Under the pieces are notes generated by a model that was not told the origin of the DNA, did no database searches, and was given only the letters and a program-made list of their open reading frames with translations. Positions 1 to 31,315 of a stretch of DNA of 31,315 nt are shown here, one piece after another. Origin of the DNA: a virus; the IMG/VR virus record IMGVR_UViG_3300017917_000364, positions 1-31,315 of that record; one strand, given 5' to 3'. How positions within the stretch are numbered: position 1 is the first letter of the stretch; each line of letters starts with the position of its first letter. A program made the translations under genes and the position numbers.

Positions 1-1
1 T

Positions 2-466
2 GAATCAGATCCTCATAGTCCGTATGACAACGGAAAACTTACTGCAAGAAAAATATTTTCTGCTTGGACAGGTTATAAGTGGCCTATTCCACAAATTCCA
101 AGCAAGTATGTTCGGGACATAATAACACAGCCGCATCATAAGTTTATTCTAAATAATTATTTTAAAATTATCTTTATAACACTAGGTATACTCTTTCTTA
201 TAAATCCAATGTTACCTCTGTACGTGTATTTTATTCCTACTGTAATGGCATTCCACGGTGTTAACATGATTAATGTTTTAGGTCACGCTCACGGATATCG
301 AAATCACGAAACAAGAGACAAGAGCACTAACAGTTGGATTGCACAGATAATAGCATTTGAAGGTTGGCACAATAATCATCACAATAAACCATATGCTTGG
401 AACATGCGAGAGAAGTGGTGGGAGATAGATCCTATGAGTTGGATAGTTAGGCTGATTAAAAAATAA
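2..466 (+). CDS. Acyl-lipid/acyl-CoA fatty acid desaturase, C-terminal part (5' end outside window)
   Basis: The frame is open from base 2 to the stop at 464-466, giving about 154 residues of an enzyme whose start lies upstream of the window. Seen: an early D-P-H-S-P-Y segment, a hydrophobic membrane stretch (about residues 50-80), a GHAHGYR histidine cluster, and near the end EGWHNNHH, the third histidine box (HxxHH) of delta-9-type desaturases that binds the di-iron centre. The tail KWWEIDP...IVRLIKK is also typical of the family. These membrane enzymes put a cis double bond into acyl chains. The stop overlaps the start of the sulfotransferase (TAATG), so the two are co-translated. Inference: remodelling of host membrane lipids during infection. 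Substrate (CoA, ACP or lipid) cannot be told. Confidence 0.88.
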   Translation, partial: ESDPHSPYDNGKLTARKIFSAWTGYKWPIPQIPSKYVRDIITQPHHKFILNNYFKIIFITLGILFLINPMLPLYVYFIPTVMAFHGVNMINVLGHAHGYRNHETRDKSTNSWIAQIIAFEGWHNNHHNKPYAWNMREKWWEIDPMSWIVRLIKK

Positions 467-1071
467 TGGGAACATTCTATATACCTGAACCAGAATTAAG
501 TTACGTACATGTACCTCGTACAGGTATGGCAATGAAAAAGATTATCAGCGATTGGTTGAAAACTAATTTCAATGTAAACGACACAGATCCTTGGATGATA
601 GATCATCCAAGTTTACAAATGGTTCGAGAGCGTATTCCAACAGGTAAGACTATGACTGTTGTTCGTAATCCGTGGCAACGTGTTTACAGCTTGTATCGTA
701 AAGTAAGCACAGAAGGCTATTGGTTAGATTGGAATGATCAAACACTTCTTGATTTAAAACCAATCAACGAATGGGTGGCCGATTATTGCAACCCGGATGT
801 TCCGTTTACTTTTCCTAGATGGTTTAATAAAACAACTAATCAGATAGACTTTATTAATTATGACGGCAATTGGGTTGACTTTATTTGTAAGGCTGAAACA
901 TTAGAGCAAGACTTTCAACAGGTAAAAGATTATCTAGGATGTAATATACCTCTGCCTGACATCAGCGGATACGATCATTGGGAATTTAAAAAATACTTTA
1001 ATGATAACAGTATAAAGGCTATAGCAAAAGTTCACGAACGTGACATTGATTATTTCAAGTACTGTGTATAA
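466..1071 (+). CDS. Sulfotransferase family protein (PAPS-dependent)
   Basis: A 201-aa protein with the two PAPS-binding signatures of sulfotransferases. VHVPRTGMAMKK (residues 15-26) corresponds to the 5'-phosphosulfate loop (usually hPKTGGTS), and VVRNPWQRVYSLYRK (about 65-79) to the 3'-phosphate-binding R-x-P-x-x-R-x-x-S motif. In the loop, Arg replaces the usual Lys and the G-T-S part is degenerate (G-M-A-M), so catalytic competence should not be taken for granted. It starts in the stop of the desaturase (TAATG) and ends convergently, overlapping the next minus-strand gene by 22 bases. Inference: sulfation of a carbohydrate or small molecule, perhaps on the virion or host surface. The acceptor is unknown. 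Confidence 0.82.
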   Translation: MGTFYIPEPELSYVHVPRTGMAMKKIISDWLKTNFNVNDTDPWMIDHPSLQMVRERIPTGKTMTVVRNPWQRVYSLYRKVSTEGYWLDWNDQTLLDLKPINEWVADYCNPDVPFTFPRWFNKTTNQIDFINYDGNWVDFICKAETLEQDFQQVKDYLGCNIPLPDISGYDHWEFKKYFNDNSIKAIAKVHERDIDYFKYCV

Positions 1072-1907
1072 CAGTAGTTTATACCTAATTGATTAAACGA
1101 GTGTAGTTTAGTACCTGCAAAGTATATACTTTTATAAAATATATCTTTGTTATATTTGTCAAAATGTATAGTTGGTAACTCATTACTTTCATTAAACACA
1201 AATACATTTTTTAATTTATGTTCAGGCCATTTAGAAATTTCTAATTTTACCTGATCAATAGTCTTTTGATCGCCTGTAATATTAAGACCATTACTTACGT
1301 TATTATAAAATACAACACCAAACTTATCAGCCGCATCCTCTATTTGGTCAATATGGATGCACATCTTTATTAACGGTTTATTAAAGTAACCAATTAACTC
1401 TGCATCTACATGATGGCAATCTCTAAATTGCATAGTGTCCATTAAGACGTCTGGATCTGTAAATTTATGTATGTAGTCTACAGTCTTATTGGTCATAGGC
1501 TGATACCATGCCAACCACTCTTGTACATCTAAAAAGTTATAAACCAATCCACGTAAAAATCCTGGATGAATTTCCCACCATCGCATTCGCCAATTCCAAA
1601 CAGCCTGAACAGGATATCGCCAGCCTACAGTTAAGTAATCACTAATTAGCCACTGTGTTTTAAAAAAATTAAAATGGCCATTATGCTTATTGTTTAGATA
1701 GTTGTGAACTTGTTCAGTAAACATACTCAACGGTGGTAACCAAACTCTATGAATCTTTCTATCTACTTTAAACAGTTGAAAGTTAAAATCAGGACCGTAG
1801 TAATCTTGACAAATTTTCCAATTGGTATGTAAATCCCATGTATCAGAAATATGATTGCCTCTAGTTGGTATTATGTGTTTACCTATAAATTTGTCGATGA
1901 TGCTCAT
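1050..1907 (-). CDS. Unknown protein, last gene of the asparagine synthetase-radical SAM-oxygenase operon
   Basis: I do not recognise this 285-aa protein. It is rich in Trp, Tyr, Phe and His, with no signal peptide and no clear membrane span. A dense aromatic segment near residues 100-125 includes WNWRMRWWEIHP, which resembles the desaturase tail WNMREKWWEIDP. A Cys-His-His cluster (RDCHHVDAE) lies near residue 165. The start ATG lies in the stop of the oxygenase gene (ATGA), so it is translationally coupled to it and probably acts in the same pathway. Its 3' end overlaps the convergent sulfotransferase gene by 22 bases. It could be a modifying enzyme or a substrate-binding partner; no family can be assigned by eye. 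Confidence 0.75.
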   Translation of the reverse strand: MSIIDKFIGKHIIPTRGNHISDTWDLHTNWKICQDYYGPDFNFQLFKVDRKIHRVWLPPLSMFTEQVHNYLNNKHNGHFNFFKTQWLISDYLTVGWRYPVQAVWNWRMRWWEIHPGFLRGLVYNFLDVQEWLAWYQPMTNKTVDYIHKFTDPDVLMDTMQFRDCHHVDAELIGYFNKPLIKMCIHIDQIEDAADKFGVVFYNNVSNGLNITGDQKTIDQVKLEISKWPEHKLKNVFVFNESNELPTIHFDKYNKDIFYKSIYFAGTKLHSFNQLGINYCYTQYLK

Positions 1908-2440
1908 AAAGAATATGTCCAGTAATTAATTTGCAAGCATCTTCTTACTGTCTTAAATGTTGTAGCAGGATAGCTGTGATATGTATCTGTGCTAGGTACA
2001 AAGAAAAAACAACGATTATCTTTGCTTTCTACTCTACTACCATCTGACAGCATTGTACCAGGGTAGAGATCTTCGTAGTCAGTGTACAGCATTGCAGTAA
2101 GACGTTTTTCTAAATGGTCGTGATGTTCGGCTAGATAAAAATCTCCGTAGTCACTTACTACTTCTAATCTAGGAAATAATCCTGTATAATCTAATCCTGT
2201 ACAAGACTCAAAAAATAGTTTATATTCGCCATCAAACAAACTTTTATATAAAGAATACAAACGGGGATATTGTTCAGCATGCTGGTCAGTGATAAACATT
2301 CTATCACTACCAGTTCGTTTACCTTGATTCAACTGAGGAACTTTGTAATCAATTGACTTTACTTCCGCAAGACATTCCTGACTTAAAAAATCATCAGTTA
2401 TCCAATGCTGCCAAGGAGAGCTAACTAAAGTTGTTTTCAT
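1904..2440 (-). CDS. 2-oxoglutarate/Fe(II)-dependent oxygenase-like protein
   Basis: A 178-aa protein with the double-stranded beta-helix signature of prolyl-4-hydroxylase-type 2OG-Fe(II) oxygenases. LAEHHDHLEKRLTAMLYT (residues 103-120) gives the HxD pair (His106/Asp108), CFFFVPSTDTYHSYPATT (about 144-161) gives the distal iron-binding His155, and Arg166 or Arg167 follows as the 2-oxoglutarate-binding arginine. Such enzymes hydroxylate or otherwise oxidise side chains, sugars or small molecules. The start overlaps the end of the radical SAM gene by 20 bases and the stop overlaps the next start (ATGA). Inference: it tailors a product of the asparagine synthetase/radical SAM operon. Substrate unknown. 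Confidence 0.75.
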   Translation of the reverse strand: MKTTLVSSPWQHWITDDFLSQECLAEVKSIDYKVPQLNQGKRTGSDRMFITDQHAEQYPRLYSLYKSLFDGEYKLFFESCTGLDYTGLFPRLEVVSDYGDFYLAEHHDHLEKRLTAMLYTDYEDLYPGTMLSDGSRVESKDNRCFFFVPSTDTYHSYPATTFKTVRRCLQINYWTYSL

Positions 2441-3230
2441 AAAATTTTACTGATTCTACTCCATAGGAGTCCCCGCCGATGTTACAGTTGTTGCATACTC
2501 CTGTGCGTTTTCCTGCTAATAGTTCTAAACGTTTCTCTTGTAAGTGATCTGTCCATATATCCCACAAGTTAGTTTTGTATATGTTGCCGTATACATTTGA
2601 CCTAGTCCAATCATTACAGCACAGCATAACATCACCGTTATGATTAATCAACATCTTGTATGCTAATAACCAACAAGGCTTTGTTTTTCCTTGTTCTATT
2701 CCGTTGCGTATTTCAATTCTATTTACTAATTCAATTTGTCCTAGGTAGCGGTTACGGATCAACCATTGCGTGGGTTTTAAATCTTCTACTAACGAGTTAG
2801 CATGCTCTACATATTTTTCTTCGTATACACTGATATTAATAACGTCAAGTCCTGCTAAAAATAAATCTTTTACTTTTTCTTTGGTTAATAATTCTCCGTT
2901 AGTAATTAGTTCTATTCTAGCATTAGTGGTTGCTAATATAGCAACGGCATCACGCAGAGGTTTATACATTGTAGGCTCACCGTATCCGCACAATACAATA
3001 CTGCCTGTGTAGTTCTTATCAATAAGTTGTTCTGCTATAGAAGAAAATAGAGTTAGTGATGCTCGCTCAGTTCTGTATTCATATTCAACTTCGCTATGCG
3101 GACAAAATTCGCATTCACGATTACATGCATCTGTTATATTAATTTCTAAATTTTTAAGAGTAGAAAACACATCAGTGACTCCTGATGTTTGTTGTATCCT
3201 GTAATCTATTTCTTTTTTAATTTTTTTCAT
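2421..3230 (-). CDS. Radical SAM protein with SPASM/Twitch-like C-terminus
   Basis: A 269-aa protein counted from the ATG at 3230; an in-frame TTG four codons upstream (3242) is possible but has no better ribosome site. The radical SAM cluster is CNRECEFC (Cys36, Cys40, Cys43; CX3CX2C) after the usual first strand LEINITDA. GYGEPT supplies the SAM-binding glycine motif. The C-terminal part fits the start of a SPASM/Twitch auxiliary-cluster domain: Cys-x12-Gly-x4-Cys (KPCWLL...NGDVMLCC) followed by CNNC. Such proteins modify peptides or anaerobically process other substrates. It overlaps both neighbours (asparagine synthetase by 14 bases, oxygenase by 20), so the set is one operon. No precursor peptide is visible nearby. 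Confidence 0.88.
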   Translation of the reverse strand: MKKIKKEIDYRIQQTSGVTDVFSTLKNLEINITDACNRECEFCPHSEVEYEYRTERASLTLFSSIAEQLIDKNYTGSIVLCGYGEPTMYKPLRDAVAILATTNARIELITNGELLTKEKVKDLFLAGLDVINISVYEEKYVEHANSLVEDLKPTQWLIRNRYLGQIELVNRIEIRNGIEQGKTKPCWLLAYKMLINHNGDVMLCCNDWTRSNVYGNIYKTNLWDIWTDHLQEKRLELLAGKRTGVCNNCNIGGDSYGVESVKFYENNFS

Positions 3231-4683
3231 AAAAACTATCAACAGCTATCTGCTTCCAATCATTGTGTCGATTGCCAGTGGATACATATTCTGGAAAACT
3301 ATCGTTGGCATGCCCAGCAAATCCCATCTTAGGATAAATTTGAGAAGTATTCCATCTATCTAGAAACATACGTCTAATTAACGGCTTTGACTCTATGCCT
3401 ACTTTGTATTCAAATGGTAAGTTCATTGCTAATTGTATCATAGGTTTAGATATAAAAGGATTTCTAGTTTCAATACCCCATGCTCCTGCAATTGAGTCCA
3501 TGCCCATAGAGTCGCAATACACTACTTGATATAAGTAATCCATTAATAATGTTGCTTGTTGCGGGTCGTTATACACGCTCATGCACTTGTCCCACAGTTT
3601 AGGATCTCCATATTCACTATAAGGACTGTGAGATTTATCTGTACTGTACTTTATAGTTTTGTAAAGTTCGTATCCGCCGTAGAGTTCGTCAGCACCTAGT
3701 CCAGTAAATAAAACTCGATCCTTACAACTTTCAGCAACAATCCATTTGCCAACATGGCTCCATGTTTGAGCTGGCAGTTTAGTTCGTTGAAGTAGAGACA
3801 TATACTTACGTCTCCATTCTATAGTATCTACTTTAACTGTAGTTAACCTATTACTCTCGTCCTCTGTTAAAAATTTCTGTACATTAGAAACAATCGGATC
3901 TTTTCCTATAATATCTACAGCACACAAATTTAAATTAGGTATAGAATTTAATATAATATTGCTATCAAGTCCGCCAGAATAACTAAGTGATGCACTACAA
4001 CTAGGAATCATATGACTTATAACATCGTTCCAAGTTGATTTAAAATGACTATATGCTTCGTCTATATCGCTATAATTTGTTTTTGAATGCCAATTAAAAA
4101 TACTATCGATTACTGCAACTTCTGTTGAATCTTTATACAGAATACCGGGTTTAATTTTAGTTATACCCTTCCACGGTGTTTGTTCTTCTATAGTCCAGCA
4201 TTTGTTTTTATAAGGAATATCTATTTTTACAGCATCTATGTATTCTAAAATAGGACTAATTTCTGAACAGACTATTAAAATGTTGTCATCTATATATCTA
4301 TATAATGTCTTTTCGCCTTGTGGATCACTTGCATATAATACTGTATCCTTGTTAGCATATGCCCAAGCCCAAGTTCCCCAGCTATCTTTTAAATTAGATA
4401 AACAGTTTTCTACAGCATCATGAACAAATTCGATGTCATTATTATTGTATCCAAACTTACTAGCATTATATATTTCACCATTATATGCTAAAAAGTTTTT
4501 GTGTTCGCAATTATAATAATCATCATTGCCTGTTATATGCAGTACAGTTTGTCCAATAAAGATATTATTCTCATGACGATATCTATCAAAGTCAGGACCC
4601 CTGCTTTTTAATATGTTAAATGCTTTTAGATGCTTATCTATTGCAATGTTATCTTTGCTTTTAACTAATAGAATACCGCACAT
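3217..4683 (-). CDS. asnB: Asparagine synthetase (glutamine-hydrolysing), AsnB type
   Basis: A 488-aa two-domain enzyme. The N-terminal class II glutamine amidotransferase domain starts with the nucleophile Cys2 (MCGILL) and has RGPD (28-31) and YNGEIYN (67-73). The synthetase domain has the PP-loop SYSGGLDSN (234-242) and FTGLGADELYGGYELY (about 326-341). The family moves glutamine nitrogen to an ATP-activated carboxylate; free-standing AsnB makes asparagine, while relatives amidate cell-surface or natural-product acids. It is shorter than typical AsnB (about 550-630 aa). It is first in a four-gene minus-strand operon with radical SAM and 2OG oxygenase, and a late-like octamer lies 27 bases upstream of its ATG. 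The context argues for a special biosynthetic role rather than bulk asparagine supply. Confidence 0.92.
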   Translation of the reverse strand: MCGILLVKSKDNIAIDKHLKAFNILKSRGPDFDRYRHENNIFIGQTVLHITGNDDYYNCEHKNFLAYNGEIYNASKFGYNNNDIEFVHDAVENCLSNLKDSWGTWAWAYANKDTVLYASDPQGEKTLYRYIDDNILIVCSEISPILEYIDAVKIDIPYKNKCWTIEEQTPWKGITKIKPGILYKDSTEVAVIDSIFNWHSKTNYSDIDEAYSHFKSTWNDVISHMIPSCSASLSYSGGLDSNIILNSIPNLNLCAVDIIGKDPIVSNVQKFLTEDESNRLTTVKVDTIEWRRKYMSLLQRTKLPAQTWSHVGKWIVAESCKDRVLFTGLGADELYGGYELYKTIKYSTDKSHSPYSEYGDPKLWDKCMSVYNDPQQATLLMDYLYQVVYCDSMGMDSIAGAWGIETRNPFISKPMIQLAMNLPFEYKVGIESKPLIRRMFLDRWNTSQIYPKMGFAGHANDSFPEYVSTGNRHNDWKQIAVDSFYEKN

Positions 4684-4709
4684 GTTATCGACTTATATTC
4701 ATTGTGGAA

Positions 4710-4717
4710 TATTTAGC
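4710..4717 (-). promoter_or_regulatory. T4-late-like promoter for the asnB operon
   Basis: On the minus strand this reads GCTAAATA, close to the T4 late consensus TATAAATA. It lies about 27 bases before the asnB start. It is half of a divergent pair with the plus-strand element at 4719-4727. The first two bases deviate, so confidence is moderate. Confidence 0.45.
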
Positions 4718-4718
4718 T

Positions 4719-4727
4719 GGTAAATAC
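4719..4727 (+). promoter_or_regulatory. T4-late-like promoter for the 4756-5747 gene pair
   Basis: Plus strand GGTAAATAC resembles the T4-type late element (TATAAATA or ATAAATAC). It lies about 28 bases before the GTG start at 4756 and back to back with a similar minus-strand element at 4710-4717. The spacing suits a short leader with the weak ribosome site AAGAGA at 4744-4749. Confidence 0.42.
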
Positions 4728-4755
4728 TTGATGCTAAACATTTTAAGAGATTCAA

Positions 4756-5463
4756 GTGATAGATTTATTAAAAGAAAAGATTGAAGGCTGGAGCAGAGAC
4801 AAACTGATTGCGTATAACGACAACCATTTTGTACCATTCTTACCTAAAAAAAGTACATTTATTCAAGAAATGTTTGACGACGGGCTATGCGTATACAACG
4901 AACACTCTGCACGATTTTATTTTAATAACGGTGATATCAGTTCTGTTACTGATAAATTTTCTCACAATGATTGGATGTACTACGAATTACTTTATAATAA
5001 TCGTGGCACATTTAGAATGGCCAAGCCAGTTGAATGTAAAGTGTTAACTGTTGCAGGGAATGAAAGTCTATATCTTAAATTTTCAAGTCCTTCTGGACAA
5101 CTGGGCATGCCTGTCTATGCACTTAAAGATACAACTGAACTTTATAAGTTATATATAGATTATGTTACGTGGGTTATTGAAATCTTAGATAGTCACGGTG
5201 ATCAATTTCCAGACGATGCAATTAGCCCTATCAAAATAGTTAAAGACGAACAAGGCTTTTACTTTTGTCCAATAGCAGGTGCAGAAAATTTTTCATTCAA
5301 TAGAACCAAAGACGAGTTTATTAAAGATCAAATGGGTCGACTTATGCTAGTGTCTCACAGCGTTAATCCTGATGATACACAAAATGAAACTGACTGGAAT
5401 TATCTTAAAGAGTACGCAAAGACTAAATGGTATGCGTTTAAAACAGCAAGGAATAATAAATGA
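4756..5463 (+). CDS. Unknown 235-aa protein
   Basis: Not recognised. The start is GTG, with an AAGAGA-type ribosome site 6 bases upstream and an in-frame reading of M-I-D-L-L-K. The protein is soluble, rich in Tyr, Phe, Asn and Asp, with no signal peptide or membrane span and no obvious catalytic motif. It is one of only four plus-strand genes in the window and is expressed away from the asnB operon. The next gene starts inside its stop codon (ATGA at 5460), so the two products are made together. Its position between the accessory operon and the tail fibre suggests an accessory or host-interaction role, which is inference only. Confidence 0.7.
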   Translation: MIDLLKEKIEGWSRDKLIAYNDNHFVPFLPKKSTFIQEMFDDGLCVYNEHSARFYFNNGDISSVTDKFSHNDWMYYELLYNNRGTFRMAKPVECKVLTVAGNESLYLKFSSPSGQLGMPVYALKDTTELYKLYIDYVTWVIEILDSHGDQFPDDAISPIKIVKDEQGFYFCPIAGAENFSFNRTKDEFIKDQMGRLMLVSHSVNPDDTQNETDWNYLKEYAKTKWYAFKTARNNK

Positions 5464-5747
5464 AAACGATGAAAGATTTAGAAGTAGATTATGTAATCTA
5501 CATGGATGATAATACTACACGATCATTTAAAGGCAACGTATGGACCTTTCAAGAAACGCTTCGTTTAATATTTGGACCGGGATCTCATGCAACACATATG
5601 ATTGCTAAATGGGATAACAGAGAAGAAAAAATAGTAGACCCTGTAAATTGGGAAAATCCAACATGCTGTAGCACTTGCAAACAACAGGCAGAATATGCTA
5701 AGACTGCCATGGAAGAACATTCATCCTTCCATGATCATACGCATTAA
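5460..5747 (+). CDS. Unknown small Cys/His-rich protein, possible metal binder
   Basis: A 95-aa protein translationally coupled to the upstream gene by ATGA. The first 60 residues look like a small alpha/beta domain (YVIYMDDNTTRSFKGNVW). Then comes CCSTC (near residue 69) and the protein ends in a His-rich tail, HSSFHDHTH. Cys-x-x-Cys plus five terminal-region histidines suggests metal binding (zinc, copper or nickel), but no family is recognised. The stop directly abuts the convergent tail-fibre stop (5747/5748) with no terminator visible between them. Confidence 0.68.
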   Translation: MKTMKDLEVDYVIYMDDNTTRSFKGNVWTFQETLRLIFGPGSHATHMIAKWDNREEKIVDPVNWENPTCCSTCKQQAEYAKTAMEEHSSFHDHTH

Positions 5748-7091
5748 TTAGAATGCTTCCCAAGTACTACCGTTAAAGAATACAGGCTTGTTTGAAACAG
5801 TAGGAGCAGTTCCTGAAGTCATATATACCATCATGCCTGCACTTGGAGTAGGAATTGCCGCGCTACGTGCCGCATCGTCTGCGTATACAGGTAATTGATG
5901 CGGAGCAGTAGATGTTTGAATATCACCCCATCCTTGAGTTGGATGAAACGTTGTAAGTTTGTTAAGTGTAGTGTCATACACAATCATACCTTTAACAAAC
6001 TCTTCACCTACACCAATTCCGCCGTACTTATTAATAATTGTAGTTTTTTGTGTAGTAGTTAAACCATACGACTGTAGTGCCAAACTAGTAAACAATCCAC
6101 TACCGTCTAATTGTGCAAAAGTATCATAGCCGCCGTTGTCACCAAGTACGAACATAGTAATTGTACCTGGAAGAGCTTCTGTACCTGTAGTACCAACTGA
6201 AGCACCAATAGAAATACCACCTAGTGTTGAATAACTAGAACCATTCCAACCGGCACCAGTATAACTAGTAACTTTATCAGCTAACTGAATTGTTAAAGGA
6301 GATTCTGTTGTGCCTCTTGAAGTTTGGAAAATAATTCCAGGTGCAGATCCTGTATTAGGATTTGCGCTATTATGAATTACTCGTACATCCTTACCATTGA
6401 AGTCAACGCTTAGGTCAAAGTTAAACTCAATAGCTGATGCATTTATATTATTACCTACAAGGGTTATTAATCCTGTGCTTAGGCTGTTATTCAGCCCGTC
6501 GACGAGTGTAGTCGAATCGTCACCAAATACTGATCCAACTAAGTTACCTTCAATGGAGTCTGCAACAACAACAGATGCATTAACAGTATCAGTTTCGGCA
6601 TCCCACAGAACATTATTACTGTCTGCAGAACCGCTGTTGATTTTAATTATTTGAGAACCAACTGCAAGAGTTGTGTCTACGTTAACTTGTGTAGCCCAAA
6701 CGTTAGACCACTGCTTGCTTACAGTACCTAAACTAAATGAGTCGTCTACTGACGGAGTTAGTGACGAGCTAATTAACCCGCCTACATTGATATTGTCTTC
6801 TGTACCGTTACCTAAATTAATACTTCCTGTGGCAGTTATTGTGCCTGTAATATTGATATTACCGGTTCCTGTAATATCTCTACCGTTTAAATCTAAGTTT
6901 CCGCCTAGTTGTGGCGTAGTGTCGCTTACTAGATCATATAATGACGCATCTACAGGTCCAACAAGAATCCCGCCTACTGTGGCTCCGTCGCCTACGTAAA
7001 CTTTTTTGGTGTCAGTTACATATAAGAGTTCGCCTTGTTCTGGCGTAATAACTCGCTGTGCTTCTGTGCCTCGTCTTAATTTCAAAGCCAT
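5748..7091 (-). CDS. Tail fibre / receptor-binding-like structural protein
   Basis: A 447-aa protein with a classic phage fibre N-terminus. MALKLRRGTEAQRV...GELLYVTDTKKVYVGDGATVGG (residues 1-42) matches the Mtd-N/fibre-attachment module seen in many tail fibres. The middle is a repetitive beta-rich stretch with T-G-T-G-N-I-N-I-T-G-T-I-T-A-T-G-type repeats and SFSLGTVSKQWSNVWATQVNV, typical of fibre shafts and intramolecular chaperone-like cores. The C-terminus (PSAGMMVYMTSGTAPTV...FFNGSTWEAF) looks like the tip seen in related marine phages. It has its own late promoter and a strong ribosome site (AGGAG). Expected location: the virion tail, contacting the host surface. Receptor unknown. Confidence 0.85.
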   Translation of the reverse strand: MALKLRRGTEAQRVITPEQGELLYVTDTKKVYVGDGATVGGILVGPVDASLYDLVSDTTPQLGGNLDLNGRDITGTGNINITGTITATGSINLGNGTEDNINVGGLISSSLTPSVDDSFSLGTVSKQWSNVWATQVNVDTTLAVGSQIIKINSGSADSNNVLWDAETDTVNASVVVADSIEGNLVGSVFGDDSTTLVDGLNNSLSTGLITLVGNNINASAIEFNFDLSVDFNGKDVRVIHNSANPNTGSAPGIIFQTSRGTTESPLTIQLADKVTSYTGAGWNGSSYSTLGGISIGASVGTTGTEALPGTITMFVLGDNGGYDTFAQLDGSGLFTSLALQSYGLTTTQKTTIINKYGGIGVGEEFVKGMIVYDTTLNKLTTFHPTQGWGDIQTSTAPHQLPVYADDAARSAAIPTPSAGMMVYMTSGTAPTVSNKPVFFNGSTWEAF

Positions 7092-7121
7092 GTAAATACT
7101 CCTGGTAACAATATCATATAG

Positions 7122-7129
7122 TATTTATG
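7122..7129 (-). promoter_or_regulatory. T4-type late promoter for the tail fibre gene
   Basis: Minus strand reads CATAAATA followed by CT (ATAAATACT core), one mismatch from the T4 late consensus TATAAATA. It lies about 31 bases before the fibre ATG, with AGGAG between. This is the clearest late element in the window and fits a virion gene. Confidence 0.7.
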
Positions 7130-7145
7130 CCTTTGAACAAAAGAC

Positions 7146-7463
7146 TTACTTGTTCTTTTTTAAGAACAGTTTTGTTCGAGCTTGTATATCACGCTTAATG
7201 CGATCAGTATCCAGCCTAAAATCCACGTTTACAATGTATTCGTCATACTCTTGAAACATCTGTTCAAGCACAGTTTCTAGATCTGTAGCTGGATGCTTTA
7301 CTTTAGACTTTTCTATGTCTATGTCCCATACTTTTCCGTCCCTAAAACTAACCCTAACGGAGTGCAAGTAATCTATGGGTACTGCTTCTACTCTAACGTC
7401 TTGAAATACTTCGGGCCAATGTGCTATGACATCTTTAGGTAGTACTGTTGATTTCTTAGGCAC
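7146..7463 (-). CDS. Conserved phage protein of unknown function
   Basis: A 105-aa soluble protein starting with GTG inside the end of the upstream gene (8-base overlap). It has a basic N-terminus (MPKKSTVLPKD), a beta-rich middle (HSVRVSFRDGKVWDIDIEKS) and a helical, basic C-terminus ending KLFLKKNK. No catalytic motif seen. It is the last gene before the tail-fibre promoter, in a run of small conserved genes (7456-8617) resembling T4-like marine phage genes. A structural or assembly role is possible but not shown. Confidence 0.72.
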   Translation of the reverse strand: MPKKSTVLPKDVIAHWPEVFQDVRVEAVPIDYLHSVRVSFRDGKVWDIDIEKSKVKHPATDLETVLEQMFQEYDEYIVNVDFRLDTDRIKRDIQARTKLFLKKNK

Positions 7464-8067
7464 TTTCGGTAGATTTTTTCTTAGTAGGCGCTAGTTTTTC
7501 AGCTTCTTCTCTTAGGCGTTTTGCTTCTTTATACAGCCTATCAGCATCGCTACGATACTTAGCCGCAATTTCTTCGTCTGTAAGAACGCTGTCTGACGGA
7601 GCAGCCAATGTCTGTGCTGTAGCTAATTCTGTTACTTCAACAGCACTTGTATCAGCTTTTTTCTCTGTTGGCTGTGTAGAATTACCTTTAAGGGCCAAGT
7701 CTTCAATGCTTACACCTTTTTGCTGAGCAATAGCTTGATTTAATTCACTGAGCAAAATAACGGTTTTCATATCAGGAGTCATCTCAACTAGGTTAGTTGG
7801 CATCTTTACCATCTTACCTGTTACGTGAAATGAAGCTAACATGTTACGTCCATCGGGTAATACAGCACGAGCCATTGCTTCTGAAAACTCGTATGCAGTC
7901 TGTCCGGCATTTGATTCTACTAACTTCATTAGTGTATCGTGCTCGTCAGCCATTAAATTTTCTGTTGTAACAACAATACATTGTTCAGGCTCGTTTGGTA
8001 CTGTTCTATATGCTACTACAACTTTTCGTTGATTGGTCTTTACTCGACCTATGTGTTTTAGGGCCAT
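7456..8067 (-). CDS. Conserved T4-like marine phage protein, unknown function
   Basis: A 203-aa protein. I start it at the ATG at 8067 (MALKHIGRVKTNQRK) because AAGGAG lies just upstream and it follows the stop of the preceding gene by one base; a longer frame exists but overlaps that gene. The N-terminal two thirds is a compact domain (KVVVAYRTVPNEPEQCIVVTT, then SNAGQTAYEFSEAMARAVLPDGRNML). The C-terminal 60 residues are a charged Lys/Glu/Ala coiled-coil-like tail. From memory, similar proteins occur in T4-like cyanophages without assigned function. Likely co-transcribed with 8069-8617. Confidence 0.78.
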   Translation of the reverse strand: MALKHIGRVKTNQRKVVVAYRTVPNEPEQCIVVTTENLMADEHDTLMKLVESNAGQTAYEFSEAMARAVLPDGRNMLASFHVTGKMVKMPTNLVEMTPDMKTVILLSELNQAIAQQKGVSIEDLALKGNSTQPTEKKADTSAVEVTELATAQTLAAPSDSVLTDEEIAAKYRSDADRLYKEAKRLREEAEKLAPTKKKSTESA

Positions 8068-8068
8068 A

Positions 8069-8302
8069 TTATTCTCCTTCGCGTTTTGGTTGCTGTGCGG
8101 CAACTGCGGCTAAAAATGCTTCTAATTTATTGTACGTTTGTCCTACAACTACCATTTCGCTAGGCTTAAAAGTACCACGTTGGCTAGCAACGTCAATGAT
8201 TTGTTTTAGGGCGTTAAGATCCTGAACAGTAAGCTCTGCACTTGGTTGTGCAGGTGCTTGCGGCTGTGCAGTTTCTTTTTGTACCTTTTGTTCTTCACTC
8301 AT
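8069..8302 (-). CDS. Small conserved phage protein, unknown function
   Basis: A 77-aa protein with AAGGAG just upstream of its ATG. The first 25 residues are Gln/Pro/Ala-rich and likely disordered. The rest is helical (LTVQDLNALKQIIDVASQRGTFKPSEMVVVGQTYNKLEAFLAA), and the end is charged. No motif with a known function. It is separated by only one base from the next gene's start, so the two are coupled. Confidence 0.75.
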   Translation of the reverse strand: MSEEQKVQKETAQPQAPAQPSAELTVQDLNALKQIIDVASQRGTFKPSEMVVVGQTYNKLEAFLAAVAAQQPKREGE

Positions 8303-8338
8303 TTACATCTCCTTAATAAAGTGCGCTGATAATATTTA

Positions 8339-8617
8339 CTAGTATTTCAAATAGGGACATGCCAAAGTGAAATAGGAAAGTTCTTTGTGATCTTCAAATC
8401 CTATTTTAAGTAGTGTAACTATTTGATTAGCGGAGTCTACTTCTACAGTTTTTCCTACGTAGAATCTGCCCTTTTGGTGATCTATAATCCACTTTGCTAT
8501 ACTGTCCTGTAGGTTATAAATCATGGGAATAGAGACATACTCAAAGTGCTCAGGCGGCACTTTGAGCTGTCTTAGTTCGAAAAAGTTTAATGGATTTGGC
8601 TCTCTAAGTTTAACCAT
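8339..8617 (-). CDS. Conserved phage protein, unknown function
   Basis: A 92-aa protein whose ATG overlaps the stop of the VWA-peptidase gene (TAATG). It contains NPLNFFELRQLKVPPEHFEY, WIIDHQKGRFYVGKTVEV and a C-terminal ELSYFTLACPYLKY. It is soluble and appears to be a small alpha/beta domain. No enzyme motif is visible. It is co-transcribed with the peptidase gene, so it may serve the same function, but that is inference. Confidence 0.74.
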   Translation of the reverse strand: MVKLREPNPLNFFELRQLKVPPEHFEYVSIPMIYNLQDSIAKWIIDHQKGRFYVGKTVEVDSANQIVTLLKIGFEDHKELSYFTLACPYLKY

Positions 8618-9891
8618 TACTTATCGTAGTGTGCAGTCATACCAAACGGTGCCTGCAAGTTTTTATCATGGTGTCCGTGGACAATAAAGATAGTGTCACA
8701 GTAGTCATCTTCGCCCCAGCTATCCCAAGGATAACCGTCAGTAAACATGATGAACTTCTTGGGCTGGATATCATGGTCTCGCATGTATCTCCAGTTCGCC
8801 ATAAAGTCTGTACCACCACCGCCCATAATTTCGTATTCGAGCAAGTCTGTACCTGTATCGGCAGTAAAGTCCTGTTCGTTATATACCTTTGTATCAAAGC
8901 ACCAAAGTTTAATTTGGTAATCCTTGTACTCGTCCATAATACCCTTGATCTCGCTCAAGAAGTCCTTAGCTTGATCGTCTCCAATAGAACCTGACATGTC
9001 CAAACTGATAGCGATGTCAATAGTTTCATCGTAGTTCTGCCCGGGCAGTACTGCACCAGTATGCCAACCCTTGCGTGAAGGACGAGCAAAGGTAAAGTCG
9101 TGTTTAATAGTACTTTGGATCTGCTGACGCAGAAGCTCACGCCAATTCATCTTTGGCTCAGTAAGCTCTTTGATCATGCGACTAATTTCGCCCGGAGTGT
9201 TGCCTGCGCCAGCCGCTTGTGCCGCTTGAAGCATACCTTCCTTGATCTCGTCGCGGATCTTTTGCATCTCGTCTTTAGAGTACTTTGGACGACCCTTACC
9301 ATTCTTACCTTCATCCTTGCCGTCACCTTCTTCAAGGTCCAAGTGTTCGTCCAAAAGTTGGCCTAGCTTTTCAAGAGCTTCTTTACCATTCTTTTGTGCT
9401 TGTTTGAACAGTTCTTCGTAGACTTCTTCAGAGGTCCAACCGTTGTACTTTGGATCCTTAAAGCAGTCTACAAGTGTAGGCTCAACACCGATACGGTCCC
9501 GGATCAGCAGGTTGTTAACAATATAGTCCTGTGCAATGTTAGACAGCACTGGGTCCATGTTGCGATCCTGCCAAGTGCGGCGTCCAAGATGGTCAAACAC
9601 ACAGTGAAGGATCTCGTGTGCAATAACAAACTCGATCTCCTTGTTGGACATCGCATTAAAGAATTGAGTATTAAAAAATAGGTTGCGTCCGTCTACTGCG
9701 GCAGTAGGCAACCAATCATCTGCGGCTTGAATACGCAGACGTGTAGCCATGTTACCAAAAAACGGATGACGCAATAGCAAGCCAACTCGAGCAACAATAA
9801 TGCGATCGAGTACATCCTTGCGCATATCTGCGAGTTTTTCTGGAGTAATATTTGGGTCAGGTGCCCATTGTTGTTTACCTGCTACGCTCAT
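8617..9891 (-). CDS. VWA-domain protein with metallopeptidase-like HExxH motif (CoxE/VWA_2-like)
   Basis: A 424-aa two-part protein. The N-terminal domain has FVIAHEILHCVFDHLGRR with zinc-peptidase motif HEILH at 92-96. A charged Gly/Lys/Glu-rich linker lies near 190-220. The C-terminal von Willebrand A domain has a complete MIDAS: DMSGSIG (about 293-299), GGGGTDF (about 358) and FTDGYPW (about 385). VWA proteins of this type work with MoxR-type AAA ATPases to remodel or mature protein complexes, and a MoxR gene lies directly upstream. It has its own strong sigma70 promoter and an AGGAG ribosome site. Whether it cleaves peptides is untested, and its target in infection is unknown. Confidence 0.87.
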   Translation of the reverse strand: MSVAGKQQWAPDPNITPEKLADMRKDVLDRIIVARVGLLLRHPFFGNMATRLRIQAADDWLPTAAVDGRNLFFNTQFFNAMSNKEIEFVIAHEILHCVFDHLGRRTWQDRNMDPVLSNIAQDYIVNNLLIRDRIGVEPTLVDCFKDPKYNGWTSEEVYEELFKQAQKNGKEALEKLGQLLDEHLDLEEGDGKDEGKNGKGRPKYSKDEMQKIRDEIKEGMLQAAQAAGAGNTPGEISRMIKELTEPKMNWRELLRQQIQSTIKHDFTFARPSRKGWHTGAVLPGQNYDETIDIAISLDMSGSIGDDQAKDFLSEIKGIMDEYKDYQIKLWCFDTKVYNEQDFTADTGTDLLEYEIMGGGGTDFMANWRYMRDHDIQPKKFIMFTDGYPWDSWGEDDYCDTIFIVHGHHDKNLQAPFGMTAHYDK

Positions 9892-9922
9892 GTGCCATGC
9901 TCCTGTTTAACTGTATGTATAT

Positions 9923-9951
9923 ATTATATACTCAAATACAGCAAAAGTCAA
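9923..9951 (-). promoter_or_regulatory. Strong sigma70-type promoter for the VWA-peptidase operon
   Basis: Minus strand -35 TTGACT (9946-9951) and -10 TATAAT (9923-9928), exactly 17 bases apart. It sits directly behind the T-tract of the terminator of the upstream ATPase gene and about 30 bases before the 9891 start codon. It should be read by unmodified host RNA polymerase. Confidence 0.85.
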
Positions 9952-9983
9952 AAAGAAAAAGGGTGTTTTTGGAAAGAACACCC
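9951..9983 (-). terminator. Intrinsic terminator after the MoxR-type ATPase gene
   Basis: On the minus strand AGGGTGTT pairs with AACACCC (stem about 7 bp: 9961-9967 with 9977-9983, 9-base loop), followed by TTTTTCTTTTT. This is a textbook rho-independent terminator. It lies 15 bases after the ATPase stop and separates it from the next promoter. Confidence 0.88.
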
Positions 9984-9997
9984 TGAAACTTTACCAA

Positions 9998-11089
9998 TTA
10001 AGCCTTTTGAGCGGCTGTAATGTACTTGCCAAAACGCTCGTGGAACTCATCAAAACATGCGACTTCGTCCGGATCGATCGGCAAGCTATACTGGGTAAGT
10101 GCAAGTTTAATGCCCATAACAACCAATTCGGTTTCGAAATTATCCATTGCGAAACGCAGGAAGTTATTGACTTTAGCATCAAACTTCTTATCACCCTTGT
10201 CAGATGCTTCCTTCAGCTCATAGCAGAGTGAGACCGTTAAGGAATACATGGCACTGATTTCTTTGGTCTTCAGCTCTTTTACCTTACCATCAAGAATGTC
10301 TGTCGGGTTGGGCATCTGGCTGGCAACCTTGCGGTGTGCCATAAACTTAACAGCAAGACCTTCGCCAACTGCGCCCGAAACGAGATCAGTTAGTGTATTG
10401 CTGTCAAGCTCGTCATCTAGCAATTCGCTAACAAAGGACCACGAACGTGGAGTAGCGAACGAACGGCTAGGAGACTTCGGATCAAAGTCATAGAGGTCTT
10501 TCTTACTGAAAGTAAGGAAACCAACCACGTCCTTGTGAATATTGTGATTAACGGCCCATTGGAACCAGTCATCAAAGTTAACAGTCATTTCCAAGTGAAC
10601 AAAGCGGTTAGCCAACGGAGCAGGCATACGATAAGTAACACCTTTGTCTGCTTCGCGGTTACCAGCCGCAACAATGAATACATTGTCAGGCAAGCGATAC
10701 TGACCAACACGACGGTTAAGGATCAGCTGATAAGCCGCCGCTTGCACAGCAGGCGCCGCAGAGTTCATTTCGTCCAAGAACAGAATGATGTTCTCGTGTT
10801 TGGATGCCATAATCTCATCAGGCAATTCTGCTGGAGGAGCCCAAACCATTTTGCTTTGATTTGAGTCAAAGTAGGGGATACCTTTAATGTCGGTAGGTTC
10901 CCACAGAGAAAGACGAACGTCGATAACGTGAGCGTTCATGTATTCACCAATCTGGTGAACAACGTCTGATTTACCAATACCTGGAGGACCCCACAGGAAG
11001 ATTGGACGCCGTTTGGCGATTGCGTGTTTGATAGATGCTTTCGCAGAATTGGGCGAAAGTTGACGAACTGCGGAGCTTTCTGATGCCAT
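9998..11089 (-). CDS. MoxR-type AAA+ ATPase (AAA_5)
   Basis: A 363-aa ATPase. Walker A GPPGIGKS (34-41), Walker B IILFLDEMNSA (101-111), sensor-1 region VFIVAAGNREAD (about 138-149) and an arginine-finger-like segment in PAPLANRFVHLEM. The protein matches MoxR/AAA_5 family length and layout, including the C-terminal lid. MoxR ATPases act as chaperones with VWA-domain partners, and such a partner is the next gene. It is a single-gene unit with its own promoter (11138-11165) and an intrinsic terminator (9951-9983), so its dosage can differ from its partner's. The remodelled substrate is unknown. Confidence 0.9.
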   Translation of the reverse strand: MASESSAVRQLSPNSAKASIKHAIAKRRPIFLWGPPGIGKSDVVHQIGEYMNAHVIDVRLSLWEPTDIKGIPYFDSNQSKMVWAPPAELPDEIMASKHENIILFLDEMNSAAPAVQAAAYQLILNRRVGQYRLPDNVFIVAAGNREADKGVTYRMPAPLANRFVHLEMTVNFDDWFQWAVNHNIHKDVVGFLTFSKKDLYDFDPKSPSRSFATPRSWSFVSELLDDELDSNTLTDLVSGAVGEGLAVKFMAHRKVASQMPNPTDILDGKVKELKTKEISAMYSLTVSLCYELKEASDKGDKKFDAKVNNFLRFAMDNFETELVVMGIKLALTQYSLPIDPDEVACFDEFHERFGKYITAAQKA

Positions 11090-11112
11090 GATGTATTCCT
11101 TTAAGTTTAAAA

Positions 11113-11131
11113 ACAGTCAGTGCCTTACTGT
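11113..11131 (-). other. Short hairpin at the 5' end of the ATPase transcript
   Basis: Minus strand ACAGT pairs with ACTGT around a 9-base loop, followed by four T. The stem begins about 7 bases after the -10 box, at the expected transcript start. It could be a 5'-stabilising hairpin or a weak attenuator. With only 5 bp, it may be chance. Confidence 0.35.
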
Positions 11132-11137
11132 TCTTAT

Positions 11138-11165
11138 ATTGTAACACCTACAGGTTATTTGTCAA
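11138..11165 (-). promoter_or_regulatory. Sigma70-type promoter for the MoxR-type ATPase gene
   Basis: Minus strand -35 TTGACA (11160-11165) and -10 TACAAT (11138-11143), spacer 16 bases. It lies between the stop of the 11182 gene and the ATPase start, with AAAGGAA as ribosome site downstream. Confidence 0.75.
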
Positions 11166-11181
11166 GGCTTATTTTACCAAT

Positions 11182-11568
11182 TTATTCAACGTCGTAGCGT
11201 TTCATTGCCTTAGTTAGTCCGTACTTACGTATATCTCCGCTGAATAGATGTAGTTCTAGAGCCTTCTTTTCGTCTGTAACAATAATTGAATCTCTGCCCA
11301 ACCAATACGGACAAGTGATAAAACGGTCTAACCAAATTATAGTTTGTGTAGTTAATTCAAAATCTTTTGGAAATGGGACTTCGTATGTTTGCAGTTCTAG
11401 AGTTTCTGTTATAAAAAGATAACCTTCGTCTGTAAGACGCAGACCGCCCTCGTCTTTTGATCGTGTGTTTTGCCACCAGACAGGATAGTGTTCTTTGATA
11501 GATACTTCGTTGACACCTTTGCCTGCCTGTTTTAAAAATATCTTTGTGTAAGTTTCTTTCCAGTTCAT
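11182..11568 (-). CDS. Conserved phage protein, unknown function
   Basis: A 128-aa protein coupled to the upstream gene by ATGA at 11565-11568. Trp-rich and mixed alpha/beta, with segments HYPVWWQNTRSKDEGGLRLT, TIIWLDRFITCPYWLG and a C-terminal YGLTKAMKRYDVE. No catalytic motif. It has the look of the small conserved genes of T4-like marine phages. It is the last gene of the transcript that begins at the late element 11892-11899. Confidence 0.75.
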   Translation of the reverse strand: MNWKETYTKIFLKQAGKGVNEVSIKEHYPVWWQNTRSKDEGGLRLTDEGYLFITETLELQTYEVPFPKDFELTTQTIIWLDRFITCPYWLGRDSIIVTDEKKALELHLFSGDIRKYGLTKAMKRYDVE

Positions 11569-11861
11569 TGTTCTTCTTCTAGAACTACTTCGCCAGAAGT
11601 TAATTTAAATACTTGAAAGTCCTCACAGGAAAACATTTCATTTAATTTTTTAGCTAGATTAAATGCATGTCCTGGATTAGAAAAACTGACCTTTTTATAT
11701 TTTGGTCCTGGATAATTTGTTAGCATGTTCGAGCTTTTAAGATTAAAAGGCTCGCCCTTGTAAAATACAGCCCAGATGGCTTCGGCGCGAAGTACTTGTT
11801 CGCTTTTATATGTCTTTTTGTCTACGTGATCTAACAAGACCGTAGGCTTTGGTCTACTCAT
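11565..11861 (-). CDS. Conserved phage protein, unknown function
   Basis: A 98-aa basic protein with an AAAGGAT ribosome site. It contains an AIWAVFYKGEPFNLKSSN segment and GHAFNLAKKLNEMFSCEDFQVFKL, with an acidic end (VVLEEEQ). It is the first gene after a late-like promoter, followed by ATGA coupling to the 11182 gene. No enzyme or binding motif is recognised. Confidence 0.75.
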   Translation of the reverse strand: MSRPKPTVLLDHVDKKTYKSEQVLRAEAIWAVFYKGEPFNLKSSNMLTNYPGPKYKKVSFSNPGHAFNLAKKLNEMFSCEDFQVFKLTSGEVVLEEEQ

Positions 11862-11891
11862 ATACGCAATCCTTTAGGTTAACTACGTATA

Positions 11892-11899
11892 TATTTATG
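11892..11899 (-). promoter_or_regulatory. T4-type late promoter upstream of 11861
   Basis: Minus strand CATAAATA then TATAC, one mismatch from TATAAATA and identical in its octamer to the tail-fibre promoter. It lies 31 bases before the ATG at 11861, the same distance as at the fibre gene. Confidence 0.68.
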
Positions 11900-11926
11900 C
11901 CGATTTTTGATTAAATTAGTAGTTAA

Positions 11927-12175
11927 TCACCAACTAGAAGTACTAGATCCAACCTGAATTTGGATAACCTCGTCACCGCCTGAGCTCTTTTTAGCTAAAA
12001 TTTGTTCTAAATCGCCGTTTAGACGTGTCATAACAAGTCCTAGCGTGAATGCTAGGTTCTTTGCCTGTTGTATGTCCATACGGATTTCTTTAGCTCTTGA
12101 TGCGTCTGCACTCTTAACTTGATTAAGAAATTGTGTTATTGGGGCAGTATTTAATGGTTCATTTTGCGTTGACAC
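11927..12175 (-). CDS. Small phage protein, unknown function
   Basis: An 82-aa protein starting with GTG, preceded by AGGAG with 7-base spacing, and overlapping the upstream gene by 17 bases. The body is one long amphipathic helix region (ADASRAKEIRMDIQQAKNLA, LGLVMTRLNGDLEQILAKKS) and the tail is Ser-rich. A small helical assembly or regulatory protein is plausible; no family recognised. It is the last gene of the run beginning near 16890. Confidence 0.7.
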   Translation of the reverse strand: MSTQNEPLNTAPITQFLNQVKSADASRAKEIRMDIQQAKNLAFTLGLVMTRLNGDLEQILAKKSSGGDEVIQIQVGSSTSSW

Positions 12176-12641
12176 GGCTTAACTCCTGTCTCATTTCTAA
12201 TTCTGTTTTAAAAGGACCTCTAGTTTCGTAGCGTTCTACCGTAATTAATTTAGGACAGAAACTCTTAACCCAACCTTTTTCAAAGTGAATTACATAAAAC
12301 CCTGCACAATATAAGCTCTTTGATTTTGCACTTTTGGTAAAAAGAGGTAGTTTACGTTTTACATCAAAGATAGGATTGTATGGTTGTGTTGATGTAGGAT
12401 AGCCGTGAACTTCTTTAGTATAGTCTTTGGCTATTTTAAGAGCAGTCCAAGTAACATCATTGCCTAGTGTCTTTTTTAACTGACGTTGATTTTCAAAAAA
12501 TCTAGTTCCGCTCTTATCGCTTAGTATATATTTTTCATCATTGTAGGAAATGGTAGCAACCTTTTCACCATCTTCTTCAACAATCCAAAACTTTCCGCCT
12601 AATATTTCTTTAGCAATTACTTTATGTTTTTCAATATTCAT
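12159..12641 (-). CDS. Conserved phage protein, unknown function
   Basis: A 160-aa basic protein coupled to the nuclease gene by ATGA (12638-12641). It begins with a beta-rich part (GGKFWIVEEDGEKVATISY) and has a Pro/Tyr stretch (GYPTSTQPYNPIFDVKRKLP) and LYCAGFYVIHFEKGWVKSFCP. Its position directly after the 5' nuclease suggests a link to DNA metabolism, but no motif supports a specific role. Confidence 0.74.
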   Translation of the reverse strand: MNIEKHKVIAKEILGGKFWIVEEDGEKVATISYNDEKYILSDKSGTRFFENQRQLKKTLGNDVTWTALKIAKDYTKEVHGYPTSTQPYNPIFDVKRKLPLFTKSAKSKSLYCAGFYVIHFEKGWVKSFCPKLITVERYETRGPFKTELEMRQELSRVNAK

Positions 12642-13624
12642 CCTGGATACCTCGCGTTAAGTGGTTCTGCATACAATTGAGCATTGTCGGCAATCCGTTG
12701 CATATCCCATTTGGCACAAAACTTAATCAGTCGCATACCTACTTGGGTTACACCTTTAGGAAAGCTCGCTTGCTTAATTGTGTTAGTAATAAGTTCTCTA
12801 ATTTCTGCGGGCTGTGCAGTTAGGTCACACAGCGTAACATTACGATTATAATCGTCAAGAACACGATGTTCGACACCTTCGTGATCTGTCCAACGTTGAA
12901 GCATGAGATTGTTCCACGCATAACCTTTAGAAGTTTTATCTTCAAATGCTTCGGTTAAGCCTACTTTATTTTTAGTTCCTTTGACACGGACACCTGGATA
13001 TGCGGAGAAGACGTTGTCGGAAGTATCACCGCGCATACATTTTTCAAACAACAACCACTGAGGATTAGGAGCAGGCTTAGACTCTTTAGTTTTCTTATCA
13101 ATTACAGGTTTACCTTTGTCGTCAAAATAACCTTCGTGTGTAATAGTAACGTTACTTACACCATTATATTGTTTTACATTAGGAGCAATCAGTTGTGCGA
13201 AATCGCCGTCGGTTGAAATAATAACATGATTGTCGTGCGGATGATTCTGAATCCAACCTGCAATAAGATCATCAGCTTCTAGCTGAGGATGTTGCATCAC
13301 TGTACAATTTGTTTTAGTTGTAACAAAGTCTTTAAACTCGTCAAAGATTTCCCAGAATAGTTTATCTTCTTCTGCTTCTCTAGGATTCATTGCATCGCGA
13401 GTTTCTTGTCGATTGCGTTTGTAAGGCTGATAAAAGTCTTTGCGCCAGCTTCGACCTTCTAAACAGAATACTACATGATCCGCCTTAAAGTCAGTCCATG
13501 CTTTTTTGATACTGTTAAAAGTAATATGCAGAGCCATACCTACTTTCGTATCGAGATCACCTCGAACAACATGTCGAGCTCTAAAAAATGTATTAGCAGT
13601 ATCAACTAAGATGTATGTTTTCAT
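12638..13624 (-). CDS. rnh: T4 RNase H-like 5'-3' exonuclease (FEN1/PIN family)
   Basis: A 328-aa nuclease, close to T4 RNase H in size (305 aa). The acidic two-metal site is visible: ILVDTANTFFRARH (Asp8), LEADDLIAGW, STDGDFAQLI and RGDTSDNVFSAYPGV, and WRKDFYQPYKRNRQET marks the arch region. T4 RNase H removes RNA primers and flaps from lagging-strand fragments and acts with the gp45 clamp and gp32. It is coupled by ATGA to both neighbours. The clamp and polymerase genes are 11 kb away in this window. Confident on family; direct orthology to T4 rnh is inferred. Confidence 0.88.
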   Translation of the reverse strand: MKTYILVDTANTFFRARHVVRGDLDTKVGMALHITFNSIKKAWTDFKADHVVFCLEGRSWRKDFYQPYKRNRQETRDAMNPREAEEDKLFWEIFDEFKDFVTTKTNCTVMQHPQLEADDLIAGWIQNHPHDNHVIISTDGDFAQLIAPNVKQYNGVSNVTITHEGYFDDKGKPVIDKKTKESKPAPNPQWLLFEKCMRGDTSDNVFSAYPGVRVKGTKNKVGLTEAFEDKTSKGYAWNNLMLQRWTDHEGVEHRVLDDYNRNVTLCDLTAQPAEIRELITNTIKQASFPKGVTQVGMRLIKFCAKWDMQRIADNAQLYAEPLNARYPG

Positions 13625-14055
13625 GAAACTTGACTTTTGCCTTTGCTTATTGGTACAACATTAATGTAACCGGCACCGCGACTTGTGTCCATGCCTTCTT
13701 CGGCTAGCATTTGGGCAACAATGTCACGGAACCAACGATCTACAATTTCTTCTTCTGGATCACCATCAAATCCGTATCCAGCTTGTTTTAATTGTAACAC
13801 AAATTGCTCATTCCAGTCAAGCTCAAAAAAGCCATTTCTAATATTTTCTGGATTAACTTTAGTATCCAAAACAGCTACCCAAGGCTCACCTTTTGATGTC
13901 GCACGTTCTTTTGGAGTCATGCGAGCTTCTTCGGCAATGCGTTTAGCTTCTTCTGCCGCGGCTATTGCTTCTTGTTTTAGTCGTTCTGCTTCTGCTTTAG
14001 ATTTTTTTACTGCTTCGACGCCGGTTATTTTTTCAATAAAGTTCTTGATTCCCAT
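13621..14055 (-). CDS. Conserved phage protein with N-terminal coiled coil
   Basis: A 144-aa protein with AAGGAG upstream of its ATG; this ribosome site contains the end of the preceding gene. After MGIKNFIEKITG, residues 14-50 are an Ala/Glu/Lys heptad-like helix (a coiled coil). Then follows a compact domain with EPWVAVLDTKVNPENIRNGFFELDW, DPEEEIVDRWFRDIVAQML and GAGYINVVPIS. No catalytic motif. It precedes the 5' nuclease gene with an ATGA overlap. Similar small proteins occur in T4-like marine phages, from memory. Confidence 0.76.
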   Translation of the reverse strand: MGIKNFIEKITGVEAVKKSKAEAERLKQEAIAAAEEAKRIAEEARMTPKERATSKGEPWVAVLDTKVNPENIRNGFFELDWNEQFVLQLKQAGYGFDGDPEEEIVDRWFRDIVAQMLAEEGMDTSRGAGYINVVPISKGKSQVS

Positions 14056-14058
14056 AGA

Positions 14059-14289
14059 TTACTCCTTGTATGCAGGGTTTGGTATAGTTAATTTAAAAAT
14101 GTGATACTTTGCTTTTTCTTCTTTGAGAATCTCTATGGTTCTTTGGTGTTCCGCTTCACGTTCGGTTAGAAAGAAACCTGTACCTAAAGAAGAAGTTCCA
14201 GTAGTGTAACCAGTAGGCATCAGCATCAAATCGCTTTGCTTTAATAGCATGTAAACATCGAACGTCTTAGGTACAGATATTGATTCCAT
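14059..14289 (-). CDS. Small conserved phage protein, unknown function
   Basis: A 76-aa protein. I choose the ATG at 14289 because it overlaps the QueE stop (TAATG) and has GGGGAA upstream; an ATG 12 bases earlier lacks a ribosome site. It reads SVPKTFDVYMLLKQSDLMLMPTGYTT then FFLTEREAEHQRTIEILKE, a small alpha/beta fold. It is coupled to QueE, but nothing in it points to 7-deazaguanine chemistry. Confidence 0.7.
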   Translation of the reverse strand: MESISVPKTFDVYMLLKQSDLMLMPTGYTTGTSSLGTGFFLTEREAEHQRTIEILKEEKAKYHIFKLTIPNPAYKE

Positions 14290-15167
14290 TAGGTTCCCCA
14301 TTCGTTTTTAAATAACGGCACTTGCAACCTGTCACTGTAGCGTAAACCTGCTTTCATTGCTAATTCTGCTACTCGACGATTGTTCAATGCGTAAACACTT
14401 TCTACGCCACCTACAGGCATTAGATACACATTGCCTTTAAATCCTGCGCTTCTGTATTCTTTGACAGCACGTTCAGCATCGGCAAAGTCTTGTTCTGTAG
14501 CAACAACAAACTTAAGATAGGTATGTCCAACTTGTTCGTAATCGCATACTACATCTGGACGAATAGCTTCTTCCCACTTTTCACCTGAACATGGTAATTT
14601 AGCACTAACTGAAAATGTTAATGCTTCGTAACCTCTTCTGCCACCTGGAGTTCCTCTAGGATTAAGAGTCCAGTCTAACAAGTAGTGTCTAAATTCTTTT
14701 GAAAGTTCTTGAGTACCGTTAGTTTCAAAAGTAATTTCTTTAAGGCCTGCCATCTTGGGATGATTCAGTAAATCTGGATAAGCACGTTGCCAGCCCAGTA
14801 AAGGTTCACCGCCTGTGATAACAAGGTGCTCATCACGCCATTCGTTAAAAGGAAGTATTTCCATAGTGCGTTCTACAACAGCGTCTGTTGTAAGCATTGG
14901 ACTTAGATCCTTAAATGAAGGATGCCAACTTGCGTAACTGTCGCAACCTGTGCTAACTAGTGGAAGATCTTCGTAGCGTTTAAACGGAGTAGCTTCGTGA
15001 ACTAGAGCTAGTTGTTCGGCTTCTGAGCTTACAGTACCACGTTCCATACCAAATCCTGCGCACTTGAAGTTACAACCAAATGTACGCAAGAAAACAGAAG
15101 GCACACCCATAAAGCGGCCTTCTCCTTGTATGCTATAAAATAATTCTGCTATTTTTAGTTTACTCAT
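14289..15167 (-). CDS. queE: 7-carboxy-7-deazaguanine (CDG) synthase, radical SAM QueE
   Basis: A 292-aa QueE-type enzyme. It converts 6-carboxytetrahydropterin, the QueD product, to CDG with SAM and a [4Fe-4S] cluster. Seen: ELFYSIQGEGRFMGVPSVFLR (about 8-28) with the family's SIQGEG, the first cluster cysteines in CNFKC (Cys32, Cys36), GCDSYASW (Cys75) aligning with the usual WCDTKYAW, and TGGEP (118-122). The third cysteine is displaced by a 38-residue insertion, so the motif is CX3CX38C rather than CX3CX2C, and the protein is longer than common bacterial QueE (about 210-245 aa). Coupled on both sides (ATGA, TAATG). Together with folE, a queD-like gene and dpdA it points to 7-deazaguanine DNA modification. 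Confidence 0.9.
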   Translation of the reverse strand: MSKLKIAELFYSIQGEGRFMGVPSVFLRTFGCNFKCAGFGMERGTVSSEAEQLALVHEATPFKRYEDLPLVSTGCDSYASWHPSFKDLSPMLTTDAVVERTMEILPFNEWRDEHLVITGGEPLLGWQRAYPDLLNHPKMAGLKEITFETNGTQELSKEFRHYLLDWTLNPRGTPGGRRGYEALTFSVSAKLPCSGEKWEEAIRPDVVCDYEQVGHTYLKFVVATEQDFADAERAVKEYRSAGFKGNVYLMPVGGVESVYALNNRRVAELAMKAGLRYSDRLQVPLFKNEWGT

Positions 15168-15442
15168 GCTTTTAATGATTCCATAGTTGCAATTTTAGCA
15201 ATGCGATCGCCAAAGTCTTGTTCATTGGTGATAATATAAGTCTGTGTAAAGTTGCGATCCTTTTGACGATCGTATGTGCGAAACTCTACTACACGACCAC
15301 CTACAGCACTAAACACACGGAAGTTTAGGATAGGATCAGCATCTGAAATAGCTTCAACGTCGCGACTTGCAATAACCATATTTGGGCTATCAGGTTCGTC
15401 ATCTAATAACCAATTGCGTAGCTTACGCTTAATCCAACTCAT
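15164..15442 (-). CDS. Conserved phage protein, unknown function
   Basis: A 92-aa protein. The start ATG at 15442 is favoured by an AAAGGAA ribosome site; a longer frame to 15523 would run deep into the neighbouring gene. N-terminus basic (MSWIKRKLRNWLLDD), then a beta-rich domain with NFRVFSAVGGRVVEFRTYDR and TQTYIITNEQDFGDRIAKIA. Its end overlaps the queE start (ATGA), so it is translated with queE. No recognised function. Confidence 0.74.
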   Translation of the reverse strand: MSWIKRKLRNWLLDDEPDSPNMVIASRDVEAISDADPILNFRVFSAVGGRVVEFRTYDRQKDRNFTQTYIITNEQDFGDRIAKIATMESLKA

Positions 15443-15857
15443 ATGATTCCTTTCCTTCAAACTCTTCGCCCGTGTCTTCGTTGATGAGTTTAATCGGGCC
15501 GTAGATATATTGCTCTGTTTCATCGTTGTACCATCCTAGTTCTTCCATGCCTTCGTACCAATTTTCTTCCCAGGCTGCTTCAATAGCTTCACGCTCTTCT
15601 TCGCTCATGCCATCTGGAAATTCCCATTCCATCCAGGAGCCGTCAACCATTTCTTCCATTTCCCACTCATAGTCAGTACACATGAGTTCATAACCGTCTG
15701 GATTATTTAGGTCAATGTCTGGTTGTTCGTCACTTTCGCAAAACCAAATACCCCAACGGAAGCCTTCGTGTTTTTTAACAGTAACGCCGTCTTTGGTCCA
15801 ATACTGTGTTTCGACAGCATTCTTTTTTGTTGCGTTGGTAATTTTCCAAGTAGTCAT
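15429..15857 (-). CDS. Very acidic protein, unknown function
   Basis: A 142-aa strongly acidic, Trp- and Tyr-rich protein. I start it at the ATG at 15857 because AAAGGAT lies upstream and it overlaps the preceding stop (ATGA); an ATG six codons earlier has no ribosome site. Segments include EWEMEEMVDGSWMEWEFPDG, an EEREAIEAAWEENWYEGMEE helix and ETEQYIYGPIKLINEDTGEE. Such composition is common in DNA-mimic or host-inhibitor phage proteins, but also in ordinary small proteins; function is open. Confidence 0.74.
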   Translation of the reverse strand: MTTWKITNATKKNAVETQYWTKDGVTVKKHEGFRWGIWFCESDEQPDIDLNNPDGYELMCTDYEWEMEEMVDGSWMEWEFPDGMSEEEREAIEAAWEENWYEGMEELGWYNDETEQYIYGPIKLINEDTGEEFEGKESYELD

Positions 15858-16069
15858 ACACGATCCTTTAACCATAAGTCAACTTGTGCTTCTGCTTCTT
15901 CTTGTGTAACAGCATAAGCATAGATCCAATAACAGTCGTCTTTGCCTTTGATGTCAAACGGAACTGGCCCGTTAAACAAAATGCCATCTTCTAGCATACG
16001 TTTAACTTCAAACTTTTTTAGATTTTTAGCACGATTAATTAAATCGTTAGCCATGTCTATTGAATTCAT
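15854..16069 (-). CDS. Small phage protein, unknown function
   Basis: A 71-aa protein sandwiched between folE and the acidic protein, with ATGA overlaps at both ends. N-terminal helix (IDMANDLINRAKNLKKFEVK), a beta hairpin around GPVPFDIKGKDDCYWIYAYA, and a C-terminal helix (EEAEAQVDLWLKDRV). No known motif. It is expressed with folE from the promoter at 16932-16960. Confidence 0.7.
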   Translation of the reverse strand: MNSIDMANDLINRAKNLKKFEVKRMLEDGILFNGPVPFDIKGKDDCYWIYAYAVTQEEAEAQVDLWLKDRV

Positions 16070-16890
16070 CTTGGAGCAAACTCCTGTTGTAGTTTAATAT
16101 TGTCAAAAAACTCTTTCTTAGTATTGCCGTCTTCTTTAAAAGCACCTTTCAATACTGTAGTTTGAGTCAATGAGCTATGTGCCATGATGCCTCGATTTTC
16201 ACAGCATCCGTGTACTGCTTGAATATAAACACCTAGGTCTTTTGCGCCTGTGGCACGTTCGATTTCCCTAGCAATGTCATTAGCAAGTTCCTCCTGGAGA
16301 GTGCCACGTCGGGCACACCATTGGGCAATCCTTGTGTACTTTGAGAGTCCAATAAGTTTCTGAGCGGCAATAATGCCAATATAAGCAACGCCACTAACGG
16401 GTTGGTGATGATGGCTACACATACTACGCAACTCGCTACGAACAACCAACATACCTTCGTAGCGGTCCTCCGAATCATTTGGAAATGCTGTTGCGTCTGG
16501 TGCTGGTTCATAACGTCCTGCCATTATTTCGTTAAAGTACATTTTAGCAAGACGACGTGCTGTGCCTTTGCTATTAGGATCGTTTTCACGATCGATTAGT
16601 AGACGATCTAGAACAATTTCAAATGCTTCTGTTGCCTCGTCAATTAGTTTAGCTTTATCTTCTTCAGTAACATACTCACTGATGTTGTCGCCTGCCCAGA
16701 AACGTTTATTGTCACGCTTCATTTTAAAGCGAAGTACATCTGCTAGATATGCTTCTTCGTAGCCTTTGTCAGACATTGCATCTGCGGCTTTGACGAATAC
16801 TTCTTTTTGTAAAGGAACATATTCGTCCTGTTTAAATTCCTGATTAACAGTTGCGTTAATAACAGGATCTGGTTTAAATTCTGTTTTCAA
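16066..16890 (-). CDS. folE: GTP cyclohydrolase I (FolE)
   Basis: A 274-aa FolE, which turns GTP into 7,8-dihydroneopterin triphosphate, the first step toward tetrahydrofolate and 7-deazaguanines. Zinc and active-site residues are visible: RSMCSHHHQPVSG (Cys158, His160, His161) and VHGCCENRGIMAH (Cys229/230), with a LIGLSKYTRI segment typical of the family. It is longer than E. coli FolE (222 aa) because of an N-terminal extension of roughly 70 residues. It starts with TTG, 6 bases after GGAGAA. A perfect-consensus sigma70 promoter and a 5'-terminal hairpin lie upstream. First gene of the run that carries queE, so a role in DNA 7-deazaguanine synthesis fits best. Confidence 0.92.
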   Translation of the reverse strand: MKTEFKPDPVINATVNQEFKQDEYVPLQKEVFVKAADAMSDKGYEEAYLADVLRFKMKRDNKRFWAGDNISEYVTEEDKAKLIDEATEAFEIVLDRLLIDRENDPNSKGTARRLAKMYFNEIMAGRYEPAPDATAFPNDSEDRYEGMLVVRSELRSMCSHHHQPVSGVAYIGIIAAQKLIGLSKYTRIAQWCARRGTLQEELANDIAREIERATGAKDLGVYIQAVHGCCENRGIMAHSSLTQTTVLKGAFKEDGNTKKEFFDNIKLQQEFAPR

Positions 16891-16907
16891 TTATAGTTCT
16901 CCGAGTT

Positions 16908-16925
16908 ATAGACGAGGATGTCTAT
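16908..16925 (-). other. Hairpin at the predicted 5' end of the folE transcript
   Basis: Minus strand ATAGAC pairs with GTCTAT around a 6-base loop (16920-16925 with 16908-16913). The stem starts about 7 bases after the -10 box, so the mRNA would begin with it. It may stabilise the mRNA or serve as an operator. Confidence 0.5.
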
Positions 16926-16931
16926 TTTTAA

Positions 16932-16960
16932 ATTATACAGTTTATTTAGGTCGTTGTCAA
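16932..16960 (-). promoter_or_regulatory. Consensus sigma70 promoter for the folE-queE-rnh run
   Basis: Minus strand -35 TTGACA (16955-16960) and -10 TATAAT (16932-16937), both perfect, spacer 17. The -35 box abuts the stop codon of the upstream gene (16961). It should drive strong early expression by the host polymerase. Confidence 0.9.
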
Positions 16961-17164
16961 TCATTTAGAAAAATATTTGTTAAGCATTTCGAGCTTATCA
17001 TCATATTCTGCAATAATTGCCAATTCTTTTTCAATAGCATCCATAATGTCTGTGTGTTCTGGAATAGCAATTGGATTTTGTAACATCACATTAATGTTCA
17101 TTCTATGCTTTAGAATATGTGATTCAAAATGAATACGACTTGCTTGTAATAGTTCTTCTCTCAT
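16961..17164 (-). CDS. Small helical phage protein, unknown function
   Basis: A 67-aa protein. Start at the ATG at 17164, which has GGGAG 6 bases upstream and overlaps the previous stop (ATGA); an ATG seven codons earlier is less likely. It is helical and His/Met-rich (ASRIHFESHILKHRMNINVM) with a C-terminal helix (EKELAIIAEYDDKLEMLNKY). Not recognised. It ends exactly at the folE promoter. Confidence 0.7.
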   Translation of the reverse strand: MREELLQASRIHFESHILKHRMNINVMLQNPIAIPEHTDIMDAIEKELAIIAEYDDKLEMLNKYFSK

Positions 17165-17358
17165 TCTGCTCTCCCTGTAGTGCATGAATCACTCCACAGC
17201 TCTTGTGCTCTGCGTTGATAATCTTGCAGTTCCCATTCTGCGAGTTTTTCGCGATATACACCTTCTTCAAGTCCATGCCATCCAATACATTTACCTGTAG
17301 GCGAACGACCGCAACCGCACTTACCTATTTCATCGTTTTCTTCTACTCTTACTTGCAT
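17161..17358 (-). CDS. Small Cys/His protein with CDGSH-like metal-binding motif
   Basis: A 65-aa protein with AAGGAAA before its ATG. KCGCGRSPTGKCIGWHGL places Cys14, Cys16, Cys24 and His28 in the order C-x-C-x7-C-x3-H. CDGSH [2Fe-2S] proteins use C-x-C-x8-C-x3-H, so this is one residue short and lacks the Asp-Gly core (Ile-Gly instead). It may bind an iron-sulfur cluster or zinc. The remainder is an acidic helix (YREKLAEWELQDYQRRAQE). It overlaps the HIT gene by 10 bases and the next gene by 4. Function unknown. Confidence 0.68.
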   Translation of the reverse strand: MQVRVEENDEIGKCGCGRSPTGKCIGWHGLEEGVYREKLAEWELQDYQRRAQELWSDSCTTGRAE

Positions 17359-17702
17359 ACTGTTTCCTTTTTATAGTTTCCTTTCTCTGGTATAACATGT
17401 CGTACACCACCTCGAGGATCTTCCATGTCGCCCTTTCTACGGGGGATAAGATGTATATGAGGATACATGACAGTCTGTCCTGCGGCCTCTCCTACATTTT
17501 GACCAATGTTAAACGCATCGCAATAACCACGCTCAACCCAGTCGTAGCCCCATTTGTAAGCCGCTTCCCAGCACTTTACAATATGTTGCCAATCTTCTAC
17601 TTTAGGCACAAAAAGAATATGTCCTTCTGTAACCGGATAACCGTCTTTATAAACGATGTAATCTCTTGTATCAATTAATGTTTCAGTCCACGGACCTGGC
17701 AT
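17349..17702 (-). CDS. HIT-family nucleotide hydrolase/transferase
   Basis: A 117-aa HIT-family protein; start at ATG 17702 (MPGPWTETLI), preceded by GAGGAG. The C-terminal QTVMYPHIHLIPRRKGD (76-92) carries the HIT motif with His82 and the third His84 kept, while the first histidine is Tyr80. The following EDPRGGVRHVIPEKGNY is a conserved tail of the Ap4A hydrolase-like branch. Members cleave dinucleoside polyphosphates or nucleotidyl phosphoramidates. It lies in a cluster with a phosphoribosyltransferase, so nucleotide metabolism or signalling during infection is a fair inference. Confidence 0.85.
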   Translation of the reverse strand: MPGPWTETLIDTRDYIVYKDGYPVTEGHILFVPKVEDWQHIVKCWEAAYKWGYDWVERGYCDAFNIGQNVGEAAGQTVMYPHIHLIPRRKGDMEDPRGGVRHVIPEKGNYKKETVCK

Positions 17703-17949
17703 TCTTTTTCTCCTCATATCCGTGAATTAATAAACTTAACGGATCTAATTTATCTTTAGATTCAAACACGCTTGTTGCTACTGTACCGACAACATCCATA
17801 TGATACTTACTAGGATAATGTCTAAGACAGTAATAGGCTTGTTGACGAATAGCTCTAGGAACTCTAGGAGTTTTCTTTGGATCGCAAAGATCCTTTAAAA
17901 ATTCCTCGGTGCGTACAACTGCTCTATAGCGTTCATCAGGTAATGTCAA
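17683..17949 (-). CDS. BPSL0761-family phage protein
   Basis: An 88-aa protein. It starts with TTG directly after the stop of the phosphoribosyltransferase, with GGGAG at a suitable distance. LPDERYRAVVRTEEFLKDL and TPRVPRAIRQQAYYCLRHYP are the signature segments of the small BPSL0761 family found in phages and prophages, function unknown. The extra C-terminal 35 residues (KDKLDPLSLLIHGYEEKKNA) are not part of that signature. It overlaps the HIT gene by 20 bases. Confidence 0.75.
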   Translation of the reverse strand: MTLPDERYRAVVRTEEFLKDLCDPKKTPRVPRAIRQQAYYCLRHYPSKYHMDVVGTVATSVFESKDKLDPLSLLIHGYEEKKNARSVD

Positions 17950-18489
17950 TTAATGCTCCCAAGGATAAACTAACCAAACATCTTCTTCTGCTTTGTTTAC
18001 TTCTTTAGCATAATAGCTAACATCGTCAAATGTAGAACTTAGATTATTAGTTAACACAGCAAAGCGAACATTCTTGCCCCACACGCTGTTCCATGCAGTT
18101 TCTTCATTCGGCAAACATCCGCCTTGCCAATCTTTCTTGATCCAATTAAATGTAGCACCAGTGTCATTAATATCGTCGATGATTAAGATATTCTTTTTGT
18201 ATGAAGAATCCCAACGGCTTTTAATAGTTTCTTGATCTTCTGTCGGAACATAACCAAACGCATCTTCGGCCATACCCAGATCACTTACACATTGTCCGCC
18301 ATCACGGAGACTAACTTCTAAAGGACGCATAGGAATACCTGTTAGGTGACTTAGAATCACAGCAGGTATAACACCACCTCTAGTAATGCCAACAATATAA
18401 TCAGGACGCCAGTTATCCTTGTACATCTGCATACTAATGCTTACACACATTTCTTGTATATGCACCCAAGAGTAGTAGTGTTTCTTCAT
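17950..18489 (-). CDS. Purine-type phosphoribosyltransferase
   Basis: A 179-aa PRTase. RPDYIVGITRGGVIPAVILS (28-47) forms the PPi loop and first strand, and ILIIDDINDTGAT (101-113) is the PRPP-binding motif. The fold and length match hypoxanthine/xanthine-guanine phosphoribosyltransferases, which salvage bases to nucleotides using PRPP. Coupled to the upstream gene (ATGA). Near genes for 7-deazaguanine synthesis, it might act on guanine or a deazaguanine base, but that is speculation; ordinary purine salvage is the safer reading. Confidence 0.85.
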   Translation of the reverse strand: MKKHYYSWVHIQEMCVSISMQMYKDNWRPDYIVGITRGGVIPAVILSHLTGIPMRPLEVSLRDGGQCVSDLGMAEDAFGYVPTEDQETIKSRWDSSYKKNILIIDDINDTGATFNWIKKDWQGGCLPNEETAWNSVWGKNVRFAVLTNNLSSTFDDVSYYAKEVNKAEEDVWLVYPWEH

Positions 18490-18716
18490 GCTGTTAAACC
18501 GTATGCCAATGCTTGAAGTTCTTCTTTGGTCATAAAGAAATTGTAAGTTTGACTATCGCTAACTTTGCCATCTTTCAAACTTTCTTGAATAATATCAAGA
18601 CTAAACAATCCTTTAGGACTAATTACTTCGTGCTTTTCTAAGCGAATACGAAATCCTTCGTCTTCTTTAATGATCATTTCTTTATATGTGTGTGCAACTG
18701 ATTCATGTAATTTCAT
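18486..18716 (-). CDS. Small phage protein, unknown function
   Basis: A 76-aa protein coupled by ATGA to genes on both sides. It contains RIRLEKHEVISPKGLFSLDI and a C-terminal FFMTKEELQALAYGLTA helix, a likely small beta-plus-helix domain. No family recognised; context (between the 131-aa protein and the PRTase) gives no firm clue. Confidence 0.7.
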   Translation of the reverse strand: MKLHESVAHTYKEMIIKEDEGFRIRLEKHEVISPKGLFSLDIIQESLKDGKVSDSQTYNFFMTKEELQALAYGLTA

Positions 18717-19108
18717 GCTGATTCCTTTATTAAATTAAATGTTTTATATTTTTCTTCTGCTCTGCGATAGTTATCGCCGGCTTTTTTAATCTTTATATTA
18801 GCATCAAGTTGGGCATTTTGCAAGGTTTCTTGATATATTTCGCCTGCCTTGCGCATTCCTGAATACTCTGATTCTAAATTTCTATTGCGAGCAACTACAC
18901 CTGTTGCAAGCATTAGGTCTTTAAGTACCTGTTCAACATCTATTCCATTTAAGTCTAATGGAACAGTAATCTGCATTTTACCTTTATTAACAATCATCGC
19001 GGCATCTACTGCGGTGTTAATAGGTGCGGCAGTAATGGTCGCACCGTTGTTAATCAAAGTGTTAGCAGTCCATTGCATTACAGCACTAGAATTATTAGAT
19101 GTTGCCAT
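18713..19108 (-). CDS. Conserved phage protein, unknown function
   Basis: A 131-aa protein with GGAGAGGC before its ATG. N-terminal half hydrophobic-alternating (NTLINNGATITAAPINTAVDAAM, KMQITVPLDLNGIDVEQVLKDLM), C-terminal half a long charged helix (RKAGEIYQETLQNAQLDANI, RRAEEKYKTFNLIKES). It looks structural or regulatory rather than enzymatic. It overlaps the cupin gene by 14 bases. Confidence 0.7.
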   Translation of the reverse strand: MATSNNSSAVMQWTANTLINNGATITAAPINTAVDAAMIVNKGKMQITVPLDLNGIDVEQVLKDLMLATGVVARNRNLESEYSGMRKAGEIYQETLQNAQLDANIKIKKAGDNYRRAEEKYKTFNLIKESA

Positions 19109-19562
19109 GCCTCTCCTTTAGATACTGCTCGTGCTGTATCCAAGTGTCCTTACCTTTCTTTTTAACGAGAAATCCCCATTCGCGTTTATGAGGACCAGGC
19201 ATAAACAAAGTCCATGCTGTAACACCTTCCTTCAACTCAATGCGATGATAAGAAGTAGGCTTACAAATACGGAAATGACCAGGACCACGCCATTTTCGAA
19301 CTTCACAACTTTTTTCACCATTGGCGTCAAATTGCGGAATCCATTCGTAGTAACCACCTTTAAGAATTAGTGTTGCGTAAGGCCATGGGTGATCATGTAC
19401 ATCATCCGGATCGCCTTTTAAGAACTTGTGTAAAAAGATATTAAATGGAAAGTGTTCTCTTTCTTTTAAGAAAAGATAATAGCGTTCAAGATAGGGCTCG
19501 TTATTAACCCTATCCATAATGATTCTTTTTCTACCTAAGCGTTCAAGAATTTTTGTCAGCAT
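19095..19562 (-). CDS. Cupin-fold protein
   Basis: A 155-aa single-domain cupin. DDVHDHPWPYATLILKGGYYE (about 53-73) gives cupin motif 1 with His56, His58 and Glu73, and GPGHFRICKPTSYHRIEL (about 94-110) gives motif 2 with His106. Three histidines and a glutamate make a probable metal site (Fe, Mn or Zn). Cupins include dioxygenases, epimerases and sugar-binding proteins; the substrate is not visible. It overlaps a fibre-like gene and lies near a glycosyltransferase, so sugar handling is one option. Confidence 0.76.
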   Translation of the reverse strand: MLTKILERLGRKRIIMDRVNNEPYLERYYLFLKEREHFPFNIFLHKFLKGDPDDVHDHPWPYATLILKGGYYEWIPQFDANGEKSCEVRKWRGPGHFRICKPTSYHRIELKEGVTAWTLFMPGPHKREWGFLVKKKGKDTWIQHEQYLKERHGNI

Positions 19563-19974
19563 TTTTCTTACCTTCCCAATCCTGTTTAACTAGATCGTAA
19601 ACGGTTTTAAAATTTTCATAGACTTTTGCAAGTGACGGATATTCAGCACACATCTTTTGAACTTCTTCAATTTCGATATGTGTATTAGGACTAGCTACCC
19701 ACCACTCTGGTCCTCCACTAACACCGCTAGTAAGAACTGAGCCCGAAGCACCAACTGCACCGATAGTAACAGTATTAATATTGTTAAGTGTTATAGTATC
19801 GTTTAGATCGATAGTGTAGGAAAGACCAGGGTCAATAGTAGATATTTCTTGTGCTACAATACCTGTAGCATAAGAGGTAGTTGCGCCATAAGTATCATTT
19901 AAATTAATGACAATAGGCTCAATGGAGTCAATGACTCCAGTACCTGTTATTGTGATAGTATCTTTATCATCCAT
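19543..19974 (-). CDS. Unknown protein: fibre-like N-terminus joined to a small helical C-terminal domain
   Basis: A 143-aa protein. Residues 1-85 are a Thr/Ile/Gly/Asn beta-repeat (TITITGTGVIDS, YTIDLNDTITLNNINTVTI) resembling fibre shaft sequence. Residues 90-143 are a separate helical domain (NTHIEIEEVQKMCAEYPSLAKVYENFKTVYDLVKQDWEGK) that I associate from memory with other T4-like marine phage proteins. It is co-translated with the glycosyltransferase upstream (8-base overlap). It may be a minor structural protein. Confidence 0.72.
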   Translation of the reverse strand: MDDKDTITITGTGVIDSIEPIVINLNDTYGATTSYATGIVAQEISTIDPGLSYTIDLNDTITLNNINTVTIGAVGASGSVLTSGVSGGPEWWVASPNTHIEIEEVQKMCAEYPSLAKVYENFKTVYDLVKQDWEGKKNADKNS

Positions 19975-21064
19975 TTACAGCCTCATAAAGAGCACGACCA
20001 GAAAAGAATTCCTTCTTTAGCTTAGTAGTTTGTTTATTTAGGCTAGGAAGGAAACTGTCATAATTTTCCATGTATTCAACAACACGACCAACAACAGAAC
20101 TTCTGTGCTTGTGATATGCGGCAAAGTCTTCAGTCCATGCACTAGGATACTTAAACTCCGGTAATGCCATTTCTGAATAGCTTAGGCGGTCTGGAACCAT
20201 AGGAATAGCGTTAACAAGAGCACCTTCGTACCAACTAATACCTAGTGTTTCTTGTAGATTAGCTGAGAACACAAGTTTAGCACGACCTAGAATATTGTGA
20301 TATTCATTCTTAGTTAATTGTTGTTCCTGACAAACAACAAATTCGTACTGTGGCAGTTGTTCTTTTAGATCACGGAAAATATCAATCTGCTTCTCTGGTG
20401 CAATACGATGTGGGAAAACAATTAAGTTTTCTTTATCCATGCACTTGTAACTGTCTAGACTGTTCTCTAGATACTCCATAGGCCAACCTACGCGAACAAT
20501 CTTGCCGTCTTTGTAACGATCTTCCCATTCTTCATCATACCATGGATTTTCTAACGGAACACTATCATGCAGTAATTCGTCAAAGAAAATCTTTACATGG
20601 AATTCTGTAGCAAAGAAGTTTTGATCGTATACGTGATACATACTCTTTTCAGCATGTCTTACCCAAGGTGCAGAACCGATCAATCTACCTAGGAAATCTG
20701 CTTCGTCATAAGAACCAGCATGCCACAAGCCGCCAATTCTAATGTTGACGCCCAATAGTTCAGCCATATAGCGTAGCTGTATAACTGTGGGATTCCAAGC
20801 ATCTGTGTATAGGAAGTAGTCCCCATCTTTGACTTCGCCTTTACAAAACATTTCACCGATCTGTTCAAGTTGTTTACTCTTGTACACATTGGTGCCACCA
20901 AAGTTTAGAAACGCCCCTGGCGTAGTTGCCTGAGGCGTATCACCACCGCTGATTACAACGACTTCTTTACCAGTAGCTCGTTGCAGTTGATGTGGAAGAT
21001 ATTCTTTCCACTGCTTGGTATAGCGTGTATCGACTGCTTCAATATCTACTATATAAATTGTCAT
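19967..21064 (-). CDS. GT-B-type glycosyltransferase
   Basis: A 365-aa enzyme with GT-B layout. The C-terminal domain carries VFPHRIAPEKQIDIFRDL (about 216-233), a LVFSANLQETLGISWYE segment with the E-x7-E motif of family 1/4-type transferases, and EGALVNAIPMVPDR for nucleotide-sugar binding. The N-terminal half (DYFLYTDAWNPTVIQLRYMA) is divergent. It transfers a sugar from an activated donor to an unknown acceptor. Options are phage DNA (as in T4 glucosylation), virion protein or host glycan. Starts in the stop of the small 21064 gene (TAATG). Confidence 0.8.
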   Translation of the reverse strand: MTIYIVDIEAVDTRYTKQWKEYLPHQLQRATGKEVVVISGGDTPQATTPGAFLNFGGTNVYKSKQLEQIGEMFCKGEVKDGDYFLYTDAWNPTVIQLRYMAELLGVNIRIGGLWHAGSYDEADFLGRLIGSAPWVRHAEKSMYHVYDQNFFATEFHVKIFFDELLHDSVPLENPWYDEEWEDRYKDGKIVRVGWPMEYLENSLDSYKCMDKENLIVFPHRIAPEKQIDIFRDLKEQLPQYEFVVCQEQQLTKNEYHNILGRAKLVFSANLQETLGISWYEGALVNAIPMVPDRLSYSEMALPEFKYPSAWTEDFAAYHKHRSSVVGRVVEYMENYDSFLPSLNKQTTKLKKEFFSGRALYEAVNG

Positions 21065-21315
21065 TAAGAACCTCTGCGATCGTAGAATCTCTTAGTGTTG
21101 TTATTGTTGTATGGGCGATTGCCACCGTTACGATTTCTTGATTTATAAATCAAGTTCTTTTGGTAAGCCTGCCAAACAGGCGAATCGGAGTTATAGAGAT
21201 CCTTCTCATCGAAGGGGAATCCCCATGCATCTCCAAACCCTTCCATGCGACAAAAGTCGCGGAACTTGTCCAAGTCGTCAAAAACTTTGCTGACGGGAGG
21301 AAAGTTATGTGCCAT
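21064..21315 (-). CDS. Small conserved phage protein with Asn/Arg-rich tail
   Basis: An 83-aa protein with AAAAGGT before its ATG. The first 55 residues form a compact domain (KVFDDLDKFRDFCRMEGFGD, AWGFPFDEKDLYNSD), and the last 28 are low-complexity Asn/Arg/Gly (NRNGGNRPYNNNNTKRFYDRRGS), resembling RNA-binding tails. I know similar proteins from T4-like marine phages but no function. It is co-translated with the glycosyltransferase. Confidence 0.74.
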   Translation of the reverse strand: MAHNFPPVSKVFDDLDKFRDFCRMEGFGDAWGFPFDEKDLYNSDSPVWQAYQKNLIYKSRNRNGGNRPYNNNNTKRFYDRRGS

Positions 21316-21329
21316 TTTATTTTACCTTT

Positions 21330-21719
21330 TTAAAGATTGAATGGATAGTAGATAAGCGAGCCATTTTCTCCATCTTCGGAGACTTCTATTTCAACAAAGC
21401 GGCCCGGGAACTTTGCAGAAATTTGCTGATACAAGTCATCTGAGATCATTTCGCATGACTTGTGATTGAGTTCTAGTGTACCTTGGTTGTAGAGATTTTC
21501 TAACCAACGCTTAAATTGGATGAATTCAATGTCGCGATCATCGTGAAATACTTCGATGCGGACTTTAAAGTGAAAGATGTGACGATGTGGATAACCTAGG
21601 AAACTAACATCGTATTCGTCTCCGGTTTTAAGATTAGGATCTGTAAGTGCCGCAGGATAAAGGTGAATGCCTTCTTTGCGGAATGTGACCCAGATGCTTT
21701 TTGTAATTGCTTTACTCAT
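21330..21719 (-). CDS. queD: QueD-like 6-pyruvoyltetrahydropterin synthase family (T-fold) protein
   Basis: A 129-aa T-fold protein of the QueD/PTPS family. Canonical QueD makes 6-carboxytetrahydropterin from the FolE product. Seen: PHRHIFHFKVRIEV (44-57), matching the H-G-H zinc motif, His19 as possible third ligand, DIEFIQFKRWL as the DF-x-x-L region, LNHKSCEMISDDLYQQI for LDH-x-x-LN...E, and VEIEVSEDG with the binding Glu. The catalytic Cys that normally precedes the H-G-H motif is absent; the only Cys is at 89. So activity, or the exact step, may differ. It may be leaderless: the -10 box lies 6 bases before the ATG. Confidence 0.72.
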   Translation of the reverse strand: MSKAITKSIWVTFRKEGIHLYPAALTDPNLKTGDEYDVSFLGYPHRHIFHFKVRIEVFHDDRDIEFIQFKRWLENLYNQGTLELNHKSCEMISDDLYQQISAKFPGRFVEIEVSEDGENGSLIYYPFNL

Positions 21720-21725
21720 ATTGCT

Positions 21726-21754
21726 ATAATACTCTCTTTGTTAGTTGTTGTCAA
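21726..21754 (-). promoter_or_regulatory. Sigma70 promoter of the queD-like gene (possibly leaderless)
   Basis: Minus strand -35 TTGACA (21749-21754) and -10 TATTAT (21726-21731), spacer 17. Only 6 bases separate the -10 from the ATG, so transcription should begin at or next to the start codon. No Shine-Dalgarno fits in between. Confidence 0.78.
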
Positions 21755-21755
21755 C

Positions 21756-22304
21756 TTATTTGATAACTTCATCTTCGGAATATTGTGTCCAATCCGTAAA
21801 CACAGTACGATTCATAAGTTTATGCAAACTGTGTGTCCAAATACCTGGGTTAGTTGCTTTAAAATCTTTATCATCGATTTTGAGCATAGTATTGTAATTC
21901 CAAAGACGAATGTACGGAATTGGCACTCGAATTTGTGGAATAAAGTTGTCGTATTCGTTAAAGCCACTGTCGTTAAAAGTTTCAACATGACTTAGCGGAA
22001 TATCAAGGCTGCACAAGATTCCTTTGTCAAGGAATGGAAAAATCATATTTTCCCATTCTTCCCATTCTTTGTGGCTATCAATCGATGGACAAAAACTGTG
22101 ATTAGCACCAAAGAAGATATGACGAATGTGTTTTGTTTTATCAGTATAAGAGTTTTCCTCGTTGATGAGGTGTTCGATAACTTGTTCGTTTTGAATACCA
22201 GTAACAAACAATGTACGCATTCCAAATGCAGGAGTTTTTTCTACTTCGTGGCCAAAGAAGAAATTTACATCATCTGCTTCGCCTGTACTATAATCTCTTT
22301 TCAA
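21756..22304 (-). CDS. Conserved phage protein, unknown function, between queD-like and dpdA genes
   Basis: A 182-aa soluble protein starting with TTG that overlaps the previous stop (TTGA). It contains DDVNFFFGHEVEKTPAFGMRTLFVTG, HIRHIFFGANHSFCPS and IPLSHVETFNDSGFNEYDNF, and ends in a WTQYSEDEVIK tail. Histidines, acidic residues and one Cys recur but no known motif forms. Its placement between a QueD-like protein and DpdA suggests a part in the same modification pathway, or in host takeover. I recall relatives in T4-like marine phages without function. Confidence 0.76.
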   Translation of the reverse strand: MKRDYSTGEADDVNFFFGHEVEKTPAFGMRTLFVTGIQNEQVIEHLINEENSYTDKTKHIRHIFFGANHSFCPSIDSHKEWEEWENMIFPFLDKGILCSLDIPLSHVETFNDSGFNEYDNFIPQIRVPIPYIRLWNYNTMLKIDDKDFKATNPGIWTHSLHKLMNRTVFTDWTQYSEDEVIK

Positions 22305-22510
22305 TTTAAGCTCATTCCTAATAATTGTTGATTAACTCGATGTATCTCGTCTTTAAGCCAAAGTTTCATAGTTTTCATTCTACGAACTTCGTCTGTAACA
22401 GTTATGTTATTATAGCGAGTTTCGATTATATTGTCAAGCTCTCTATGTCGCCGTTCTAGTTCTGCAAGATGACTTTTGAGTTTATCAAAATCATGTTCAC
22501 TGTTGTGCAT
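22301..22510 (-). CDS. YdcH/DUF465-like small helical protein
   Basis: A 69-aa protein that fits the DUF465 (YdcH) pattern of two helices with a short loop: DKLKSHLAELERRHRELDNI, then DEVRRMKTMKLWLKDEIHRV with the conserved L-K-x-x-K-L-x-L-K-D-E. The role of the family is unknown. It overlaps dpdA by 14 bases, so it is made with it. Confidence 0.72.
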   Translation of the reverse strand: MHNSEHDFDKLKSHLAELERRHRELDNIIETRYNNITVTDEVRRMKTMKLWLKDEIHRVNQQLLGMSLN

Positions 22511-24044
22511 CTTCCAACTCCTCTAATTTGTGTTCCTCAGCTTCGGTAAAACAACCATCTTCGTGTTCGTCCGTTTCTTCTGGTTCTTCAATATCAAATA
22601 GAGCATTAAAATGTGTGCTTGAATTAACGGTCTTTTTACCAATTGCACCTCTGGTGCCTGGAATAGCCATCCAAAAACGACTATGTTCGTCTACAAGTGC
22701 TAGAGCTTTATCTTTGTCATCTGTGGCAAATATCTCTTCAACAATGTCACGGAAGAACACTCGATCAAAACGTTCTTGCACTAACATATTTGGACAACGT
22801 CCTGAGTCATACTGTCTGTTTGCTTCCTGCACAGCATTAATGTGACTCCAAACATTATGTCCCATTTGAATAGCATACGAAAAACTATCCCATGACGTTT
22901 TGCCAACTTTACCAATTTTATTTACAGCACCTGGCGGATATATACAAACATCAGACACTTTAAGTTCAGCAGTAATAGGACTATCTTCAAAGTTCTTAAA
23001 GATACCGTCTTGTAAAACTGCATCTCTAAATAGTCGAGAGTCCGTGGCGTACTTTTTATCATCAACTGACGGTACCATGCGATACGTCCATTTAGATCTA
23101 TCATCGGTTTCGTTTTGGATATAAATCTGTCCATTAGCAGTTGCTAAGAATGGACTTGCACAGTCAAATGTAATAGTATAGTTTTCGTTATGGTGTTTGC
23201 GTACAGCTCGTTGAATGTCAGTTAATAAACATGCCCACTCTAATTTTGATGTACCTAAGAAGTGCATGTAGTCTTGTACACCTTTTTCTAAAAGACCATC
23301 ATAACGCAATGCTATGATTCTTTTCAGTACAAGATGTATGTCGCACATGTTCTGTCCACCCATTGACCACCCATTAAAGTGTTCGTTGGGATATTGTTTT
23401 GGATCAGCGTATTTTTTCATTCGCTGATACCAATCTTCTGCGTCAGTATGATTTTCGCCTTGCAAGACATTTAAGAACTTACAGTTGCCGTTGCGATTCT
23501 TAATAAACCAATCGTTGTTAATGTAAGTACCTTGCACAGCTTCCATATAGGTATTAATGCCTGTGGCTTTTCTACCTTCAGGACTGCGAGCTACCCAGGC
23601 TGGAATATCGAGGATCATTCCATAATCCATATAAGCGTCCATCCACGCTAATACTTGTTCACGCTTCTTTTGTGCTTTAGGACAGTTAGGATTCTTCCAA
23701 TCACCTTCCCATACACCCTTACCAATCTGGAAACCACCTGAGTCCCCTAAGATCCATGATTCTTCTCTGTTACGATTTCGAATCATGTCTTCTTTAGGGC
23801 TATGTTTGTTTACGTCAAGTTCTGCATGACCTGCTGAATATAGTGTCCACTGATAGTGGAACTGACCTTCTTTTTTGTTAAGATAGTTAAGACTTTCTAC
23901 GCCATTAGTAAAGTTTGAAGGTATGCGTGTTTTATCAATATACTCGTCATATCTTTGCTTGCCCACATAAGTGGCATAGAAACCGCTTAGTGCAGGCAAG
24001 AATCTTGCGTAGTCTAGTTGTGTTGCTGTTAAATCTCTATTCAT
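22497..24044 (-). CDS. dpdA: DpdA-like DNA 7-deazaguanine transglycosylase (TGT superfamily)
   Basis: A 515-aa TGT-related protein from the ATG at 24044, chosen because it overlaps the previous stop (TAATG); an ATG 11 codons earlier has no ribosome site. TGT barrel landmarks in order: WILGDSGGFQIG (97-108), MILDIPAW (143-150), FLNVLQGEN (190-198), GWSMGG (225-230), HFLGTS (261-266) and ITFDCASPF (291-299), whose Asp294 aligns with the TGT nucleophile. The CxCxxC zinc site of bacterial tRNA TGT is not visible, and the acidic tail is unusual. DpdA enzymes swap guanine for a 7-deazaguanine in DNA. FolE, QueE and a QueD-like gene support that role over tRNA queuosine. Confidence 0.87.
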   Translation of the reverse strand: MNRDLTATQLDYARFLPALSGFYATYVGKQRYDEYIDKTRIPSNFTNGVESLNYLNKKEGQFHYQWTLYSAGHAELDVNKHSPKEDMIRNRNREESWILGDSGGFQIGKGVWEGDWKNPNCPKAQKKREQVLAWMDAYMDYGMILDIPAWVARSPEGRKATGINTYMEAVQGTYINNDWFIKNRNGNCKFLNVLQGENHTDAEDWYQRMKKYADPKQYPNEHFNGWSMGGQNMCDIHLVLKRIIALRYDGLLEKGVQDYMHFLGTSKLEWACLLTDIQRAVRKHHNENYTITFDCASPFLATANGQIYIQNETDDRSKWTYRMVPSVDDKKYATDSRLFRDAVLQDGIFKNFEDSPITAELKVSDVCIYPPGAVNKIGKVGKTSWDSFSYAIQMGHNVWSHINAVQEANRQYDSGRCPNMLVQERFDRVFFRDIVEEIFATDDKDKALALVDEHSRFWMAIPGTRGAIGKKTVNSSTHFNALFDIEEPEETDEHEDGCFTEAEEHKLEELEDAQQ

Positions 24045-24397
24045 TATTTTACCAAGTGTTGAGCTAAAACCATGCAACTAATCCACACCCAAAGCGTATT
24101 AAAACCAACTAAGGTAGGAAGTAACTTTTTGTTACTAGCCCATATTAGCGTAAGACTAGTTGCTAGAGTTAAAAAGTAAAACCACCACACTTGGATTCCA
24201 AAAATTAAACCTGGAACAATAATAAGTGCCTTAGTAAGCCAACTTGCAGCCTCTACAATATTATAATCAGTCCAATATTCTCGTGTAAACCACATTTTGT
24301 AAACACGAATAATTTCACTCCAACGTGTGTGAGTATAAACTATACCTATTAGTATAGCCCATACTCCGGTTGCAATTACTATTTGCGTTACAGTCAT
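24044..24397 (-). CDS. Small multi-span membrane protein
   Basis: A 117-aa hydrophobic protein with about four membrane segments (near residues 3-22, 54-68, 70-86 and 92-112) and a charged loop (RWSEIIRVYKMWFTREYWTD). ATGA-type overlaps tie it to the clamp gene upstream and dpdA downstream. No lysis or transport motif is seen; size would allow a holin-like or inner-membrane modulator role, but nothing specific supports either. Confidence 0.74.
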   Translation of the reverse strand: MTVTQIVIATGVWAILIGIVYTHTRWSEIIRVYKMWFTREYWTDYNIVEAASWLTKALIIVPGLIFGIQVWWFYFLTLATSLTLIWASNKKLLPTLVGFNTLWVWISCMVLAQHLVK

Positions 24398-25128
24398 TAC
24401 TTGCTTTGTGCAGGTAAAATGTAATCGTACTTAACTAAACCGCTATCAATAGTGATCATCATAGCACCTTGATCAGAAATGCTCATTGTAGCATCACCGT
24501 CTAAGTTAAGAATACTTTGAACTTGTGCAACAGGCCATGACCATGCGTGTTTAAGTGTACCGCTAACTGCGTGTTGGAACACAAACGAACCGGCATGTGT
24601 GCTTGCATCACCAAAGTAAAATACTAGGTTGTTGTTTTCTGTTTTAACTGTGAAGATTGGTTCTTCGTTGTGTGCGGCACTCATCAACTTCATACGTTGA
24701 ATAGATGCTACTGCGGGCTTAAATTGAACTTCCCAACTTGCGCCTTTGAACTTAACTGTCTTGAGTTTCTCTTCGATAATTGCTTTGTTCATAAAGCGAT
24801 AATCGTTTTCAAAGTCCCCTGCGCTGTTTTCAAAGTGAATGTGAGTAGGAACAGTTTCACCGTTTCTATCTGCACTGATAACTTCGATCTTAGCGTTGTC
24901 TTTGTACTCTGGATTCTTCAAATGTAGTGCTAACTTGTCCAAGTTAGGCATACCAAATGTACCACTGAACTCATTAACTGGTTTGTGTGCGCTTGCTGAT
25001 AAAATTACTGAACGGTCTTCAGCCATTGAATCAATAGTTGTTGAACCATTTTCTGAATTAACTTTTACTAAACTTAGGAAGCCTAGTGCGTGGGTATGTG
25101 CTACGATATCTTGTAGTATGTCTTTCAT
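24397..25128 (-). CDS. 45: DNA polymerase sliding clamp (gp45-like)
   Basis: A 243-aa protein matching T4 gp45 (228 aa) in length and pattern. It begins MKDILQDIVAHTHALGFLSLVKV and has FSGTFGMPNLDKLALHLKNPEY, the clamp region used by T4-like phages, and a C-terminal SISDQGAMMITIDSGLVKYDYILP. The trimeric ring tethers the polymerase and, in T4, also activates late transcription. It has its own promoter inside the end of the epimerase gene and an AAGGAG ribosome site. The clamp-loader genes (44/62) are not in this window. Confidence 0.9.
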   Translation of the reverse strand: MKDILQDIVAHTHALGFLSLVKVNSENGSTTIDSMAEDRSVILSASAHKPVNEFSGTFGMPNLDKLALHLKNPEYKDNAKIEVISADRNGETVPTHIHFENSAGDFENDYRFMNKAIIEEKLKTVKFKGASWEVQFKPAVASIQRMKLMSAAHNEEPIFTVKTENNNLVFYFGDASTHAGSFVFQHAVSGTLKHAWSWPVAQVQSILNLDGDATMSISDQGAMMITIDSGLVKYDYILPAQSK

Positions 25129-25150
25129 GCCTGTATATCTCCTTATTAAA

Positions 25151-25876
25151 TTACAGTATAATGTCTAAGCCTTTATTAGTCAAGAACTCTTTGACATTGT
25201 ATTTAGGTTTAAAGCCTAATTCTTTCAAAATTTCTATATTAGCCTGTGTACACTTTCTTTCGTGTACTTTATTTAGACGGAGTGGCTTACCTGGCGCAAG
25301 TTCTTGAATGTTTACACTTTCACCTGTACCAACGTCAACTACACCGTTTATGTTTGGATTTTTAATCAATAACTCAATAGCTTCGCAAAGATCTTCTATG
25401 TGAATAAAATCTCTAGAATGATCAGTGACATACTCTACTGAATTTGATAACAACTTATCTAAGAACATTCCTTTTCTAGGGGCATCTGAATATACAGTAT
25501 GGAATCTCATGCCAACACTATTGCTAGGAGCCATCATGTCCATGATATATTTGGATGCCGCATACGGATTCAGCGTTGGTTCATATGCTGAACTTGAACT
25601 TGCGTACAGTATACGAGCTTCGTTGAACTGTTCAAAAATTCTACGTGACCCTTCAACATTAACATGCCAATATGGGCCAGGAAGTCTCATACTTTCTCTA
25701 ACTCCGCTTTTACCTGCAAGATGTATTACTAGATCAACTTCGTAGGTTAAATTGCAGGTGAGAATGTCCTTACCGTCTTTTAAATCTATACCATACATAG
25801 TATAACCTCTATCCCACAAATATGGGTAGAGATGACTACCAATAAAACCTTTATGGCCTGTCATTAAAATACGCAT
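25151..25876 (-). CDS. NAD-dependent epimerase/dehydratase (SDR family)
   Basis: A 241-aa extended-SDR enzyme, shorter than the usual 300-340. It has the Rossmann motif TGHKGFIG (6-13), HLAGKSGVRES (52-62), active-site SSSAY (93-98) and Y-x-x-x-K as PYAASKY (104-110). Such enzymes epimerise or dehydrate nucleotide sugars, for example UDP-galactose or dTDP-glucose. It lies between polymerase and clamp genes, coupled to a 36-aa gene (TAATG). With the glycosyltransferase, it could supply an activated sugar for virion or DNA modification. Substrate unknown. Confidence 0.85.
   Translation of the reverse strand: MRILMTGHKGFIGSHLYPYLWDRGYTMYGIDLKDGKDILTCNLTYEVDLVIHLAGKSGVRESMRLPGPYWHVNVEGSRRIFEQFNEARILYASSSSAYEPTLNPYAASKYIMDMMAPSNSVGMRFHTVYSDAPRKGMFLDKLLSNSVEYVTDHSRDFIHIEDLCEAIELLIKNPNINGVVDVGTGESVNIQELAPGKPLRLNKVHERKCTQANIEILKELGFKPKYNVKEFLTNKGLDIIL
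25155..25183 (-). promoter_or_regulatory. Sigma70 promoter for the sliding clamp gene
   Basis: Minus strand -35 TTGACT (25178-25183) and -10 TATACT (25155-25160), spacer 17. It lies at the very end of the epimerase gene and about 27 bases before the clamp start, allowing clamp expression independent of the polymerase. Confidence 0.75.
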
Positions 25877-25986
25877 TAGTCGCCAAACCTCTCTTGTAAT
25901 TCTCTTAACATTTGAATAAGCTCTTCAATTATTTGAAGATCATGTTCTTTGTCTGTGTCTACTTCTACTTCAATTTTAATTTTCAT
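25876..25986 (-). CDS. 36-aa microprotein between polymerase and epimerase genes
   Basis: A short frame absent from long-ORF lists. It has an ATG at 25984-25986 preceded by a GGAG ribosome site in the polymerase tail, 36 codons, and a TAA overlapping the epimerase ATG (TAATG). It begins MKIKIEVEVDTDKEHD and continues as a charged helix ending RELQERFGD. It fills the only gap between the two genes and shows the tight coupling of real genes here. Function unknown. Confidence 0.7.
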   Translation of the reverse strand: MKIKIEVEVDTDKEHDLQIIEELIQMLRELQERFGD

Positions 25987-25987
25987 A

Positions 25988-28681
25988 TTAGTCTCCAAAG
26001 TCAAATAAACTTGAGAATGTATTGTGTTGCTTTGTGTCGTTTAAATCATAATTCAATACACCAATAAGATTATCTAACTTATTATCAATAATTGTTTCCT
26101 CCATTGCTGAGTCATCAAATGGAAGTTCTTTGAACCAATCCGGTAAGCGAAGTTCGTCTACTGGATAAGCTACACTTGTGTATCCTAATGGATTTTGTTT
26201 TAGCTTACAAACAATAACCTTCATACCGTCAACAATTTCCAATGAATACTTGTCACCGTTCATACGTTTTAATGTATTCCAGTTAATACTTGCTCGAACA
26301 TGGCCTGGCATATTAGCCTTGCCTTTCTTAGCTTCTTCTTTCTGATATTGACCTACATTATTTGCACGTTTAGGCGAACCTTTTTCCCAACCTGGACGAT
26401 CTTTAAACTCTTGTCTAAATTGAGTAATACGCTCAATGATTTCTTTTTCTGGTTTGCCTGTAAGAACCATTAGCAGTACTTCGCTCAAAAACTCTTGCAT
26501 GAACACAGGAGTGTCTGAACGACGAAGGTCTAGACCCATAGCTTTGACCTTGCCTGGTTTGCCATCCTTATCTTTGCGCTCACCTTCTTGATCGTATACT
26601 AGAGCCGCATAACGCTTCTTGGTAATGTACAAGCCGCTTTCTGCAACAATCTCTCGACCTGCCGCAATAACTTCTGAACGAGTCTTTGGACAGTGAAATG
26701 CACGGCCCATAAACTCTCCAAAACTAGCATTAGCTTCGTCACAGATTTGATCATATAGTGTTATGATATTCTCTTTGGTCCAAGGAATACGACCTGCATC
26801 AATATCTTCTTTGAGCGTAGTATATGCACTAAAGTAAACAGAGTCAGTGTCACCATAGATAACACTTTTGCCAATGTGGTTGTATTCACCAGCAATAATC
26901 TCATTTACCTTAGCGGCCATGTGTTTGGCAATCTGTCGACCTGTAAGTGTAGTTGACTGTCCAATGCGCTTATCAAAGAATCTGCAACCAGGATTAAGAA
27001 TAGCACCGTAAAGAGAGTTTAAGTTAATTTTCTTAACCAACTGTCGCTTATCCCAGAACGCTATTTCTGTTTCGTTGCCTGCTTCAATAGCCTTCTTCTT
27101 CATTGCTTGAAGTTCTTTACGTTCAGCATACCAACGTTTTAAGATACCTGGAATAACACCTTCAAACTCTGTAGTAAAGATAGTACCGTTGGCACTGAGC
27201 ATCCAAGGCATGTGACTATCATAGATCAGTTTGTAGATTTCTGCACCACTGAGTACATCAGAGCGACCGTCTTCCCAGTCAATAGTAATAGCAATGTCTT
27301 TGCGCTTCTCCATTACGTATTCGTACTCTAAGCTGCCAAACTTGCCTTCCCATGCTGCCGCAAATGACTTCTTCTGCAAGGTCATTTGTTCATGTAGGTA
27401 TGCTTCTGTATGGTCTGAACGTAACTGTCCTACGATAGTTTCTGGAGCCATGTTCAGCGCACGAATCACTGATGGATACAGTGAGTTCAAGTCCATCGAA
27501 GCAACCCACTTGTGTAAGCCTACTTTTGGATATGCAACATACGCACCTGCGGCTTGTGTGTTTTCATCTTCGTCACGCTTTGGTCGATTAGGAACCTGCA
27601 ATCCTCTGTGATGAGCTTCGTTGATAATAGCCTGTTCAGTAACGGCTACAGCACCCATTGTTGTTTGTAGTAGAACTGTGTTAGCATGTGCCAGCACATT
27701 TGATAAGTCAATAAATTTAAGTTTATTATCAAGTTTGTCTAACAATGCAACGTCTTGTCTGTTGTATTCAATAAACGTTCTAAAGTCATTGTTGTATAAC
27801 TGATCTAGCGTACCTTCGTACACGGTCTTGTTTTCACCAATTTCCATCTCACCAATCGCATCTAATCGATATGAATGGCGCTCTTCATAAGTGTACTTGC
27901 GATATAGTTCAAGACTGTCCAAGTGTACCCGACCGACGAAGTCGTATGTTTCTGCTGTCTTGCCGTATTTTTCGTATTCACGTTTTTTAGGCAATTGGCC
28001 CCAAAGACAGAAACGTCTTGTGTCGTCTTTGCTTAACATACGAGCAACACGATTTACAGTATAAGGAACGTCATAGCCCTCTGAGTTCCAACCACTTACG
28101 ATGTCAGCATCTTCAATTAGATCAAGAAATGTTTTAAGCATTTCTCTTTCACCGTTTCCATCCTTGTCATTAGGAAACAGTATTACATTATCGCCCCATT
28201 CCTTACACAGTTCTTTGGCCTGTTCCATAGTAATGCCTTTGGGCGGAACAGCAAGAGTAATCAATGCACCTAACCATTGTAGACAGACTGTGATAGCAGT
28301 AATGGGCATAAACGGATCACTTGGGTCCGCAAAGCCTCGTTCTGGATCAAAATCTGTCTCAATATCCCAGAACGCTATGTTTAGTTTTGGTGCGTCCTGA
28401 TTGAGATAGTTCTCACTTAGACATTGGAAGATTGGGTTAATGTCGCTTTCGTAAAGATTCTTGTTAGCATTGATAGCTAACTCCTTGCGAAAGTCTTTGG
28501 TATTTTTGGAAACGATTCTACTCAGCGGAGTACCATATACACTCTTATACTTGCCTTTGGGGTCTTCGTAATAAAAAGTATACTTTACTGGATACTCGTG
28601 GAATTGTCTTTTTCCATCTCGTCTTTCTACGACTCTGATGATGTCAGAGTCTCTATCAAATATAGCGTCTACGTAACTCAA
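25988..28681 (-). CDS. 43: Family B DNA polymerase (gp43-like)
   Basis: An 897-aa polymerase, almost the length of T4 gp43 (898 aa). Exonuclease motifs: AFWDIETDFD (103-112; Asp106, Glu108), VSGWNSEGYDVPYTVNR (Exo II) and EYNRQDVALLDKL (Exo III). Polymerase motifs: SMDLNSLYPSVIRALN (motif A, near 393), KKINLNSLYGAIL (motif B) and YGDTDSVYF (motif C, near 608). The C-terminus ends SSLFDFGD, like the clamp-binding tail SLFDMFDF of RB69 polymerase. The start is TTG with a strong GGGGAGG site; a hairpin just before it may be a translational operator. It replicates the phage genome with gp45. Confidence 0.96.
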   Translation of the reverse strand: MSYVDAIFDRDSDIIRVVERRDGKRQFHEYPVKYTFYYEDPKGKYKSVYGTPLSRIVSKNTKDFRKELAINANKNLYESDINPIFQCLSENYLNQDAPKLNIAFWDIETDFDPERGFADPSDPFMPITAITVCLQWLGALITLAVPPKGITMEQAKELCKEWGDNVILFPNDKDGNGEREMLKTFLDLIEDADIVSGWNSEGYDVPYTVNRVARMLSKDDTRRFCLWGQLPKKREYEKYGKTAETYDFVGRVHLDSLELYRKYTYEERHSYRLDAIGEMEIGENKTVYEGTLDQLYNNDFRTFIEYNRQDVALLDKLDNKLKFIDLSNVLAHANTVLLQTTMGAVAVTEQAIINEAHHRGLQVPNRPKRDEDENTQAAGAYVAYPKVGLHKWVASMDLNSLYPSVIRALNMAPETIVGQLRSDHTEAYLHEQMTLQKKSFAAAWEGKFGSLEYEYVMEKRKDIAITIDWEDGRSDVLSGAEIYKLIYDSHMPWMLSANGTIFTTEFEGVIPGILKRWYAERKELQAMKKKAIEAGNETEIAFWDKRQLVKKINLNSLYGAILNPGCRFFDKRIGQSTTLTGRQIAKHMAAKVNEIIAGEYNHIGKSVIYGDTDSVYFSAYTTLKEDIDAGRIPWTKENIITLYDQICDEANASFGEFMGRAFHCPKTRSEVIAAGREIVAESGLYITKKRYAALVYDQEGERKDKDGKPGKVKAMGLDLRRSDTPVFMQEFLSEVLLMVLTGKPEKEIIERITQFRQEFKDRPGWEKGSPKRANNVGQYQKEEAKKGKANMPGHVRASINWNTLKRMNGDKYSLEIVDGMKVIVCKLKQNPLGYTSVAYPVDELRLPDWFKELPFDDSAMEETIIDNKLDNLIGVLNYDLNDTKQHNTFSSLFDFGD

Positions 28682-28687
28682 ATTTTT

Positions 28688-28712
28688 GCCTCCCCGTTGC
28701 TTGTGGCCAACG
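28688..28712 (-). promoter_or_regulatory. Putative translational operator hairpin of the polymerase gene
   Basis: Minus strand CGTTG pairs with CAACG (28708-28712 with 28695-28699) around the 8-base loop GCCACAAG. The Shine-Dalgarno GGGAGG follows at once, then the TTG start. T4 gene 43 is repressed by its own product at a hairpin with a 5-bp stem and 8-base loop next to its ribosome site; the layout here is the same, the loop sequence different. Confidence 0.6.
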
Positions 28713-28751
28713 TTGCCTTGCTACATGCTCTTAAAGTGAGCGACTCTATGA

Positions 28752-28759
28752 TATTTATT
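28752..28759 (-). promoter_or_regulatory. Late-like octamer upstream of the polymerase gene
   Basis: Minus strand AATAAATA, one mismatch from the T4 late consensus, at the end of the preceding gene and about 70 bases before the polymerase start. It may give extra late expression. It could also be chance in AT-rich sequence; the polymerase may depend on the dsbA promoter instead. Confidence 0.35.
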
Positions 28760-29042
28760 ACCACCAACTGTTTGCTACTCCGAACCCGAATACATTTACA
28801 ACTGCAAAATATCCAGTTAACAGCATAGGCCATGCTAGACCTCTTCTGTAATAAGCGTAAGCGCCTGTGATGCTACCAATAAAGAACCCAGGATATATCA
28901 CAGACATATTTGGATTTTGTGCAGTAAAGGCAAGAGTTAAACTTGCCGCTACTGTAAATACAAAACTTATTAACTCAAAAGTAAATGCTGTTTTGTCGCT
29001 GTGATAACTACTGCTCCAAAAATCTGCTATTCGGTTAATCAC
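28758..29042 (-). CDS. Small membrane protein, unknown function
   Basis: A 94-aa protein starting with GTG, which overlaps the stop of the dsbA-like gene (GTGA). Three hydrophobic spans (about 21-40, 47-64 and 71-91) follow a short polar N-terminus. The segment VIYPGFFIGSITGAYAYYRRG resembles nicotinamide-transporter-like or simple bacterial membrane folds, but the match is too short to assign. It lies between the DNA-binding protein and the polymerase gene. Confidence 0.74.
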   Translation of the reverse strand: MINRIADFWSSSYHSDKTAFTFELISFVFTVAASLTLAFTAQNPNMSVIYPGFFIGSITGAYAYYRRGLAWPMLLTGYFAVVNVFGFGVANSWW

Positions 29043-29299
29043 TTATCTTTGCCAACAGTAACAACCAAAGTTTCAAGATCGTCGAACTCGCCAGCAACAC
29101 GTTCCCAGTCGCCTTTTTGTGCAATCTTAATTGCTTTATTAATTAGACTAGGTTTGATATCTAATTCTTCTGCAACGTGCTTGATAGTTTCTTTTAGGCC
29201 TTGTTGTAGGTCTTCAATTTCTTGTAGTACAGTTACGCCTTCGTTAACGAGCTTTTCTAGCTTTGCCTTTTCTTCTGCGCCATAGGTACGGTCACTCAT
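29039..29299 (-). CDS. dsbA: DsbA-like double-stranded DNA-binding protein
   Basis: An 86-aa protein similar to T4 DsbA (89 aa), a double-stranded DNA-binding protein that binds near late promoters. Seen: TYGAEEKAKLEKLVNEGV, LQQGLKETIKHVAEELDIKP and SLINKAIKIAQKGDWERV, which form an acidic helix bundle ending in an H-T-H-like pair. It has a perfect sigma70 promoter and AAAGGAG. It leads the run to the polymerase. The assignment rests on recalled resemblance and is not certain. Confidence 0.72.
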   Translation of the reverse strand: MSDRTYGAEEKAKLEKLVNEGVTVLQEIEDLQQGLKETIKHVAEELDIKPSLINKAIKIAQKGDWERVAGEFDDLETLVVTVGKDK

Positions 29300-29331
29300 A
29301 GGTGAATATCTCCTTTAAAAAGTTATTACTA

Positions 29332-29360
29332 ATTATACGGGATTATTTGACGAATGTCAA
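29332..29360 (-). promoter_or_regulatory. Consensus sigma70 promoter for the dsbA-like to polymerase run
   Basis: Minus strand -35 TTGACA (29355-29360) and -10 TATAAT (29332-29337), both perfect, spacer 17. The -35 box contains the TGA stop of the upstream gene. It likely drives early expression of the replication block. Confidence 0.9.
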
Positions 29361-30061
29361 GCGGGAGCGTTCTGTATTCTATTGCTTATAATAGTATCGA
29401 GTGTTCGAAGCAATGAAAATAACATAACGTCAACATCTTTTTTTGAAATCTTTTTATCAGAATCAAATTGTTGTGAAATTTTAGTTAGTATACTGTCTCT
29501 GGCTCTTTTGGCTTGATTAGTGCCTTCGGCTCCGACATCACCGTATACTTTAACCCAACGGGCACTTCTTTTATTTGCTTTAAGAACTTCAAACCAATCT
29601 TTTAAGTATTTGGTTAGATCTTCTTTTTTTACAAATTCCGTTAATGGAGTCTTAACCCAGGATGCAATGTCCTGTAATGTTTCTTCTCTATTAGTTGCCA
29701 ACGGAGCACTTACTGGAACTGCTTTTAATGTTACTTTGGTATCTGCATGCGGCTTTAACGCATCATAAATTTCCTGCCACGATCCTGGTGCTTTAGGAAA
29801 ACGAATATCTTGTTTTACTGCTCTACTGTACCACTCAGTTGGGGATAGCGGATTACTTTTAGAGCCAAACGATGCTTGTGCTCTGTCAATTTGATATTCT
29901 CTATCTTCAACACTTGCCGCAGTATCTAGTTCAGGCTTTAAAAAATGCATAATAATATTACGCCACTGATCTTCAGTGAATGCCTTTCGTAGAGCATCCA
30001 TTGACTCAATTGCAGGAATTTGAGTCGTAGGCTGTTCAGCAATAAACTCGTAAATCTTCAT
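29357..30061 (-). CDS. Conserved phage protein, unknown function
   Basis: A 234-aa soluble protein coupled to the upstream gene (TAATG). It is largely helical with the segments MDALRKAFTEDQWRNIIMHF, PSWQEIYDALKPHAD-like and LTKYLKDWFEVLKANKRSAR, and ends in a helix (LLRTLDTIISNRI). No signal peptide, no membrane span, no catalytic motif. It starts MKIYEFIAEQ, a short N-terminal motif common in T4-like marine phage structural genes. Its stop is part of the next promoter. A structural or assembly role is possible. Confidence 0.74.
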   Translation of the reverse strand: MKIYEFIAEQPTTQIPAIESMDALRKAFTEDQWRNIIMHFLKPELDTAASVEDREYQIDRAQASFGSKSNPLSPTEWYSRAVKQDIRFPKAPGSWQEIYDALKPHADTKVTLKAVPVSAPLATNREETLQDIASWVKTPLTEFVKKEDLTKYLKDWFEVLKANKRSARWVKVYGDVGAEGTNQAKRARDSILTKISQQFDSDKKISKKDVDVMLFSLLRTLDTIISNRIQNAPA

Positions 30062-31315
30062 TAACGTCTGCCGGGCGGTACTAATGCTACATTCGATGCT
30101 TTTCTTGCGGCCACATCTTGTGCAAATGTTTTTGGCTTAGGTGTTGTTACAAAATTAACATCAGCTGCCTTAGGTGCTGCCTTAGGTGTTGCCTTTGGTG
30201 CGCTAGAACCTTTAAGTTTGCCGGCTGCAATACCGCTGAGTGTATCACCTTTAGCTACAGTATAAACTTCACCACTAGGTAAAGTAAGCTTCTGTCCAAC
30301 ACGTATCATGTTAGGGTCAGAAATATTATTTGCTTTTGCTAAATCTTGTACAGATTTGCTAAACTGTGGAGTCTTTGCAACTGGTGTAGCTTTGATGTCA
30401 GCAGGAGGAGCAACAGGAGTTACTTCTACACCTTTACTAGCATCTGTAGGGGCAGCTGCCGGTGCGTCAGTTGATGCAGCTGGTGCCTGTGCCGGTGCAG
30501 TAGTTGTAGGGAATCCCATACGTTTAGCCAATTGTTGATCAGCTGGATCTGTAAAATAATCTACTGGAGGTTTTGTTCCAGGCATTCTACTAACAATGTA
30601 AGGGTCTTGGCGATTTGCACCGCCTAACCATTTTTCCTGTTCAGGACTAAATTTAAATTCAGTTGCTTCTTTAACGTGTTCTGGTTTGCCCTTGTGTTTG
30701 GTAGATGCGTAATCTTTAGCAGCCTTTTTAGTCATGCCTTTTGCTACTTTAGCAACTTCTGGACTTGCAGCCTTCTCGCCTTTCTTGGCAGCATAAACCA
30801 TGCCCATAAACTTTTGTTGTGCTTTTGATTTAGCTTTTTCTTCTAACTTTTGTGCTAGGCTTTCTTTATAATCTGCAGATTCTACTTTAACACAGTTATC
30901 TACAGTCTTGCCGCCTTTTTTCTTAGTGCCCATGCGCTTGTATCCATCCCAGCAAGCCTTGCCATCGACACCTTTTTGTTTTTCTTCTGCTACATCTTTC
31001 TTCTTATCAGCAACAGCTTTCTTCATTGGCTCTTTCTTATTGCCGTCTTTGTCCATGTCTAAGAAGTCGGGTTTAGCTTTTTTACCTTCGGCCATCTGTG
31101 CGCCAAACTTTAATTCATACTCTAAGTTATGATAAACGGAACCTATGTAGTCAGCGGCTTTGGTAATTTTACTCTGTTGCCATGCTTCTAAGCCCTGTTC
31201 TTCAGAACGACCTTTGAGCATGTCGTGTAATTTAATTGCATACTTGGCAATTTTGTATAGCTCAGAACGAGCCATTTGAATTTCGTGATCCATTTCGGCT
31301 CTAGCCGCTAAATCA
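30061..31315 (-). CDS. LysM/DUF3008-containing structural-like protein (5' end outside window)
   Basis: The frame stays open to the window edge, past an ATG at 31293, so the protein probably starts outside (at least 417 aa here). The helical N-terminal part (MARSELYKIAKYAIKLHDML, KITKAADYIGSVYHNLEYEL) resembles T4-like marine phage proteins. A DUF3008-like block follows: KAKSKAQQKFMGMVYAAKKG and AAKDYASTKHKGKPEHV. An Ala/Pro/Thr linker leads to LysM-like pieces: DLAKANNISDPNMIRVGQKL, then YTVAKGDTLSGIA, in reversed order. LysM binds peptidoglycan, so a virion or cell-wall role is likely. Confidence 0.75.
   Translation of the reverse strand, partial: DLAARAEMDHEIQMARSELYKIAKYAIKLHDMLKGRSEEQGLEAWQQSKITKAADYIGSVYHNLEYELKFGAQMAEGKKAKPDFLDMDKDGNKKEPMKKAVADKKKDVAEEKQKGVDGKACWDGYKRMGTKKKGGKTVDNCVKVESADYKESLAQKLEEKAKSKAQQKFMGMVYAAKKGEKAASPEVAKVAKGMTKKAAKDYASTKHKGKPEHVKEATEFKFSPEQEKWLGGANRQDPYIVSRMPGTKPPVDYFTDPADQQLAKRMGFPTTTAPAQAPAASTDAPAAAPTDASKGVEVTPVAPPADIKATPVAKTPQFSKSVQDLAKANNISDPNMIRVGQKLTLPSGEVYTVAKGDTLSGIAAGKLKGSSAPKATPKAAPKAADVNFVTTPKPKTFAQDVAARKASNVALVPPGRR

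Follow-up and report, generated by a model that had tools for sequence, protein, structure and literature searches.

What would a phage make with an amidotransferase, a radical enzyme, a hydroxylase and a protein of no recognized family encoded side by side? This question is raised by the viral DNA of record IMGVR_UViG_3300017917_000364 (IMG/VR; positions 1 to 31,315), analysed over its whole length of 31,315 nucleotides and hereafter called the window. The operon and its neighbours are listed below, with identities given, where available, to a related locus, L101.

2..466, plus strand: fatty-acid-desaturase-like protein, truncated by the contig end (PF00487, E 6e-8)
466..1071, plus strand: sulfotransferase-like protein of 201 aa, convergent neighbour of the operon (PF03567, E 0.001, below the cut-off; phrog_3347, galactose-3-O-sulfotransferase, E 1.5e-4)
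1050..1907, minus strand: orphan protein of 285 aa without a family match, whose homologues are oxygenase-adjacent
1904..2440, minus strand: 2OG-Fe(II) oxygenase of 178 aa, conserved partner of AsnB (PF13640, E 0.006)
2421..3230, minus strand: BtrN-like radical SAM enzyme of 269 aa with a twitch-type C-terminal domain (Radical_SAM, E 1e-14; SPASM, E 2e-10)
3217..4683, minus strand: AsnB-like class II glutamine amidotransferase/PP-loop ligase of 488 aa, first gene of the operon (PF00733, E 1e-13; GATase_7, E 1e-6)
4756..5463, plus strand: divergent neighbour of 235 aa (34% identity to its L101 homologue)
5460..5747, plus strand: neighbour of 95 aa (45% identity to its L101 homologue)
5748..7091, minus strand: tail-fibre-like protein of 447 aa with an Mtd_N domain (PF18454, E 5e-11), with a weak homologue at the same place in L101

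The four minus-strand ORFs were confirmed, and the head-to-tail arrangement given in the preliminary description is borne out by their coordinates, with overlaps of 14 nt (AsnB/radical SAM), 20 nt (radical SAM/oxygenase) and 4 nt (oxygenase/orphan). The ATG at position 3230 was taken as the start of the radical SAM gene, the TTG at 3242 reported by the ORF lister being a longer alternative. The late-like promoter formerly placed in front of the operon found no support: the motif TATAAATA is absent from the window (0 occurrences, where a mononucleotide shuffle predicts about 4.6), and [TC]TAAATA, with 11 copies, one of them 33 bp upstream of AsnB, falls short of the expected number of about 20, so that a T4-like late promoter is not supported.

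The enzymes carry the catalytic residues of their families. In the AsnB family (alignment A1 with added rows), the glutaminase residues Cys2, R28 (the putative equivalent of E. coli Arg49), Asn68-Gly69-Glu70 and Asp83 are invariant, as are those of the ATP site, i.e. S236, G238 and D240 of the PP-loop (SGGxDS), D332 and E333 of the D-E motif, and K433. The radical SAM protein has a CxxxCxxC motif (C35, C39, C42) and four further cysteines (C185, C203, C245 and C248; alignment numbering), all conserved with loci L095 and L101, and its nearest solved structure is BtrN (4m7t, E 1e-16). Since four cysteines suffice for one auxiliary cluster, its earlier designation as a radical SAM/SPASM enzyme holds with respect to the domain matches, but the protein is of the twitch type (BtrN-like) and not a full two-cluster SPASM enzyme. 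The Pfam match of the oxygenase to 2OG-FeII_Oxy_3 is weak (17.9 bits against a gathering threshold of 27); the iron/2-oxoglutarate residues HxD (H106, D108), H155 and R166 are invariant in seven homologues (alignment A2), and a profile match to a putative hydroxylase structure was obtained (9blq, E 0.001). The orphan had no match in Pfam, PHROG or NCBIfam, its PDB profile matches were unconvincing (best E 0.009), and its single-sequence AlphaFold model (pLDDT 33) was unusable. Its homologues adjoin the oxygenase in L101 (47% identity), L095 and L118 (37%) and L114 (26%), and it constitutes a defined new protein family for further work.

Homologues of the oxygenase were found at 52 IMG/VR loci, 35 of them distinct, and in 22 of these 35 the oxygenase gene adjoins AsnB. 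In relatives, this pair is accompanied by genes for a glycosyltransferase-like protein (c1) and a ParB_N-like protein. The latter occupies the same slot after the oxygenase as the orphan; a relationship between the two was sought by hhalign, hmmsearch and Pfam on the trimmed core, all with negative results. Back-translated scans of viral contigs with single-protein queries (AsnB or the orphan) gave no matches, the loci having been found with a motif pattern and an alignment scan, and the phage records searched contained one AsnB match (23%). The order radical SAM-oxygenase-orphan, without AsnB, occurs in two other lineages. One such locus, L101, shares with the window the sulfotransferase-like (64% identity), desaturase-like (52%) and tail-fibre-like neighbours of the cassette; desaturase-like homologues also lie near some AsnB loci. 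The L101 and L095 records, which may be fragments, lack AsnB, so it does not appear to be obligatory for the other three genes. The oxygenase tree does not separate the window copy as nearer to either the AsnB type or the radical SAM-orphan type. The co-occurrence of all four genes in related phages, on which the preliminary description had staked its proposal, was thus recovered in two overlapping parts, while the complete foursome was encountered, among the loci found, in the window only; a literature search found no paper describing this four-gene cassette. The grouping of these genes is not due to chance, since both partial orders are kept elsewhere, and the families, motifs and recurring gene order support the earlier suggestion of an enzymatic tailoring set combining amidation, radical chemistry and hydroxylation. 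They also define a phage-specific AsnB branch, linked to a 2OG oxygenase and to glycosyltransferases, that is widespread in uncultured jumbo phages.

The window is syntenic with jumbo phages of 343-364 kb (DNA polymerase 64-65% identical in G008, G009, G010 and G012), and in G008, G009 and G010 the AsnB-oxygenase pair is located at the corresponding place, between c1 genes. The larger relative records contain 9-15 c1 homologues each. The AlphaFold model of c1 (pLDDT 91) has its best PDB matches among GT-B enzymes (SdgB 7vfl, E 5e-4, probability 1.00; a fucosyltransferase; SenB), and with moderate TM-scores (about 0.4) c1 is predicted to be a GT-B-fold glycosyltransferase-like protein. UDP-glucose/GDP-mannose dehydrogenase, an enzyme type that makes sugar carboxylates (uronate-forming), scored above the Pfam cut-off in 5 of nine records, and in G011 it is encoded within about 13 kb of AsnB, together with C-methyltransferase and epimerase genes. 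CTP_transf_3 (CMP-sugar synthetase type) was not found in the nine records. The window itself contains no c1 or ParB_N-like gene, which is not decisive, as only 1 kb of contig remains beyond the operon. The nearest cellular relative of the AsnB-like protein (28% identity), from a SAR11 single cell, is encoded directly next to a PhyH 2OG oxygenase (PF05721, E 7e-23) within what looks like a surface-polysaccharide gene cluster.

On balance, we lean towards the view that this aquatic jumbo phage uses the operon to tailor glycans, and that the cassette occupies a variable locus beside the gene for a tail-fibre-like protein. It is most likely that sugars of the host surface or of the phage particle are modified, rather than asparagine or a drug-like compound made. 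Of the products considered earlier, decoration of a host glycan or of the virion is favoured by the glycosyltransferases flanking the AsnB-oxygenase pair in relatives and the nucleotide-sugar dehydrogenases in the same genomes. For the substrates, order of steps, final target and benefit we infer the following scheme: (i) with ATP and with ammonia drawn from glutamine, the AsnB-like enzyme would amidate the carboxylate of a sugar (a uronic acid or a related one), as WbpS-type enzymes do; (ii) the BtrN-like enzyme would abstract a hydrogen atom and oxidise a hydroxyl group of a sugar or cyclitol by two electrons; (iii) the oxygenase would hydroxylate the same sugar or its carrier; and (iv) glycosyltransferases encoded elsewhere in the genome would attach the product to virion proteins or to a glycan on the surface of the infected host. 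The sulfotransferase encoded next door may add sulfate, and the likely benefit would be blocked superinfection or altered adsorption. More tentatively, and with a rather modest chance of being right, the cassette could represent a phage pathway to a previously unknown sugar (AsnB-amidated, 2OG-hydroxylated and BtrN-like-oxidised), in which case the orphan would represent a new family responsible for carrying, recognising or transferring this sugar. If the glycan-tailoring reading is true, these phages rebuild sugars by uronamide formation, radical alcohol oxidation and hydroxylation, chemistries generally associated with bacterial pathways for O-antigens or antibiotics, and this would bear on the defence of large phages against competitors and on host-surface change.

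Phage base modification employs glycosyltransferases, oxygenases and radical SAM enzymes. In a rival reading, DNA hypermodification, a base or nucleotide would be the substrate of both the oxygenase and the radical enzyme, with AsnB turning a carboxylate on the base into an amide and glycosyltransferases capping the product. 7-Deazaguanine-type genes (QueE-like and GTP cyclohydrolase I) are indeed present in the window, and a QueE-like gene in relatives. However, these genes are separate from the operon, the oxygenase match is of the 2OG-FeII_Oxy_3 and not of the Tet_JBP type, and the nearest cellular AsnB lies in the polysaccharide-like cluster, so that this explanation is unlikely. The search of the nine records for Tet_JBP was silent, as were its controls, and is uninformative.

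Modification of virion proteins is also improbable. It would have the oxygenase hydroxylate tail-fibre residues, 2OG-FeII_Oxy_3 taking in prolyl-hydroxylase-type enzymes, while the tail-fibre-like protein encoded next to the cassette would have side chains altered by AsnB and the radical enzyme; the Mtd_N gene and small genes do adjoin the cassette both in the window and in L101. Nevertheless, AsnB-type substrates are mostly small acids, and in most relatives the AsnB-oxygenase pair lies between glycosyltransferase-like genes with no recognised tail fibre alongside.

Ordinary metabolism, with AsnB supplying asparagine during infection and the remaining genes being unrelated passengers, would suit the intact glutaminase and ATP sites and the best curated match, the asparagine synthase model TIGR01536. 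However, the score of this match (116.5 bits) is below half of the cut-off (267.1), and the site of E. coli Glu348 (alignment to asparagine synthetase 1ct9) is Leu329 in the window protein and is replaced in 44 of 44 family members (L in 23, V in 10, I in 7, Q in 2, C in 1 and A in 1); bacterial AsnB relatives gathered for comparison have E or D there in 58 of 63 cases. The motif pattern fixed this site as a mostly aliphatic codon, and the loci found with it are biased there, but those found via the oxygenase alignment scan, free of this bias, also lack Glu. This loss argues, by analogy only, against asparagine synthesis, a literature search having found no paper to cite on Glu348, and the coupling of AsnB to oxygenase and glycosyltransferase-like genes is conserved. 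The enzyme probably does something other than ordinary asparagine production, and this explanation is very unlikely.

Least credible is a peptide or other natural product, in which AsnB would act as a lasso-type cyclase, with the radical enzyme and oxygenase as tailoring enzymes and the compound released: peptide maturation often uses radical SAM/SPASM enzymes, and lasso-cyclase model matches occur in 21 of 21 aligned AsnB members, but they are weak (best E 1.6e-13; 32 bits against a cut-off of 525 for the window member), the closest match of the radical enzyme is the cyclitol oxidase BtrN and not a peptide maturase, glycosyltransferase-like genes accompany the AsnB-oxygenase pair, and no leader peptidase, precursor or exporter was recognised among ORFs of at least 30 aa and neighbours, where short precursors are easily missed. 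The released compound from a stand-alone cluster that had been suggested at first is accordingly disfavoured, no precursor or release gene having been recognised.

Among known systems, E. coli asparagine synthetase B (1ct9) shares with the phage AsnB the domain order, glutaminase residues and PP-loop, but not Glu348 or a score above the curated asparagine-synthase cut-off. BtrN (2-deoxy-scyllo-inosamine dehydrogenase), a twitch enzyme that oxidises an aminocyclitol alcohol (PMC9012708), likewise belongs to the radical SAM enzymes and has a single auxiliary cluster with four cysteines; it is part of an antibiotic pathway, and the phage enzyme is likened to it by sequence and cysteines. Closest to the proposed amidation are the AsnB-like enzymes of bacterial glycan loci that turn a uronic acid into an amide: PGN_1234/WbpS, for which deletion evidence indicates that a sugar uronamide is made (PMC7468200), and likewise WbpS of H. 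pullorum (PMC6025236). The phage counterpart would amidate by analogy; the bacterial enzymes are related by the paper to TIGR03108, of which the window AsnB is a distant relative (39.7 bits against a cut-off of 817), and whereas glycosyltransferase-like genes flank AsnB in relatives, the window has only the sulfotransferase-like gene nearby. The host-recognition cassettes of pelagimyophages (PMC7029224) belong to another phage lineage, with no AsnB-oxygenase pair described in the consulted portion of that paper; it does report a hypervariable region in which tail fibres and glycosyltransferases are found together with LPS-type sugar genes, UDP-glucose dehydrogenase among them, and with radical SAM cassettes. 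Finally, for the capsular polysaccharide modification clusters of jumbo (cyano)phages (PMC7824862), the term amidotransferase is not used in the paper, whose consulted portion describes neither an AsnB-oxygenase pair nor a BtrN-like/orphan extension, and glycosyltransferases surround the pair in relatives and not in the window, where the contig is cut 1 kb beyond the operon. These clusters nevertheless likewise unite, within a single variable region, paralogous glycosyltransferases with sugar-nucleotide enzymes and 2OG-Fe(II) oxygenases, and they have been proposed to decorate the capsule or make metabolites.

The preliminary description placed four overlapping genes on the minus strand of the window, and this arrangement is borne out by the coordinates, with successive overlaps of 14, 20 and 4 nt. 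The genes are:

3217-4683, minus strand, AsnB-like protein
2421-3230, minus strand, radical SAM protein (BtrN-like)
1904-2440, minus strand, 2OG oxygenase
1050-1907, minus strand, orphan protein of 285 aa

The side toward which this operon reads carries a sulfotransferase-like gene in convergent orientation and a truncated desaturase-like gene, while two divergent genes without assigned function and a tail-fibre-like gene containing Mtd_N lie on the opposite side. The source record is a virus fragment of 31.3 kb, and the contig ends 1 kb past the operon. A T4-like late promoter for these genes found no support in the window. The sequence TATAAATA has 0 occurrences on both strands of the whole window (approximately 4.6 are expected from base composition alone).

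A contig scan with a codon pattern for the AsnB motif GLGADELYGG matched 67 contigs, most of them with proteins scoring >130 bits against the window AsnB. Among phage records a single AsnB match was obtained (Synechococcus phage S-SCSM2R, 23% identity), and the best of the bacterial matches showed 28% identity. The glutaminase and ATP residues are all retained within the family. In E. coli AsnB, Glu348 is required for aspartate activation. The corresponding site is occupied by L, V, I, Q, C or A in the AsnB-like family (n = 44) and by E or D in 58 of the 63 bacterial relatives gathered. As this residue is replaced and the window AsnB scores less than half of the cut-off of the asparagine-synthase model, the protein was not classified as an asparagine synthetase. 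Together, the AsnB-like proteins make up a phage family.

The oxygenase alignment was used for an analogous contig scan, which matched 52 contigs, and merging of the loci at 95% identity left 35. AsnB adjoins the oxygenase in 22 of these, a gene of the glycosyltransferase-like family c1 accompanies it in 27 and a ParB_N-like gene in 28. The oxygenase is a partner of AsnB. The radical SAM, oxygenase and orphan genes, in the order seen in the window, were found in two loci, L095 (with its near-copy L118) and L101; AsnB was not found in the records of these loci (44-69 kb). Neighbours common to L101 and the window are sulfotransferase-like, desaturase-like, 235-aa, 95-aa and tail-fibre-like proteins. 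In another locus, L114, the orphan homologue adjoins the oxygenase on the opposite strand. Since the AsnB-oxygenase pair and the radical SAM-oxygenase-orphan trio each recur elsewhere, the window unites two recurring sets; what held of the suggested four-gene cluster in other contigs is its two parts, the trio occurring without AsnB in L095/L118 and L101. Around the oxygenase and orphan homologues of L114 there are also several more radical-SAM-looking ORFs and a PP-loop-looking ORF (1355-2350, 5075-6175 and 6781-8797).

Proteins of PA5oct-like jumbo phages are 36% identical to one window protein, and the window DNA polymerase shares 64-65% identity with those of records of 349, 343, 364, 135 and 110 kb. 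Several genes lying between the polymerase and AsnB are collinear between the window and its relatives. Three related viral records (G008, G009 and G010) have, at the equivalent position, a c1 gene, AsnB, the oxygenase, the ParB_N-like gene (on the reverse strand) and a second c1 gene. For a fourth record, G012, the order c1 then AsnB was seen in locus L028, a stretch other than the one compared here.

These surroundings bear on the reading that we favour, phage glycan tailoring. The c1 family gave no match in Pfam or PHROG, and its predicted model (pLDDT 91) matches GT-B glycosyltransferases, which makes it a putative member of that fold; the larger jumbo records carry 9-15 c1 homologues each. 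A UDP-glucose/GDP-mannose dehydrogenase scored above the cut-off in 5 of 9 records, its identity being backed by the central domain in the proteins scanned. In the related record G011 this dehydrogenase occurs with C-methyltransferase, epimerase and QueE-like genes, all approximately 13 kb or less from AsnB. The nearest cellular AsnB, on a SAR11 single-cell contig, adjoins a PhyH 2OG oxygenase, and several of its neighbours, judged from their opening residues, are read as probable surface-polysaccharide genes; the single sulfotransferase of this contig that was tested was not significant.

Further genes of possible relevance were noted in the window and its relatives. Locus L222 (5986-8637; 203985-206639 of the G008 record) encodes a nucleotide-sugar dehydrogenase and then an Asp/Asn-hydroxylase-like oxygenase, followed directly or after one gene by a protein that by eye resembles an amidinotransferase (no Pfam match). 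The order of these genes is kept in G009 and G012, and an ORF similar to the amidinotransferase-looking protein lies upstream of the trio in L095. The window itself encodes an NAD-dependent sugar epimerase/dehydratase-like protein (25151-25876; PF01370, E 4e-23), whose gene follows immediately downstream of that for the DNA polymerase, and a phosphoribosyltransferase-domain protein (17950-18489; PF00156, E 3e-8), similar in length to a phosphoribosyltransferase-looking ORF of the G011 sugar cluster (L225; record 39368-39904).

The main rivals to glycan tailoring are DNA hypermodification and virion-protein modification. The former is favoured by the presence of QueE-like and GTP cyclohydrolase genes in the window phage, which suggests a 7-deazaguanine DNA or RNA modification pathway. 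The QueE-like radical SAM protein is encoded at 14289-15167 and GTP cyclohydrolase I at 16066-16890, and QueE-like genes were found in relatives of the window too.

Under glycan tailoring, AsnB would carry out an amidation, the BtrN-like enzyme would oxidize a sugar alcohol and the oxygenase would hydroxylate, before a final transfer of the product; we infer the substrate, step order and target of the cassette. Precedents exist in WbpS/PGN_1234 for AsnB amidation chemistry (PMC7468200, PMC6025236) and in BtrN for radical SAM alcohol oxidation (PMC9012708). Modification of host polysaccharide has already been proposed for jumbo cyanophages and pelagimyophages, the enzymes involved including glycosyltransferases, oxygenases and sugar dehydrogenases among others (PMC7824862, PMC7029224).
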